A stretch of 56,374 nt of DNA from Paracoccaceae bacterium. GTDB lineage: Bacteria; Pseudomonadota; Alphaproteobacteria; Rhodobacterales; Rhodobacteraceae. The notes beneath the pieces are model-generated. The model saw only the letters and a list, made by a program, of their open reading frames with translations, had not been told where the DNA came from and did not search any database. This document shows, piece by piece, positions 1-56,374 of the stretch; position 1 is the stretch's first letter, and each line of letters begins with the position of its first letter. Location of the stretch: the NCBI GenBank assembly GCA_013214665.1, contig JABSSA010000006.1:1-56374 (forward strand), written 5' to 3'. Both the position numbers and the translations under genes were made by a program.

Positions 1-723
1 TTTGGCCCGCAGGTGGTGCATGACAATCTGGATCTCGACGTGTGGCGCGGTGAGGTTCTGGGCATCGTTGGCGGATCGGGCACCGGCAAATCGGTGCTGT
101 TGCGCACGATTGTGGGCCTGAACCGGCCTGCCGCCGGCAGCATCAAGGTGCTGGGCGTGGATGTGCTGAATGCCTCAGAATCAGAGCGCATCGCCGTGGA
201 AAAACGCTGGGGCGTTGCGTTTCAGGATGGGGCGCTCTTCTCATCGCTCACCGTTTTACAAAACGTCATGGCTCCGATGCGCGAGCATCTGAAGTTAAGC
301 CCCGCGCTGATGACCGCCATTGGTCAGCTCAAGATCAGCCTCGTTGGCCTGCCACAGCTGGCCTGCGGCAAATACCCATCCGAGTTGTCAGGCGGGATGC
401 GCAAACGGGCGGCATTGGCGCGCGCGCTGGCGCTGGATCCGCAGATTGTCTTTCTGGATGAACCCACCGCCGGGCTGGACCCCATCGGGGCAGCAGCGTA
501 TGACGATCTGATTGGGGAACTGCAACGCTCACTTGGGTTAACGGTATTTATGGTCACACATGATCTCGACAGCCTTTATGCGATCTGCGACCGCATTGCG
601 GTGCTTGCGGAAAAGAAAGTGCTGACCACCGGGCCCATTGAGACGATGACTGATGTGGATCATCCCTGGGTGCAGGAATATTTCACCGGCCCCCGCGCCC
701 GCGCAGCACAAGCGGCGGAATAG
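1..723 (+). CDS. mlaF: Mla-type ABC transporter ATP-binding protein (5' partial)
   Basis: This is the cytoplasmic ATPase of an MCE/Mla phospholipid-transport system. The frame is open from the first base of the window, so the true start lies upstream. Visible ABC motifs are a Walker A (GGSGTGKS) about 20 residues in, the signature LSGGMRKRAALARAL, and a Walker B followed by the D-loop (VFLDEPTAGLDP). The LSGGM variant signature is typical of the MlaF/Ttg2A branch. The stop is 15 bases before the MCE gene, and an auxiliary lipoprotein follows, which fits an mlaE-mlaF-mlaD-type operon whose permease gene would be just outside the window. The family is certain; the direction of lipid transport is not shown by the sequence. 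Confidence 0.93.
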   Translation, partial: FGPQVVHDNLDLDVWRGEVLGIVGGSGTGKSVLLRTIVGLNRPAAGSIKVLGVDVLNASESERIAVEKRWGVAFQDGALFSSLTVLQNVMAPMREHLKLSPALMTAIGQLKISLVGLPQLACGKYPSELSGGMRKRAALARALALDPQIVFLDEPTAGLDPIGAAAYDDLIGELQRSLGLTVFMVTHDLDSLYAICDRIAVLAEKKVLTTGPIETMTDVDHPWVQEYFTGPRARAAQAAE

Positions 724-738
724 GGGCGCGCCGGGGGG

Positions 739-2463
739 ATGGAAACACGTGCCAATTACCTGCTGATCGGCCTCTTCACCCTCGGGGGAATCATTGGCGC
801 CTTTGCCTTCCTGCTTTGGTTCGCCAAGGTCGAAGTGGATCGGCAGTACAGCTATTATGACGTCCTATTTGACAATGTCGCGGGCCTCGGGAATGCGGGC
901 GATGTGCGGTACAACGGCTTGCCTGTCGGACAGGTCGTGGATCTGGAGCTGGACGCAGACAACCCCTCCAAGGTGCGCGTGCGCATTGAGGTCGGTGCCG
1001 ATACACCGGTGAAAACCGACACGGTGGCCGTACTGCAATCACAGGGCGTGACTGGGGTGAGCTATGTGGCCTTGTCGGGTGGCAGCGCGGCTGCGTTGGA
1101 CTTGCAGGATGGTGGTGTGATCCCGTCAGAGCGCAGTGCCTTGCAAAGCGTGTTTGAAGGCGCGCCAGAGCTTTTGAACAAGGCGATTGCGCTCTTGGAA
1201 GACATCAATGATGTGGTCAACGAAGAGAACAAAGCCGCCGTTTCGACGGTGTTGACCAATCTCGCCTCCGCCTCCGGGCGGCTCGACACCGTGCTTGAGG
1301 ATTTTGAAGGGTTGTCTGGCGACATTGGCACCGCTGCGCGCGAGATTGCGACCTTTTCCCAACGGCTGGGCGCACTGGCCGACACCGCAGATGGCACATT
1401 TGTCAGCGCAACCGAAACCTTTGAAACGGCGACCGTCACGCTCAATTCAATCAACACCACGGCGCAAACCATCACCTCTGCTGCGCGCGACGAACTGCCC
1501 GGTCTGATCGCCGATGTGCGTGACACGGCGCAAACCGCCACCCGCGTCTTTACCGATGTGGGCACCGAAGTCTCTGGCGTGATCGCCCGCGTCAACGGGT
1601 TGGTGACGCGCGGCGAAACGGCGGTGGATACGGCGACCCAAACGCTCACCGCCGCAACGCAGACCTTTACCAACGCCAATACGACGCTGGCGGATGTGAG
1701 CGCGGCAATGGTCAGCGCGCAAACCACGCTGGATACGGCAAACGGCACGTTCAGCCGCGCCAACACGCTGCTGGATGAAAATGTGGGCGAGGTTCTGGCC
1801 TCGGTCCAGCGGGCGGCAGACGGGCTCGCCACCACGACCGAAACGCAGTTGCCCGCGTTGATCGCGGATATTCAGACCGCTGCGCAAACCGCCAACCGGG
1901 TTCTGGATGAGGTCGGCGGATCGGTGCAATCCGCAGCCACAAATTTTGACACCGTCATGGGCGAAGGCAGCGTGGCCATTGCCGCCATCACCGCCACGAT
2001 GAGCGATGCCTCGACCACATTTGCCAACGCCAACGAAGCCTTGGGCGCGATATACACCGCCATGGAATCGGCGGATGTGACCTTGAAAGAAGCGCAAACC
2101 ACCTTCACTTCGGTCAATGCCTTGGTAGAGGAAGATCTGGATGCCGTCATCTCGGATGTGCGGCGCGCGTCGGATGCGTTTACCACCACGATTATCAGCG
2201 CCTCTGAGGACATTGATGAAATTTCGGCCGAGGTTCTGGCGGCGGCGCGCTCTGCGTCCAGCTTTGTCGGATCGCTTGATTCCATCGTGTCCGAAAACGA
2301 ACGTCAGGTGTCGGGCTTTTTGCGGGTCGGGTTGGGCGAGATCACGCGCTTTATGGAAGAGGCGCGATTTCTCGTGAACAATCTGGATCGGTTGGTGCGG
2401 CGGGTCGAACGTGATCCGGCGCGGTTTCTTTTGGGTACAGGCAGTTCGGAGTTTCGGCGATGA
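739..2463 (+). CDS. MCE-domain (MlaD/PqiB-like) lipid-transport protein with long helical tail
   Basis: This periplasmic, membrane-anchored substrate-binding subunit pairs with the upstream ATPase. Residues about 7-30 form one membrane segment and about 38-117 the MCE domain. The remaining 450 or so residues are Ala/Thr-rich and predicted helical. Two stretches, about residues 251-368 and 369-486, align without gaps as a tandem repeat with a 118-residue period; LPGLIADVRDTAQTATRV matches LPALIADIQTAAQTANRV. MlaD of E. coli is under 200 residues, so at 574 this protein is nearer the PqiB/YebT size class, although it has only one MCE domain. The stop overlaps the next start (ATGA), implying translational coupling. 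Confidence 0.92.
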   Translation: METRANYLLIGLFTLGGIIGAFAFLLWFAKVEVDRQYSYYDVLFDNVAGLGNAGDVRYNGLPVGQVVDLELDADNPSKVRVRIEVGADTPVKTDTVAVLQSQGVTGVSYVALSGGSAAALDLQDGGVIPSERSALQSVFEGAPELLNKAIALLEDINDVVNEENKAAVSTVLTNLASASGRLDTVLEDFEGLSGDIGTAAREIATFSQRLGALADTADGTFVSATETFETATVTLNSINTTAQTITSAARDELPGLIADVRDTAQTATRVFTDVGTEVSGVIARVNGLVTRGETAVDTATQTLTAATQTFTNANTTLADVSAAMVSAQTTLDTANGTFSRANTLLDENVGEVLASVQRAADGLATTTETQLPALIADIQTAAQTANRVLDEVGGSVQSAATNFDTVMGEGSVAIAAITATMSDASTTFANANEALGAIYTAMESADVTLKEAQTTFTSVNALVEEDLDAVISDVRRASDAFTTTIISASEDIDEISAEVLAAARSASSFVGSLDSIVSENERQVSGFLRVGLGEITRFMEEARFLVNNLDRLVRRVERDPARFLLGTGSSEFRR

Positions 2464-3101
2464 CCATGTCACTTAAATCCTGTGTGGCGACGGTTGCGAT
2501 GTCTGCCCTTTTGGCGGGCTGTGCCGGGCTTGATACGCTGACCTCTGTCGCCACGCCGATTGAGCTTTATTCGCTGACACCGAAAAGCACATTCTCGTCC
2601 AATCTACCGCGCCTGCGGCAACAGATCGTCGTCTCGGAACCTACGGCCAACGCCTCGGTGAGCAATGACCGGATCACGGTGCAGCCCTCACCGCTTAAGG
2701 TGCAATACTTGCCCGAAGCCCGCTGGGTCGACCGCGCGCCAGCGATTGTGCAGACGCTGTTGGTAGAAAGCTATGAAAACACCGGCATGGTCGATGCCGT
2801 GGGTCGCTCTGCTGTTGGGCTGAGGGCGGATTTCCTGATCGTGACCGAACTGCGGGAATTTCAGGCACGACTGCCCAAAACAGAGACCAGCGCAGCCCCA
2901 CTGGAAGTGCTTGTACGGATCAACATGAAGGTCGTTGACGCATTCGAAGATCGCATCATCGCCTCCCGATCCTTCGAAGAAATCGCACCCGCCGGCAGCG
3001 ATGACGCTGATGATGTGGTCGCCGCCTTTGACGAAGCACTTGGCGATGTGTTGCGCGACAGCGTGGAATGGAGCATCCGGCGTATGGCGGGCCGTGGATA
3101 A
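2460..3101 (+). CDS. ABC-type transport auxiliary lipoprotein (PqiC-like)
   Basis: This is an outer-membrane lipoprotein of the MCE transport operon. It begins with a lipoprotein signal whose lipobox reads LLAGC (Cys about residue 21). The body resembles the ABC-transport auxiliary component family (PqiC/DUF330): an early IELYSLTP segment, a central YLPEARWVDRAPAIVQTLL motif and a late FEEIAPAGSDDADDVVAAFDEAL helix. PqiC is thought to contact the MCE tunnel at the outer membrane, which suits its place after the MCE gene. It overlaps that gene by four bases. The product is family-level certain; its partner is inferred from position. Confidence 0.9.
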   Translation: MTMSLKSCVATVAMSALLAGCAGLDTLTSVATPIELYSLTPKSTFSSNLPRLRQQIVVSEPTANASVSNDRITVQPSPLKVQYLPEARWVDRAPAIVQTLLVESYENTGMVDAVGRSAVGLRADFLIVTELREFQARLPKTETSAAPLEVLVRINMKVVDAFEDRIIASRSFEEIAPAGSDDADDVVAAFDEALGDVLRDSVEWSIRRMAGRG

Positions 3102-3199
3102 CGCGCCACATTCCGCATTCTGCGACACTTCTACCTGAGATTTAATCTTTTAAGTTCCAAATCTTTACATATCTTCTGTTTGTGAACAGGGGGTTAGTG

Positions 3200-5170
3200 A
3201 TGATTAAGCGGATTTTCCTTGGGCTTTTGGGTCTCATTGTTGTGGGTGCTGGCGCGGCATGGTTCGTCATGCGCGACATTGGCCCCACCCATCCCGGCCT
3301 CGCCAACAGCGACCTGCCGCCTTTGATCCCCACATACGCGACCTACGCCAATCCACGCTCGGCCTCGGGCTATGTGCCATCATCCGATGGCCGATATGTC
3401 TGGTTTGAAAAGGCGAGCCTGCGCGGGCGTGCCACCGCGGTACGCGACATGCAAACCGGCGACATCATCGCGGAATTTCCAGCCAACGTGAACCACCGGC
3501 GCTGGCATCCCACAGAGCCGCGCGTGCGCTTTATCTATCAGGGCCACGACTGGGAGGCCGATATCTTTAACCCGGAGCAGGAAAACTGGATCCGCACGAG
3601 CCCCGCCGCGCTTTCGGGTGGGTGGGTCAAGAATTCTGTGGCGCGCAGCCCGGATGAAAAAATCCTGATGTGGGGGAAGACATCCAACCGCTCCACCGCG
3701 AACCTGTATCTCGTGTCGCAAGACGGTCTGGATGTCGACAAGATCGCGGACGGGACGGATGACACGTATTTCTGGATCATGGACAAACACCAGACCCCGC
3801 GCGTGCGCGTAGACAGTTTGGACGAGGCAACCGTCCGGTTTTCCCGCACTGACGATGATGGCGAGACGTGGACAAAGCTGGTCGACATGGATGTGACCGA
3901 CACTTTTGAGGTGCAGTCCAAAATTCGCGACGATGGCACCTTTTTGGCCCGGTCTTCTCGCGGACGCGACAAGGTTGCCTTGGTGGCGTTTAACATCGAA
4001 GACGCGCGCGAAACGGTCGTATTGGAAAACCCCAACAGCGATATCGGGTATATGACCACGCTCACCCATGACGGGTTTCCGGATGTGTACCGGATGGGCC
4101 CGATGACAAACGAACGGGTGGCGCTTACAGAACGCGGTGAAGTCTTTCTTGATATCATCTCGGACTACGAAGAGCCTTATTCGCTTGGCTTCACCAGCCC
4201 CAGCGCCGATGGCCGCTATGTCGCCGTCGCGCTCTCGCCGGCTGAGCAATCCTGGGTCTATCTGCTGATTGATTTTGAAACCAAGACGCACACCAAAATC
4301 AACGAATACAATTTCCGGCGGTTCAAGGATCGTCTGGCGCTAGGCGCGCCTGTTACTGTGCCCGCGCGCGACGGGTTGGAATTGCCTGCGGTGATGTATC
4401 GGCCCAAAGGGGCCGAAGGGCTTGTGCCTTTTATCGTGATGATCCACGGTGGACCGCAAGGACACGAAGGGTTGAGCTATCGCCATCAGGCACAGTTTCT
4501 GACGAACCGTGGCTATGGACTTCTGTATCTGAATTTCCGGGGCTCGGATGGGTTCGGCAAAGAGTTCCAGTCCAAAGGGTTTCTCGAATATGGCCGAGCA
4601 ATGCAGGATGATATCACTGACGCCGCAAATTGGCTGGTCGACGAAGGCCTGGCCGATCCCGATGGGTTGGTTGCGATGGGCGGCAGCTATGGCGGCTATG
4701 CCGCGGCTATGGCGATGACGCGCGATCCGGGGCTCTTTGACGCGGCGGTGGTGATGTATCCGATGCTGGATGTGGAATTTCAAACCAAGCATTACCCGGG
4801 CTTCTGGAACGGCGGGCTGGCGCGTTGGTGGAACTATTTCGGCAAACTTGATGACGAAGCGCAACGGGCCGACATGAAGACATTTTCACCGGTCAATCGT
4901 GCCGATCAGGTGCATGGCCCAATCATGGTGATCTATGGCGCGCAAGATCAGGTCACCGCGCCGCAACAGGTACGGGATTTCTCGGATGCGATGGAAAAGG
5001 CCGGAAAGCCGTTGATCGTGCACAGCCTGCCTAATGCGGCCCACGGCGCCAACCACTGGCGTGACCGGTTCCAGGAGGCGCGCTATATCGAAGACTTCCT
5101 TGCCGACACGGTAGGTGGGCGGTCAGGCGGGTTTGACCCGGTTGAATGGGCACCTGAATTTATCGATTAG
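3200..5170 (+). CDS. S9 family (prolyl oligopeptidase-type) peptidase
   Basis: This is a serine peptidase of the prolyl oligopeptidase/acylaminoacyl peptidase clan. An N-terminal hydrophobic helix (residues 4-22) predicts a membrane anchor or uncleaved signal, so it acts in the periplasm. Residues about 40-390 look like the beta-propeller gate and 390-656 the alpha/beta hydrolase domain. The nucleophile is Ser about 496 in GGSYGGYAA, with Asp about 583 (YGAQDQVT) and His about 615 (NAAHGANH) completing the triad. ATG at 3200 is preferred over the in-frame GTG at 3182 because AGGGGG sits 7 bases before it. It is monocistronic and convergent with the next gene. The natural substrate is unknown. 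Confidence 0.9.
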   Translation: MIKRIFLGLLGLIVVGAGAAWFVMRDIGPTHPGLANSDLPPLIPTYATYANPRSASGYVPSSDGRYVWFEKASLRGRATAVRDMQTGDIIAEFPANVNHRRWHPTEPRVRFIYQGHDWEADIFNPEQENWIRTSPAALSGGWVKNSVARSPDEKILMWGKTSNRSTANLYLVSQDGLDVDKIADGTDDTYFWIMDKHQTPRVRVDSLDEATVRFSRTDDDGETWTKLVDMDVTDTFEVQSKIRDDGTFLARSSRGRDKVALVAFNIEDARETVVLENPNSDIGYMTTLTHDGFPDVYRMGPMTNERVALTERGEVFLDIISDYEEPYSLGFTSPSADGRYVAVALSPAEQSWVYLLIDFETKTHTKINEYNFRRFKDRLALGAPVTVPARDGLELPAVMYRPKGAEGLVPFIVMIHGGPQGHEGLSYRHQAQFLTNRGYGLLYLNFRGSDGFGKEFQSKGFLEYGRAMQDDITDAANWLVDEGLADPDGLVAMGGSYGGYAAAMAMTRDPGLFDAAVVMYPMLDVEFQTKHYPGFWNGGLARWWNYFGKLDDEAQRADMKTFSPVNRADQVHGPIMVIYGAQDQVTAPQQVRDFSDAMEKAGKPLIVHSLPNAAHGANHWRDRFQEARYIEDFLADTVGGRSGGFDPVEWAPEFID

Positions 5171-5217
5171 GGGGTTTCGGGCGCGGAAAGGTATTCGCGT
5201 CACAACATCTTGCAAGG

Positions 5218-7764
5218 TTAGGCCGCCGCCATCGCATGCGCCACAGCCTGCAAGATCACCCCGTTGGTGTTCAGATCGCTGTAGCCCTTTGTGACACGGC
5301 CTGTTTTGCTGAATATGCTCGAGGCAAAGCCGCCCTCGAACCGGGACTTTTCCCTCACGTAATCGAGAAGCTTGTGCGAATAGTCGTGCGGGCGATACGC
5401 CGCCCAAAGGAACGCGGCCTTGCTCGAAATCACCAGATTATCGCGCCAGAAATCCGGGTCGGCATATTGCGGCTCATACCCGACGGTATCCAACGCCCAT
5501 GTCCGCTCTGTCGCGTCCAATTGCAGGCCCTGATAGGTAAACCAGGGTGAGACGTCGATTGGCCCTTCGGAGACGGCAATCAAACGGCCCGTTTCGGCAT
5601 GTTCTTCGACCTGCGCGGCAAAGAGCACTTCGGCCAGATAGGCGCTTTCGCGGGACATGCCCAGTTCCATCGCCTCAAGCAGCAGCGGTTCCGCCCCAAT
5701 CGGCCCGATCCATGCGCTGGCCTCCAAAAGCGCCATCTGATCGTCATAGTCCGAACGGCCTTGAAACACCTCATAGGGGCTTTTGACGTCCACACCCCAA
5801 GCGCGAAAGGCGCGGGCCGAATAATGCGCGGAATGCGAACGATAGACCGAAGTCATTTCGCCATCAGTGACGGAATGCACCTCTCCGTCGACCACGATCT
5901 GGTCCAGATCCCAGGAATTGACCAAAGCGTTCAGGCGGTCTTCCATCCCGGCATAGCGGCGCAGGTTTTCAAGAGAGGCCAAAAGGCGGCCCGCGTCGCT
6001 GCCATCAAAGTCTTTGGTGCCCCATTTGTTGCGGTCCACCCGCAGCCAGCCTTGCGGCAAAAGCCGACCCTGCGATTTGCGGCCCCGGATCTGCGGCAGG
6101 ATTTTTGCAATACGCTGTTTGAACTCACGCTCAGAGATCAGCCCCAATTGCGCGGCGGCGACCAGCCCGTTGATATGGCTGCCCACGTCCCACATGGTCA
6201 CGGCGGCATGGCCCTCCCCGCCGGCCAACGCGCTGTTGACCGTAGCGGGGCACAGGCCCGTGGTGCGGTTGGTGTTCCGCTCAATATAGCTCCAGGCGAT
6301 GCGCGCATCTTCCATCAGCGCGGCGCGGTGGCTGTCGCTGCGGCGTGGGCGCCGGGTGGTGGTGTCGGGCATCGCAGCCTGTGTGCGCCGCTGACGCTCA
6401 ATCTCAGCGCCTTGCGGCATCATCATCTGGCCCAGCACATGCAGCGGCACAAAACGGGTGATGCCGTCAGAGGCCAGCAGCTTGAGCTGGTTGATCAACG
6501 CGTTTCGCGCAAAAGGCTGCACCATCGCTTCGGCGCGGATCGAAATCACCAGATCGTTGGTGCGCCCCACATGGTCCGACAACGTGGCGGCGGTATCGCT
6601 TGTTGCCACTTCAAAAGACGGCAGCCACAGCACCGCACATTCATCAAACCCCGGCACGGCGGTCGCAGCATCGCCGAAGGCAAGGCTATGCCCCGCAGGC
6701 AAAGCGCGATCCGGCGCAAAAGGTGCGCGCACGATCCCTCCAAGGCAGGCGCGGGTGACGGGCAACAACGGATCGCTTTCTGCGCCTGTAGCCTGCGGCA
6801 GCCAGTAATCCGCTTTTCGCTCAGGCGCGAAAACGCCGGCCTGATCGCCAACGCTGGCAAAAATACCCTGCTCGGTCAGATCGGTGAGAATCTGGTCAAA
6901 CCCTTGCATCAAGGCCGCGTCGCCCCGCGCCGGGCGGGTCAGGTGCACCGCGATGGAGCGCTGAAAGCCATAGCTGTCGCGCAGTTGCAGATCCGCTGCG
7001 CGCTGGACCGAATTGCGGCCGGTGTTTTCAGAGGCCAGAAGATCGCCAGCAAAGGCCACCGCTCCGTCTGCAACGCGTGACGGGCTATGCGCCTCCAGAT
7101 CAGCGGCAGAGATGTAGAACAGGGATTGCGTCGCCTCCGGCTGAAACCGCAACCCACCGGCACGGTAACGGCCCAGCGCGACGCGGGTGCCGCCATACAG
7201 GCGTACAACACCGTTCGGCCACAACTCGGACGTGACGGGTTTGTCGTTGGTAGGGATGGCCAACAAGGTCTTTACCCCGGCAGAGCGCACGCCCGAAGGG
7301 GATTTCGGCTTGGCGATATCATCGCAGGCCGCGACCTGAAGCAGCGTTTGTGCGTCGCGGGGCGCGCGGTTGCCGGAGAGGCTGGCGCGCAGCGTGGCAT
7401 GGGCATCGCGGATCAGGCGACCCTGAAAATACTCAGAGCGCGCACTGATGTCCGGCACATATCCGGCCACGTCGATGCCACGCCCTTGCAGCGTGTACCC
7501 GGCAAGAAGTGCGGCCAGCCGATCTTGCCCGCGCATCGCACGGCCTTCGGCATCCTCGGGGCGCACAACGCAGGTGAACGGCAAACCGCGCTCGCTGAAC
7601 GCGTCAAAGAGCGCCAACAGATGGGCGATTGAGCTTTCTGGCGTGACGTCATGCACCACCACGCAAGAGACGTTGTTGCGCATACCAAATGTGGCTGCGG
7701 CGCGGGCCATGGGGGCCGCGGTAATGGCTGCGGCGGTGCCGAAAAGGAAACTGCGACGGTTCAT
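5218..7764 (-). CDS. Tat-exported DUF3131 protein with deacetylase-like N-terminal region
   Basis: The N-terminus carries a twin-arginine signal (NRRSFLFG) with cleavage after ARAAA, so the 848-residue protein is probably periplasmic. Residues about 30-130 (VVVHDVTPESSIAHLLALFD onwards) resemble the start of a polysaccharide deacetylase-fold domain. The C-terminal half, about 460-845, matches DUF3131, a predicted alpha/alpha-toroid domain related to glycoamylase-like glycosidases (ALMEDARIAWSYIERNT; TMWDVGSHINGLVAA; LDTVGYEPQYADP). The start overlaps the stop of the upstream glycosyltransferase fusion by four bases, so the two are coupled. I infer that it trims, binds or modifies the polysaccharide made by that protein. 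No enzymatic activity can be read with certainty. Confidence 0.82.
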   Translation of the reverse strand: MNRRSFLFGTAAAITAAPMARAAATFGMRNNVSCVVVHDVTPESSIAHLLALFDAFSERGLPFTCVVRPEDAEGRAMRGQDRLAALLAGYTLQGRGIDVAGYVPDISARSEYFQGRLIRDAHATLRASLSGNRAPRDAQTLLQVAACDDIAKPKSPSGVRSAGVKTLLAIPTNDKPVTSELWPNGVVRLYGGTRVALGRYRAGGLRFQPEATQSLFYISAADLEAHSPSRVADGAVAFAGDLLASENTGRNSVQRAADLQLRDSYGFQRSIAVHLTRPARGDAALMQGFDQILTDLTEQGIFASVGDQAGVFAPERKADYWLPQATGAESDPLLPVTRACLGGIVRAPFAPDRALPAGHSLAFGDAATAVPGFDECAVLWLPSFEVATSDTAATLSDHVGRTNDLVISIRAEAMVQPFARNALINQLKLLASDGITRFVPLHVLGQMMMPQGAEIERQRRTQAAMPDTTTRRPRRSDSHRAALMEDARIAWSYIERNTNRTTGLCPATVNSALAGGEGHAAVTMWDVGSHINGLVAAAQLGLISEREFKQRIAKILPQIRGRKSQGRLLPQGWLRVDRNKWGTKDFDGSDAGRLLASLENLRRYAGMEDRLNALVNSWDLDQIVVDGEVHSVTDGEMTSVYRSHSAHYSARAFRAWGVDVKSPYEVFQGRSDYDDQMALLEASAWIGPIGAEPLLLEAMELGMSRESAYLAEVLFAAQVEEHAETGRLIAVSEGPIDVSPWFTYQGLQLDATERTWALDTVGYEPQYADPDFWRDNLVISSKAAFLWAAYRPHDYSHKLLDYVREKSRFEGGFASSIFSKTGRVTKGYSDLNTNGVILQAVAHAMAAA

Positions 7765-10700
7765 GTGGCCCTCTGACTGGTCAGCAGATCGCTGCCATGA
7801 CGTTTGGATTTCCCCCAGACCGCAAGCGTGCCTGACATGGCGCGCAATAGTGCGCGGAACACGGTGAGGTACAGGATCGGGCGATAGAAAATACGCTGGA
7901 ACGGCCAGATCAGGATCAGGCTCTTTTTCGCGGTACGGTCGGACAGCACCGCAAAAGTGGCAATCGCAAACTCAAGCGCAGGCAGCGCCAGATAGGCCCA
8001 GAGCATATCAGGCGAAATCAGTGCCGCGCTGGTGCCCACATCGCCCGCCCAGCTGCCGGAGATCAGAGTGTAGATCAAAAGCAGCACAAAGAGATCAGCA
8101 ATCGGTGCGAGCAGCGGAAAGAGATAGCCAAAGACGAACATATCCGGGATCGAGACAAGGCCCACAGCGCGACCGCGCAAGACGGAGGCCTTGTGCTTCC
8201 ACGCGCTTTGGAACATGCCCAAAGACCAGCGCAGACGTTGACCCATCAGCGCGCGCAGGGTTTGCGGCGCCTCAGTATAGGCCACCGCGTCTTCGTCATA
8301 GATCACGCGGTATCCGGCGCGGTTTACCGACACCGTCAGATCGCAATCTTCGGTCATCGTGTCCTGACAAAAGAGCCCCGCCTTGTGCAACGCAGAAACG
8401 CGCCAGGCCCCGATGGCACCGGGCACCACGAGGATGCCGTTGATCCGGTCAAAGGCGCGGCGTTCAAAGTTTTGCGCAGTCACATATTCCAGCGCCTGCA
8501 TCCGGGTCAGCAGGTTCACACGGTTGCCCACCACGATCTTGCCCGCCACCGCGCCCACGCGCGCATCATGGAAGTGTGCCGCGAGTTTGGAAACCGCATC
8601 GGGCGTCACTTGCGTATCTGCGTCGATGCAAACCACAACATCCGCATCCAGCGACAGGATCGCACGGTTCAGTGCGCTCCACTTGCCCTGATTGGGCTGG
8701 CTGATCATGCGCAAGTTTTTCTCAAACTTGTACTCGAGGATACGGTTGAGCGTGTCGTCAGATGATCCATCATCGACCACCACGATCTCCATCCACGGAT
8801 AGTCGCTGGCCATGACGCTTTCGATACATTTGCCGATTGCCGCCTCTTCGTTAAAGGCGGGGATGACGACGGCCAACTTGGGGTGTGGCCCGACTTGTGG
8901 GACGCGGTGGCGCGTATGCATGGCGGCAAAGACAAGAATGCAGAACGACCGAACAAGGCCGATCACCAGCACAATCCAGAAGATCGCCACCACAGCCTGC
9001 ATCGCGGTCGAGGCCAGCGAAAAGGACACGCGGTCAAAAACCGGCTGCACACCTTCAACGGTCGGCATCAGCACATCCGGTTCAGTACCAAGACCTGCGG
9101 CGGCGGACACAAACGTATAGCCGCGCGCCCGCAGTTCCGAGATGATGATCGGCACTGCAGCGACAGAGGCGCTGCGGTCTTCGCCGCCGCCGTCATGCAG
9201 CAAGATCACGTTGCCGTCGCCCGCTTCGACTTTGGCGATCGCATAATCTGCGATCTCTTGCGCCGTGAGGCCCAGCCAGTCTTTGGGCACCACATCCATG
9301 CCATAGACCATCTGCCCGCGCGCCTGAACGGCGGTCAGGGGCTCAATCCGGTCTGCGCTGATCGGGCCACCGCTGCGCAAAAATGGCTCGCGATACAGCA
9401 GCGTGGCGCGGCCCGTGGCCCCGGCAATGGCGCGATCGGTAAAGTTGTGCTCGAAATGGGTGCGGGCTGGTGTGATCTGGTCCATGCGCGGATGCGAGAA
9501 CGAGTGCCCGCCGATCTCGTGGCCTTCCTCCACCACGCGGCGCGCGATGTCGGGGTGGTTCATCACGTTCTGGCCCATCAAAAAGAAGGCCGCAGGCGTT
9601 TCCGTCTCGCGCAGGATGTCCAGGATCTGCGGCGTGAACTCAGGGTGCGGGCCATCATCAAAGGTCAGCACAACCTCGTTTGGTTTGACCGCACCGTAGC
9701 GGCGCATGTGATAGGGCTTGGGATAGACCTGATAGGTCTGATTGGTGATGCGCCCCGTGGCCGGGTCGGTATCAAACACGCGCTGACCATAAACGGCACG
9801 CTCGTCGACGCTCAAGGCGGGTCCGGTCCCGGAATATTCGACGTAGGTGTCGATCAGCACATCGGAGAAAAAGGGTTCGGTAAGGTCAGCAGCATCTGCA
9901 CGACGTGTCAGTAAGGGCCAAACGGCCGGGTCTTCCATACCCAGCGACCATAGCCCCACGCTATGGACGCCCACCTGATCCAGCATCGACAGGTGATTGA
10001 ACACCGATGCTGCGTCTTGCAACCACGTTTTTTGCCGTTGCCCGTGCTCGCCCCTGTAGGCTGCATAACTTCCCGATACGTCTGGGTTGAACACGAGGCT
10101 GGCATTGGCCGTGGCAATTTCTGCCATGACCTCACCGAAAGGCCGCTTGCGCGGCAGCGGAACCCCGGTTTCCCAGGTGGCTCCGAATGCGCCCACTGCC
10201 AGCACCAACCGCTCTGTCCCAATTGCGGTGGCTGCGTCTTTTGCAGTGTCAACGACCCATGTGTTTTCACTGAGTGGCGCTGGCGCGGCACCGACCCAAG
10301 GTTCGTTGAAGAGTTTCAGAATGATGGTGTCAAAATCGCTTGCATAGCTGTGATCGCGCTGTGCGGGGTCCAGCCCCGACGCGATCAGGCAAGAGGCGAG
10401 GCCGCCAGCGTCGAGCGCTGATTTCAGCTCTGCCATGAACGGGGTCAGCGCCTGTTCGGCGGTCGCAGGGATCTGGCCCAGATCGACACAGAGGCCATCG
10501 GCATCCATCGTATCAAGTGTTTGTATGACGCCCGCGATTGTCGCGAACCGCGTGTCTTCATCGGCCAGCTTTGCCGCAAAGGCGCTGTCAAACGTGCGCG
10601 TGTCGGTCAAAAGGCGCGGCATGACCTTTAGCTTGGCGCCGTCGGCCTGATAGTCGCGCACGGGCTGGCGCGTCTCCACTCCGGCCTGTGTCACAGCGAG

Positions 10701-11168
10701 CCCCGTGGCGGTTTCTTCCAGTGTGATCCAGTCCGTGACCAGCACGTCGATCACATCACAGCTTTTGTCGAGTGACAGATGTGCCCATTCGAGAGAGGCG
10801 GGCAAATGTGCAAAGACGCGGGCTGTGCCTGTATCCGCAGCCATCGCCGCCATCGGCGGCTTGGTCGGGGTGCAGGCATCTGGTGCTGGTACGTCGAGCG
10901 CCAGAATTTGGTCGCTGGCATACTGCACCGGAGTTAGCGGCTGCTCGGCCAGGCTATCGACGCGCAAATTGGACATAGTCGCGTTGGAGCCCAGCGGTTG
11001 CGCACCGCTCAGGAAGAAAGACATCCACACCACCAGCGCAGAGAGAAGAACCGCAAAGCGGCGGCGCATACGGCGGCGGCGGATGTTACGGGGGTCGCTG
11101 AACACGTGGCTGTTGGCCGACGGCGTTTCCAGCAGGTCGAGGTGGAATGCAAATCGTTTGGCTGTCAT
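7761..11168 (-). CDS. Trifunctional GH18-like / NodB deacetylase / GT2 glycosyltransferase fusion
   Basis: This 1135-residue membrane protein probably polymerises and modifies an exported polysaccharide. A membrane helix lies near residues 34-55. A GH18-like domain spans about 60-430, but where the catalytic DxxDxDxE would be the sequence reads DGLCVDLGQ (about 223-231), so the acid is Gly. A NodB deacetylase domain follows, with TFDDGPHPE (about 500) and GGHSFSHP metal-binding motifs. After a second helix comes a processive GT2 domain (PAFNEE about 768, DDGSSDDT, DADTQ, TEDCD, QRLRW about 975), then C-terminal helices. The arrangement recalls a fused PgaB-PgaC (poly-N-acetylglucosamine) machine. 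It starts the two-gene operon with the DUF3131 gene. Confidence 0.9.
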   Translation of the reverse strand: MTAKRFAFHLDLLETPSANSHVFSDPRNIRRRRMRRRFAVLLSALVVWMSFFLSGAQPLGSNATMSNLRVDSLAEQPLTPVQYASDQILALDVPAPDACTPTKPPMAAMAADTGTARVFAHLPASLEWAHLSLDKSCDVIDVLVTDWITLEETATGLAVTQAGVETRQPVRDYQADGAKLKVMPRLLTDTRTFDSAFAAKLADEDTRFATIAGVIQTLDTMDADGLCVDLGQIPATAEQALTPFMAELKSALDAGGLASCLIASGLDPAQRDHSYASDFDTIILKLFNEPWVGAAPAPLSENTWVVDTAKDAATAIGTERLVLAVGAFGATWETGVPLPRKRPFGEVMAEIATANASLVFNPDVSGSYAAYRGEHGQRQKTWLQDAASVFNHLSMLDQVGVHSVGLWSLGMEDPAVWPLLTRRADAADLTEPFFSDVLIDTYVEYSGTGPALSVDERAVYGQRVFDTDPATGRITNQTYQVYPKPYHMRRYGAVKPNEVVLTFDDGPHPEFTPQILDILRETETPAAFFLMGQNVMNHPDIARRVVEEGHEIGGHSFSHPRMDQITPARTHFEHNFTDRAIAGATGRATLLYREPFLRSGGPISADRIEPLTAVQARGQMVYGMDVVPKDWLGLTAQEIADYAIAKVEAGDGNVILLHDGGGEDRSASVAAVPIIISELRARGYTFVSAAAGLGTEPDVLMPTVEGVQPVFDRVSFSLASTAMQAVVAIFWIVLVIGLVRSFCILVFAAMHTRHRVPQVGPHPKLAVVIPAFNEEAAIGKCIESVMASDYPWMEIVVVDDGSSDDTLNRILEYKFEKNLRMISQPNQGKWSALNRAILSLDADVVVCIDADTQVTPDAVSKLAAHFHDARVGAVAGKIVVGNRVNLLTRMQALEYVTAQNFERRAFDRINGILVVPGAIGAWRVSALHKAGLFCQDTMTEDCDLTVSVNRAGYRVIYDEDAVAYTEAPQTLRALMGQRLRWSLGMFQSAWKHKASVLRGRAVGLVSIPDMFVFGYLFPLLAPIADLFVLLLIYTLISGSWAGDVGTSAALISPDMLWAYLALPALEFAIATFAVLSDRTAKKSLILIWPFQRIFYRPILYLTVFRALLRAMSGTLAVWGKSKRHGSDLLTSQRAT

Positions 11169-11776
11169 GCACGGCCTCCGATCAGCGGAGGATGAGCGGA
11201 CGGAACGCCATCGCTGGGTAAAGAGATCCGAAGATCAAAACAGGGCACTGGTTAATCCACCAACTCGGGCCAACAACATACCATCGCTGTCAGCAGTAAG
11301 GCCCCCACCCTACGTTCCGTCTGCAGCTCGACGCCGCATGACCGAAATAGTTAATAAACCGTTAACGGGTCAAACTAATGCCGCAATCTCTGGGAAATTT
11401 GCCTTTTTTTGGGCGGAATTGGTGGGCGTTTGGAAACAAGCCTGGAGCACAATTGGATCTGTTTCCAAGATGGAAACTAAATCAAAGCGATTTTGAGGCA
11501 CACCGCCAGAATCAGTTCACAAACTGCAGCCGCGACGCACGGGTTTGGCGGGGTCCGAGCTGTCGAGGGCTGGAGAGGCTGATGTTGCCAGGTTTGGGTG
11601 TGGGGTTAGGGGGCAAAAGGCCCTTTCGCGGCTCAGGCACCAGCGGCTGCTTAACTGACATGTAGTGCAAAAACCCTATTGGCTTTGGCACTTGCTCAGA
11701 TGACGATTTCAATTCTGGGTTGTCCTGTTTAATTTCCATCTACAGATGCTGGCTTAAAGTAAACCTGGAGATCACC
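11169..11776. other. Long intergenic region without a convincing gene
   Basis: These 608 bases separate the minus-strand polysaccharide operon from the plus-strand orphan lipoprotein. Base composition is lower in G+C than the flanking left-hand genes. The only clear motif is the CtrA-like sequence at 11350-11366. A minus-strand frame (11512-11739, 75 codons) exists, but it is proline/lysine-rich with no recognisable start signal or family and is not called. No tRNA or small RNA was recognised. Confidence 0.6.
11350..11366. promoter_or_regulatory. CtrA-like site GTTAA-N7-TTAAC
   Basis: The 17 bases read GTTAATAAACCGTTAAC, matching the CtrA consensus TTAA-N7-TTAA(C) on both strands because the ends are perfectly inverted. 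It lies 182 bases before the start of the GH18/NodB/GT2 fusion gene. CtrA is a cell-cycle and surface-structure regulator in alphaproteobacteria. Binding is inferred from the motif alone. Confidence 0.5.
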
Positions 11777-12391
11777 GTGGATAAGAAACTGCTCAGCGCA
11801 TTGATACTAGCTGCTGCAATGATCACCGGCTGTGCCGATGACACGCAAGTTGCAAACAAAAGTTCCCGCAACTTTCATGCATCCAAAGCTGCAATTTCGG
11901 AAGCACGAAAGGTCGCAGAAATCTGCGCGAGACATGCTCCAGACGGTAGTAGGGCTATCGCTTCTTTGAAGTCAGTGGGTTTTAAAGAATCTCCCAATTT
12001 CACAAAGGAACGGTCAGAATCTGTACCAAAGCCGTCAGGCAAAATATCATTAGAGTACCTTGAAAAAAGAAACCTCGGTTTGGTCGTCTATGTTTTTTCC
12101 CATATCCCCGCTGACAATGATCATATGTTTCTTGACAACTTTTATTGCTCGATCGCCGTGCAAAACATGAGCGCAGAGCAAGCTAGCCTCTTATCAAAAA
12201 CCTGGATTGATCGGTTCGAAGCTACTGAGGACGACCTATTTCGAGGGGTTCATGTTCAAAACCAAATTTTGGAGTTTCAAGCCCTGACCGAAGGAAGCCA
12301 AATCCAAATTCATATTCTTCAATCTACGTCTCACATTGAAGGCCGAGGCACTGCTGTTGCTCTCAGATATCAGGAAAGAGGTCGTAACTGA
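11777..12391 (+). CDS. Orphan lipoprotein of unknown function
   Basis: The GTG at 11777 is chosen because CTGGAG ends 6 bases before it and the product then begins with a clean lipoprotein signal (DKKLLSALILAAAMITGC, lipobox ITGC). The mature part of about 185 residues has no family I recognise. It is mixed alpha/beta in character, with a segment LGLVVYVFSHIPADNDHMF near the middle. Base composition is clearly more AT-rich than in neighbouring genes, and the gene stands alone between long non-coding stretches, suggesting acquisition by transfer. It is probably a periplasmic or outer-membrane-anchored protein. Confidence 0.65.
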   Translation: MDKKLLSALILAAAMITGCADDTQVANKSSRNFHASKAAISEARKVAEICARHAPDGSRAIASLKSVGFKESPNFTKERSESVPKPSGKISLEYLEKRNLGLVVYVFSHIPADNDHMFLDNFYCSIAVQNMSAEQASLLSKTWIDRFEATEDDLFRGVHVQNQILEFQALTEGSQIQIHILQSTSHIEGRGTAVALRYQERGRN

Positions 12392-12541
12392 ATTCGGCTG
12401 ACAAATGTGGCGTGGAATGATGAGCGTATGAAGCCGAAGACGCAACAAGTCAGAAAATGCGAGTGGAGTATGCATGTCCCGCAGCATCAGTCACTCCGGC
12501 ATCGAAGGACCGGCACGCAAACCCGAGGGCCTCAAGCCACA

Positions 12542-12853
12542 TCACTTGCCGCGCGCTAGGACAACGGCGCCTTTTGAGACCACCACACCAGTCAGCGCAA
12601 ATACACCCAACGCGTAGACGCCAATCATCCCGCGCAGCGCCTCTGGATCACGGGCGATGGACCAAAGGCCGATCATCAGGAGACCGGCTCCACATAGGGT
12701 CATCCCGGCGGCGAGGATTAGCCAGGGGCGCAAACGGTATGCCAGTCCGTCAAATGTACACGACAGGGCAAAGCCCACGAGCGCTGTGGCCACTAGGGGG
12801 CCTGCAAAGGCGTGCCCGAAGATCCAGAGGAATAACTCGACAAAGGTGTCCAT
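12542..12853 (-). CDS. Small three-helix inner-membrane protein
   Basis: This 103-residue protein is almost entirely hydrophobic, with three predicted membrane segments: about 15-35, 44-64 and 76-97. ATG at 12853 is preceded by GGAG at suitable spacing. No catalytic or binding motif is visible and I do not recognise a named family. It stands alone on the minus strand, between the orphan lipoprotein and the acetyltransferase gene. Confidence 0.6.
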   Translation of the reverse strand: MDTFVELFLWIFGHAFAGPLVATALVGFALSCTFDGLAYRLRPWLILAAGMTLCGAGLLMIGLWSIARDPEALRGMIGVYALGVFALTGVVVSKGAVVLARGK

Positions 12854-12930
12854 ACGTCTTCTCCGCGCCGCGACGTGCTGTGGATCACCTTACATTAGCA
12901 CACTGAACCGAAATTTGCAGTGACACGTCT

Positions 12931-13419
12931 TTAGAGTGCGCGCGCCATACGGACGGCGGGAAAGCTGATGCCGGGGGCGAGGTTCACCTCAACCGGGCCC
13001 ACCGAGAAAAATCCGCGCGATTCGTAAAACGGCACGGCCAGACGCGTGGCATCGCACGCCATGCGCGTCACACCTTCGTTGCGGGCCTGGGCCAGAGCCG
13101 CATTCAGAATGCGGGTGGCGATCCCACGGCGGATCAGGCGATGATCGGTCACCAGATGGCGCACATGCCCAAGGCGGTGCAGCCTTGGATCAAGGCTCCA
13201 ACCACCTGCGCCGACGATCTGGTCGTCTTCTTCCGCCAGAAAATAGCGCCCCGAGCGCAAAAGCTCGGGCTTGGCGCGGTTGAGACGCGGCAGGGCTGTC
13301 ACTTGAACAGAAGGCGGGTATTCGTCTTTCAACAACCGCGCGTAGCTGCGCGCAAAAAGCGCGTCCACCTGGGCCAGGTCATCAAACCGGGCCAACCGAA
13401 TGTCGAGAGCGAGGGGCAT
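12931..13419 (-). CDS. GNAT-family N-acetyltransferase
   Basis: This 162-residue protein has a single GNAT fold that transfers an acyl group from acyl-CoA to an amine. The opening DIRLARFDDLAQVDALF, the central strand with YFLAEEDDQIVGAGGWSL, the acetyl-CoA loop VTDHRLIRRGIATRIL (an R-x-x-G-I-A variant of Q/RxxGxG/A) and the later YESRGFFSVG place it in the family. ATG at 13419 is preferred over the in-frame GTG at 13449 because the fold begins directly after it and GGAA lies upstream. The substrate is unknown. The gene is upstream of none of its neighbours in an obvious operon. Confidence 0.85.
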   Translation of the reverse strand: MPLALDIRLARFDDLAQVDALFARSYARLLKDEYPPSVQVTALPRLNRAKPELLRSGRYFLAEEDDQIVGAGGWSLDPRLHRLGHVRHLVTDHRLIRRGIATRILNAALAQARNEGVTRMACDATRLAVPFYESRGFFSVGPVEVNLAPGISFPAVRMARAL

Positions 13420-13508
13420 GGACGGGTTCCGTTTGGGATAGGGTACCACAGAAGCGGGTGATTCCCCTAGGCAATGTCAAACTCTGGCCCAGCGCAGCCG
13501 CAAAACGC

Positions 13509-13533
13509 AAAAAAGCCGCGCAAGGCGCGGCTT
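13509..13533 (-). terminator. Rho-independent terminator downstream of rpmG
   Basis: On the minus strand the sequence forms a perfect 9-bp stem (AAGCCGCGC/GCGCGGCTT) with a 3-base loop, followed by a run of six T. It begins about 25 bases after the rpmG stop. Confidence 0.9.
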
Positions 13534-13557
13534 AATGATGCGTTGACGCAGAATAAC

Positions 13558-13725
13558 TTACTTGATTTTGCCTTCTTTGTACTCAACGTGCTTGCGTGCG
13601 ACCGGGTCATATTTCCGCACAGACATTTTTTCGGTCATGGTGCGGGCGTTTTTCTTGGTCACATAGAAGTGGCCGGTGCCTGCGGTCGAGTTCAGGCGGA
13701 TTTTAACTGTGGTTGGCTTCGCCAT
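13558..13725 (-). CDS. rpmG: 50S ribosomal protein L33
   Basis: This is the 55-residue large-subunit ribosomal protein L33. It starts [18 protein letters not shown] and ends with the basic [20 protein letters not shown]-type tail, both characteristic of the proteobacterial form. It lacks the CxxC zinc pairs found in other L33 types, so it is the zinc-free C- form. The ATG at 13725 is preceded by AGGAG. A strong terminator follows the stop. It lies between the acetyltransferase gene and rnpB, all on the same strand but probably transcribed separately. Confidence 0.97.
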
Positions 13726-13819
13726 AATGCATCTCCTGCGCAGGGGCGCCATTGGGCGCCGCGAGAAATTCTTGAAGCCCGCCTCTTAACGGTTGGGCGG
13801 TGCGTGTCAACCGCAAAAG

Positions 13820-14230
13820 GCGCGTGGAGGGCCTGTAAGCCGGATTCTGTCTGAGATGGCTCCGAAGAACCACCCGAGATGACCATTCCTCTTGATGTCG
13901 GATTGCTCCGACACCTCTAGCTGCCGACCCGGACCTGCTGGGGCTGAAGCGGCCCCGCCCCCAGCCCGAAGGATGGCGGCGCGCGGTCCCTATTTGGCAT
14001 TGCTCCCGGTGGGGCTTGCCGTGCCCGTCCTGTTGCCAGTCCGGCGGTGGGCTCTTACCCCACCGTTTCACCCTGGCCCCGACATACATCGGGGTGGTTT
14101 GATTTCTGTGGCGCTTTCCGTCGGGTTGCCCCGCCCGGGTGTTACCCGGCACCGTTGCTTCACGGAGTCCGGACTTTCCTCTGGGCCGGGTTCCCCAGGC
14201 CAAGCGGCCATCCGGCCCTCCACGCGTCGG
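13820..14230 (-). ncRNA. rnpB: RNase P RNA (type A)
   Basis: This is the catalytic RNA that matures tRNA 5' ends. Reading the minus strand, the 5' part contains GAGGAAAGTCCGGACTCC, the hallmark of the P3/P4 region. A conserved ACAGAAA follows in the middle, and the 3' part ends with ACAGAATCCGGCTTACAGG, the universal P4 partner. The two ends pair as P1 (CGCGTGGAGGGCC with GGCCCTCCACGCG), which sets the limits to within a few bases. Length of about 410 nt is usual for alphaproteobacteria. Very confident; exact termini are approximate. Confidence 0.95.
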
Positions 14231-14296
14231 GCGACATAGGCGGGTTGGGCGGGGCACGTCAATGGCTCTGTGGCGTTGTGTGGCAGAGCGGCCCTT

Positions 14297-14327
14297 CGGG
14301 GAGAGTATTTAGGATCCAGAAGAAACA
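14297..14327 (-). repeat. Rhodobacterales-type 3'-end intergenic motif, copy A
   Basis: On the minus strand this reads TTTCTTCTGGATCCTAAATACTC, followed by a C-rich run. It spans the stop codon of the amidase gene. A second copy with the same arrangement lies at the end of the alpha/beta hydrolase gene (39162-39187). The shared pattern is TTCTTnTGGATnCnAAATACTC, then a G/C-rich stretch. Confidence 0.6.
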
Positions 14328-14962
14328 GGGAGGACTGCGATATCTTCGGGGCTGAGCGGCCCCGTTGCCTTTGGGCGCCAGCGCAGGCGGATGGCCTGGA
14401 GGAGGTCTGCGTCATCTGCGTCTGCTGTGTAGCCTGCGGCGCGGGCGCGGCTGCGGAACTGGGTGAGATCGGTGGTTCCGGGTGTGGCGTTGGCCGGGGC
14501 GGCGAGGCCAAGGGCCGCGAGGCGGGGCCAGTCAAACAGGGGGCCGGGGTCGATTTTGCGGCCCGGGGCCATATCGGAATGGCCGATGACGTTTTGGGGC
14601 GGGATGGCCCAGCGGTGCAGGATGTCGGCGAGCAGGGTTTCGAGGCTGCGCATCAGCAGGCGCGTGAAAGGGGTTTGGCCGTCGTTGTCCAGTTCGATCC
14701 CGATGGAGCGAGAGTTGATATCATGGAGGCCGTGCCAGGCGCCTGCGCCCGCGTGCCAGGCGCGATTGTGTTCGGCCACCAATTGCAAGATCTGGCCATC
14801 TTGCGCGATGAGGTAGTGGCTGGAGACTTCGGCCGCAGGATCGCTGAGGCGGGCGCGGGCGGCCTCAGCCGAGGCCATGGCGGTGTAGTGCAGGATCACA
14901 AAGCGTGGCAGAAGCCCGTCCCGGCGGGGGCCGTGATTGGGGGACGGGTGTTGCCGGATCAC
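14309..14962 (-). CDS. N-acetylmuramoyl-L-alanine amidase (AmpD/AmiD family)
   Basis: This zinc amidase cleaves the bond between N-acetylmuramic acid and L-alanine in peptidoglycan or its recycling fragments. The Amidase_2 fold is visible: an early FVILHYTAM with the first zinc His, SSHYLIAQDGQILQLV, the AWHAG segment, a central SIGIELDNDG, and the late HSDMAPGRKIDPGPLFDW with the remaining ligands. No signal peptide is evident, so a cytosolic recycling (AmpD-like) role is most likely. It starts with GTG three bases after the stop of the upstream lipoprotein gene, indicating coupled translation. Its 3' end runs into an intergenic repeat motif. Confidence 0.93.
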   Translation of the reverse strand: MIRQHPSPNHGPRRDGLLPRFVILHYTAMASAEAARARLSDPAAEVSSHYLIAQDGQILQLVAEHNRAWHAGAGAWHGLHDINSRSIGIELDNDGQTPFTRLLMRSLETLLADILHRWAIPPQNVIGHSDMAPGRKIDPGPLFDWPRLAALGLAAPANATPGTTDLTQFRSRARAAGYTADADDADLLQAIRLRWRPKATGPLSPEDIAVLPVSSGS

Positions 14963-14965
14963 CGA

Positions 14966-15730
14966 TCAGTTGCGGGCGGCGCGCCGGAAGGGGGCCGGAT
15001 CCCAGGCGCAGGCATAGCCATCGCCATCCGGGTCAAGGCCGCGCCGATCGCGGGACGGCCCGCCGCGTTCCAGAAAATCAATCTGGGCCAAATCGGCGGA
15101 GGCATAGCTGGCGCAATTGCGGGTGTGGCGCGCCTGATTGAAGAGCGCAAGACGCCGGTGCACCTTGGTTCCCTTTGGATGTGATGTTTGCAGCGCGTAG
15201 GCGACGATGTTGGTGTCAGTGCCACCACGGCTGGGCAAGGCGGTGGGTTCGACCACCTGATATTGCTGACGGTTGGCCTCGATGCGCGCCGCATCACTGG
15301 CGATGGTTTCGCGGGACGCGACCGCATCGAAGTCCTGTTCATCGGAAATACCGGGATTGTTCAGGATCGGGGGCGGCGCGTTGGCCGGGCTTGCCTCAAC
15401 CGGGGCGACGCCGGAATTGGCGGCAGCGGCTGTGGAGGCCGCCTGTGCCTCTGTTTCAGAGACCGGGGCCGGGAAGGTTGGTGTTGGCACCGACGTGACC
15501 GTGACCGGATCAGGCGAAAGCGGCGCGGAATTGTTGAGCGCGGCATCGCGTTCTGCCTGGCCCGGATCTTCGGTGTTGAACGCATCGAGGTTCACCAGAT
15601 TGCCAATCGCATTGCCAAATCCGGCGCCGGTGCCGGTGTCTGGCACATTCGCCGCGCTGTCTGGCACGGCAGGTTGGCACGCGGCCAAGGCGGCAAACGC
15701 CAATGCAACACAGGTGGTCCGAAGCTTCAT
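14966..15730 (-). CDS. Lipoprotein with C-terminal excalibur-type calcium-binding motif
   Basis: The 254-residue product has a lipoprotein signal (LAFAALAACQP). A long, low-complexity Pro/Ala/Glu-rich linker follows (about 50-190), and then a compact C-terminal module with two cysteines: RNCASYASADLAQIDFLE and later GLDPDGDGYACAWDP. DPDGDGYAC is the excalibur calcium-loop signature. The protein is probably anchored to the outer membrane and reaches toward peptidoglycan. That suits its pairing with the amidase, whose start lies three bases past this stop. ATG at 15730 follows an in-frame GTG. A structural or enzyme-adaptor role is inferred, not shown. Confidence 0.82.
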   Translation of the reverse strand: MKLRTTCVALAFAALAACQPAVPDSAANVPDTGTGAGFGNAIGNLVNLDAFNTEDPGQAERDAALNNSAPLSPDPVTVTSVPTPTFPAPVSETEAQAASTAAAANSGVAPVEASPANAPPPILNNPGISDEQDFDAVASRETIASDAARIEANRQQYQVVEPTALPSRGGTDTNIVAYALQTSHPKGTKVHRRLALFNQARHTRNCASYASADLAQIDFLERGGPSRDRRGLDPDGDGYACAWDPAPFRRAARN

Positions 15731-15768
15731 CACTGCTCTGCCCTTTCAGCGGGATCTTTGGGGCGTGT

Positions 15769-17256
15769 TTACCACCATTTCGCGGGTTTGGCCACAAATC
15801 CTGCTGCCTGTTCAACCGCATAGGCAAGGTTCAGCAATTCGCCCTCTTCCCATGGCTTGCCGATCAGCTGCAGACCCAGCGGCAGGCCCTGTTTGTCGAG
15901 ACCTGCGGGCACCGACACACCGGGCAGGCCGGCCATGTTGACCGTCACGGTGAAAACGTCGTTGAGGTACATCTGCACCGGATCGGCATCCTGCATCTCG
16001 CCCAGCCCAAAGGCCGCAGAGGGCGTGGCGGGCGTGAGGATGCCATCAATGCCTTGGGCAAAGACGTCTTCGAAGTCTTTCTTGATCAACGTCCGCACCT
16101 TGCGGGCGCGGTTGTAGTAAGCATCGTAGAACCCGGCAGAGAGCACATAGGTGCCGATCATCACGCGGCGCTGCACCTCTGCGCCAAAGCCTTCGGCGCG
16201 GGTCTTTTCGTACATCTCGGTGATGCCATCGCCCTGATCCAGCTTGGCGCGGTGGCCGTAGCGCACGCCATCATAGCGCGCGAGGTTGGAGGAGGCCTCC
16301 GCCGGTGCAATCACGTAATAGGCAGGCAGCGCATATTTTGTGTGCGGCAGGGAGATATCGACGATCTCAGCACCTGCGTCGCGCAGCATGGCGGTGCCTT
16401 CTTGCCAGAGCGCTTCGATCTCACCCGGCATCCCATCCATCCGGTATTCCTTGGGGATACCGATTTTCTTGCCCTTTACATCACCGGTCAGCATCGCCTC
16501 AAAATTCGGCACGGCGAGATCGGCAGAGGTGGAATCCTTGGGGTCGTGGCCGCACATCGCTTCGAGCATGATGGCCGCGTCGCGGACGGATTTGGTCATC
16601 GGGCCCGCCTGATCCAGCGAGGAGGCGAAGGCCACGATGCCCCAGCGGGAGCAACGCCCATAGGTGGGTTTGATGCCGGTAATGCCCGCAAATGCCGCAG
16701 GCTGGCGGATCGAGCCGCCGGTGTCAGTGCCCGTTGCGGCAAGGCAAAGATCAGCCGCCACAGCCGAAGCAGAGCCGCCAGAGGAGCCGCCCGGTGTCAG
16801 CGCAGCAGCATCATCCGCGCGGCGCCAGGGGTTGATCACGTTGCCATAGGTCGAGGTCTCGTTCGAGGAGCCCATGGCGAATTCATCCATGTTGAGCTTG
16901 CCCAGCATGACCGCGCCAGCGTCAAAGAGCTTGGACGTGACCGTGCTTTCGTATTCCGGCTTGAACCCATCCAGAATGGCGCTTGCGGCCTGGCTTGGCA
17001 CGCCCTTGGTGCAGAAAAGATCCTTGATGCCCAGTGGCAAACCGCACATGGCGGGCGCATCGCCTGCCTGAATGCGGGCATCGGCGGCTTTGGCCTGTTC
17101 CATCGCGATTTCAGGCGTGTTGTGGACAAACGCATTAAGCGCAGAGGAGCCTTCGATAGCGGTCAGGCAGGCTTCGGTCAGCGCGGTGCTGGTGGTGTCG
17201 CCTTTGCGCAGCGCGTCGCGGGCTTCGGCCAGACCCAAGGTGTTGAGATCGGTCAT
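15769..17256 (-). CDS. gatA: Asp/Glu-tRNA amidotransferase subunit A
   Basis: GatA is the glutaminase subunit of GatCAB, which converts misacylated Glu-tRNA(Gln) and Asp-tRNA(Asn) to Gln-tRNA and Asn-tRNA. The 495 residues carry the amidase-signature motifs: the catalytic Lys in [14 protein letters not shown], the [14 protein letters not shown] core, and the nucleophile region [15 protein letters not shown]. Length and the C-terminal [20 protein letters not shown] are normal for the family. gatC lies directly upstream, five bases away. gatB is not in the window, as is common in alphaproteobacteria. Confidence 0.98.
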
Positions 17257-17261
17257 TGGTC

Positions 17262-17549
17262 TTACTCCACCACTTTGGGAACGGCAAAAAAGCCTTCGCG
17301 CGCATCCGGCGCGTTGGCGAGCACTTTGGGCTGCTGATCGCCATCCGTCACGCCATCGGTGCGCCGCTTCAGGCGCTGGGGCGTGACCGATGTCATCGGT
17401 TCGACATTGTCCACATCCACTTCGCTCAGCTGTTCGATAAAGCCCAGGATAGTGTTGAACTCATTGGCCAGCGCAGGCAGGGCATCAGGTTCGACTTTGA
17501 TGCGGGCCAGCTTGGCCACGCGGGCGGCGGTGGATTCGTCGATGGACAT
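17262..17549 (-). CDS. gatC: Asp/Glu-tRNA amidotransferase subunit C
   Basis: This 95-residue subunit stabilises the GatAB complex. It has the standard opening [18 protein letters not shown], the helix ELNTIL-like region ([16 protein letters not shown]), and the conserved DNVEPMTSV and [10 protein letters not shown] tail. The ATG at 17549 is chosen because GGAGA lies 6 bases before it; a longer in-frame extension exists but lacks such a site. It is transcribed with gatA. Confidence 0.97.
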
Positions 17550-17665
17550 GGCTTTCTCCGATATGACCAGCGCCATGTATCGCCCTGTGCAAAAGGCTTC
17601 AAGAGTGGCTGGCCCTGCCAGCCCCCTGCCAGCGCCGGAAATGGTCAGACGATGGGACTTTGGGC

Positions 17666-17690
17666 GGAAAAAGCCGCGTCGACGCGGCTT
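17666..17690 (-). terminator. Rho-independent terminator downstream of the globin gene
   Basis: A perfect 20-base palindrome, AAGCCGCGTCGACGCGGCTT, is followed on the minus strand by TTTTT. It lies 40 bases after the truncated haemoglobin stop and ahead of gatC, insulating the two units. Confidence 0.8.
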
Positions 17691-17730
17691 GGGCCAAGCG
17701 AAATGCGCTTAGCTTCGGCAGGCGGCAGGC

Positions 17731-18129
17731 TTAACGCAGGATGGGCACCGCCCCGCTGGGCCGTCGTACATCAGCCACGCCCATAGACAGGCCCCGCCCG
17801 ATCCGACGCGCTAGCAACGACCAAGCTTCGCTTTGAGGGGCAGGTACTTTTTCTGTTACCGTTTCTTCGAAAATATCGAGCCAAGCGGCGAAATGCGAGG
17901 TGTGCACATCGCCTGCCTGCATGTGGATTTGCATCGGATTTCCATCATAGGAGCGTTCATGCAATATCGCGCTGGCCCAAAAGCGGGTGATCTTTTCTTC
18001 GTGATGTACCCAATCGCTGACATGCGCAGCAAAAACCGGGCCCAATACAGGATGTATGCGGATTTTGGCGTAAAATGCAGCGACCACATCAGCGATCACT
18101 GCACGCTCAATATCAATCCGCGGCGGCAT
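17731..18129 (-). CDS. Group III truncated haemoglobin
   Basis: This small haem protein of 132 residues belongs to the truncated globins, which bind O2 or NO. The sequence VVAAFYAKIRIHPVLGPVFAAHV, then DWVHHEEKITRFWASAIL and HTSHFAAWLDIFEETV, matches group III members; the His in the HHEEK/MQIHMQ region supplies haem ligation. The start at 18129 is set by a TGATG overlap with the stop of the small membrane protein upstream. The pair shares a promoter region with an NsrR-like palindrome, suggesting a response to nitric oxide. Physiological activity is inferred. Confidence 0.9.
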   Translation of the reverse strand: MPPRIDIERAVIADVVAAFYAKIRIHPVLGPVFAAHVSDWVHHEEKITRFWASAILHERSYDGNPMQIHMQAGDVHTSHFAAWLDIFEETVTEKVPAPQSEAWSLLARRIGRGLSMGVADVRRPSGAVPILR

Positions 18130-18284
18130 CAGATGGCAACGATCCAAACCACAACCAAAGAAACGATGAGATAGACCAAGGTATTGATCAACCAGCGGAT
18201 CAGCCCCGCGTCATTCATCGGGTCGATGCCCACACGCTCGCAGAATTTGGTTCCGGGCCACAGCAGCATTTCAGCAAAAGACAT
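18129..18284 (-). CDS. Small single-pass membrane protein co-transcribed with globin
   Basis: A 51-residue protein begins MSFAEMLLWPGTKFCERVGI and ends in a single membrane helix (WLINTLVYLIVSLVVVWIV). AAAGGAA sits 6 bases before the ATG. The stop overlaps the globin start as TGATG, so expression is coupled. No named family is recognised. It may tether or assist the haemoglobin at the membrane, but this is conjecture from adjacency only. Confidence 0.75.
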   Translation of the reverse strand: MSFAEMLLWPGTKFCERVGIDPMNDAGLIRWLINTLVYLIVSLVVVWIVAI

Positions 18285-18340
18285 AGCGATTCCTTTCGGC
18301 TTTCGTCTTTCAGTTGGGACGGTTTGTATTTGATCTACAT

Positions 18341-18363
18341 AATATGCATTGTCAATGCTTATT
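18341..18363. promoter_or_regulatory. NsrR/Rrf2-like inverted repeat upstream of globin operon
   Basis: Two 11-base halves, AATATGCATTG and CAATGCTTATT, flank a central T. Compared with the NsrR consensus halves AAGATGCATTT and AAATGCATCTT, they match at 9 and 8 positions. The inner 13 bases are a perfect palindrome. On the minus strand a TTGACA hexamer (18350-18355) overlaps it, as expected for a repressor blocking a -35 box, although no strong -10 is visible. It lies about 57 bases before the start codon. Confidence 0.5.
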
Positions 18364-18446
18364 ATTTCATTCAAGACATGGGCCTTGTGCCAAAGCTTAA
18401 ATTCTAGGAGCACGCGTAGCCTTGGCAGCAACATAATTGAGGTAGA

Positions 18447-19100
18447 TCACGTCGCGGAATAACAGCGCCTGTGCCGCAAAAACACGGCGATCATCCAGCC
18501 CAACATGAGCGCATTCAGAATGTGCCACATAAAATGCGTACCCAGCTTGAAGGTGTCGCAAAGAGGCTCATCAATGCTGCGGAACGTAAGGGATACCAAC
18601 AAAATCGCCGCCCCAGTCACGAACCCCCTTGCCGTGAGCGGCGCGCGCTTTCGCAAAAGCCAAGCGTAGATCAGGATCAGGGCAGGCACGGGCAGATAGG
18701 CGGCGGAGACGTGCAGCACTGGCACCTGTTGCCACAGCGGCATGGTGATCGCGGCGAAGGGGAAAAAGCACAAGGTCAACGCCAGCGCGGGCCATGGCCG
18801 CATCAGCCAGACATGTTGGTTCACAGCCTGAATGTAGACGAGGATAAAAAGCACAATCGGCAGCACATCGGCAATGGCCGCCCAAACCTGTGCGTGGGTG
18901 TGAAAGAGGTAGCTGCCCACCCCGATCAGGGCCAATATGATGCACAACGCTTTGGCCCATGGGTCCATTCGGCTGATCCGCCAGACGATCAGCGCCGCAA
19001 GAACAAAGGCCAGATTGGTGACAGCATTGACCGGCTCGGCCCAATAGCTTGGGTCGACACGCTCGCAATACCCGTCGATCTGTTGCAGAAGCTGGTCCAT
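18447..19100 (-). CDS. Ceramidase-family (CREST superfamily) membrane protein
   Basis: This is a seven-helix integral membrane protein of the alkaline ceramidase family, putative metal-dependent hydrolases of lipid amides. Motifs fit the family: YCERVDPSYWAEPVNAVTNLAF near the N-terminus, GVGSYLFHTHAQVWAAIADVLPI in the middle, and the paired histidines in FKLGTHFMWHILNALMLG near the C-terminus. These supply the zinc ligands known from the superfamily. ATG at 19100 is chosen as it begins directly before the conserved region; an in-frame ATG at 19169 would add 23 residues. Substrate is unknown; it could be sphingolipids or another amide lipid. Confidence 0.8.
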   Translation of the reverse strand: MDQLLQQIDGYCERVDPSYWAEPVNAVTNLAFVLAALIVWRISRMDPWAKALCIILALIGVGSYLFHTHAQVWAAIADVLPIVLFILVYIQAVNQHVWLMRPWPALALTLCFFPFAAITMPLWQQVPVLHVSAAYLPVPALILIYAWLLRKRAPLTARGFVTGAAILLVSLTFRSIDEPLCDTFKLGTHFMWHILNALMLGWMIAVFLRHRRCYSAT

Positions 19101-19228
19101 CACACCGAAACTCTGTGTCGTCCCAATCGTATGTAAGCACGCCGAGATGAATTGCCCAGCGCATTGCATTTGCCTTTTGCAACTTTCGGCCAGAGCGCTA
19201 GGCTCACCCCAAACACGGGAGAATGATC

Positions 19229-19921
19229 ATGAACATCATCTGGCTGGGCCACGGCAGCTTTCGTTTGGAAATCGGGGATCAGGTGATCCTGATTGACCCA
19301 TGGGTGACCGGTAATCCGATGCTGCCCGAAGATCAGGCCAGCGCGGCCACAGCGGGCGCGACGCATATTCTGGTCACCCACGGGCACTTTGACCATACGG
19401 CAGACATTGTGGAGATATCAAAAACCACCGGCGCGCCAGTGTCCGGGCCTTACGAGCTGGCCGCGGCGCTGCACGGGCAAGGCGCGACCGAAGGCAACAC
19501 CTTTGGCCGGGGCGGCACGATTGCGCTGGGTGATGTGACGGCAACTTTGGTGCCTGCGTCACATTCATCTTCGATGCAGGTCGATGGCGTGTCGCGCTAT
19601 ATGGGCGCGGAATGTGGTTTCATGATCAAAGGCGAAGGCAAATGCGTCTATGTCTCGGGTGACACGGATATCATGGCCGACATGGATTGGATGGGTGATT
19701 TCCACAAACCCGATGTCGGCATCCTGTCGGCGGGCGGGTATTTCACCATGGACATGGCGGGCGCGGCCTATGCCGCGAAACGCTATTTCAACTTTTCAAC
19801 AGTGATCCCCTGCCATTACCGCACCTTCCCGCTGCTGGAGCAGAGCGCACAGACGCTGATTGACGGGTTGCCAGGTGTGAATGTGGTCGAGCCTGAGGTG
19901 ATGCAGGCCATCACCGTCTGA
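19229..19921 (+). CDS. UPF0173 metal-dependent hydrolase
   Basis: This is a metallo-beta-lactamase-fold protein of the UPF0173 family, about 230 residues. The metal-binding THGHFDHTADIVE motif, the first strand NIIWLGHGSFRLE, VYVSGDTDIMADMDW and the late VIPCHYRTFPLLEQ are all present. The ATG at 19229 is preferred over 19223 because GGGAGA then has better spacing. No pathway is assigned to this family. It is convergent with tadA, with only three bases between the stops. Confidence 0.92.
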   Translation: MNIIWLGHGSFRLEIGDQVILIDPWVTGNPMLPEDQASAATAGATHILVTHGHFDHTADIVEISKTTGAPVSGPYELAAALHGQGATEGNTFGRGGTIALGDVTATLVPASHSSSMQVDGVSRYMGAECGFMIKGEGKCVYVSGDTDIMADMDWMGDFHKPDVGILSAGGYFTMDMAGAAYAAKRYFNFSTVIPCHYRTFPLLEQSAQTLIDGLPGVNVVEPEVMQAITV

Positions 19922-19924
19922 CGA

Positions 19925-20374
19925 CTACCGGCGGTCTGCAAAAAACGCTTTGAGCAAGGCGGCAGCGGGGTCGGCCCCGATGCCGTCATACACTTCGGGC
20001 TGGTGATGGGCTTGCGCGTGCGAAAAGACCCGCGCGCCATGGGCCACGCCGCCCGATTTCGGGTCGCTGGCGCCATAATAGACCCGCGCAATGCGGGCCG
20101 CCGCAATCGCAGCGGCGCACATGGCGCAGGGTTCCAGCGTCACGTAAAGATCATATCCCGGCAACCGGTCTGAGCCCGCCGCCGCACAGGCCGCACGGAT
20201 CGCCAGGATCTCGGCATGGGCTGTGGGGTCTGACAATTCCCGCGTCTGGTTGCCCGCGCGCGCGACCACCTGGCCGTTTGGGTCCACAACCACAGCGCCC
20301 ACTGGCACTTCGCCCCGGTCGCCAGCGGCGCGGGCTTCGGCAAGGGCATCTTCCATGAACGAACGAAACGGCAT
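19925..20374 (-). CDS. tadA: tRNA adenosine(34) deaminase
   Basis: TadA deaminates A34 to inosine in tRNA(Arg)-ACG. The zinc-binding deaminase signatures are the HAE in DPTAHAEILAIRAAC, which contains the proton-shuttle Glu, and PCAMCAAAI, which supplies the two Cys ligands. The YYGASDPKSGGVAHGARVFSH segment is typical of TadA rather than of other cytidine deaminase-like enzymes. ATG at 20374 fits the usual N-terminus; a longer frame to 20419 is possible. It is divergent from rluB. Confidence 0.95.
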   Translation of the reverse strand: MPFRSFMEDALAEARAAGDRGEVPVGAVVVDPNGQVVARAGNQTRELSDPTAHAEILAIRAACAAAGSDRLPGYDLYVTLEPCAMCAAAIAAARIARVYYGASDPKSGGVAHGARVFSHAQAHHQPEVYDGIGADPAAALLKAFFADRR

Positions 20375-20436
20375 GGCCCAGCGATGCCATGCGCGCAGAC
20401 CTTTCGCAACAGCCGCCAATCGGATAAGCGCGGGCT

Positions 20437-21228
20437 ATGACCTCTGACACCCCCAAAGGCGACCGGATCGCCAAAGTGATTGCCCGCGCAGGCCATGCCA
20501 GCCGACGCGATGCCGAAAAGCTGATCCTGGCCGGACAGGTCAGCGTGAATGGCCGCGTGATCGACAGCCCCGCGCTGAATGTCACCGCAGGTGACAAGAT
20601 CATCGTGAACGGCACCCCTTTGGCCGAGGCGGAGCCGACGCGTCTGTGGCTGTATCACAAGCCAACCGGGCTGGTCACAACGGCGCGCGACGAACAGGGG
20701 CGCGCGACGATTTTTGAGAACCTGCCCGAAGATCTGCCGCGCGTGATGTCTGTGGGGCGGCTTGACCTGAATTCCGAAGGTCTGCTGCTACTCACCAATG
20801 ACGGCGAGATCAAACGCAAGCTTGAGCTGCCCTCAACCGGATGGCTGCGCCGCTACCGTGTGCGCATCAAAGGCGCGCCCAAAGACGACGATCTGAACCC
20901 TTTGCGCAAGGGCATCGACGTGGAAGGCACGAAATACCAACCCATGCAGGTCACGCTGGATCGCCAACAAGGGGCCAATGCCTGGTTGACGGTTGGCTTG
21001 CGCGAAGGCAAAAACCGCGAAATTCGCCGCGCGATGGAGGCCATCGGCCTCACCGTGAACCGGTTGATCCGCATCAGCTATGGGCCGTTTCAGCTGGGGG
21101 ATCTGGCGTCTGGCGCGGTGGAAGAAGTGCGCCGCAAAGTCCTGCGCGATCAATTGGGGCTGGAAAGCCCTCCCCCGGCCAAGCCCAAAGCGGCGCGCCA
21201 TGCATCAAGGTCACGAAAACGGCGCTGA
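20437..21228 (+). CDS. rluB: 23S rRNA pseudouridine synthase B
   Basis: This enzyme makes a pseudouridine in 23S rRNA helix 89 (position 2605 in E. coli). An S4 RNA-binding domain is at about 10-60 (IAKVIARAGHASRRDAEKLILAG). The RsuA/RluB catalytic domain follows, with the catalytic Asp in MSVGRLDLNSEGLLLLTND and the conserved GLREGKNREIRRAMEAIGL. The C-terminal basic tail is short. Paralogues RsuA and RluE cannot be excluded from sequence alone, but the S4 domain and length favour RluB. Confidence 0.92.
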   Translation: MTSDTPKGDRIAKVIARAGHASRRDAEKLILAGQVSVNGRVIDSPALNVTAGDKIIVNGTPLAEAEPTRLWLYHKPTGLVTTARDEQGRATIFENLPEDLPRVMSVGRLDLNSEGLLLLTNDGEIKRKLELPSTGWLRRYRVRIKGAPKDDDLNPLRKGIDVEGTKYQPMQVTLDRQQGANAWLTVGLREGKNREIRRAMEAIGLTVNRLIRISYGPFQLGDLASGAVEEVRRKVLRDQLGLESPPPAKPKAARHASRSRKRR

Positions 21229-21278
21229 TATCGGCAATCGCGCGAATTGCTACATTTTCTTTGCCACTCCACTGATAT

Positions 21279-21295
21279 CACGCCGATTCGGCGTG
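21279..21295 (+). other. Inverted repeat between rluB and the TelA operon promoter
   Basis: CACGCCG-ATT-CGGCGTG is a perfect 7-bp stem with a 3-base loop. It lies 50 bases after the rluB stop and directly before the -35 box at 21303. It has only a weak T run after it, so it may act as a terminator or as an operator. Confidence 0.45.
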
Positions 21296-21302
21296 GTTAC
21301 AT

Positions 21303-21331
21303 TTGTGTGATGACCTTGCAGTACCTATACT
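21303..21331 (+). promoter_or_regulatory. Sigma70-like promoter of the XpaC/TelA operon
   Basis: TTGTGT (21303-21308) and TATACT (21326-21331) are separated by exactly 17 bases. The 31-residue gene starts 24 bases after the -10 and is preceded by AAAGGAG, so the leader would be short. Confidence 0.55.
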
Positions 21332-21354
21332 TGTGTCAGGCAAAGGAGACTTTG

Positions 21355-21450
21355 ATGGACGCCAATTCGTTTCAACGCATCGCCTATGCGGCGCTGATCG
21401 TGGTGATGTTCGGCATTACGACCGGCTGGCTCAGCGCGGTTGCCAGCTGA
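21355..21450 (+). CDS. 31-residue single-pass membrane peptide
   Basis: This tiny gene starts at an ATG 6 bases after a perfect AAAGGAG. Its product has a short polar N-terminus (MDANSFQRIA), a hydrophobic helix (AALIVVMFGITTGWL) and a short C-terminus. Its stop overlaps the next start as TGATG, so translation of the XpaC gene is coupled to it. It is the first gene after the promoter. No family is recognised. It is likely to be missed by automatic annotation, and may be a real membrane subunit of the operon's system or a translational leader. Confidence 0.7.
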   Translation: MDANSFQRIAYAALIVVMFGITTGWLSAVAS

Positions 21451-22355
21451 TGGCAAAGCGGTACGGCGGCAAATACAGCCCCTCTGACGATCTGGACGTG
21501 ACAGAGCCAACGCCTGCAAAGCGCCGCCGCGCACGCGGGCGGATCGACCTGGCTGGCGCGCGGGCCAACGTGATGTTCATTCCTGCCATTCCAATGGTGT
21601 TCATGTCGCTCAACGATGGCGCTGTGGGCCTGACCCTCGCGGTTGTCTCGGCTGGCATTTTGACGGCTGCTGCGGTTTTGCTGCGCGAAGGGCTGAAAGC
21701 CGAAGCCGCGTTCAACGACCGCAAAATCGCCAAGCGTCCGGCCTTTCCGCGCAAGATGTTTTCCAGCGCGCTCACCGGCTTGGGCATTGCCATCGCCGCC
21801 TACAAGAACGAACCGGGCCTGATTGCCCCGCTGCTTTTTGGCGCGGTGACCGCAGGCCTGCATGTGGCCGCCTTTGGCATTGATCCGCTGCGGTCCAAAG
21901 GGGCCGAAGGCATTGATGCCTTCCAACAGGACCGCGTGGCGCGGGTTGTGGAAGAGGCCGAGAAATATCTGCGCGAAATGACAGACGCAATTTTGCGCGC
22001 CGAAGACCGCGATATAGAACGCCGGCTGGAACGGTTTCAGGACACGGCCCGCGAAATGATCCACACCGTCGAAGATGACCCGCGCGATCTGACGGCGGCA
22101 CGCAAGTATCTGGGCGTCTATTTGATGGGCGCGCGCGATGCGACGGTGAAGTTTGCCGATATCTTTGCCCGCTCCCGCGATCCACAGGCCTGGCGCAGCT
22201 ATGCCGCGCTGCTGACGGATCTCGAAGAGAATTTTGCCGCCAAAACCAAATCGCTGATGATCGAAGACAAAAGCGATCTGAACATTGAAATCGACGTGCT
22301 GCGCGAACGGTTGCAGCGCGAGGGGGTGCGCCTCCCTGTTTCTGACGACATCTGA
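21450..22355 (+). CDS. XpaC family protein (5-bromo-4-chloroindolyl phosphate hydrolysis family)
   Basis: The 301-residue protein has a basic N-terminus, two hydrophobic pairs (about 38-72 and 104-135), then a long, charged, helical C-terminal region (ARVVEEAEKYLREMTDAILRAED and onwards). This is the plan of the XpaC family (PF10112), named from a Bacillus protein that affects X-phosphate hydrolysis, although no enzyme activity is established. XpaC is almost always found beside TelA, as here. It starts in a TGATG overlap with the 31-residue gene. Confidence 0.88.
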   Translation: MAKRYGGKYSPSDDLDVTEPTPAKRRRARGRIDLAGARANVMFIPAIPMVFMSLNDGAVGLTLAVVSAGILTAAAVLLREGLKAEAAFNDRKIAKRPAFPRKMFSSALTGLGIAIAAYKNEPGLIAPLLFGAVTAGLHVAAFGIDPLRSKGAEGIDAFQQDRVARVVEEAEKYLREMTDAILRAEDRDIERRLERFQDTAREMIHTVEDDPRDLTAARKYLGVYLMGARDATVKFADIFARSRDPQAWRSYAALLTDLEENFAAKTKSLMIEDKSDLNIEIDVLRERLQREGVRLPVSDDI

Positions 22356-22374
22356 TTAGTACAAAGGAAGTTCC

Positions 22375-23574
22375 ATGTCCGACACCGTACGCAAGAAGGC
22401 CGAACAATCCGTCGCTTTGGTGGAAGAGGTCACGGCCATCACCCTGCCCGAACCCATGCCCGCCGATGAGGTGATCACGCTGGAAGCCGCCGATCCGCAG
22501 GTGAGCAGCGAAATTCAAAGCCGCATGGATGAGATTGATATGATGGACACCAATTCCATCGTATCCTTCGGCTCTGCTGCGCAGGCCGAATTGCAGGAAA
22601 TCAGCCAATCCATGTTGGCCGATGTGCGCAACAAGGATGTGGGCCCCGCGGGCGACAGCCTGCGCGACATCGTGACGACAATCCGTGGCTTTTCCGTATC
22701 CGAGCTGGACGTGCGCCGGGATCAATCCTGGTGGGAACGTCTGTTAGGCCGCGCAGCCCCCTTTGCCAAGTTCAGCGCCAAGTTTGAAAAGGTGCAGGGC
22801 CAGATTGACCGGATCACCGATGATCTACTGTCGCATGAGCACACGCTGTTGAAAGACATCAAATCGCTCGACCTGCTGTATGATAAAACGCTGCAATTCT
22901 ATGACGAGCTGGCGCTGTACATCTCCGCCGGTGAGGCCAAGCTGGCCTCGCTTGACGCCAATGACATTCCAGCCGCCGAAGCGGCGGTGGAACAGGCCTC
23001 CGAAGAGGATCAGGTGATGAAAGCCCAAGAGCTGCGCGATCTGCGCGCCGCGCGGGATGATCTGGAACGCCGGATGCATGATCTCAAGCTGACGCGTCAG
23101 GTGACGATGCAATCGCTGCCGTCGATCCGGCTGGTTCAGGAAAATGACAAGTCGCTGGTGACCAAGATCAACTCGACCCTCGTGAACACCGTGCCTTTGT
23201 GGGAAACGCAACTGGCGCAGGCCGTCACGATCCAACGCTCTGCCGAAGCGGCAGCGGCGGTGCGTGATGCCAATGATCTGACCAATGAGCTGTTGACGTC
23301 GAACGCCAAGAACCTACGCGAGAGCAACAAGATGATCCGCCAGGAGATGGAGCGCGGCGTCTTTGATATCGAAGCGGTCAAGCAGGCCAATGCCGACCTG
23401 ATCGGCACCATTCAGGAAAGCCTGCAAATCGCGGATGAAGGCAAAGCCAAACGCGCTGCCGCCGAGGAAGATCTGAAAAAGATGGAAGCCGATTTGCGCG
23501 ACACGCTCGCCGCTGCCAAAGCCCGCCGCGACGGTCTGGGCGACACAGCGGCCGCATCCGCGCCTGCCAACTAA
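22375..23574 (+). CDS. telA: Toxic anion resistance protein TelA family
   Basis: TelA-family proteins are linked with tellurite and other membrane-stress resistance, with unknown mechanism. The 399-residue product is acidic, without membrane segments, and mostly coiled helix. The conserved parts visible are GSAAQAELQEISQSMLADVRN, WWERLLGRAAPFAKFSAKFEKVQGQID and MQSLPSIRLVQENDKSLVTKINSTL-type sequence. The start has AAAGGAAG upstream. It sits second to XpaC, in the order seen in other organisms. The gene symbol reflects the family, not demonstrated tellurite resistance. Confidence 0.92.
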   Translation: MSDTVRKKAEQSVALVEEVTAITLPEPMPADEVITLEAADPQVSSEIQSRMDEIDMMDTNSIVSFGSAAQAELQEISQSMLADVRNKDVGPAGDSLRDIVTTIRGFSVSELDVRRDQSWWERLLGRAAPFAKFSAKFEKVQGQIDRITDDLLSHEHTLLKDIKSLDLLYDKTLQFYDELALYISAGEAKLASLDANDIPAAEAAVEQASEEDQVMKAQELRDLRAARDDLERRMHDLKLTRQVTMQSLPSIRLVQENDKSLVTKINSTLVNTVPLWETQLAQAVTIQRSAEAAAAVRDANDLTNELLTSNAKNLRESNKMIRQEMERGVFDIEAVKQANADLIGTIQESLQIADEGKAKRAAAEEDLKKMEADLRDTLAAAKARRDGLGDTAAASAPAN

Positions 23575-23595
23575 GCGCGACAGCGGGGGTGAGAC

Positions 23596-24528
23596 GTGCG
23601 GCACTGGTTCACATATGCGGTTGCGGGCGCTGGGCTTTTGGCCCTGTCGGCCTGTGATCTGCTGAACCCGGTTGATCCGGTCCGCACACCGCAACTGCGC
23701 CCCGCGGCACCCGCGCCGCAGGCCACATCCGAACGCAGCGCCGCCTTGCGTCAATATCTGCGCGAGGTGCAATCCATCCAGCTGTCACAAGGCCTGTTGC
23801 GTCAGGATGGCGGCGGGCCGGACACGCCGTTTTCCGCCAACACGCTGGCGCGCAATTTCGACCGGATCGTCTTTTTTAGCGAATATGAGACCGCCGGCAC
23901 CGCAGCCGGTGTGTCGGGCAAGCTGCGCCGGTGGGACATACCGGTACGGATGCGCGTTGAGTTTGGCCCATCGGTGCCACCAAGTCAGGCGCAACAGGAT
24001 CGCCGGGACGTGGCCGCGTATGCGCGCCGTCTGGCGCGGGTAACAGGACATCCGATCACGACCACGCGGGTGAACCCGAACTTTCTGGTGTTCTTTGTCT
24101 CCGAAGATGATCGCGCCGCCACCATTGACGCCATCGCAACCCGCCTGCCCGGCGTGACGACAACCAACCTCAGCCCGATCCGCAATCTGAGCGATGATGT
24201 GTACTGCGCCGTCGCCGCCTATGCGGCGGGGCCTGATCCATCGACCTACACCGCCGCCATCGCGGTGATCCGGGCCGAAAACCCCGATCTGCTGCGCCTG
24301 TCATGCATCCACGAAGAGCTGGCCCAAGGCCTCGGGCTCGCCAATGACAGCCCCGAAGCGCGCCCGTCGATCTTTAACGATGACGACGAATTTGCGCTGT
24401 TGACCAACCACGACGAGCTGTTGTTGCAAATGCTCTATGACGACCGCCTGCGCCCCGGTCAGACATTGGCTGAGGCGCAACCCGTCAGCCGTATCATCGC
24501 CCGCGAACTCACGCAGGGCCCGCTTTAG
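23596..24528 (+). CDS. DUF2927 lipoprotein
   Basis: This starts with GTG and a lipoprotein signal whose lipobox is LSAC (Cys about 20). The 310-residue product belongs to DUF2927. Conserved elements are the FDRIVFFSEYE-like strand, RWDIPVRMRVEFG, and the late LSCIHEELAQGLGLANDSPEARPSIFNDDDEFALLT. HEELAQGLGL resembles the HExxH-type helix of zinc peptidases, but only HEE followed by Leu is present, so activity is not claimed. It is part of the XpaC/TelA operon and would face the periplasm. Confidence 0.87.
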   Translation: MRHWFTYAVAGAGLLALSACDLLNPVDPVRTPQLRPAAPAPQATSERSAALRQYLREVQSIQLSQGLLRQDGGGPDTPFSANTLARNFDRIVFFSEYETAGTAAGVSGKLRRWDIPVRMRVEFGPSVPPSQAQQDRRDVAAYARRLARVTGHPITTTRVNPNFLVFFVSEDDRAATIDAIATRLPGVTTTNLSPIRNLSDDVYCAVAAYAAGPDPSTYTAAIAVIRAENPDLLRLSCIHEELAQGLGLANDSPEARPSIFNDDDEFALLTNHDELLLQMLYDDRLRPGQTLAEAQPVSRIIARELTQGPL

Positions 24529-24551
24529 ATCACGTAAGGAGACTGCCACAG

Positions 24552-25682
24552 ATGGGCATTTTCGATTTCCTCTCAGGTGAATTCATCGACGTCATCCATT
24601 GGGTGGACGACAGCCGCGACACGATGGTCTGGCGTTTTGAGCGCGAAGATCACGCGATTAAATATGGCGCCAAGCTCACCGTGCGCGAAGGGCAAGCGGC
24701 GGTCTTTGTGCATGAAGGGCAATTGGCGGATGTGTTCACGCCCGGTCTTTATATGCTTGAGACCAACAACATGCCGATCCTGACGACGCTCAATCACTGG
24801 GATCACGGCTTTCGCTCGCCCTTCAAATCCGAGATCTACTTCGTCAACACGACGCGGTTTGCCAATCTGAAATGGGGCACCAAGAACCCGATCATCTGCC
24901 GTGACCCGGAGTTTGGCCCGGTGCGCCTGCGCGCGTTCGGCACCTATACGGTGCGCGTGGCAGATCCCGCGAATTTCCTGGTGGAGATCGTGGGCACCGA
25001 TGGCGAATTCACAATGGATGAGATCAGCTATCAGATTCGCAACATCATCGTGCAGGAATTTTCACGCACCGTGGCCCGCTCGGGCATTCCAGTGCTCGAC
25101 ATGGCCGCCAACACCCGCGAACTGGGCCAGCTTGTGGCGCGCGAAATTGAAGCCGTGATCGCGGAGTATGGCCTGTCTTTGCCGGAGCTTTATGTCGAAA
25201 ACGTCTCTCTCCCGCCTGCAGTGGAAGAGGTGATGGACAAACGCTCGTCCATGGGCGTGATCGGCAATCTGAACGAATATATGCAATTCCAGGCCGCCGA
25301 AGCTCTGGGCCGCGATGGCGGCGGCGCGGCGGCGATTCAGGCGGGCATGGGCGCCGGTCTGGGTATGCAAATCGGCCAGGCGGTGAGCGCGGGCAGCCCG
25401 TGGGGCGCACGCCCTGCGCAGGCTGAGGCGCCACCGGCGCGCGCAGCCGCCGCGCCGCCACCTCCGCCGCCAGTGGAGCATGTCTGGCACATCGCCAAAG
25501 ATGGGGCGACGACGGGACCGTTTTCCAAAGCCAAGCTGGGCCGGATGGCGACCGAGGGCGAGCTAACGCGGGAAAGCTATGTCTGGACCGCAGGGCAAGA
25601 CGGCTGGAAAAAGGCCGAAGACGTGGCGGAACTGGCGCAGCTTTTCACCGTGTTGCCCCCACCCCCGCCACCGGGCGTGTAA
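24552..25682 (+). CDS. SPFH-domain protein with C-terminal GYF_2 domain
   Basis: Residues about 25-235 form an SPFH/band-7-like domain of the type sometimes called virion core protein (YdjI-like). Clear segments are ESRDTMVWRFE-like start (DSRDTMVWRFERED), RAFGTYTVRVADPANFLVEIVG and YGLSLPELYVENVSLPPAVEEVMDKR. After an Ala/Pro-rich linker there is a GYF_2 module (HVWHIAKDGATTGPFSKAKL to GWKKAEDVAELAQLF), a domain that binds protein partners. SPFH proteins build membrane-associated scaffolds. The gene has AAGGAG 13 bases before the ATG. Confidence 0.9.
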   Translation: MGIFDFLSGEFIDVIHWVDDSRDTMVWRFEREDHAIKYGAKLTVREGQAAVFVHEGQLADVFTPGLYMLETNNMPILTTLNHWDHGFRSPFKSEIYFVNTTRFANLKWGTKNPIICRDPEFGPVRLRAFGTYTVRVADPANFLVEIVGTDGEFTMDEISYQIRNIIVQEFSRTVARSGIPVLDMAANTRELGQLVAREIEAVIAEYGLSLPELYVENVSLPPAVEEVMDKRSSMGVIGNLNEYMQFQAAEALGRDGGGAAAIQAGMGAGLGMQIGQAVSAGSPWGARPAQAEAPPARAAAAPPPPPPVEHVWHIAKDGATTGPFSKAKLGRMATEGELTRESYVWTAGQDGWKKAEDVAELAQLFTVLPPPPPPGV

Positions 25683-25742
25683 CGCCGCGCGCGCGGCGTT
25701 GCGCCTGCGAAAATTCCCACGTGTTGCGCCTGAGGAAGAGCC

Positions 25743-26852
25743 ATGCCTGACGTCACCGAAGCCGCCCCAGCGGCCCATCGCTTTCCCTGCGATAATTGCG
25801 GGGCGGATTTCCGGTTCAACCCCGCGACCGGCGGCCTGATCTGCGATTTCTGCGGCAACACATCAGAGGTGGAAGGCACAGGCCCGCAGGTACGCGCCAT
25901 CGAAGAGTTGGATTTTCAGGCCGCGTTGAACGCGGATCTGCCCGAAGCGGAGATGGAGGAAACTCGCGTCTCGGCCTGCCCCAATTGCGGGGCGCAGGTG
26001 GAATTTGACGCGGATGTCCACGCCAAGGAATGCCCGTTCTGCGCCACGCCGGTTGTGACCGACACGGGCGTGCATCGGCATATCAAACCCGCTGGCCTGC
26101 TGGCCTTTCAGCTGGACGAAAATCAGGCGCGCGATGCGATGAATACTTGGCTGGGGCGGCTCTGGTTTGCGCCGAACGGGCTGCAAGACTACGCCCGCAG
26201 TGGCCGCAAAATGCAGGGCATATACGTGCCCTATTGGACCTATGACGCGGACACCAAAACCGCCTATTCCGGCGAACGCGGCACAGTTTACTACGAAACC
26301 AAAACCGTGACGCGGAATGGAAAGCAGGAACAGGTACGTGTTTCAAAAGTGCGCTGGCGACGGGTCAGTGGCAAGGTGGCGCGGTTCTTTGATGACATTG
26401 TCATTCTGGCCTCAAAATCGCTGCCGAAAAAGTACACCGACGCGCTGCAGCCGTGGGATCTGTCGGCGCTGGAGCCCTATCACCCTGAATTCCTCGCGGG
26501 CTTTCGCGCCGAAGGCTATCAGGTTGAACTGGCCGATGGCTTTGATGAGGCGCGCGCGCATATGGATCAGGTGATCCAGCGGGATATCAAGTTTGACATT
26601 GGCGGGGATCGGCAGCGCATCCATCAGGCCAAGACCGATGTGCGCGATGTCACCTTCAAACATGTGCTTCTGCCAGTCTGGCTGGCCGCCTACAAATACC
26701 GGGGCGAGACCTATCGCTTTGTCGTGAATGGCCAAACGGGCCGGGTACAGGGTGAGCGGCCCTGGTCGGGATGGAAAATCGCTGTGGCGGTTATTCTGGG
26801 CCTGATCGTCGCCGCGGCCGTCGGCTATGGGATTGCACTGTCGGAAGGCTAG
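25743..26852 (+). CDS. Double zinc-ribbon, C-terminal membrane-anchored protein
   Basis: Two zinc ribbons open the protein: CDNC (16-19) with CDFC (34-37), and CPNC (79-82) with CPFC (97-100). Such proteins are often misnamed as primosomal N'/TFIIB-type proteins, but here no helicase is present. The middle region (about 110-320) contains YVPYWTYDADTKTAYSGERG and ILPVWLAAYKYRGETYRFVVNG-like strands, conserved in the family. A single membrane helix lies at about 345-365. It is the last gene of the operon that starts at 21355; partners are inferred from this. Confidence 0.88.
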   Translation: MPDVTEAAPAAHRFPCDNCGADFRFNPATGGLICDFCGNTSEVEGTGPQVRAIEELDFQAALNADLPEAEMEETRVSACPNCGAQVEFDADVHAKECPFCATPVVTDTGVHRHIKPAGLLAFQLDENQARDAMNTWLGRLWFAPNGLQDYARSGRKMQGIYVPYWTYDADTKTAYSGERGTVYYETKTVTRNGKQEQVRVSKVRWRRVSGKVARFFDDIVILASKSLPKKYTDALQPWDLSALEPYHPEFLAGFRAEGYQVELADGFDEARAHMDQVIQRDIKFDIGGDRQRIHQAKTDVRDVTFKHVLLPVWLAAYKYRGETYRFVVNGQTGRVQGERPWSGWKIAVAVILGLIVAAAVGYGIALSEG

Positions 26853-27046
26853 AAACCGGCCCCATTCACTTACAACGCTCAGCGCGGAAACGAAGTTCGG
26901 TTCCTTCGTTGGAGACCCGGCACAGGGGGCGAAGGGTGCTGCGTTTCGTTCTGAGAGGACCAGGTGCAGACGCTCTATGGGGTTAGCCCCCTTGCACTCC
27001 CCTGCCCCGCGCGGCACTGTCGCCCGGCCTTGTCAGGAGCCTTTGC

Positions 27047-27721
27047 ATGACCGCTGCATTCGACACGCTGAACGATATCCTTGATGCCCGGTATTCTTGC
27101 CGGGGATACCGCACCGATCCGGTGCCGCGCGACACGATCCAAGCCATCGTGCGCACCGCGCAAAAGGTGCCCAGCTGGTGCAATGCGCAGCCCTGGCAGT
27201 TGACCATCACAACCGGCGCCGAAACCGATCGGTTCCGCGAGGCGTTGTATGCCCACGCCTCTGAAAACGCGCCGGTGCCCGATTTGCAATGGCCCGAAGG
27301 CTATCCCGGCATTTACGGTGACCGCCGGCGCGCCTGCGGGTTCCAGCTTTATGGCGCGGTGGGCATCGAAAAAGGTGACCGTGCGGCGGGGGCCAAACAG
27401 ATGCTGGAAAACTTCCGCCTGTTTGGGGCACCCCATGTGGCCATCATCACCACACCCAAAGTACTTGGCCCCTATGGCGGCGTGGATTGCGGCGGCTTTG
27501 TCAGCGCCTTTGTGATGGCCGCGCAATCCCATGGTGTGGCCACCATCCCGCAAGCCGCAGTCGCCTCCCAAGCTCCGTTTGTGCGCGATTGGTTCGACCT
27601 GCCCGAAGACCGCGATGTGCTTTGTGCCATCTCGTTCGGCTATCCCGACCCGGACCACCCCGCCAACCAATTCCGCACCGACCGGGCCAGCCCGGACGAT
27701 GTGATCGACTGGCGCGACTGA
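27047..27721 (+). CDS. Nitroreductase family protein
   Basis: This is a 224-residue FMN-dependent NAD(P)H oxidoreductase fold. The FMN-binding start [19 protein letters not shown], the [15 protein letters not shown] loop and the C-terminal [21 protein letters not shown] are standard. AGGAG lies 8 bases before the ATG. It sits just ahead of dtd with 10 bases between. The physiological substrate is not evident. Confidence 0.93.
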
Positions 27722-27731
27722 GGAGAGCGAT

Positions 27732-28178
27732 ATGCGGGCACTTTTGCAACGGGTCAGCGACGCCGCTGTCCATGTGGATGGCGCTTTGATCGGGCAGACC
27801 GGCCCCGGTCTTTTGATCCTTGTCTGCGCCATGCCGGGCGACAGTGAGGCGATTGCCGAAAAGCTGGCCGAGAAAATCTCGAAACTGCGCATTTTCAAGG
27901 ATGATGCAGGCAAGATGAACCTCTCGCTTGTCAATGCAGGCGGCAGCGCGTTGGTGGTCAGCCAGTTTACGCTGGCCGCAGATTTGTCGCGCGGGAACCG
28001 CCCCGGCTTTTCCGGCGCCGCCAAACCAGATGAGGCAAAGGCGCTTTATCTGCATTTCGCGCAGGCCCTGCGCGATCTGGGCATCGCGACCGAAACGGGG
28101 CAGTTTGGTGCGGATATGGCGGTGAGCCTGACAAATGATGGGCCGGTGACGATGTGGATTGATACCAATGACGGATGA
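27732..28178 (+). CDS. dtd: D-aminoacyl-tRNA deacylase
   Basis: Dtd removes D-amino acids, and glycine from tRNA(Ala), to keep translation stereospecific. The 148 residues contain the catalytic SQFTLAAD motif and the cross-subunit motif [10 protein letters not shown], where the usual NxGPVT is NDGPVT. The opening [17 protein letters not shown] is also diagnostic. GAGGAGAG precedes the ATG. Its 3' end overlaps the glycerate kinase gene by 11 bases. Confidence 0.97.
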
Positions 28179-29265
28179 TGCCGCCCTGCTGAGCACGCTC
28201 TGGCACGCCGGTGTGAACGCCGTCAAAGGGGACGCGGCTGTGAAAGCCGCGTTGCCGCTGCCCACACCGCCCACGCATATTATCGCCGTCGGTAAAGCTG
28301 CGGCCGCCATGGCCGCCCCAGCCGCAGCCGCCTATCCTGATGCGCCCTGCCTGATCGTGACAAAATATGATCACGCCGAAGGTGCACCCGCCGATGCCAC
28401 CGTGATCGAGGCCGCGCATCCCACGCCCGATGCTGCCTCTTTGCAGGCCGGGCAGGCGCTGCTGGAGGCCGTCGCCGCCTGTGGGACGCAGGCGCATCTG
28501 TTGATGCTGGTTTCTGGCGGAGCCTCAGCGCTGGCCGAAGCCTTGCCCGAAGGCTGGGATCTGGCGCAACTCAAGGCCGAGACACAGCGGCTGTTGGCCT
28601 CTGGCGCTGACATCCACGCGATGAACACGCGGCGCAAAGAGATCAGCCGGATCAAGGGCGGCAAGCTTTTGGCCGGGTTTGGCGGGGCACAGGTGACCAC
28701 TCTGGCCATTTCGGATGTGGAAGGGGATGCGCTGGGGGTTATCGGGTCTGGCATCGGGGAGATGGGGGAAGGCTCAAACGCGGCTTTCACAGCTCAGATT
28801 GTGGCCTCCAATGCTATCGCGCGGGGCGCTGTCGCGGCGGCGGCTGACTTGCCGATCCACACCAACGAAGAAGCACTTTACGCCAACGTGACAGAGCTGG
28901 CCCCGGCCATTGCGCAAAAGCTGCGCGATATGCCGCCCGGTCTGTTCGTCATCGGGGGTGAGCCGACGGTGCTTTTGCCCGACGCCCCCGGCCTTGGTGG
29001 GCGCAATATGGCGCTGGGGCTGATGCTGGCGCGGGAGCTCGCAGGCGTCGAAGGTCTGAGCGTGCTGGTTGCCGGCACCGATGGCACCGATGGCCCAACC
29101 GATGCGGCGGGCGCGTTGATCACGGGGGCCACCTGGGACCCAAGCGGGGAGGACGCGCTGAACCGTGCGGATGCCTATCCGTGGCTCAAGGCGCATGGTG
29201 CGCTTTTCACAACCGGGCCGACAGGCACCAATGTGATGGATCTGCTTTTGGCGATCAAACGCTGA
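28168..29265 (+). CDS. Glycerate 2-kinase (DUF4147/MOFRL type)
   Basis: This enzyme probably phosphorylates D-glycerate at C2, in serine or glyoxylate metabolism. The N-terminal DUF4147 domain has [15 protein letters not shown] and [19 protein letters not shown], followed by [17 protein letters not shown]. The C-terminal MOFRL domain has GGEPTV and [19 protein letters not shown]. At 365 residues it is somewhat short for the family (about 420) but has all domains. ATG at 28168 inside dtd is chosen over the in-frame ATG at 28159. The kinase is closely coupled to dtd, with no evident functional link. Confidence 0.92.
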
Positions 29266-29318
29266 ACCGTGTCGCATCCCGGCTTGACACCGGGCGGGCC
29301 CATACGCCCCATAGGCCC

Positions 29319-31322
29319 ATGACCCAAACGAATACATTGCGCGACATTGTCGACCTGCCTGATGAAGGCATCACCCTTTCCGATGGCACCCGGCTGAGCG
29401 CCCGCATCTGGCGGCCCACGGACGCGGACGATGATCCGGTGCCGGTGATCCTGGAATATCTGCCCTATCGCAAACGCGATGGCACCTGTGCGCGCGATGC
29501 GCTGACCCATCCCTATTTCGCCAAGCGCGGCTATGCCTGCCTGCGCGTCGATATCCGGGGCAATGGCGACAGCTATGGTCTGATGGAGGATGAGTACAGC
29601 GAAGCAGAGCTGGCCGACGCCGAGGAGGTGATCGCCTGGGCCGCAGCGCAGCCTTGGTGCAACGGGCGTGTCGGTATGATGGGCATTTCGTGGGGCGGCT
29701 TTAACGGCCTGCAGGTGGCTGCGCGCCAACCTGAGGCGCTGAAGGCGATCATCACGCTGTGTTCCACCGTTGACCGGTTTGCGGACGACATCCATTACAA
29801 AGGCGGTTGTCTGTTGAACGAAAACATGGGCTGGGGGGCCACGATGTGGAGCTATTCCTCACGGCCGCCGGACCCTGACCTGCGCGACGATTGGCGTGAG
29901 ATGTGGCTGGAGCGCTTGGAGGCAGAGCCTTTTTTGCCGGTGACGTGGTTGGGCCATCAGCATCGGGATGCCTATTGGAAACATGGGTCGGTCTGTGAAG
30001 ATTTCAGCGCGATCAAGGCCAAGGTTCTGGCTGTTGGCGGTTGGGGCGATGCCTACAAGAACGCGGTGCCACAGATCGTTGACGCGGTGCCGGGCGCGAA
30101 GGGGATCGTTGGCCCTTGGGTGCACAAATATCCGCATTTTGCGGTGCCCGAACCTCGCATCGGTTTTCTGCAAGAGGCGCTGCGCTGGTGGGATCAGTGG
30201 CTTAAGGATGTGGACACAGGCGTTGAGGATGACCCCGATTACCGCGCCTATGTAATGGACGGGGTGCGCCCGGCCACATGGTACACCGAACGCACCGGAC
30301 AATGGTGCACGCAGGATGCAGGCACCTGCCACACCGACCCGGCGCAAACCGGTGCAGGCCTCACATTGCATCTGGGTGACGCGGGCCTTGGCTCCACTCC
30401 GGCGACGCAAGACCGGCTGGTCGCCTCGCCCGCCCACACCGGGGCTGCTGGCGGCGAATATTGCGCCATCTGGCTTGGCCCTGAAATGCCCGGAGATCAG
30501 CGCCCCGATGATGCGCTCAGCACCTGCTGGACCTCGGCGCCCTTAGCTGATGAGGCGCGCATTCTGGGGCAACCAACGCTGCGCCTGCGCCTGTCGAGCG
30601 ATCAGGCACAGGCCCAGATAGCCGTGCGGCTGTGCCATGTGCACCCGGACGGGGCCAGCACGCGGATCACCTATGGGGTTTTGAACCTGTCACATCGTGA
30701 CAGCGCGGAACACCCGGAGGCGATGCCCGTAAACACGCCCGTGGATGTGACCATCGCGCTTGATCACATCGGGTATCAGGTGCCGGCGGGGCATCAGCTG
30801 CGGGTGTCGATCTCAAATGCTTATTGGCCGCTGATCTGGCCCTCGCCTAACAGCGGTACGATCACGGTACACGCGGGCGATATCGCCCTGCCTATTGCTC
30901 CACCCGAAAACACTTCTGTCGCGTTTTTGCCCCCTGAGGCAGAGGCGCCTTGGAACACAGAAACCCTGCGCGAAGAATCACATATCCGCCGGTCCGAGAC
31001 CGACCATGTGACTGGTGCGGTGCATTTGATCATTGAAGATGACTTTGGCGAAGTGCGAGATTTGGATCATGGCCTGATCAACGGATCTATCGCCCGCGAA
31101 CGTTGGACCATCCATCCTGATGACCCGATGTGCGCCAGCGGCCAGTGCCATTGGACTGACGAAACGCGACGCAATGACAGCGTTTTGCGAACCGAAGCAC
31201 AGTGTTCCATGCATTCAGATGCGTCAAACTTCTACCTCAGCGCGAAGCTGGACGCGTACGAAAACGAAAAGTTGATCTTCACCAAAGACATAAAACAACA
31301 GGTTCCCAGGCAGCTTTTGTAA
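29319..31322 (+). CDS. CocE/NonD family hydrolase (X-Pro dipeptidyl-peptidase type)
   Basis: This serine hydrolase of 667 residues has an alpha/beta hydrolase domain followed by a C-terminal beta-sandwich. The nucleophile is Ser about 124 in GMMGISWGGFNGLQVA. Supporting segments are LEYLPYRKRDGTCARDALTHPYFAKRGYACLRVDIRGNGDS and the VGGWGDAYKNAVPQIV region. The jelly-roll VPAGHQLRVSISNAYWPLIWPSPN follows. The start is set at ATG 29319, with a poor ribosome site. It lies directly before a peptide importer, so a role in peptide or ester breakdown is plausible but unproved. Confidence 0.92.
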   Translation: MTQTNTLRDIVDLPDEGITLSDGTRLSARIWRPTDADDDPVPVILEYLPYRKRDGTCARDALTHPYFAKRGYACLRVDIRGNGDSYGLMEDEYSEAELADAEEVIAWAAAQPWCNGRVGMMGISWGGFNGLQVAARQPEALKAIITLCSTVDRFADDIHYKGGCLLNENMGWGATMWSYSSRPPDPDLRDDWREMWLERLEAEPFLPVTWLGHQHRDAYWKHGSVCEDFSAIKAKVLAVGGWGDAYKNAVPQIVDAVPGAKGIVGPWVHKYPHFAVPEPRIGFLQEALRWWDQWLKDVDTGVEDDPDYRAYVMDGVRPATWYTERTGQWCTQDAGTCHTDPAQTGAGLTLHLGDAGLGSTPATQDRLVASPAHTGAAGGEYCAIWLGPEMPGDQRPDDALSTCWTSAPLADEARILGQPTLRLRLSSDQAQAQIAVRLCHVHPDGASTRITYGVLNLSHRDSAEHPEAMPVNTPVDVTIALDHIGYQVPAGHQLRVSISNAYWPLIWPSPNSGTITVHAGDIALPIAPPENTSVAFLPPEAEAPWNTETLREESHIRRSETDHVTGAVHLIIEDDFGEVRDLDHGLINGSIARERWTIHPDDPMCASGQCHWTDETRRNDSVLRTEAQCSMHSDASNFYLSAKLDAYENEKLIFTKDIKQQVPRQLL

Positions 31323-31431
31323 TTTCAGAACTTTCACAGCCCGTATTAAATCTTGTCATACCTTCGCAAATACGCAAACTTCGTGAGGTACACGTCTGCG
31401 GCATAAGCAGAGTTAATTTCGGGAGAACCAA

Positions 31432-33018
31432 ATGTCCAAAGAACTAGAGCACCTGTCAGCCAAGGTGGCGGCAGGTCAGATGACACGTCGTGACTTCATG
31501 GGTCGCGCCGCTGCGCTGGGTGTCAGCGTTGTGGTTGCGGAATCCATGCTTTCCTCCGCTGCACAAGCGGCCACGCCCACCAAAGGCGGCCACATGAAAG
31601 TGGGCCTTCAGGGTGGTGAAAGCACCAACTCGCTCGACCCGGCTCTGGCCGCGTCAACTGTGCCATTCCAAAACCTGCGCGCCTTTGGCGAATGCCTGGT
31701 GAACGTAGCCCCAACCGGTGACCTTGATTTCCGTGCGGCTGAAAGCGTGGAAGCAGACAGCGAAGGTAAAGTCTGGACCTTCAAGATCCGTAAGGGCGTT
31801 GAGTTCCACAACGGCAAAACAATGACATCGGAAGACGTGCTGAAAACCATGCAGCGTCATTCCAACGAAGATGCGACCTCGGGTGCTTTGGGCATCATGC
31901 AGGGCATCGAATCCATGAAGGCCGACGGTGATTACTTCCAGGTCACCCTGGGCACAGGTAACGCTGACTTGCCGTACCTGCTGGCTGACTATCACCTGGT
32001 GATCCAGCCTGATGGTGGTATGGACAACCCTGGTGCCGGTATCGGCACGGGCGCGTTCAAGGTCGAAGTAGACGAGCCCGGCGTACGCCACGTGTTCACA
32101 CGCTTTGAAAACTACTATGGCGAGATGCCACACATCGACTCCGTTGAGAACATCGTGTTGAACGACAACACCGCACGGACAGCGGCGTTGCAATCAGGTC
32201 AGGTGCACATGATAGACCGCGTCGATCCAAAGATCGCTGCTTTGCTGTCGCGCGCGCCTAACATCGACGTACGGTCCGTGGCCGGCCCAGGCCATTACGT
32301 GTTCATCATGCATGTAGACACAGCGCCGTTTGACAACCTCGACCTGCGTCTGGCTCTGAAATACGCCATCAACCGCGAAGAAATGGTTGAAAAGATCCTG
32401 CGTGGCTACGGCTCTGTCGGCAACGACTTCCCGATCAACGCGGCTTACCCGCTGTTCGACGCTTCGATCCCACAGCGCCAGTATGACCCTGCCAAAGCGG
32501 CAGAGCACTACAAGAAATCTGGCCATGATGGGTCGCCCATCATCCTGCGTGTGGCCGATGGCGCCTTCCCAGGTGCGGTTGACGCAGCCGCGCTGTTCCA
32601 GCAGTCGGCCCAGGCGGCTGGCATCCCGCTGGAAATCAAGCGTGAGCCAAACGATGGCTACTGGTCCGAAGTTTGGAACAAACAGCCGTTCTGCGCATCC
32701 TACTGGGGTGGCCGTCCGGTGCAGGACCAGATGTACACCACCGCGTATCTGTCCACCGCAGACTGGAACGACACACGCTGGAAAGTACCTGCGTTTGACG
32801 ACATGCTGCTTGCGGCACGTAGCGAACTGGACCCGGTCAAGCGGAAAGAAATCTATTCCAACATGGCCAACATGCTGCGTGATGAAGGCGGCCTGATCCT
32901 GCCAATGTTCAACGACTTCGTTGAAGGCGTTTCCACAAGCGTCAAAGGCTGGATCGACGATCCGAACTTTGGCATGATGAACGGCTTTGCACCGCACAAG
33001 TGCTGGCTCGAAGCGTAA
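31432..33018 (+). CDS. Peptide-type ABC transporter substrate-binding protein
   Basis: This 528-residue family-5 solute-binding protein has a Tat signal (MTRRDFMGRAAALGVSVVVAES) beginning at about residue 18, so it is exported folded to the periplasm. Family features include TNSLDPALAASTVPFQNLRAF, VWTFKIRKGVEFHNGKTMTSEDV (the SBP_bac_5 signature) and LRLALKYAINREEMVEKIL. Its codon use differs from neighbours and looks tuned for high expression. GGGAGAA precedes the ATG. Two permeases and a fused ATPase follow. The ligand (peptide, opine or nickel-type) cannot be read from sequence. Confidence 0.95.
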   Translation: MSKELEHLSAKVAAGQMTRRDFMGRAAALGVSVVVAESMLSSAAQAATPTKGGHMKVGLQGGESTNSLDPALAASTVPFQNLRAFGECLVNVAPTGDLDFRAAESVEADSEGKVWTFKIRKGVEFHNGKTMTSEDVLKTMQRHSNEDATSGALGIMQGIESMKADGDYFQVTLGTGNADLPYLLADYHLVIQPDGGMDNPGAGIGTGAFKVEVDEPGVRHVFTRFENYYGEMPHIDSVENIVLNDNTARTAALQSGQVHMIDRVDPKIAALLSRAPNIDVRSVAGPGHYVFIMHVDTAPFDNLDLRLALKYAINREEMVEKILRGYGSVGNDFPINAAYPLFDASIPQRQYDPAKAAEHYKKSGHDGSPIILRVADGAFPGAVDAAALFQQSAQAAGIPLEIKREPNDGYWSEVWNKQPFCASYWGGRPVQDQMYTTAYLSTADWNDTRWKVPAFDDMLLAARSELDPVKRKEIYSNMANMLRDEGGLILPMFNDFVEGVSTSVKGWIDDPNFGMMNGFAPHKCWLEA

Positions 33019-33033
33019 GAGCTTGCACACATC

Positions 33034-33990
33034 ATGCATCCCATTCTCACATTGGTTGTCCAGCGCTTAGCGCTGGGCATCCTTCTCCTTATTGCTGCAT
33101 CCGCGCTGATTTTTGGCCTTACCGAAATCCTGCCCGGCGATGCAGCCCAAGCCATCCTCGGACAAGCTGCCACCGAAGAAAACCTCGCCAATCTGCGGGC
33201 TGAGATGGGGCTCGATCGCCCTGCTTTGACCCGATATTTTGAATGGCTTGGCGGTATTTTGACCGGTGATATGGGCAATGCGCTCACCAACAAACTCCCG
33301 ATCGCAGATCAGATCGGCAAGCGCATGAGCTATACTTTATTCTTGTCCTTCTGGGCCGCTTTGATCTCGGTTCCGCTGGCCATCCTGCTTGGCCTAATCG
33401 CGGTGCGCTATCAAAACCGCTGGCCAGACAAATTGATCTCGGGCGTCACTCTGGCCAGCATCTCGCTGCCTGAATTCATGATCGCCTATATCCTCGTGTT
33501 CTTCTTTGCGGTGAAACTGTTCTGGGCCCCGTCGTTCGCCAACATTTCGCCCGGTATGCCGCTCTTGGAACAACTCCACGCCATCTCACTGCCTGTGGCG
33601 GTGCTGACGCTGGTGGTTTTGGCCCACATGATGCGGATGACCCGCGCGGCGATCCTGAACGTGATGCAATCGGCCTATATCGAAACAGCCGAGCTGAAGG
33701 GTCTGACGACCTTCACCGTCATCTATCGCCACGCCTTCCCCAACGCGATTGCCCCAATTGTGACAGTTGTCATGCTCAACCTCGCTTATCTTGTCGTGGG
33801 TGTTGTCGTGGTGGAGGTGGTGTTCGCCTATCCCGGCATGGGGCAGTATCTGGTGGATGCGGTGGTGAAACGCGATGTGCCAGTGGTCTTGGCCTGCGGT
33901 GTGATTTTCGCAGCCGTCTATATCGTGCTCAACATCATTGCGGATCTGGTTTCTATCCTGGCCAACCCGCGTTTGCGGCACCCGAAGTGA
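33034..33990 (+). CDS. ABC transporter permease, DppB type
   Basis: This 318-residue inner-membrane permease pairs with the following DppC-like permease. The N-terminal helix, the family opening FGLTEILPGDAAQAILG and the later EAA loop (IETAELKGLTTFTVIYRHAFPNAI) are those of DppB/OppB. That loop contacts the ATPase. Six membrane segments are expected. It begins 15 bases after the binding-protein gene. Confidence 0.95.
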   Translation: MHPILTLVVQRLALGILLLIAASALIFGLTEILPGDAAQAILGQAATEENLANLRAEMGLDRPALTRYFEWLGGILTGDMGNALTNKLPIADQIGKRMSYTLFLSFWAALISVPLAILLGLIAVRYQNRWPDKLISGVTLASISLPEFMIAYILVFFFAVKLFWAPSFANISPGMPLLEQLHAISLPVAVLTLVVLAHMMRMTRAAILNVMQSAYIETAELKGLTTFTVIYRHAFPNAIAPIVTVVMLNLAYLVVGVVVVEVVFAYPGMGQYLVDAVVKRDVPVVLACGVIFAAVYIVLNIIADLVSILANPRLRHPK

Positions 33991-34003
33991 GCGGAGAGAT
34001 ATC

Positions 34004-34822
34004 ATGCTAAAGAACTTACCTCTCTCCGCCGCCATCGGCCTGTCCTTCACGGCCATCTATTTCCTCGCGGCTATTTTCGCGCCGGTCATCGCGCCATATG
34101 GCATGGCCGACGTGGTGGGCGACGTCTGGGAACCTTCCTCAGCCGAACATCTGCTGGGCACGGATCAGATTGGGCGCGATTTGCTAACCCGCATGATCTA
34201 TGGCGGGCGGACAACCATCTGGATCGCGACGCTGGCCACCATCCTCAGCTTTACCACAGGCTCTGTGCTTGGGTTCCTCGCTGCGGTGACTGGCGGCTGG
34301 TTTGATCAGGTGATGTCACGCTTCGTGGATCTGATGATGGCCATCCCATCCCTGATCCTCGCGCTTGTAATCCTGTCGTCCATCGAAGCCACGGTGATCA
34401 CCCTGATCATCCTCATGGGCCTTTTGGACGCGACACGCGTCTACCGTCTGGCCCGTGCGGTCGCGGTGGATATCAGCGTGATGGATTACGTGGAGGCCGC
34501 CAAACTGCGCGGTGAAAAGCTGGGCTGGATCATCTTCCGGGAAATCCTGCCAAACGCCCTGTCGCCGCTTGTCGCGGAAATGGGCCTGCGGTTCATCTTT
34601 ATGGTGCTCTTTATCTCGACGCTGTCGTTCCTTGGCATTGGCGTGCAGCCGCCGCTGGCCGATTGGGGCGGGATCGTGAAAGAGAACAAGGAAGGCATCA
34701 ACTTTGGTATCGGTGCGGCGCTTTACCCCGCGATCGCCATCGCCACGCTGGCCATCTCGGTCAATCTGGTGGCGGACTGGATCCTGAACCGAACCACATC
34801 ACTGAAAGGGGGCCGGGGATGA
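34004..34822 (+). CDS. ABC transporter permease, DppC type
   Basis: This is the second permease, 272 residues. The LLGTDQIGRDLLTRMIYGGRTTIWIA segment is the DppC/OppC signature. The EAA loop is YVEAAKLRGEKLGWIIFREILPNALSPL. The ATG at 34004 is chosen because GGAGAG precedes it by 7 bases; an upstream in-frame start would overlap the first permease. Its stop overlaps the ATPase start as ATGA. Confidence 0.95.
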   Translation: MLKNLPLSAAIGLSFTAIYFLAAIFAPVIAPYGMADVVGDVWEPSSAEHLLGTDQIGRDLLTRMIYGGRTTIWIATLATILSFTTGSVLGFLAAVTGGWFDQVMSRFVDLMMAIPSLILALVILSSIEATVITLIILMGLLDATRVYRLARAVAVDISVMDYVEAAKLRGEKLGWIIFREILPNALSPLVAEMGLRFIFMVLFISTLSFLGIGVQPPLADWGGIVKENKEGINFGIGAALYPAIAIATLAISVNLVADWILNRTTSLKGGRG

Positions 34823-36459
34823 GTGAACAACCACTTCTCAAGGTTCGCGGCCTCAAGATCGGGGCGACTGTCTATCCACCCGGTGAAAAGCCGCACAACA
34901 TCAAGATCGTGCATGGCGTCGATTTCGATCTGCAACCGGGCAAGGTTCTGGGTCTGATCGGTGAATCCGGTGCGGGCAAATCCACCATCGGTCTGGCCTC
35001 CATGGCCTATGGCCGCGGTGGCGTGGAGCTCACCGGGGGTGAGGTCTGGGTCAACGGGCGCGATATCCTGCAAGCGAGCCTTGGCGATATCCGCAAGCTG
35101 CGCGGCGGAGAGGTGACGTACGTCAGCCAATCCGCGGCGGCGTCGTTCAACCCGGCCAAGCAGATCATGGAACAGGTGACCGAAGCAGCCATCCGCCAGG
35201 GCAAGTTCGCCAAGAAAGAGGCCGAACTGCGCGCGGTGGAGCTGTTCCGCAAGCTTGGCCTGCCTGATCCGGAAAACATCGGCAAACGCTACCCGCACCA
35301 GGTGTCGGGTGGTCAGCTTCAACGCTGTATGACGGCGTTGGCGCTGTGCCCCCAGCCGGATCTCGTGGTGTTTGACGAACCCACCACGGCGCTTGACGTG
35401 ACCACGCAGATCGACGTGTTGGCCGCGATCAAGGAAGCGATCCGCGACACAGGCGTGGCCGCGCTTTATATCACCCACGATCTCGCGGTGGTGGCGCAGG
35501 TCAGCGACCACATCATGGTGCTGCGGCACGGCAATATGGTCGAATACGGTGACACCGATCAGATCATCAATGCCCCAAAGGAAGAGTACACCCAGGCGCT
35601 TGTCTCGGTCCGGTCCATCACCCACGAGGAAAAGGCCCCAACCGATTCACCGTTGTTGCGCGCAGAGAACATCACCGCGCGCTACAAGGGCACAAACTTT
35701 GACGTGCTCCACGATGTGTCGATGGATCTGTCACCGGGTCAAACACTGGCTGTTGTAGGCGAATCCGGGTCGGGCAAATCCACGATGGCACGGGTGATCA
35801 CCGGGCTTTTGCCACCGCGCGATGGCAAGCTCACCTTTGATGGGCGTACGCTGACACCAGACCAGCCCAGTCGCTCCATCGAAGATCTGCGCGAATTGCA
35901 GATGATCTACCAGATGGCCGACGTGGCGATGAACCCACGCCAGACCGTGGGCACGATCATCGGGCGCCCGCTTGAGTTCTACTTTGGCCTCAAGGGCGCG
36001 GAAAAGCGTCAGCGCACGATTGCGCTGTTGGATGAGATCGAACTGGGCGAAGAGTTCATTGATCGCTATCCAGCGGAACTATCCGGCGGGCAAAAACAGC
36101 GTGTTTGTATCGCCCGCGCGCTGGCTGCAAAGCCTAAGCTGATCATCTGTGACGAGGTCACCTCGGCGCTTGATCCGCTGGTGGCGGATGGCATCCTGAA
36201 ACTGCTCTTGCGCCTGCAAGCGGCAGAGGATGTGGCCTATATCTTTATCACCCACGATCTGGCGACGGTCAAAGCCATCGCAGACAGCATCGCGGTGATG
36301 TATCAGGGCCGCGTTGTGCGCTACGGGCCGAAATCCGAAGTGCTATCCCCTCCGTTCGATGACTACACAGACCTCCTGCTCAGCTCAGTGCCGGAAATGC
36401 GGCTGGGTTGGCTGGAACATGTGCTGGCCACCCGGAAGATGGAGAGCGCGGGGAACTAA
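34819..36459 (+). CDS. Fused dual-ATPase ABC transporter protein (DppD-DppF type)
   Basis: One 546-residue chain carries both nucleotide-binding domains of the peptide importer. The first has GESGAGKST, VSGGQLQRCMTALAL and VFDEPTTALD; the second has GESGSGKST, LSGGQKQRVCIARAL and ICDEVTSALD. The first Walker B is followed by Glu (catalytic), and the second likewise (CDEV). The fusion of DppD and DppF is common in alphaproteobacteria. Translation is coupled to the upstream permease by a four-base overlap. A strong terminator follows. Confidence 0.95.
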   Translation: MSEQPLLKVRGLKIGATVYPPGEKPHNIKIVHGVDFDLQPGKVLGLIGESGAGKSTIGLASMAYGRGGVELTGGEVWVNGRDILQASLGDIRKLRGGEVTYVSQSAAASFNPAKQIMEQVTEAAIRQGKFAKKEAELRAVELFRKLGLPDPENIGKRYPHQVSGGQLQRCMTALALCPQPDLVVFDEPTTALDVTTQIDVLAAIKEAIRDTGVAALYITHDLAVVAQVSDHIMVLRHGNMVEYGDTDQIINAPKEEYTQALVSVRSITHEEKAPTDSPLLRAENITARYKGTNFDVLHDVSMDLSPGQTLAVVGESGSGKSTMARVITGLLPPRDGKLTFDGRTLTPDQPSRSIEDLRELQMIYQMADVAMNPRQTVGTIIGRPLEFYFGLKGAEKRQRTIALLDEIELGEEFIDRYPAELSGGQKQRVCIARALAAKPKLIICDEVTSALDPLVADGILKLLLRLQAAEDVAYIFITHDLATVKAIADSIAVMYQGRVVRYGPKSEVLSPPFDDYTDLLLSSVPEMRLGWLEHVLATRKMESAGN

Positions 36460-36481
36460 ACGTACGCGCTTTGATTACGGT

Positions 36482-36518
36482 AAAAGCCCCCGGCCTATAC
36501 GGCTCGGGGGCTTTTTCT
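36482..36518 (+). terminator. Rho-independent terminator of the peptide-ABC operon
   Basis: An 8-bp G/C stem (AGCCCCCG/CGGGGGCT) with an additional inner GCC/GGC pair is flanked by A-run and TTTTT. It lies about 25 bases after the stop of the dual ATPase, and ends the operon that begins at 31432. The flanking A-run may allow activity in the other direction too. Confidence 0.92.
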
Positions 36519-36636
36519 TTGCGGCAACACCTGTTGCGATTCTACCAAAGCCGGGGCGTTCACACTGTGCGTTCTGCGTTGCATCCCCCAGCACTCTGGG
36601 AAAGACTGCGCAGACCAAAGCAAAGGATGCCCGGGC

Positions 36637-37473
36637 ATGGACAACAAGCTTCTTCTCATCATTCTCGACGGCGTGCCCTATCGCAACTGGCGCCGCCTCT
36701 TCGGCAATCTCGAAGGCTGGGTGGACAGCGGCGCGGCCCGTGTCTGGAAAATTCGCTCGGTTCTGCCGTCCACGTCCGCCTCGTGCTACGCCTCCATCCA
36801 CACGGGCGTGGTGCCTGCGGAACATGGCTGCACCGGCAATGGCAATGTGTTTCGCCTCAGCCACCCGGATGTCTTTTCCCAAACCCGGCAGGCCGGTGGC
36901 ATCACCGGCGCTGTGGCGCACAGCTTTTGGTCAGAGTTTTTCAACCGCCACCCGTTCGATTTTGTGCGCGACGTGGAATATGACGAACCCGAAAGCGACA
37001 CAATCAACCATGGCCGGTTTCACACGATGACGGGCTATGGCCTGACCAATCAGATGACGCCATCAGACGTTGACCTCTTTGGCTCACTCACCAACCTGTG
37101 CCTGCGCTTTGGCCTGAACTACGGAATGCTGCACACCTGCACGCTCGACAGCATGGGCCACCGGTTTTTCCACGAAAGCCAAGAGATGGACCACGCCTGT
37201 TTCGTGATGGACGAAATGCTGGCCCCGTTTATCCCGCGCTGGCAGCAGATGGGCTATGAGGTGATCGTCACCGCCGATCACGGGCAGGACGAGCGCGGCC
37301 ACCACGGCGGGCGCGGCGCGCTGCAACAAGAGGCCGCCTTGTATTACTTCGGCCCGGCCAAAGGCCCCGCTGAGGATGTGGTGATCGACCAGCTGCAGCT
37401 TGCGCCAACCATCCTGTCACGGCTTGGAGCAGAGATCCCGGAGACGATGAAAGCATCTGTGTTTTTGGAGTAA
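36637..37473 (+). CDS. Alkaline phosphatase-superfamily phosphodiesterase/pyrophosphatase
   Basis: The 278-residue protein has the nucleotide pyrophosphatase/phosphodiesterase fold. LLLIILDGVPYRNW contains the first metal Asp. LPSTSASCYASIHTG has the nucleophile (Thr or Ser in TSAS). The zinc ligands appear in DSMGHRFFHES (Asp, His) and VIVTADHGQDERGHHGG (Asp, His, His). No signal peptide is evident. It is convergent with the NUDIX gene, 14 bases away. The substrate is unknown; related proteins cleave nucleotides or phosphonates. Confidence 0.88.
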   Translation: MDNKLLLIILDGVPYRNWRRLFGNLEGWVDSGAARVWKIRSVLPSTSASCYASIHTGVVPAEHGCTGNGNVFRLSHPDVFSQTRQAGGITGAVAHSFWSEFFNRHPFDFVRDVEYDEPESDTINHGRFHTMTGYGLTNQMTPSDVDLFGSLTNLCLRFGLNYGMLHTCTLDSMGHRFFHESQEMDHACFVMDEMLAPFIPRWQQMGYEVIVTADHGQDERGHHGGRGALQQEAALYYFGPAKGPAEDVVIDQLQLAPTILSRLGAEIPETMKASVFLE

Positions 37474-37487
37474 GCCCGGTTGCGGCG

Positions 37488-38048
37488 TCACAGCCCTTGC
37501 GCCGTCAGCTTTGCCAGAAAGCGGGCCAGTTCAGGCTCTGTGCGCTCTGTTGGGGCGCTGTTGCGGGGGAACCAGCGCACGCCTTTGAACTCTCGACGGT
37601 CATAATCTAGCACCTTTGTCTGATCCCCTTGCAGGACATACCACAACGACACATCCGTGTGCCGCTCCGTCGCCCCCACCGTTCGGGTCGCAGTGATAAA
37701 AAGTGGGCCGGGCTGCACAAACCGTGCCGGAATGCGCAGCTCTTCCATCACCTCGCGCTCGACTGTTGTGCGGGGATGTTCGCCGGGGTCCACATGCCCG
37801 CCGGAAGGCAGCCAAAGGCCTGAGGTGATGTGATCGACCAGCAGGATGTGATCCCCGTCGATCAACAGGAAATAAGACACCAGATGCTTGGGTGGCGTTG
37901 CGGGTTTAACCACCCGAAACAGCGGCGCACCCTCATCAACCCAGCAAAGCGCATCGGTCTGCACCAACTGCTCAGCGGTATCAAATGGCGTGATGCCCGC
38001 AATCTCTGCCCGGATCTGGGCGCGCAGGGCGGTGTCTTGGGATGTCAT
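37488..38048 (-). CDS. NUDIX hydrolase
   Basis: This 186-residue protein has an intact NUDIX box, GHVDPGEHPRTTVEREVMEEL (G-x5-E-x7-R-E-x2-E-E), which binds Mg and cleaves nucleoside-diphosphate-linked compounds. The region before the box (HILLVDHITSGLWLPSGG) is typical. It is separated from the aldo/keto reductase by 7 bases and probably shares its transcript. Its substrate cannot be deduced. Confidence 0.93.
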   Translation of the reverse strand: MTSQDTALRAQIRAEIAGITPFDTAEQLVQTDALCWVDEGAPLFRVVKPATPPKHLVSYFLLIDGDHILLVDHITSGLWLPSGGHVDPGEHPRTTVEREVMEELRIPARFVQPGPLFITATRTVGATERHTDVSLWYVLQGDQTKVLDYDRREFKGVRWFPRNSAPTERTEPELARFLAKLTAQGL

Positions 38049-38055
38049 TGCGTCC

Positions 38056-39045
38056 TCAGCAGTACCGCTCCGGCCCTTCCCATTGGCCCACGGAATAGCG
38101 GTCGCCGTGGGCCCAACCGATGGGCAGGACGGCTTCGATGCGGGCCATGTCTTCGGCGCTCAGTTCCAGCTTGCCGCCTTCGACCAACTCTTCGAGATGG
38201 CTGACATGGCGAGTTCCCGGAATGGGGATGATGTGATCCCCCTTATGGATCACCCAGGCGATGGCGAGGGCTGCGGCGGTGGTGCCCATCTCGGCTGCGA
38301 GTGCCCGGAACGGGGCGCTGAGCGCGATGTTGGTGGAGATGTTGGGCTCCATGAAGCGAGGGCTGTTTTCCAGAAACGGCATTTGGGCCGCCGCAGCGCG
38401 GTCGTGGGGCCGGTCGGTCAACATGCCACGGCCAACGGGTGAGAACGCCACAAGCGCAACTCCCAGTTCGGCACAGGTTTGCACCAGCCCCATTTCAGGT
38501 GAGCGGGTCCAGAGCGAGTATTCCGATTGCACCGCCGCCACGGGATGCACAGCGTTTGCCCGCCGCAGAGACGACGGTGCGATTTCGGAAAAGCCGATGG
38601 CTTTGATCTTGCCCGCTTTCACAAAGCCGGCCAGCGTTTCGGTGACCTCTTCGATGGGGATCGAGGCTTCGCGGCGGTGCACGTAATAGAGGTCGATCGC
38701 CTCCACGCCGAGCCGCGCGAGGCTGCCATCCAGCTCTTGGGCCATATGGGCGGGATCGTTTTTGAACCGCCGCTCCGGGTCGCGGGTGATGCCAACCTTG
38801 GACGCGATCACAAACGGATTTTCACCGCCACGCGCCTTGAGCCATTGGCCGATGACCGTCTCGGACCGGCCCATGCCATAGACGTTTGAGGTGTCGAGAT
38901 GGGTGATGCCGCGATCCAGGCACTGATCCAGCATACGCAATGAGCTGTCATCCTGCGCCGGGCCATAGAAATCGGTAAACGACATGGCGCCATAGCCCAC
39001 GACGCTCACAGACGGTCCGGATGTGCCAAGCTGACGGTGTTTCAT
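38056..39045 (-). CDS. Aldo/keto reductase
   Basis: This 329-residue NADPH-dependent oxidoreductase has the AKR barrel. The catalytic Asp and Tyr lie in HLDTSNVYGMGRSETVIG, the Lys in NPFVIASKVGI and the His in IDLYYVHRREASIPIEEV. VIPIPGTRHVSHLEE near the end binds cofactor phosphate. The start at 39045 is chosen because AGGAG precedes the ATG. It resembles the AKR13/YajO-type general reductases. Confidence 0.93.
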   Translation of the reverse strand: MKHRQLGTSGPSVSVVGYGAMSFTDFYGPAQDDSSLRMLDQCLDRGITHLDTSNVYGMGRSETVIGQWLKARGGENPFVIASKVGITRDPERRFKNDPAHMAQELDGSLARLGVEAIDLYYVHRREASIPIEEVTETLAGFVKAGKIKAIGFSEIAPSSLRRANAVHPVAAVQSEYSLWTRSPEMGLVQTCAELGVALVAFSPVGRGMLTDRPHDRAAAAQMPFLENSPRFMEPNISTNIALSAPFRALAAEMGTTAAALAIAWVIHKGDHIIPIPGTRHVSHLEELVEGGKLELSAEDMARIEAVLPIGWAHGDRYSVGQWEGPERYC

Positions 39046-39161
39046 TACGCGCTCCTGTGTTGAGTTGGGCGATAATGACGCAAGACTGCGCGGGGTGCCA
39101 GCCAAAGACGAATGCGTATGTAGGCACACGGGTTATCATTGGGGGGCCAGCCCCCCAAGCC

Positions 39162-39187
39162 CCCCGGAGTATTTGCATCCAAAAGAA
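39162..39187 (-). repeat. Rhodobacterales-type 3'-end intergenic motif, copy B
   Basis: On the minus strand it reads CTTCTTTTGGATGCAAATAC, then TCC and a G-run that can fold (GGGGGGCT paired with GGCCCCCC at 39141-39166). It starts at the stop codon of the alpha/beta hydrolase, as copy A starts at the end of the amidase gene. The hairpin has no T run, so it is not a standard terminator. Confidence 0.55.
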
Positions 39188-39188
39188 G

Positions 39189-40130
39189 TCAGGAGGTGAA
39201 CGTGGGCAGGTGGCCGGATTTCAGGCTGGTGAGCGATGCGATCATACGGGCAAAGCTGTCGCGCGCTTTGGCCGACATGTGCCGGGCGCGCAGGTGGGCG
39301 TGGACGAGGCCCTGATCTTCGTGCCAAAGGGCCGCGCCCCCCGCTTCGGTGAGGCGGCGGGCGTAGACATCGCCGTCGCTGGAGAGCGGGTCGCATTGAG
39401 CCGTCAGAATCACGGTGGGGGGCAAGCCGCTGTAGTCTGTGTCTTGCAGCGGAGCGTAGGTTGGATCATCCGTGATCTCTTTGCCTCCAGAGCGCACAAG
39501 ACGGTAGAATTCCATGTCTTTCACAGTCAGCCCCGGCGCTTCGGGATGTTCTTGGTAAGACCGTTCTGTCCAGGGGCCACCGAGCCCTGGATAGATCAGC
39601 AGTGCGCCGGTGATACGGTCAGAGATCCGACCCCGAGCGTGGTGAGCCACGGCAGCAACGAGGCATCCGCCTGCGCTGTCGCCTGCTAGAACCACGGGGC
39701 CATCAAAGGCCGCACAGGTGGCGGCAAAAGCAGCCCAGGCATCGTTAAAATCATTCGGGAACGGGTGTTCAGGGGACATGCGGTAGTCGGCGGCCACAAC
39801 GCGCATACCCGTTTGGTCGCAGAATTCGGCGCAAATGCTGTCGTGGCTGTCGAGCCCGCCTACGACGAACCCACCACCGTGGCAAAAGTAGATCGTGGCC
39901 TCAGGTGGTGTGGCAGGCGTGTAGATGCGGCAGGGCACGCCGTCCATATCCGTATCTTCGGTTGTTACCCCGTCGGGTCGGCCCACATCGAACGCGGCAC
40001 ACATTTCGTCATAGACGCGACGTTGATCTGCAACGGTGAGGTCGACCGCATCGGGGGGATAAAACTCTTCGGTCCGGGCCAGAAAAGCCCAGACCTCTGC
40101 ATCCAGCAGTTTGGTGTAGTCAGCTGTCAC
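39189..40130 (-). CDS. HSL-family alpha/beta hydrolase
   Basis: This esterase-like hydrolase of 313 residues belongs to the hormone-sensitive lipase family. The oxyanion-hole motif IYFCHGGGFVVGG and the nucleophile elbow VLAGDSAGGCLVA are both clear, with the acid and base in LTAQCDPLSSDGDVY and LVHAHLRAR. It starts with GTG immediately after the TAA of the acyl-CoA synthetase, so it is translated from that transcript. An acyl or aryl ester produced or used by the synthetase pathway is a possible substrate, but that is inference. Confidence 0.9.
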   Translation of the reverse strand: MTADYTKLLDAEVWAFLARTEEFYPPDAVDLTVADQRRVYDEMCAAFDVGRPDGVTTEDTDMDGVPCRIYTPATPPEATIYFCHGGGFVVGGLDSHDSICAEFCDQTGMRVVAADYRMSPEHPFPNDFNDAWAAFAATCAAFDGPVVLAGDSAGGCLVAAVAHHARGRISDRITGALLIYPGLGGPWTERSYQEHPEAPGLTVKDMEFYRLVRSGGKEITDDPTYAPLQDTDYSGLPPTVILTAQCDPLSSDGDVYARRLTEAGGAALWHEDQGLVHAHLRARHMSAKARDSFARMIASLTSLKSGHLPTFTS

Positions 40131-42038
40131 TTATTCAGCCGCCACCGCCGCTGCACCAGCGCCTGCAGGCTCCCACGCGTTGATGAAGCCACCGATGACG
40201 CCTTGGACATCATCCTCGGATGCGCCGTTCATCTCAACCTGAGCCACAAGCCCCCGCTTTTTGTCGTCAATCACGGAGACCACGCGCGCCGCAGAGCCTG
40301 CGCCTTCGAGCGTTTCATTGAAAATCCGGGTGATGGCGCTTTTGCGCAGGTCAGGCTTGAAGACCTTGCCCACCGCGGTTTTGGGCAGTTCGGTCAAGAT
40401 TTCCAAGTGTTTGGGGTGCGCAGCGCGCTCGTGGACATTATCCTGGCAGAACTTCATCAGTTCGGCTTCTGACACTGATGCGCCTTCAACCAGTTCGACA
40501 AAGACGCAAGGAATTTCACCGGCATGAATGTCGGGCTGACCAATCGCCCCCGCAAAGGCCACAGCCTCATGGCCCAGCAGCGCCTCTTCAATTTCTGCCG
40601 GGTCAATATTGTGACCGCCGCGAATGATCAGATCCTTGGCGCGACCGGTGATCCAGATGTAGCCATCCGGGTCGATCCGGCCCAGATCGCCTGTGCGCAG
40701 GTATTTGTCGAAGTGAAACAGATCTTTGTTCTTTTCCGCCTCGGTATAGGTATTGCCCGCATAGACACCTGGGTTGGAGACGCAGATCTCACCCACCTCG
40801 TCTGTCGCACATTCCGCCGGGCCATCCGCTGTGCCCTTGTAGATTTTGACATCCGTATAAGGGAACGGGATGCCCACGGAGCCGATACGCTTTTCGCCAT
40901 CCACCGGGTTGCCCGAGACAACACATGTGGCTTCGGTCATGCCGTAGCCTTCGACAATTTTGACCCCGATGGCTTTTTCGAACCGCTTGAACAGCTCTTG
41001 TGGCAAAGGGGCCGAGCCAGAGAATGCGTATTGCAAGGTGGAAACATCCGCGTCCACCGGGCGCTGCATCTTGGCGCTGATCGCCGTAGGGACGGTCACG
41101 ATAAAGGTGATCTTCCAGCGTTCGACCAATTTCCAGATGTTATCAAAGACACCATCCCCACGATAACCTTGCGGCGTTGGATAGACGGTATGCGCTCCAG
41201 CCGCGATGGCGGGCATCAATAGCGCCTGGCAGGCCATCACGTGGAAGAGCGGCAGAGGCACCAGTAGATTGGAATTTTCGTTGAGCAAAATCGTGGAACC
41301 GACCCAGCCGTTGTACATCATGCCGGAATAGAGGTGCTGTGCCACCTTCGGCATACCTGTGGTGCCGCCGGTGTGGAAATAGCAAGCCACGCGGTCTTGC
41401 TGCACATCCTCGAACTCAAGGCTGGTCCGGCATTTCGCGATCTCTTTGTTGAAGTCCTTATAGGTCGCGCCAGATGCCTTTTCCGCCTTTGGGCGAATGA
41501 GAGGCACGATCAAGGATTTCACGCCGCCGAGATGGCGGTTCAGGTCAACCTCGAGCACGGTCTTGACGCCGGGAGCGAGATCGACGGCCTTGGCCACTTT
41601 GTCGGCCACGTCCGTTTTCGGGAATGCCCGCAATGTGACCACTACTTTGGCCCCGGTTTCGCGCAGGATGGCGCCAATCTGTTCTGGCTCAAGCAGAGGG
41701 TTGATCGGATTGACGATGCCCGCAATGGCACCGCCCAGAAGCGTCAAGAGGGTTTCGGTGCAGTTTGGCAAAACGTAGGCGACCACGTCTTTTTCACCGA
41801 TCCCATGACGGCGCAGCATGTTGGCCGTTTGCGCGACCTTCTCTTGCACCTGTTTCCAGGTCAAAGTCTCGGCCTTGTCGGTCGGGCCCGACGTCAGCTG
41901 GAACGAAATCGCTTTGTTGTTGGGCACCCGGCTGGCCGTGCGTGAGATCATCCCAAACAACGTTTTGGGAACGTCACGGTCTTCCCATGACATTTCATTT
42001 TCAAGGCGCAGGCGGTCTTCGTTCCCGGCGTAGGGCAT
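40131..42038 (-). CDS. Acyl-CoA synthetase (AMP-forming)
   Basis: This ANL-superfamily enzyme of 635 residues activates a carboxylic acid to acyl-CoA via an acyl-AMP. The P-loop-like CYFHTGGTTGMPKVAQHL, the YGMTEATCVVSGNP motif, YLRTGDLGRIDPDGYIWITGRAKDLI and the C-terminal KTAVGKVFKPDLR, with the catalytic Lys, are all there. ATG at 42038 is preceded by GGAGG, which is preferred over the frame extending to 42173. Length and motif set suggest a medium- to long-chain or aromatic substrate; the exact acid is not clear. Confidence 0.94.
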   Translation of the reverse strand: MPYAGNEDRLRLENEMSWEDRDVPKTLFGMISRTASRVPNNKAISFQLTSGPTDKAETLTWKQVQEKVAQTANMLRRHGIGEKDVVAYVLPNCTETLLTLLGGAIAGIVNPINPLLEPEQIGAILRETGAKVVVTLRAFPKTDVADKVAKAVDLAPGVKTVLEVDLNRHLGGVKSLIVPLIRPKAEKASGATYKDFNKEIAKCRTSLEFEDVQQDRVACYFHTGGTTGMPKVAQHLYSGMMYNGWVGSTILLNENSNLLVPLPLFHVMACQALLMPAIAAGAHTVYPTPQGYRGDGVFDNIWKLVERWKITFIVTVPTAISAKMQRPVDADVSTLQYAFSGSAPLPQELFKRFEKAIGVKIVEGYGMTEATCVVSGNPVDGEKRIGSVGIPFPYTDVKIYKGTADGPAECATDEVGEICVSNPGVYAGNTYTEAEKNKDLFHFDKYLRTGDLGRIDPDGYIWITGRAKDLIIRGGHNIDPAEIEEALLGHEAVAFAGAIGQPDIHAGEIPCVFVELVEGASVSEAELMKFCQDNVHERAAHPKHLEILTELPKTAVGKVFKPDLRKSAITRIFNETLEGAGSAARVVSVIDDKKRGLVAQVEMNGASEDDVQGVIGGFINAWEPAGAGAAAVAAE

Positions 42039-42285
42039 TTTAGCTTCCTCCCATGGTGCGCTTAAGCGCGGTTCTCCTCTTGCAGGTATAATTGAGAAGC
42101 GCCGTGCGTTTCGCAAGGTTAGGCGACGTAAAGTTGCCCTCAACCTTGCGTAAACCAGCATGAAATGGGCCAAAGATACGTAGTTTTGCGCAATATTTGC
42201 GAAATATGGGCGGAACGAATGCTGGAAACCGGCCAGGTTATACGTGAGTCTCTGGAAACTGGCGCCAGCCGAAAAAGTCGCTGTC

Positions 42286-42305
42286 GCGCTGGTTTACGCC
42301 AGCGC
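42286..42305 (-). terminator. Hairpin after the NusG-like gene
   Basis: GCGCTGG/CCAGCGC form a perfect 7-bp stem with a 6-base loop, starting 5 bases after the NusG-like stop. No T run follows on the minus strand, so it could be a weak or factor-dependent terminator. Confidence 0.35.
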
Positions 42306-42310
42306 AAACA

Positions 42311-42829
42311 CTATGCCACCTTGATGCGCTCCAGGCTGTCACGCGGGAGTGTAGTGCGGACCTGACGCCCCATGAGTTCCAACAGGACGGCCACCCGAGA
42401 CGCATCCGGTAGATCATGAATGCGCGCGATAACCCCTTCGAAGGGACCAGTGATCACGCGGATATCGTCCCCGCATTTCAAATCCTCCGGCGGATGCAAT
42501 ATTTCATACTCGTCAACACGCTCCAAAAGCGCCGTCATGAAGTTTGAAGGGAGCGAACTTGGACGGCCCGCACCGGACGTGATCAGCCGAGAAACACCAC
42601 GCGTTGAGTTGATTTTGGCCCATGCGCCTTGAGCCGGGTCAAATGTCACAAAAAGGTACCCTGGAAACGCCGGGCGCGGAGATTTCTTAGCTTGGGACGG
42701 CGCGAGTGAAGGGGAGAAAGTTCTAAAGGCTTGCCGCGCCAGATGGGTGCGCGCCATGCGTAAACCATGGGGTTTGAGTTGGACAACGAACCACGGGTCG
42801 CGGTCCGCTGCTGCAGATCGCGTTGTCAT
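42311..42829 (-). CDS. NusG-family specialised antiterminator (RfaH/UpxY-like)
   Basis: The 172-residue protein has an NGN domain at about 12-110 (WFVVQLKPHGLRMARTHLARQ to FPGYLFVTFDPAQGAWAKINSTRGV) and a KOW-like C-terminal domain (CGDDIRVITGPFEGVIARIHD). It is shorter and more divergent than housekeeping NusG. Paralogues of this type promote transcription of long polysaccharide operons. It stands beside the capsule/EPS genes, although on the other strand. I infer it serves that locus. No ops-like element was found. Confidence 0.88.
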   Translation of the reverse strand: MTTRSAAADRDPWFVVQLKPHGLRMARTHLARQAFRTFSPSLAPSQAKKSPRPAFPGYLFVTFDPAQGAWAKINSTRGVSRLITSGAGRPSSLPSNFMTALLERVDEYEILHPPEDLKCGDDIRVITGPFEGVIARIHDLPDASRVAVLLELMGRQVRTTLPRDSLERIKVA

Positions 42830-43003
42830 AGTTAATATACCGTTTTTTTTTGAAAGATCCGGCGCACGGGGCGCGCCCCAAATCTCAGGTTGGCGAGATC
42901 ACTTTCGAACCGATTAAGCTAAAGACGAGCGGCCACGCCATGCCATAGCGGAGCAACGCAAAGAAGCTCAGGCTCAGTCGTTTCGAACCTGCAATGACGC
43001 TGG

Positions 43004-43384
43004 TTACTGTGTGTCAGACGTGCTGGACCCACTTGCGACCGCAGCTAGCGCACCAGCCCCGACAACAACCGGGATAGCCGCCGCGGCCAAACCACCAGCC
43101 ACCGCCGCACCGGCCACTGCCGCGCCTGTACCTGCGGCTGCTGCGCCGGTGCCCGCTGCTGCGGCGCCAGTCGCGGCCCCACCAGCAAACAAACCACCGT
43201 TTCGCGAACAACGAACAGCCAGAGTGTTGTCCCGCGCCCAGCGCGCAGAAATAATGTCGCGATCCCCGCAAGCTTCGACCTGTTGCGCCACAACCATGGG
43301 GTCAGGACGCTCTTGCGCCGAAACGGTCGCCGGAACCAAAGCCAGACACATCGCCGTTAAAAAGTACGTTCTTCCAAACATCAT
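43004..43384 (-). CDS. Secreted Ala/Gly-rich protein, YjbE/GfcA-like
   Basis: A signal peptide (residues 1-23, ending VSAQ) leads to a short polar region with two cysteines (EACGDRD, AVRCSRNGG). An Ala/Gly-rich hydrophobic tract follows (about 65-115), and the protein ends SGSSTSDTQ. This layout resembles E. coli YjbE/GfcA, small Ala/Gly/Ser/Thr-rich exported proteins encoded with YjbF and YjbH. Here it is divergent from yjbH instead of leading the operon. The similarity is of composition and context, not strong alignment. Confidence 0.6.
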   Translation of the reverse strand: MMFGRTYFLTAMCLALVPATVSAQERPDPMVVAQQVEACGDRDIISARWARDNTLAVRCSRNGGLFAGGAATGAAAAGTGAAAAGTGAAVAGAAVAGGLAAAAIPVVVGAGALAAVASGSSTSDTQ

Positions 43385-43461
43385 GCCAATACTCTCTTTA
43401 AGATTGTTTCAACCTAGGCGATTCCGTCAAAAAGCGCGACCAAAAAATATCGAGACAAGGA

Positions 43462-43501
43462 TTAACTATCGCTTAAGGCGATTAAAAATTACACTTAAGC
43501 G
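43462..43501. promoter_or_regulatory. CtrA-like TTAA-N7-TTAA and inverted repeat in the divergent EPS region
   Basis: TTAACTATCGCTTAA (43462-43476) fits TTAA-N7-TTAA. Overlapping it, CGCTTAAG (43470-43477) and CTTAAGCG (43494-43501) form a perfect 8-bp inverted repeat with a 16-base spacer. The block lies 100-140 bases before yjbH and about 80 bases from the start of the divergent YjbE-like gene, so it could control either or both. Confidence 0.45.
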
Positions 43502-43604
43502 TATGATTGGTGGTTATTTTACCACATTCAATATTCGGACGAACAATCAATAAGAGAATCACTCAACCCATAGCTTATCTGTGATAACACATCCTCAACG
43601 ATAG

Positions 43605-45707
43605 TTGGGGCAGTTAACCGTGTTAATCTGCGTAACGGCGATTGTGTATTTTTGTGCAGCTGGCAATGTGTTAGCGCAAAGCGCACCGATCTTTACATCT
43701 TACAACTCTTACGGTCAGCCAGGTTTGATCGACTTGCCATCAGCCGTCAGCCCAGACGACGCTGAGTTATCCTTCACGACCAGCCATTTTGGCGGGCAAA
43801 CGCGCAACACTTTATCGTTCCAGATCTTTCCCAGGCTGTCCGGGTCTTTCCGCTATTCGATCCAACGCGACATTCGGCGGACACCTTCGTCTTCGCCTGG
43901 CGATCTTTTCGACCGCAGCTTTTCTTTGCAATACCGGTTCGTTGATGAAACGCGCCTGCGCCCGGCAATTGCCGTTGGCCTGAACGACTTTCTGGGAACC
44001 GGGATTTACTCCTCCGAATACTTCGCTGCCACCAAAACATTTGGCCCGCGGCTGCGCGTGACGGGTGGGATTGGCTGGGGCCGATTGGCTGGGGTTGGAT
44101 CTTTTGACAACCCGCTGTCATTTCTGGGCGACCGCTTTGAAACACGTCAGGCCCTGGATGTTGGCAAGGGCGGCACGGTCAGTACCGACCAGCTTTTCAC
44201 CGGGCCTGCGGCCTTCTTTGGCGGAATCGAATACCAGCTATCAGACAAGGTGAAGCTGCTCGCGGAATATTCGTCGGACGCCTACCCATTCGAAGATGGG
44301 TCAGCCTTTGAGCGGAATTCACCATTTAACTTTGGCCTGACGTACAAGGCCCGCGACAATATCAACATATCGGCCAACTACATGTATGGCTCCGAAGTTG
44401 GGGTGACCGCCTCGTTCATCACCAATCCGAAAAACCGGCGCATCGGGTCAGGTCGGGAATCCGCGCCTCTTGGCGTTGTGCGTCGGGCCCGTGCCTTTGC
44501 TTTCCCCATTGATGCCGAAGAAAGCCGCCGCCAAACCCAAGAAGGCCTCAGCGCGCAAGGTATCGAGCTGATCGGTTTTTCCGTCACAGGCGATACGGCG
44601 CAAGTCGAGATTGCGAACGATACGTATTTCCAAAACGCCCAAGCCATCGGTCGAACGGCGCGCACACTTAGCCGCAGTACACCGCGCCAAATCACAACAT
44701 TTGTGATTGTACCGGTGGTGAACGGCATTCCAGGCGACGCGGTGTTTATCCAGCGTGCCGATCTGGAAGAGCTGGAGTTTTCGCCTGATAACGCATGGTC
44801 CAGCTTTGCGCGCGCCCGCTTTGACAACGATCCGAGCTCTGTCCCTGCCGTGGCCGAAGCTTATCCGCGCACGAAACTGTCCGTTGGCCCCTATGTCACG
44901 CCAAGCCTGTTTGACCCGGATGATCCGCTGCGCGCGGATGCCGGGATTTCGTTCAAGGCAGACGCCGAAATCGCACACGGCCTGGTCCTGTCGGGTGAAT
45001 TGCGGCACCGGCTGATTGGTAATCTCAGCGAAAGCACGCGGGCCTCCACCTCAGTGCTGCCGCGCGTGCGCAGTGACTTTAACCTATACGACCGCGAAGG
45101 CGAAACCGCCTTGGTCAACCTGCAAGCCGCCTATTACTTTGATGTCGCACCCGAAGTCACCGGGCGCGTGACCGCTGGCTATCTGGAGCCGATGTTTGGG
45201 GGTGTTTCGGGTGAGTTGCTTTGGTCGCCGCGCAACAGACCCTATTCACTTGGGGTCGAGGTTAACTACGTCAAACAGCGTGATTTTGATCAGCAGTTTG
45301 GCTTTCAAGATTACGAAATCGCAACCGGGCATGGATCGCTCTATTGGGATATGGGCAACGGATTTCATACCCAGTTAGACGTAGGCCGCTATCTTGCAGG
45401 CGATTGGGGTGCCACCATCGGGGTGGACCGGCAATTCAACAATGGCTGGTCGATTGGAGCCTTCGCCACCTTTACCGAAGTCTCATCGGAAGAGTTTGGC
45501 GAAGGGTCGTTTGACAAAGGTATCCGGCTGACCGTGCCGCTTACTTGGGTCACAGGGGAGCCTCGGCGCGATACGTTTTCGACCACCATTCGCCCAGTAC
45601 AACGGGATGGCGGTGCGCGGCTGAATGTGAATGGCCGCCTTTATGAGGTGACGCGCCCGCTGCAGACCGAAGAATACTACAAAGGCTGGGGGAGGTTCTG
45701 GCGATGA
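43605..45707 (+). CDS. yjbH: YjbH-family exopolysaccharide outer-membrane protein
   Basis: The 700-residue protein belongs to the YjbH/GfcD family, a predicted beta-rich outer-membrane component of EPS or group-4 capsule export. A signal peptide ends ..GNVLAQSA. The following YNSYGQPGLIDLPSAVSPDDAEL and the beta-strand-rich C-terminal region (GVEVNYVKQRDFDQQFGFQDYE) are family landmarks. The first start is TTG at 43605; a GTG at 43620 would also give a signal peptide. The stop overlaps the yjbF start (ATGA). Confidence 0.88.
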   Translation: MGQLTVLICVTAIVYFCAAGNVLAQSAPIFTSYNSYGQPGLIDLPSAVSPDDAELSFTTSHFGGQTRNTLSFQIFPRLSGSFRYSIQRDIRRTPSSSPGDLFDRSFSLQYRFVDETRLRPAIAVGLNDFLGTGIYSSEYFAATKTFGPRLRVTGGIGWGRLAGVGSFDNPLSFLGDRFETRQALDVGKGGTVSTDQLFTGPAAFFGGIEYQLSDKVKLLAEYSSDAYPFEDGSAFERNSPFNFGLTYKARDNINISANYMYGSEVGVTASFITNPKNRRIGSGRESAPLGVVRRARAFAFPIDAEESRRQTQEGLSAQGIELIGFSVTGDTAQVEIANDTYFQNAQAIGRTARTLSRSTPRQITTFVIVPVVNGIPGDAVFIQRADLEELEFSPDNAWSSFARARFDNDPSSVPAVAEAYPRTKLSVGPYVTPSLFDPDDPLRADAGISFKADAEIAHGLVLSGELRHRLIGNLSESTRASTSVLPRVRSDFNLYDREGETALVNLQAAYYFDVAPEVTGRVTAGYLEPMFGGVSGELLWSPRNRPYSLGVEVNYVKQRDFDQQFGFQDYEIATGHGSLYWDMGNGFHTQLDVGRYLAGDWGATIGVDRQFNNGWSIGAFATFTEVSSEEFGEGSFDKGIRLTVPLTWVTGEPRRDTFSTTIRPVQRDGGARLNVNGRLYEVTRPLQTEEYYKGWGRFWR

Positions 45708-46297
45708 AACCTTGGGCCTCTTTATGTGCCGCCTTTGCTTTGGTCGCTTGCGGTCAAACTGCGTCTGTCACCGGCGACGTGCTCAAAGCGTCTCTCGCGC
45801 GGCAAGATCTCGGCACCAAACCGCTTTTGTTGGCAGATGTGGCTGAGCTTGGAGTGGCTGCGACGTTGCAGATCGGCGCTCAGGATCGTGGTATCACCAC
45901 CTGGCAAACGGCAGATGGTGTCACGCTCAGCTTTCGCAACGGGATCGTCACAGCCACGCGGGGTTTGCCCGAAGATCTGATGGTTTCAGATACCGCAGCG
46001 GTGGCCCGTGCGGTGCGCACGGGTGGCGCGTCTTACAATCGCATCAACGACTACATTGGCGGCGAAGATCAGACGATCCGAGTGGTGTTTGAATGCACGC
46101 AAACCGGCCGCAACCGCGAAACACTTGCCACTTTGCGGGCGCAGGTCACGGTGACCAAAGTCACCGAAACCTGCCGAACATCCGCGCAAAGCATTGAAAA
46201 CACCTACTGGATCGGTGGGGACGGGATCATGTGGAAATCACAACAATGGGTCAGCCCCCTTGTTGGATATCTGAAGACAGAACGCCTTGTGCGTTAG
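45704..46297 (+). CDS. yjbF: YjbF/GfcB-family lipoprotein
   Basis: This 197-residue protein has a lipoprotein signal with lipobox LVAC (Cys about 16). The body fits the YjbF/GfcB group-4 capsule lipoprotein family: an early GVTLSFRNGIVTATRGLPEDLM and the late VTETCRTSAQSIENTYWIGGDGIMWKSQQW. It lies between yjbH and wza, coupled to yjbH by a four-base overlap. E. coli also encodes YjbG/GfcC in this kind of set, but no such gene is present here. Confidence 0.88.
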   Translation: MKPWASLCAAFALVACGQTASVTGDVLKASLARQDLGTKPLLLADVAELGVAATLQIGAQDRGITTWQTADGVTLSFRNGIVTATRGLPEDLMVSDTAAVARAVRTGGASYNRINDYIGGEDQTIRVVFECTQTGRNRETLATLRAQVTVTKVTETCRTSAQSIENTYWIGGDGIMWKSQQWVSPLVGYLKTERLVR

Positions 46298-46317
46298 ACT
46301 ATTTGGGGGACGAACAA

Positions 46318-47691
46318 ATGTTGAAAAGCCGTTTGGCCATTGCGCTTTTGGCAGGCACCGCTTTGGGAGCCACTGGGTGTGGCATCACGTATACCAGCCC
46401 CTCGGTTCAGGAAGCGGCAGGCGATGTCGCCGTGCGCGTCGTGCCGGTGACAGGTGAGAGCCTCGCCATTGCCAACCGTTCGAGCTATCGCCCAAAGTCT
46501 TTGCCGGCGGCGTTTTATGGCAACGCAGGTGTCGGTACGCGCGGCGTTGTGGGCGCGGGCGCCTTTCCCGACGCGCCGTTTTTCCCCGATCAACAACCCG
46601 AAGCGTTGGAGTTGCGTGCACCCCCACAAGTGTCCCAACAGCCTTATCGGATTGGCGTGGGCGACGTGCTGTTGTTGGCCACGCGCGGTGAAAGCAACAC
46701 GGTCGAACAATTGTCGGGGCTTCTGGCGGCACAAAACCGGCGACAGGGCTATACCGTGCGGGATGACGGCGCGATCGCCCTGCCGGAAATCGGTGCGATC
46801 GATGTCTCTGGCCTGACCATCGAAGAGGCCGAAAACGCGGTATTCCAACGTTTGGTAGACAGCCAGCTTGACACCTCGTTCAGCTTGGAAGTGGCCGAAT
46901 TCAATTCCCAGCGTATTGTTGTGGGCGGCGCAGTTGGCAACGCAACCGCCGTACCAATTGGGCTTCGTATGCCCAACTTGGGCGAAGCGATCACCGCATC
47001 CGGCGGAGCGCAGGTGCCTGATACGGAATTTGCCTCGATCCGCATTTATCGTGGCGGCACGATCTATCAAATCCCGCTCGAAACCTATCTGACCCGTCCC
47101 GATCTGCAGCGGCTGCGGTTGGCGGACGGGGATGCGGTTTACGTCGACACGACCTATGATCTGGACCGGGCGCAGCGTTTTTACGAACAACAAATCAACA
47201 TCATCGGCTTGCGCCGGGGTGCGCGCACGGCGGCTTTGGCAGAACTTGAAACCGAAGTGTCCTTGCGCCGCGCGGCCCTTGTGGAAAGCCGGGCGACATT
47301 CAACGAACGCCTGACCTTGGGTGCCGAAAAACGGGATTATGTGTATCTGGCCGGCGAGGTCAGAAATCAATCGCGCGTGCCATTGCCCTATGGCCAGCAG
47401 GCCAGCCTCGCGGACGTGCTTTATGACTCGGGTGGATTCCAAACACAGACGGGCGATCCTTCCGAAATCTATGTGTTGCGTGCCTCAACGAACCCAGCCG
47501 AATTTGGAGCTGTCACGGCATGGCATTTGAACGCCGGGAATGTGGCCAAAATCACCTTGGCTACGCGGTTTGAAATGCGGCCCAATGACGTGGTCTTTAT
47601 CCGCGAACAGCCCATCACCGCGTGGGGCAGATCATTGGCTCAGATCTTCCCGACACTTGTGAATGTAGGCGCGTCAGGCATCGTGGACTGA
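46318..47691 (+). CDS. wza: Wza-type polysaccharide export lipoprotein
   Basis: This outer-membrane export channel protein has 457 residues. It has a lipoprotein signal (lipobox ATGC, Cys about 21). The poly-export domain includes QPYRIGVGDVLLLATRGE and YTVRDDGAIALPEIGAIDVSGLTIEEAENAV, followed by two SLBB-type repeats (IVVGGAVGNATAVPIGLR; VYLAGEVRNQSRVPLPYG). The ATG at 46318 is chosen because GGGGGACG precedes it and the signal begins there. It follows yjbF and ends at a shared terminator facing the wzc-like gene. Confidence 0.93.
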   Translation: MLKSRLAIALLAGTALGATGCGITYTSPSVQEAAGDVAVRVVPVTGESLAIANRSSYRPKSLPAAFYGNAGVGTRGVVGAGAFPDAPFFPDQQPEALELRAPPQVSQQPYRIGVGDVLLLATRGESNTVEQLSGLLAAQNRRQGYTVRDDGAIALPEIGAIDVSGLTIEEAENAVFQRLVDSQLDTSFSLEVAEFNSQRIVVGGAVGNATAVPIGLRMPNLGEAITASGGAQVPDTEFASIRIYRGGTIYQIPLETYLTRPDLQRLRLADGDAVYVDTTYDLDRAQRFYEQQINIIGLRRGARTAALAELETEVSLRRAALVESRATFNERLTLGAEKRDYVYLAGEVRNQSRVPLPYGQQASLADVLYDSGGFQTQTGDPSEIYVLRASTNPAEFGAVTAWHLNAGNVAKITLATRFEMRPNDVVFIREQPITAWGRSLAQIFPTLVNVGASGIVD

Positions 47692-47713
47692 CGCCGCCGC
47701 AATTTCCACACCG

Positions 47714-47743
47714 GAAAAAAGGCGCGCTATAGCGCCTTTTTTT
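47714..47743. terminator. Bidirectional terminator between wza and the tyrosine kinase gene
   Basis: A GGCGC/GCGCC stem with a six-base loop is flanked by A-run on the left and T-run on the right. It lies in the 69-base gap between convergent genes, so it can terminate both. Confidence 0.9.
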
Positions 47744-47760
47744 GTGCCACGTTCAAAGGG

Positions 47761-49923
47761 TCAGTTTTCGTAGTAGCTGCGGCCGTAACGAGAATAGGCC
47801 CCATAGCGCCCGCCATAGCCATAGCGCGAGATTTTCTTTGGATCGATCTGCGACAGAACCATACCGGTTGGGCGCAGGTTAACGCTGGCCAGTTCGCGCA
47901 TTGAGTCGGCGACTTGCGCTTGGCTCGTCCGATCCCAGGCCACGGTGAACATGATGGCATCCGCGTGCTGCCCGATCACCCGCGCATCCGGCACAACCAA
48001 CACCGGCGGCGTGTCGATCACCACGTAATCGTAATTGGCCCGCAAATGATCGATAAACGCCTTGAACCGCTCTGACGCAAACAAATCGGCCGCGTTGATC
48101 TTGGTTTTTTGACCCACCATCACATCAACACCCAAACGTTCACTGAAAAACATCGCGTCTTCCAATCGTGCACTGCCGCTAATGACCGAGGCCAGACCCG
48201 CCACAGGTGATTTTTCGAAGTAATTGTAAAATGTCCTGCGGCGCACATCTCCTTCCAACAGGAAGACCTTTTTGCCCAAGCTACCAAGGTTATGGGCCAG
48301 TGATATGGCTTGAGTGGTTTTCCCTTCACCCGGCACGGATGAGGTGGACATGATCACTTTGGGCGGGTTGTCCACATTCGACAAAAGGATCGAAGTGCGC
48401 AGATTTCGCACCGCTTCCGCGGCCGCGGATGTGGGTTTGTCGTTCAGGTATCCAATCAGATCGCCACGATTGCGGATTGGAATTTGCGGCACTTGCCCAA
48501 AAACCGGCAAGTTGCTCGCCTGCTCCAGTTCTTCGGGAATCCGAAAACCACGGCGCGTCATTTCGTACAAAAGCACGCCGCCCGCACCGATCATCAATCC
48601 CAAGACAATCGCCAACGCCAATGTTCGACTTGTGCGGGGTTGCACTTGCGCAGCACTTGCCGCCGCAGACAGAACCCGTGCATCCGCGGTTTGAATACCT
48701 TGCTGGACCGAGGTTTCTTTGAGGCGTGTGAGAAACGTTTCGTACAGGATCGACGTGGCTTCCAGATCGCGTTGCATCTGTTGGAATTGGGCCAGCTTGC
48801 TGGATTGCACATCGAAAGTTTCCGACAGTCTTGTGATGGTGGCGTCCGCGGCGTCTTGCTCCGCTTGAGCCCGTGCAAGATCCGTTTGAACGCGTGCCTG
48901 AAGCTGTTCAAATCGGCGCATGAACGCAGACCCAGGCTGCGATGCATTTTCAGCGCCGGTTTGGTTTAGAATGCGGCGCAAATTCGGATCACCGATTGTA
49001 TCAACCATTGTCTGCATGTCGCCGGTGCTTACCGCTGCCTTCAATGCGGCCGCCTCCACCGTCAACCGTTCCTGGTCCGACGTGCTTTGTGTCGAACGCA
49101 GTCGCGCATCTTGCAATTGCAAGTTCAGGGCATCCAACGTTTCAACGGATACAAAGTCAGAAGACACTTGCAGATCTTGCAACGCCGCTTCGCGATCCTG
49201 CAGCTCGACTTCCAGATCAACCACACGCTCAGACAACCATGCCGCCGCATCTTCGGTTGCTTCGAATTTCACACGGATCTGATCGTCAATGTAAATCTGG
49301 GAAAGCGCGTTCACCATCTGGACTGACTTTTCACGCGACCACGTCGTGGCGCTCAGTGAAAAAACATAGGTGTTGCGCTGCAACGTGGCTGTGAACGCAT
49401 CTGTGACCGCAGCAATCGTGCGGTTCAAAACCATTTGCGGGGTATCCACCTCGACCGGCGGCACCGGGATACCCAACAATCCGCGTGCACGATCCACCGT
49501 CTTGTCGAGCGAGATCCTAGGCTCTGGCCTCAAGGCACTGTTGAACTCGGGGTCCTCAGTCAGGTTCATCTGGTTCACGAGCCGTTCGATCAAGGTCCGG
49601 GATTGGATAACTTCGATCTCTGTGTTCAGCGAGAACGTATCGCTCGACACCCCAGACAGCACGCTTTCTACGTCAATGACCTGGCTTTCCCGCGCCTCAA
49701 TGGCCAGTGTCGCTTCTGCGCGGAACATCGGGACGATCGCAACCTGCACCACGGTCAGCGCAAGAAGCACAGCGAGCAACATACTGGTCAGAATATACAG
49801 CTTACCACGCCACAGGGTGCGAATGAGAGCGAGAAGATCGATCTCGCCATCTTCGACATCTGGCGCGGCCACCATTTTTGCGTCTCGAAACGCTGTCATA
49901 TCCTGCATGGCCCATGACCCCAT
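47761..49923 (-). CDS. wzc: Polysaccharide co-polymerase with tyrosine autokinase (Wzc/ExoP type)
   Basis: This 720-residue inner-membrane protein regulates polysaccharide chain length and export. The Wzz domain opens it (IDLLALIRTLWRGKLYILTS), with membrane helices near 40 and 435 and long periplasmic coiled coils between. The cytoplasmic BY-kinase has Walker A SSVPGEGKTTQAI (about 528-535), Walker A' VFLLEGDVRRRTF and Walker B DYVVIDTPP. The Tyr-rich tail (RYGYGGRYGAYSRYGRSYYEN) is the autophosphorylation cluster. The start codon is uncertain; ATGs at 49908 and 49899 are alternatives. It is downstream of the sugar transferase. Confidence 0.93.
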   Translation of the reverse strand: MGSWAMQDMTAFRDAKMVAAPDVEDGEIDLLALIRTLWRGKLYILTSMLLAVLLALTVVQVAIVPMFRAEATLAIEARESQVIDVESVLSGVSSDTFSLNTEIEVIQSRTLIERLVNQMNLTEDPEFNSALRPEPRISLDKTVDRARGLLGIPVPPVEVDTPQMVLNRTIAAVTDAFTATLQRNTYVFSLSATTWSREKSVQMVNALSQIYIDDQIRVKFEATEDAAAWLSERVVDLEVELQDREAALQDLQVSSDFVSVETLDALNLQLQDARLRSTQSTSDQERLTVEAAALKAAVSTGDMQTMVDTIGDPNLRRILNQTGAENASQPGSAFMRRFEQLQARVQTDLARAQAEQDAADATITRLSETFDVQSSKLAQFQQMQRDLEATSILYETFLTRLKETSVQQGIQTADARVLSAAASAAQVQPRTSRTLALAIVLGLMIGAGGVLLYEMTRRGFRIPEELEQASNLPVFGQVPQIPIRNRGDLIGYLNDKPTSAAAEAVRNLRTSILLSNVDNPPKVIMSTSSVPGEGKTTQAISLAHNLGSLGKKVFLLEGDVRRRTFYNYFEKSPVAGLASVISGSARLEDAMFFSERLGVDVMVGQKTKINAADLFASERFKAFIDHLRANYDYVVIDTPPVLVVPDARVIGQHADAIMFTVAWDRTSQAQVADSMRELASVNLRPTGMVLSQIDPKKISRYGYGGRYGAYSRYGRSYYEN

Positions 49924-49989
49924 AGGTAGAAACTCAGGATGTCACAGACACGCTATGTTAGCAACCAATTCAGACACGTTTTTAATGGA

Positions 49990-50645
49990 TCAGCGGCCCT
50001 TCGACAAAAATACAGTCTGTAATGTTCTGAAAAAGATCCATGTGTCTAACAATGCGCTTTGTCGCTTGATGTACTGCAAGTCAGCAGCCACTTTGCGGCG
50101 CGGGTTTCTTCAAAGCCCTCCGCATACCCGACTTCGGTTTGCGCAAGGCCCGTAATACCGGGTCGGACGGAAAATCTCTTTGAATATCCTGGAATTGAAT
50201 CTCTAAACTCCAATGCATGATCAAACATGTCCGGACGCGGACCAATAAAGCTCATATCCCCCTTCAATACATTGAAAACTTGAGGAAGTTCATCAACCCT
50301 GGAACGCCGTAAGATGGCGCCAAGCTTGGTGATCCGGTGAGTTTCCAGCGGGTCACCAGCGCCACGCGCTTTGGTAGAAAGCGTCATCGTTATAAACTTG
50401 TAAAGGTTGAAAGGCTGACCGTTTTGCCCCATTCGTTTTTGGATGAAGTAAATCGGCCCAGGGTTGTATCTCTGATTCACCCACCAAAGGACAACCCAAG
50501 CCACAAAAACAGGCGGCAAGAAGCAAAGCCCGAGACCAACATCGATGGACCGCTTCGCCAAAGCAAAGAAAACAGTAGGCTTTTGGGGAATTTTCTGTGT
50601 CTCGTCAGACAGACTGTCCACGTCAGAAATTTGGGAGTCAAGCAT
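49990..50645 (-). pseudogene. Undecaprenyl-phosphate sugar transferase (ExoY/WcaJ type), 3' frameshift
   Basis: This would transfer the first sugar phosphate to the lipid carrier. From ATG at 50645 (GGAGG upstream) it has the membrane helix KRSIDVGLGLCFLPPVFVAW, then GPIYFIQKRMGQNGQPFNLYKF and RSRVDELPQVFNVLKGDMSFIGPRP. After EGFEETR the frame runs into LLTCSTSS and stops early at 50046. Reading one frame over from about 50094 gives KVAADLQYIKRQSALLDTW and on to a TGA at 49990, the expected conserved C-terminus. So a net -1 (or +2) shift lies within about 50093-50103. The catalytic core is intact, so the product might remain partly active, or the shift may be a sequencing error. Confidence 0.85.
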
Positions 50646-51014
50646 GACGCCTCCACAAAAATGAACAAAATAACAACTTAAAAATGCAAAATTTCTTTCA
50701 CCCAGCGTTAACCCCACCACCCAAGGTATGTAAAGAGATTCGACACTCTCCCTTAAATAGAGTTAGCTGAAAGCCTTATTTTCATCTATAGGTTGCTGCT
50801 CAAATGCTCAAAAATTAGGCATTTCTGAGACATGCGGACGCGGGGTACATCTTTACACATGCAGTACCTGATGCCGCGAAGCAGAATCGCTCGGCATGAA
50901 AAGGTGAGTCGACGCTTTAGATTCGTGATTTGTGTTTGTTTTGGAAAATCTGTAATGGCCGGGCCGCTGCTCACCGACAAATGTGCAGCACCCAAGATTT
51001 GAGGTACGGCTATC
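50646..51014. other. Intergenic region between the sugar transferase and phosphatase genes
   Basis: These 369 bases separate divergent genes. They are AT-richer than the flanking coding DNA. A 6-bp inverted repeat AAATGC...GCATTT (50802-50824) is the only symmetry I noticed. It should contain promoters in both directions, but no convincing -35/-10 pair could be named. No small gene or RNA was recognised. Confidence 0.5.
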
Positions 51015-51761
51015 TTGAGAAAACTACTTCATTCGATTTTCGGCAAAACCAAAAGCGCCTCGGCAAGAATGGATTGGCAAACGCCATCATTCGGTGATCC
51101 TGTCTATGTTATAGGTGATATCCACGGCAACATTACCGCTCTAGAGGCGTTGAATGAGAAACTGGATCCATCCATCCCAAGAATTCTCGTGGGTGATTAT
51201 GTGGATCGGGGGCAAGACAGCGCAAGAGTACTGGAATACGTGTCACAGTCAGCCGAGATGACCTGTTTGATCGGCAACCATGAGCAGATGCTGTTGAACT
51301 TTCTCGACCGGCCAACCGAGGCCAGCAAGATGTGGTTCAAGAACGGCGGCTTGCAAACCTTGCTCAGTTACGGCGTGCCTGTGCCGAGCACTCCAAAAAC
51401 AGCTGATGCCCAGATCGACATTGCCGAAGCCCTGCGTGCCAAGATGGGTGATACGACAGTATCATGGTTGCAGAACCTGTCCCACTATCTTCATTTGGGA
51501 AATGTTGTGGCCGTGCACGCGGCGCTTGATCCAGGGGATGCGGTTTCTAACCAAACAGCCGATACCATGCTGTGGGGGCACAAAGACTTTTTCCAAAAAA
51601 CCCGCAGTGATGGGAATTGGGTGGTGCACGGTCATACCATCGTGCCTGAACCGCTTTGCGAGCAAGGACGCATATCCATTGACACAGGGGCCTATGCAAC
51701 CGGTGTACTAACCGCAGCTTTGCTTGGGGACGGCGCGCCGCGCTTTGTGCAAAGCAAGTAG
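51015..51761 (+). CDS. PPP-type metallophosphoesterase (serine/threonine phosphatase)
   Basis: This 248-residue phosphatase has the calcineurin-like motifs: GDIHGN (about 34-39), GDYVDRG (about 60-66) and GNHE (about 87-90). HAALDPGDAV and VVHGHTIVPEP give the later metal-binding His residues. It starts with TTG at 51015, with GAGGT at 51001-51005; an ATG at 51069 would still retain the whole motif set. It lies beside the EPS kinase locus. A link to tyrosine or serine dephosphorylation there is possible but unproved. Confidence 0.9.
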   Translation: MRKLLHSIFGKTKSASARMDWQTPSFGDPVYVIGDIHGNITALEALNEKLDPSIPRILVGDYVDRGQDSARVLEYVSQSAEMTCLIGNHEQMLLNFLDRPTEASKMWFKNGGLQTLLSYGVPVPSTPKTADAQIDIAEALRAKMGDTTVSWLQNLSHYLHLGNVVAVHAALDPGDAVSNQTADTMLWGHKDFFQKTRSDGNWVVHGHTIVPEPLCEQGRISIDTGAYATGVLTAALLGDGAPRFVQSK

Positions 51762-51763
51762 CT

Positions 51764-52834
51764 TTAGCCGGGTATCAGCAACGACGTCGCAACCATGTCA
51801 GCCGCCGCTGGGCTCAATGCCACCGGAGTGTCATGCAGGATAGCTAATCGCGTCAGTGCCTGTAGATCTGCATCGCCTCCGTGGGCGATTGTCGGATCAG
51901 CAAAGAACACCACCGCATCCAACTCACCCGTTGCGATCAGAGCGCCGAGTTGCTGATCACCGCCCCGCGCGCCGCGTTGCAGGCGGTGTATCGACAGATT
52001 GGGCGCAACGTCAGCCAACATCCGCCCCGTGCCACCCGTGCAAATCAAACGATGCCCCTCCAGGCTTTGGGCATGGCGCATCACCCAGGCCTGCAAAGCG
52101 GCCTTACGCGTATTGTGGGCTGACAAAGCCAATCGGCGGGGCGATGTGGATCTGGCGCGTGCGCGGGTCGTGATGTCGAGGATAGACCGCACTTGCGAGA
52201 CAAACCGATCATCAGGCGCCGGGAAAGCCCCGGCCAGAGCCGCCGTACCGACAGTGAAACCCGCGGCGCCCGTCATAGCTGTGTCTTGCACCCGCGCTTC
52301 GCTGTCGATGCTGCCAGCCATAATCACTGGCTTATCAACGGCTGTACAGACCGCACGCATCAGCGCGGGGACGTCGCCGTCAAAGCGATAGGCCAACAGA
52401 TCGAGGCCATGCACATGTTCAAGATCCGCTAGCCGCTGGGCCGAGGCAACAATCGCATCGATCGGCCCTTCCAAAACGCTGGGATGGCCGACAATACGGC
52501 CTGGAAACGGGTAGTACCGCACCGGATGGTGTCGGGTGATGGCGGTGACCTCTTCGGCCCGCGTTCCCCCCAAGAGGCAATCCACGTCCAACTCAACTGC
52601 CGCGCGGGCCGAGGCAAGCTCGCTTTCAGCATCCAGGCTGACCACTTCCAGGTATGATCGCCCACCCGAAGCCCGGATGTGATCGGCAAGCGCTTTGAGT
52701 TCGGAAAACGGCAGGCCGATGTCTTTGAATCCGATATGCCGCGCACCGCCCTCCAGCGCATCGTCCAGCCGCGCGCGCGCGTCCGGGATTGTGCGATCCT
52801 CAGCGGTTAGCATCAAAATGAAATCGAACGCCAT
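51764..52834 (-). CDS. TIM-barrel/methylglyoxal-synthase-like fusion protein
   Basis: Residues about 1-222 look like a phosphate-binding TIM barrel (FILMLTAEDRTIPDARARLDDAL; PVIMAGSIDSEARVQDTAMTGAAGFTVGTAAL), with no named family. Residues about 229-356 match methylglyoxal synthase: LSAHNTRKAAL, ICTGGTGRML, RGARGGDQQLGALI and VFFADPTIAHGGDADLQALTRLA. The Asp in GGDQQ is kept, but the Asp after the first His is Asn, and the His before DAD has shifted, so activity may differ. It begins two bases after the kinase gene. I have not seen this fusion named and the reaction is unknown. Confidence 0.75.
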   Translation of the reverse strand: MAFDFILMLTAEDRTIPDARARLDDALEGGARHIGFKDIGLPFSELKALADHIRASGGRSYLEVVSLDAESELASARAAVELDVDCLLGGTRAEEVTAITRHHPVRYYPFPGRIVGHPSVLEGPIDAIVASAQRLADLEHVHGLDLLAYRFDGDVPALMRAVCTAVDKPVIMAGSIDSEARVQDTAMTGAAGFTVGTAALAGAFPAPDDRFVSQVRSILDITTRARARSTSPRRLALSAHNTRKAALQAWVMRHAQSLEGHRLICTGGTGRMLADVAPNLSIHRLQRGARGGDQQLGALIATGELDAVVFFADPTIAHGGDADLQALTRLAILHDTPVALSPAAADMVATSLLIPG

Positions 52835-52836
52835 GA

Positions 52837-53664
52837 TCAGCCCTCTGTTTCGGAAATCTTGTCAGACGCGATAGCGGTGGCGCAAGCCCAGGTCTCAGCG
52901 CTTTCGGCAATCATGAGGTGCGGGTGCCCAAGGCTTGCACAAATCAACGCCTGCAGATGCCCCAACGCCTTCCCAACCGGCACCCCGCCGGCAATGCAGG
53001 CGGCAAAGACATCACCCACCCCATGTGGGACGCCGTCTTGCTTTGGGCTCTGCCACAGCACCGCCCCGCCAGAGGTGACCTGCACCACACCGATCTGACC
53101 AGCGGCTGCAGGGGCCGACGTGACCAAGAGGCTGTCGATTGCATATCTTGCGCACAAGTCCTGCGCGGCTTGGCATACATCGGACAGTGTTGCGACCGGC
53201 CTTTGAGTCAGCCAGCCAAGTTCAAACAGATTAGGCGTCAGAAACTCCGCCTTGGGCAACAGATCATCGCGCACCGCGGCAGCCACCGCGGGATCAATGT
53301 AAAGCCCTTTCGGCGCATCCCCCATTACCGGATCAACCACGACACGGATCATCGGGTTCGCTTGACGAAGCTGATCCGCCATCTGCGCCGCCAGCTTTAC
53401 GTGATCAGGTGTCGGCATATAGCCGATCAACAGCGCATCCACATCAGACATCCACGCGTTTGTGCACAACGCATCCCACATTGCCTCAAGCTGCGACACT
53501 GGAACCGGCGCACCGGCCACATGCGGCCAGCCCGGGTGATTGGACAAAAGCACCGTAGGCAGTTGTGTCACGCTATGACCGAGGCGCTGCAACACCGGCG
53601 CACTTGCCGAAAGGCCCACATGCCCATGTGCAACCCAACTCGACAGCCCTACAATGTGCGCCAT
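52837..53664 (-). CDS. PfkB/ThiD-superfamily kinase, pyridoxal kinase-like
   Basis: This 275-residue ribokinase-fold protein resembles PdxY/PdxK and ThiD. Visible motifs are VVDPVMGDAPKGLYIDP, LTPNLFELGWLTQRPVATL and the anion-hole/catalytic loop GVPHGVGDVFAACIAGGV with the base Asp. PdxY usually has GTGDLFAA, here GVGDVFAA. The substrate might be pyridoxal, but the partner gene (TIM-barrel/MGS-like), which starts two bases away, suggests another hydroxymethyl or phosphorylated small molecule. Pyridoxal kinase is the default call. Confidence 0.8.
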   Translation of the reverse strand: MAHIVGLSSWVAHGHVGLSASAPVLQRLGHSVTQLPTVLLSNHPGWPHVAGAPVPVSQLEAMWDALCTNAWMSDVDALLIGYMPTPDHVKLAAQMADQLRQANPMIRVVVDPVMGDAPKGLYIDPAVAAAVRDDLLPKAEFLTPNLFELGWLTQRPVATLSDVCQAAQDLCARYAIDSLLVTSAPAAAGQIGVVQVTSGGAVLWQSPKQDGVPHGVGDVFAACIAGGVPVGKALGHLQALICASLGHPHLMIAESAETWACATAIASDKISETEG

Positions 53665-53810
53665 CAGTGTAGTGCCTCATTGTTCATCGGCGCCGTTCCA
53701 AGCTTGGCCATCCTGGCCCTCCCCATCAGCTCACCTCTGGGCCTATATGGCACCAATGGGGTGACCTACTCCATTGATTTGATTCTGAAAGTGCGGCGCC
53801 GGTCAGCGAG

Positions 53811-54080
53811 TTATGCGTCGACGGAAACCCGATCGCGCGCCAAAGTCTTTGCCTCGGCCCGCTTCAAGCGTTCTAAGGTCGCGGCAACGCTTTCTCCCTC
53901 TTTGCGCGCACGCATCCAGATTTTGCGAGCCGACGCGGGCGACCACGGCAAACAGGCCTCTGCCAGCCATTGCCGCAGTGGTGTGGGCAACGCATCAAAT
54001 TCGCGCATCGGATCGCTTTTGCTGCGTTTGCGCCGAAGGCTCGTGGCCCCAAGATTCGTGGATTTACGGGTCTGCGCCAT
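53811..54080 (-). CDS. DUF6525 family protein
   Basis: This 89-residue, basic protein opens MAQTRKSTNLGATSLRRKRSK and contains the conserved PMREFDALPTPLRQWLAEACLPWSPASARKIW segment of DUF6525, a small family I associate with Rhodobacterales. There are no membrane segments. Function is unknown. It marks the last chromosomal-core gene before the integrase. Confidence 0.8.
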   Translation of the reverse strand: MAQTRKSTNLGATSLRRKRSKSDPMREFDALPTPLRQWLAEACLPWSPASARKIWMRARKEGESVAATLERLKRAEAKTLARDRVSVDA

Positions 54081-54399
54081 GTCATCAAAGAAGATCTAAG
54101 TGATTGGGTTACGCAACTATGCCAGTTGCGAGCATCTCGCAACCAGAAAGGTTTCATGAGAATGAGAACTCAAAGGGCGAGCGGATACGGACGGGGGCTA
54201 GTCGACTCGCGCGTTCTTTATGTGCTTGCCAGAAGGAGAGATGGTGCTGCTGGAGGAAAGCGAACACCTATGCCACCATGTACCATGTTGTGCCAATAAT
54301 TGAGTGAATTCAGACCCCTAACCAAATCTCATGTCTCATCCCGTTTCATGTTGTGCCATTGTATGATACGCTAGAAGGTGGATATTTGGGTGGATCAAA
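54081..54399. other. Repeat-containing region before the integrase
   Basis: These 319 bases hold no gene. At 54113-54143 a central arm can pair with either neighbour: GCAACT/AGTTGC (54113-54129) or GTTGCGAG/CTCGCAAC (54125-54143). A 12-base direct repeat CATGTTGTGCCA occurs at 54284-54295 and 54347-54358. These could be recombinase binding or attachment sites, or a regulatory leader. No tRNA 3' end is visible. Confidence 0.5.
54284..54358 (+). repeat. Direct repeat pair CATGTTGTGCCA
   Basis: Copies at 54284-54295 and 54347-54358 are identical over 12 bases and similar just beyond (followed by AAT and TTG). They are 63 bases apart and end 41 bases before the integrase start. Arm-type integrase binding sites would be arranged like this, but nothing more is seen. 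Confidence 0.4.
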
Positions 54400-55572
54400 T
54401 TGGCCAGAGAATTGAACAAATTATCGGCTGCTTTTGTGAAGTCTGCACCGATTGGAAAGCACGCAGACGGTGGTGGCCTGTGGCTGCACAAGCGTCTCGA
54501 CGGCGGCGCTCAATGGTTCCTGCGCGTCACAGTTCATGGAAGCCGTCGCGAAATGGGGCTTGGGTCGCTACCCCATGTCTCCCTGAAGGAGGCGCGGCTG
54601 AACGCTGACATGTGGCGTGCAGTGGCGCGTGAGGGCAAAGACCCCATCAAAGTACGGCAGCGCCAGAGGCGGCAAGCGGAACGTGACCTTCACATCCTGC
54701 AGGATGTTGCCAGGGATTGCTTTGAGACCCGGAAAGCTGAACTTAAGGGCGATGGAACCGCCGGTCGGTGGTTCTCGCCTTTAGAGCTCCATGTCCTTCC
54801 AAAGCTCGGCAGGGTCCCGATTGCGGAGATAGATCAGCACGACATCCGCAGCACACTTGCGCCAATCTGGCATGCAAAGGCCGCTACAGCGAAGAAGGCA
54901 CTGGAACGCCTCAACGTGTGCTTCCGTCATGCCGCTGCTCTCGACTTGAATGTAGATTTGCAGGTGCCAGACAAGGCGAAGGCTCTATTGGGAGCTCAAA
55001 GACACAAAGTTCAACACACGCCCTTTATGCCTTGGCAGGAGGTCCCTGCTTTCTATGCCTCGCTGAACCAAGGCACGGTGACCCATCTCGCCCTGCGGCT
55101 TTTGATCCTGACGATTGGCACACGATCAAGCCCACTGAGGTACATTCGCAGTGACCAGATAGATGGTGACGTCTGGACGGTTCCCGCAGATCAGATGAAG
55201 GGGCGTAGAGGCGCAGAGCAAAACTTCCGCGTCCCCCTATCCCGGCAGGCGCAGGAGGTCATCTCCCAGGCGCGAGCCTATGAGCGGGACGGCTATCTGT
55301 TCCCGAACGTTCGGAAGGGGGTCATCTCCGATGCCACTATGTCGCGCTATATGGAGCGCAGAGGGCTAGATGCTCGGCCACATGGCTTTCGGTCGAGCTT
55401 TCGGACCTGGTGTTCTGAAGAGGCCGACGCGCCCTGGGAAGTGGCGGAGGCCTGTCTTGCGCACAACACGGGCGGCAAGGTGGAGCGATCGTACAAGAGG
55501 ACGGACTACCTCGAGCAACGGCGCGAGCTCATGCAGCGTTGGGCTGATTTGGTTTCCGCTGAGGAGATTTGA
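54400..55572 (+). CDS. P4-type tyrosine recombinase (integrase)
   Basis: This 390-residue site-specific recombinase has the family start MARELNKLSAAFVKS with TTG as the initiation codon, the DUF4102-type N-terminal domain (HADGGGLWLHKRLDGGAQWFLRV) and the catalytic C-terminal domain. Catalytic residues are Arg in TIGTRSSPLRYIR, the HGFRSSFR box (His, Arg), His in CLAHNTGGKVERSY and the nucleophilic Tyr in RSY. It resembles integrases that insert next to or into tRNA or tmRNA genes. Base composition is lower in G+C than the flanking core. The next gene starts 5 bases later. Confidence 0.93.
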   Translation: MARELNKLSAAFVKSAPIGKHADGGGLWLHKRLDGGAQWFLRVTVHGSRREMGLGSLPHVSLKEARLNADMWRAVAREGKDPIKVRQRQRRQAERDLHILQDVARDCFETRKAELKGDGTAGRWFSPLELHVLPKLGRVPIAEIDQHDIRSTLAPIWHAKAATAKKALERLNVCFRHAAALDLNVDLQVPDKAKALLGAQRHKVQHTPFMPWQEVPAFYASLNQGTVTHLALRLLILTIGTRSSPLRYIRSDQIDGDVWTVPADQMKGRRGAEQNFRVPLSRQAQEVISQARAYERDGYLFPNVRKGVISDATMSRYMERRGLDARPHGFRSSFRTWCSEEADAPWEVAEACLAHNTGGKVERSYKRTDYLEQRRELMQRWADLVSAEEI

Positions 55573-55576
55573 AGAG

Positions 55577-56326
55577 ATGGCAAGAGGTCCTCGTGGTCGC
55601 TTTATGCCCGGAAACGGAGGCTACAGTGTAGCCGCGACCTACTTTGTCGATCGACGTGGCGATATTGAAGAAATGTTCGGTCGGCGGATATCAGATGCGG
55701 GATGGTATCGACTGAACTCCGCGTTATTGGAGGCAAAAGCAGTTCCTGGGCCAGATGCCATCAGTTTTCAGACTTGGAAGCAACGGCTGAGGAAGCTTCT
55801 TAAACGGCTCAAAAGCAATGAGGGACATGGGATGGACCCGCCCCCAGGGAGCTTAGACGCAACAGACATTCGGATTATCCGATATGCTCAATTGCATTCT
55901 GAGGCTCAAGGTAGCTGTTTCGATGCGCTGGAAGAAATGCACACTATTATCGCCGAGGACGAGGAACGTTACAAACGACTGAAGGCAGATGGCACCCTCT
56001 ATGAACAGAATGATCAGGGTCGGCTAATTCATGAATTCTGTTGGATTGAGCACCCGCATGATCGTACTGCCGCGGTCGTAGCCTGTCACAGGGTTATGCA
56101 AGCAGAGGGGCTCGATGTCAGTCTAACTTACAGACCTGCAATGATGTCCGATGGAGAAGGTTCCCTTATTCCGACTGCTTTCGAAAAATTCTGCTTCGAG
56201 TATATTTTCGAGATCAGCACTGAAGAAGTTCTGGCACAAACGAAAGACACTCACTTGAAAGACGGAAGCTTCAAGCACTTTCAGAGGGTTAGGTACTGTT
56301 TGGAGCGGCAAAACAACCTGCTCTGA
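55577..56326 (+). CDS. Unrecognised cargo protein of the integrase island
   Basis: A 249-residue soluble protein follows the integrase with four bases between. ATG at 55577 has GAGGAG 10 bases upstream. It is charged, with a Arg/Gly-rich start (MARGPRGRFMPGNGGYSV), a helical middle (FQTWKQRLRKLLKRLKS), and a conserved-looking Trp/His-rich segment (LIHEFCWIEHPHDRTAAVVACHRVMQ). No domain was recognised. The position suggests an island accessory gene, possibly regulatory or defensive, but that is only from context. Confidence 0.65.
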   Translation: MARGPRGRFMPGNGGYSVAATYFVDRRGDIEEMFGRRISDAGWYRLNSALLEAKAVPGPDAISFQTWKQRLRKLLKRLKSNEGHGMDPPPGSLDATDIRIIRYAQLHSEAQGSCFDALEEMHTIIAEDEERYKRLKADGTLYEQNDQGRLIHEFCWIEHPHDRTAAVVACHRVMQAEGLDVSLTYRPAMMSDGEGSLIPTAFEKFCFEYIFEISTEEVLAQTKDTHLKDGSFKHFQRVRYCLERQNNLL

Positions 56327-56374
56327 TTTCGAAAAAGTATCCTTTGTGCGCGCCGACATAAGTTGCGCCAAGTT

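Follow-up and report, generated by a model that had tools for sequence, protein, structure and literature searches.

The window, a stretch of 56,374 nucleotides from a Paracoccaceae bacterium, contains six co-directional and closely packed genes on the plus strand, lying where a first-pass annotation had placed them (Table 1). The tight spacing described in that annotation is borne out, as the stop codon of the first gene, which encodes a microprotein, overlaps the start codon of the XpaC gene by 1 base (TGATG), and the gaps from the XpaC gene through the zinc-ribbon gene are 19, 21, 23, and 60 bp; position 21303 is merely the first base of an over-long ORF. The accompanying claim that the genes lie behind one promoter did not find support. 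A consensus scan for sigma70 promoters and terminators returned no plus-strand promoter at the operon and no more matches than in shuffled sequence, and the candidate upstream of the microprotein (TTGTGT-17-TATACT) is a weak one, read by eye. This candidate differs from another upstream element that is common to many relatives, CTTCCCCCTAGCAAG...CATCGCCTAnnTT, and that is absent from the window.

Table 1. Features of the six-gene locus, with positions in the window and the evidence for each assignment.
Feature	Position	Strand	Evidence
Possible sigma70-like promoter	21303..21331	+	Weak; read by eye
Single-TM microprotein, 31 aa, MDANSFQRIAYAALIVVMFGITTGWLSAVAS	21355..21450	+	Homologous ORFs in the family; codon-position mismatch pattern
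XpaC-like membrane protein	21450..22355	+	PF10112, E 3.6e-23
TelA	22375..23574	+	PF05816, E 7.8e-107
DUF2927 lipoprotein	23596..24528	+	PF11150, E 1.3e-60
SPFH (Band_7_1) + GYF_2 protein	24552..25682	+	PF13421, E 2.1e-99; PF14237, E 4.1e-20
Double zinc-ribbon protein with C-terminal TM	25743..26852	+	Alignment; zinc-ribbon matches near cut-off

The microprotein has no Pfam or NCBIfam match, and the case for its being a gene comes from comparison: a homologue of 27-31 aa with a single transmembrane segment (TM) occupies the same position in 89 of the 92 family loci that carry XpaC and TelA, and mismatches fall on the three codon positions as expected of coding DNA (0.41/0.28/0.57). In XpaC, hydrophobic segments at the N-terminus precede a helical, cytosolic C-terminal domain, a topology read from the sequence. 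TelA, with a mean column identity of 81% within the family, has an AF2 model (pLDDT 78) that predicts long alpha-helical hairpins; its best structural matches are ClyA-type pore proteins (Z 12.6), a score within helical-bundle noise, and an ESCRT-III- or PspA-like fold was not retained on this evidence. PspA and ESCRT-III chains are absent among the matches listed, which is no proof either way, and a comparison of TelA with PDB sequences gave nothing convincing.

The SPFH protein has a non-hydrophobic N-terminus, as read from its sequence, and no N-terminal TM. Its C-terminal GYF_2 domain is flanked by two proline tracts, as seen when tails were compared in 89 operons, and a PPPxP motif in the tail is invariant across 14 aligned sequences. 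This GYF region matches the solved domain of Myxococcus AglX (7z3c), the one part of the protein with a counterpart among PDB sequences. The zinc-ribbon protein, for which the same comparison was unconvincing, carries two sets of invariant cysteines in the alignment (C16/C19/C34/C37 and C79/C82/C97/C100), a central domain with an LLPVW...NGQTG motif, and the C-terminal anchor.

The DUF2927 protein carries a lipobox (LSAC) whose Cys20 is kept in 95 of 105 homologues, placing a lipoprotein beyond the membrane, in keeping with the earlier description of one conserved, mostly membrane-associated unit. The protein has no match among PDB sequences, and no mention of DUF2927 was found in the literature searched. 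Its model (pLDDT 89.9) is predicted to adopt a matrixin-like fold: the best structural match is MMP-12 (Z 11.8, rmsd 2.8, 149 residues aligned), the top listed VIA matches are all matrixins (Z 10.7-11.8), and the best Foldseek E value is 1.8e-3. This predicted fold is the most unusual part of the operon, and it did not figure in the first-pass annotation. The zinc motif HExxHxxGxxH/D of metzincins is absent, and EExxQxxGLxND (E240-D251) stands in its place, with E240, E241, Q244, G247, and D251 identical in all 105 homologues and N250 in 104. Residues E240, Q244, and N250 appear to occupy the positions of the three zinc histidines in the model, in a register set not from coordinates but from the motif and from the position of G247, immediately after the helix that ends at residue 246. 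DUF2927 thus resembles the matrixins (MMPs, karilysin) in predicted fold, in the position of the catalytic Glu, and in the Gly that terminates the active-site helix, and differs from them in the seeming replacement of the zinc histidines, in having S258-I259-F260 and no Met at the Met-turn position, and in lacking sequence-profile similarity. No kinship at the profile level to M10 peptidases or metzincins was detected: hhalign against alphaproteobacterial M10-type sequences gave a probability of 0.3%, on a par with unrelated controls. The predicted matrixin-like fold with a conserved non-canonical site would be the first structural assignment for DUF2927.

Apart from the microprotein gene, the remaining genes have precedents elsewhere, and the operon brings together two known modules, XpaC-TelA and SPFH plus zinc ribbon. 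Adjacent PF10112 and PF05816 genes occur in Firmicutes (Listeria lmo1966-1967, Lactococcus llmg_1115-1116, and B. subtilis homologues), with a link to envelope-stress regulons (PMC12791056, PMC3139573), and envelope stress either induces XpaC-TelA genes or is otherwise connected with them in Listeria, Lactococcus, and Enterococcus (PMC12791056, PMC3139573, PMC10269926). In the cited operons the pair has neither SPFH-zinc ribbon genes nor a lipoprotein, whereas here it is joined to the SPFH-zinc ribbon pair. That second pair recalls pspA-ydjGHI of B. subtilis, where the SPFH protein YdjI recruits PspA and requires the membrane proteins YdjG and YdjH (PMC8581546). Both systems combine a Band_7_1 SPFH protein without a TM of its own, B. 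subtilis likewise matching PF13421, with a double zinc-ribbon membrane protein; YdjG has two zinc ribbons and a TM (PMC11237479), as does the protein here, a likeness seen at the level of domain make-up. Unlike its B. subtilis counterpart, the operon lacks PspA and the TPM protein YdjH (no TPM-domain Pfam match was found in it), adds TelA, XpaC, the microprotein, and DUF2927, and has GYF_2 and proline tracts at the SPFH C-terminus instead of the Zn finger of YdjI. A related SPFH protein (44% identity) also belongs to multi-gene operons of another type, for example on Novosphingobium plasmid p1, in which it is accompanied by DUF4178, DUF350, an aminopropyltransferase, and speD, with no TelA, zinc ribbon-TM protein, or DUF2927. 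Because both halves are known from other bacteria, the description of the system as undescribed is only partly true; it holds for the combination of XpaC-TelA with SPFH-zinc ribbon, on which no paper was found in the literature search.

Gene-order conservation, proposed earlier as a check, is strong, and the outcome named there as refuting, an order confined to close relatives, did not occur. When the 80 closest loci were compared, the order recurred in about 77 (3 of these without a recognised XpaC), and within Rhodobacteraceae the operon is near-universal, syntenic, and single-copy. Order inside this family is by itself weak evidence because flanking genes are also often kept, the RluB homologue in 80 and Dtd in 77 of 97 loci. 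More telling is the XpaC-TelA-SPFH-zinc ribbon core in four other alphaproteobacterial families, where the flanking genes of the window are absent and the neighbors unrelated. The core in those families comes without DUF2927, which, like the 27-31 aa microprotein, seems to have been added in Rhodobacteraceae. In a survey of 120 Rhodobacteraceae genera, one genome each, TelA and SPFH occurred together in 104 and were jointly missing from 14, and TelA alone and SPFH alone were each found in one genus (Fisher p 3e-16, uncorrected for phylogeny); in both of these discordant genera the assembly is incomplete and the gene lies at a contig end. With one genome per alphaproteobacterial family, TelA accompanied SPFH in 7/7 genomes with a strong SPFH match (7, 3, 0, and 132 genomes with both, TelA alone, SPFH alone, and neither; p 6e-10). 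Conservation of the operon is well above chance, and these comparisons show an operon-like unit whose genes are, to judge from their distribution, jointly gained, lost, and retained. The SPFH-zinc ribbon dyad, which extends to further phyla and classes (Vibrio, Comamonas, Tsukamurella) and to other Pseudomonadota, is shown by its distribution to behave as an apparently mobile two-gene module, elsewhere solitary or with different partners.

We tentatively favor, as possible though short of probable, a membrane-surveillance or repair scaffold analogous to PspA-YdjGHI but without PspA. The soluble SPFH protein would oligomerise into rings at the cytoplasmic face of the membrane, tethered there by the zinc ribbon-TM protein and perhaps also by the microprotein. 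The GYF_2 domains would bind proline tracts of adjacent SPFH subunits, since SPFH alone among the operon products has long proline tracts. The SPFH-zinc ribbon platform would then recruit TelA, together with its partner protein XpaC, to membrane under stress, in the place that PspA has in B. subtilis. PF04012 (PspA/IM30) had no match in the genome of the window nor among the Pfam matches of the operon. Across the family, PspA exceeded the cut-off in 19/105 genera with TelA and 3/15 without (p 1.0), and because its presence is not anti-correlated with that of TelA, these counts do not establish TelA as a substitute for PspA. On the outer face, DUF2927 could serve in Rhodobacteraceae as a periplasmic arm that binds, or non-canonically cleaves, an envelope peptide in its matrixin-type cleft and thereby signals envelope damage; its role as a sensor is conjecture. 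The fuller version, a PspA-independent trans-envelope repair complex with TelA as the effector recruited by the SPFH-zinc ribbon scaffold, a DUF2927 with a re-wired E/Q/N(D) site, and a family-wide membrane microprotein of 27-31 aa, is rather unlikely to hold in every part.

SPFH proteins scaffold proteases, as HflKC does with FtsH, and the operon might instead serve membrane-protein quality control, with an HflKC-like SPFH-zinc ribbon compartment, TelA and XpaC as structural components, and DUF2927 as a peptidase or peptide-binding protein on the opposite face. The predicted metalloprotease fold of DUF2927, with a near-invariant site that keeps Glu at the catalytic position, would suit such a role; yet the zinc ligands are replaced, the operon has no FtsH-type protease, and the four families with the core lack DUF2927, all of which leaves this explanation clearly unlikely. 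It is quite unlikely, too, that XpaC-TelA and SPFH-zinc ribbon are unrelated housekeeping modules that share only a transcript. Outside this group each dyad does occur without the other (XpaC-TelA at locus L126, and solitary SPFH-zinc ribbon pairs), and within the family the flanking genes are frequently retained as well, but joint loss in 14 genera, the class-level association, and the 8 genomes that retain both TelA and SPFH in non-adjacent positions argue against independence.

An oxyanion-resistance determinant, as the name of TelA implies, is very unlikely. The review PMC6955997, citing O'Gara 1997, names telA as one of the determinants of tellurite resistance in Rhodobacter sphaeroides, the plasmid gene klaB, a 27% homologue, is annotated as tellurium resistance, and the PHROG label of TelA is "tellurite resistance". 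The same review regards most systems of this kind as poorly explained at the molecular level, the remaining parts of the operon fit oxyanion chemistry poorly, and a Pfam scan of all six proteins found no TerB, TerC, or TerD of the Ter stress cluster. Furthermore, reported TelA and XpaC phenotypes in Firmicutes chiefly concern tolerance to cell-envelope antimicrobials (PMC12791056, PMC10269926), with a tellurite effect in Listeria of just 2-fold (PMC12791056). The link to toxic-anion resistance made in the first-pass annotation thus rests mostly on a name. Anti-phage defence is highly improbable: membrane-stress systems do at times counter phage, but PADLOC and PHROG scans for a defence or phage origin yielded, besides the tellurite label, only a very weak match of TelA to PbeC (E 0.0095; nothing in PADLOC better than E 0.005), and a near-universal, syntenic, single-copy operon is unlike patchy defence islands.

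TelA and XpaC are widespread proteins with a tellurite-derived name and no agreed function, and their strict co-inheritance with an SPFH-zinc ribbon pair that has an understood counterpart in B. subtilis offers a direct hypothesis on the role of TelA. The re-wired E/Q/N(D) site of DUF2927, if true, would provide a metal or ligand site of a new kind built without histidines, or mark a pseudo-protease sensor. Marine Rhodobacteraceae, as far as genome comparison indicates, inherit a six-gene operon of membrane-stress type as one widespread package.

The six ORFs all run in one direction and form the tightly spaced unit described in the first-pass annotation, with gaps of 19, 21, 23 and 60 bp from XpaC through ZnR, the double zinc-ribbon protein. 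A promoter scan yielded no plus-strand sigma70 promoter for the operon, and TTGTGT-17-TATACT at 21303-21331 is only suggestive of one. Many, not all, of the compared relatives (for example loci L218, L196 and L192) have in common the element CTTCCCCCTAGCAAG-N-CATCGCCTAnnTT upstream of the microprotein; it is absent from the window and may act as an alternative promoter or as a site for a regulator.

Genes of the operon (positions in the window)
Feature	Position	Strand	Domain or remark
Operon, six ORFs	21355-26852	+	
Microprotein, 31-aa ORF	start 21355	+	Stop overlaps XpaC start (TGATG)
XpaC-like	in operon	+	PF10112
TelA	in operon	+	PF05816
DUF2927	in operon	+	PF11150
SPFH protein	in operon	+	Band_7_1 PF13421, then GYF_2 PF14237
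ZnR	in operon	+	Two zinc ribbons (Pfam scan)

A homologous ORF of 24-31 aa with one hydrophobic segment, typically MSxTGLQKLAFxLLxxLILYVSxxGGA or ...GVxTGWLGGL, lies directly 5' of XpaC in 89 of 92 Rhodobacteraceae loci. It matches no Pfam or NCBIfam library model; its DNA mismatch rates by codon position are 0.41, 0.28 and 0.57, and this excess at the third position is the pattern expected of a translated gene. Another conserved single-TM small ORF (MSKSTFYFAVxVLFxVEIxQSGYxRKLAAER...) is found farther upstream of XpaC in some genera (L099, L182, L203, L223 and L235).

In a survey of one genome per genus across 120 genera of the family, TelA is present in 105, DUF2927 in 114 and PF13421 in 106 (weakly in one), and at least 92 of the 105 TelA genomes have DUF2927 directly 3' of it. 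TelA and full-length SPFH occur together in 104 genomes and are both missing from 14 (Fisher p 3e-16, uncorrected for phylogeny); genome G239 has TelA without SPFH and G260 SPFH without TelA, each with the gene at a contig end, in assemblies 84% and 78% complete, respectively. The two genes are at most 6 kb apart on one strand in 96 of the 104 genomes with both, and are separated yet both retained in 8; some separations may be contig breaks, and in genome G159 XpaC-TelA and DUF2927-SPFH-ZnR lie ~37 kb apart on a single contig. Because the flanking genes, an RluB homologue and Dtd, are likewise conserved in most family genomes with the operon, co-loss and retention after separation outweigh gene order as evidence.

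Among 142 genomes, one per alphaproteobacterial family, 10 have a strong TelA match and 7 a strong match to full-length SPFH; each of the latter 7 also has TelA. Conservation of gene order beyond close relatives, the check proposed in the first-pass annotation, is borne out by four other families (L121, L122, L123 and L125), where XpaC-TelA-SPFH-ZnR stand in the same order, DUF2927 and all the flanking genes of the window being absent; one other family (L129) has a divergent DUF2927 at most 5 kb from a TelA. Outside the Alphaproteobacteria, an SPFH-ZnR pair without TelA nearby, its ZnR homology confirmed by profile search, occurs in other Pseudomonadota (L245-L253), Vibrio, Comamonas and the actinomycete Tsukamurella. 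From these distributions, the operon arose by joining XpaC-TelA to SPFH-ZnR, both of them older modules. DUF2927 and the microprotein look like Rhodobacteraceae additions. The system is undescribed only in part, as both joined modules were already known; what is new is the predicted structural assignment of DUF2927.

Other arrangements were also seen. In Novosphingobium, a related SPFH protein is found together with DUF4178, DUF350 and polyamine genes. Some relatives have a membrane-protein gene between DUF2927 and SPFH, as in L101 (5632-6270; DUF6338) and L102 (6726-7373), and in one genus (G234, L114, 6129-7121) the DUF2927 position holds a protein of 330 aa that appears to be helical and matches no Pfam family.

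The lipobox Cys20 of DUF2927 is kept in 95 of 105 homologues, Cys204 in 104 and Cys237 in all 105, as would fit a disulfide-containing protein of the periplasm. For an AlphaFold2 model from 76 sequences (pLDDT 89.9, pTM 0.84), the best Foldseek matches in the PDB were matrix metalloproteinases (best E 1.8e-3); a second aligner gave MMP-12 a Z of 11.8 (rmsd 2.8 over 149 residues), and 50 of 50 among the matches listed were matrixins. The counterpart of HExxHxxGxxH is EExxQxxGLxND, with E240, E241, Q244, G247 and D251 in 105/105 homologues and N250 in 104/105. The model's helix ends at 246, immediately before G247, like the motif glycine of metzincins, which supports a register placing E240, Q244 and N250 at the predicted positions of the three zinc histidines and E241 at that of the catalytic glutamate. 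We do not class DUF2927 as a metzincin, because the motif differs, the Met-turn methionine is missing (SIF stands there instead) and profile-profile comparison gave no link to M10-type peptidases of Alphaproteobacteria. It is predicted to combine the matrixin fold with another site, one that is strongly conserved. No mention of DUF2927 was found in the literature searched. A second DUF2927 lipoprotein of the window's genome (454 aa, motif HEELAQALGPLND; L137, contig C437 of G000, 2322-6550) sits among genes for a MoxR-type AAA+ ATPase, GNAT and VWA_CoxE, a neighbourhood suggesting that the fold is also used together with a MoxR-VWA system.

Like YdjI of B. subtilis, as reported, the SPFH protein has no N-terminal TM. 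Its tail after GYF_2, PPPxP, is invariant in 14 aligned sequences, often as PPPPPG[A/V/T/I], and most of the 14 have a further proline run before the GYF_2 domain. GYF domains bind proline-rich ligands, and since long proline runs among the operon's predicted cytoplasmic products occur only in SPFH, the simplest reading is that GYF_2 would serve self-association inside an SPFH assembly. A second, divergent ZnR paralogue of the window's genome (E 4e-61; L243, contig C7, 7338-8689) lies away from any SPFH gene and overlaps an upstream 102-aa hydrophobic ORF.

TelA has a mean column identity of 81% and is predicted to form long helices, in a model of moderate confidence whose best matches, ClyA-type proteins (Z 12.6), fall within helical-bundle noise. 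It shares 27% identity with a plasmid-borne gene that carries the annotation klaB (tellurium resistance). The toxic-anion link initially drawn for TelA and XpaC needs narrowing: the tellurite label is mostly nominal, and in Listeria, Lactococcus and Enterococcus the two genes are part of the response to envelope stress (PMC12791056, PMC3139573, PMC10269926). Loss of TelA function in a Listeria mutant raises sensitivity to nisin 4-fold and to tellurite 2-fold (PMC12791056). In B. subtilis, the SPFH protein YdjI binds PspA, and membrane foci of both under alkali stress require the membrane proteins YdjG and YdjH (PMC8581546), of which YdjG combines a TM with two zinc ribbons (PMC11237479). Few Rhodobacteraceae have PspA (over cut-off in 22 of 120 genera), and it was not found in the window's genome; replacement of PspA by TelA is unsupported, since across the 120 genera PspA presence is independent of TelA. 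The simplest synthesis, and the most likely, is a scaffold for surveillance or repair: SPFH-ZnR would be the platform and TelA-XpaC its cargo, and in the Rhodobacteraceae DUF2927 would serve as its periplasmic arm.
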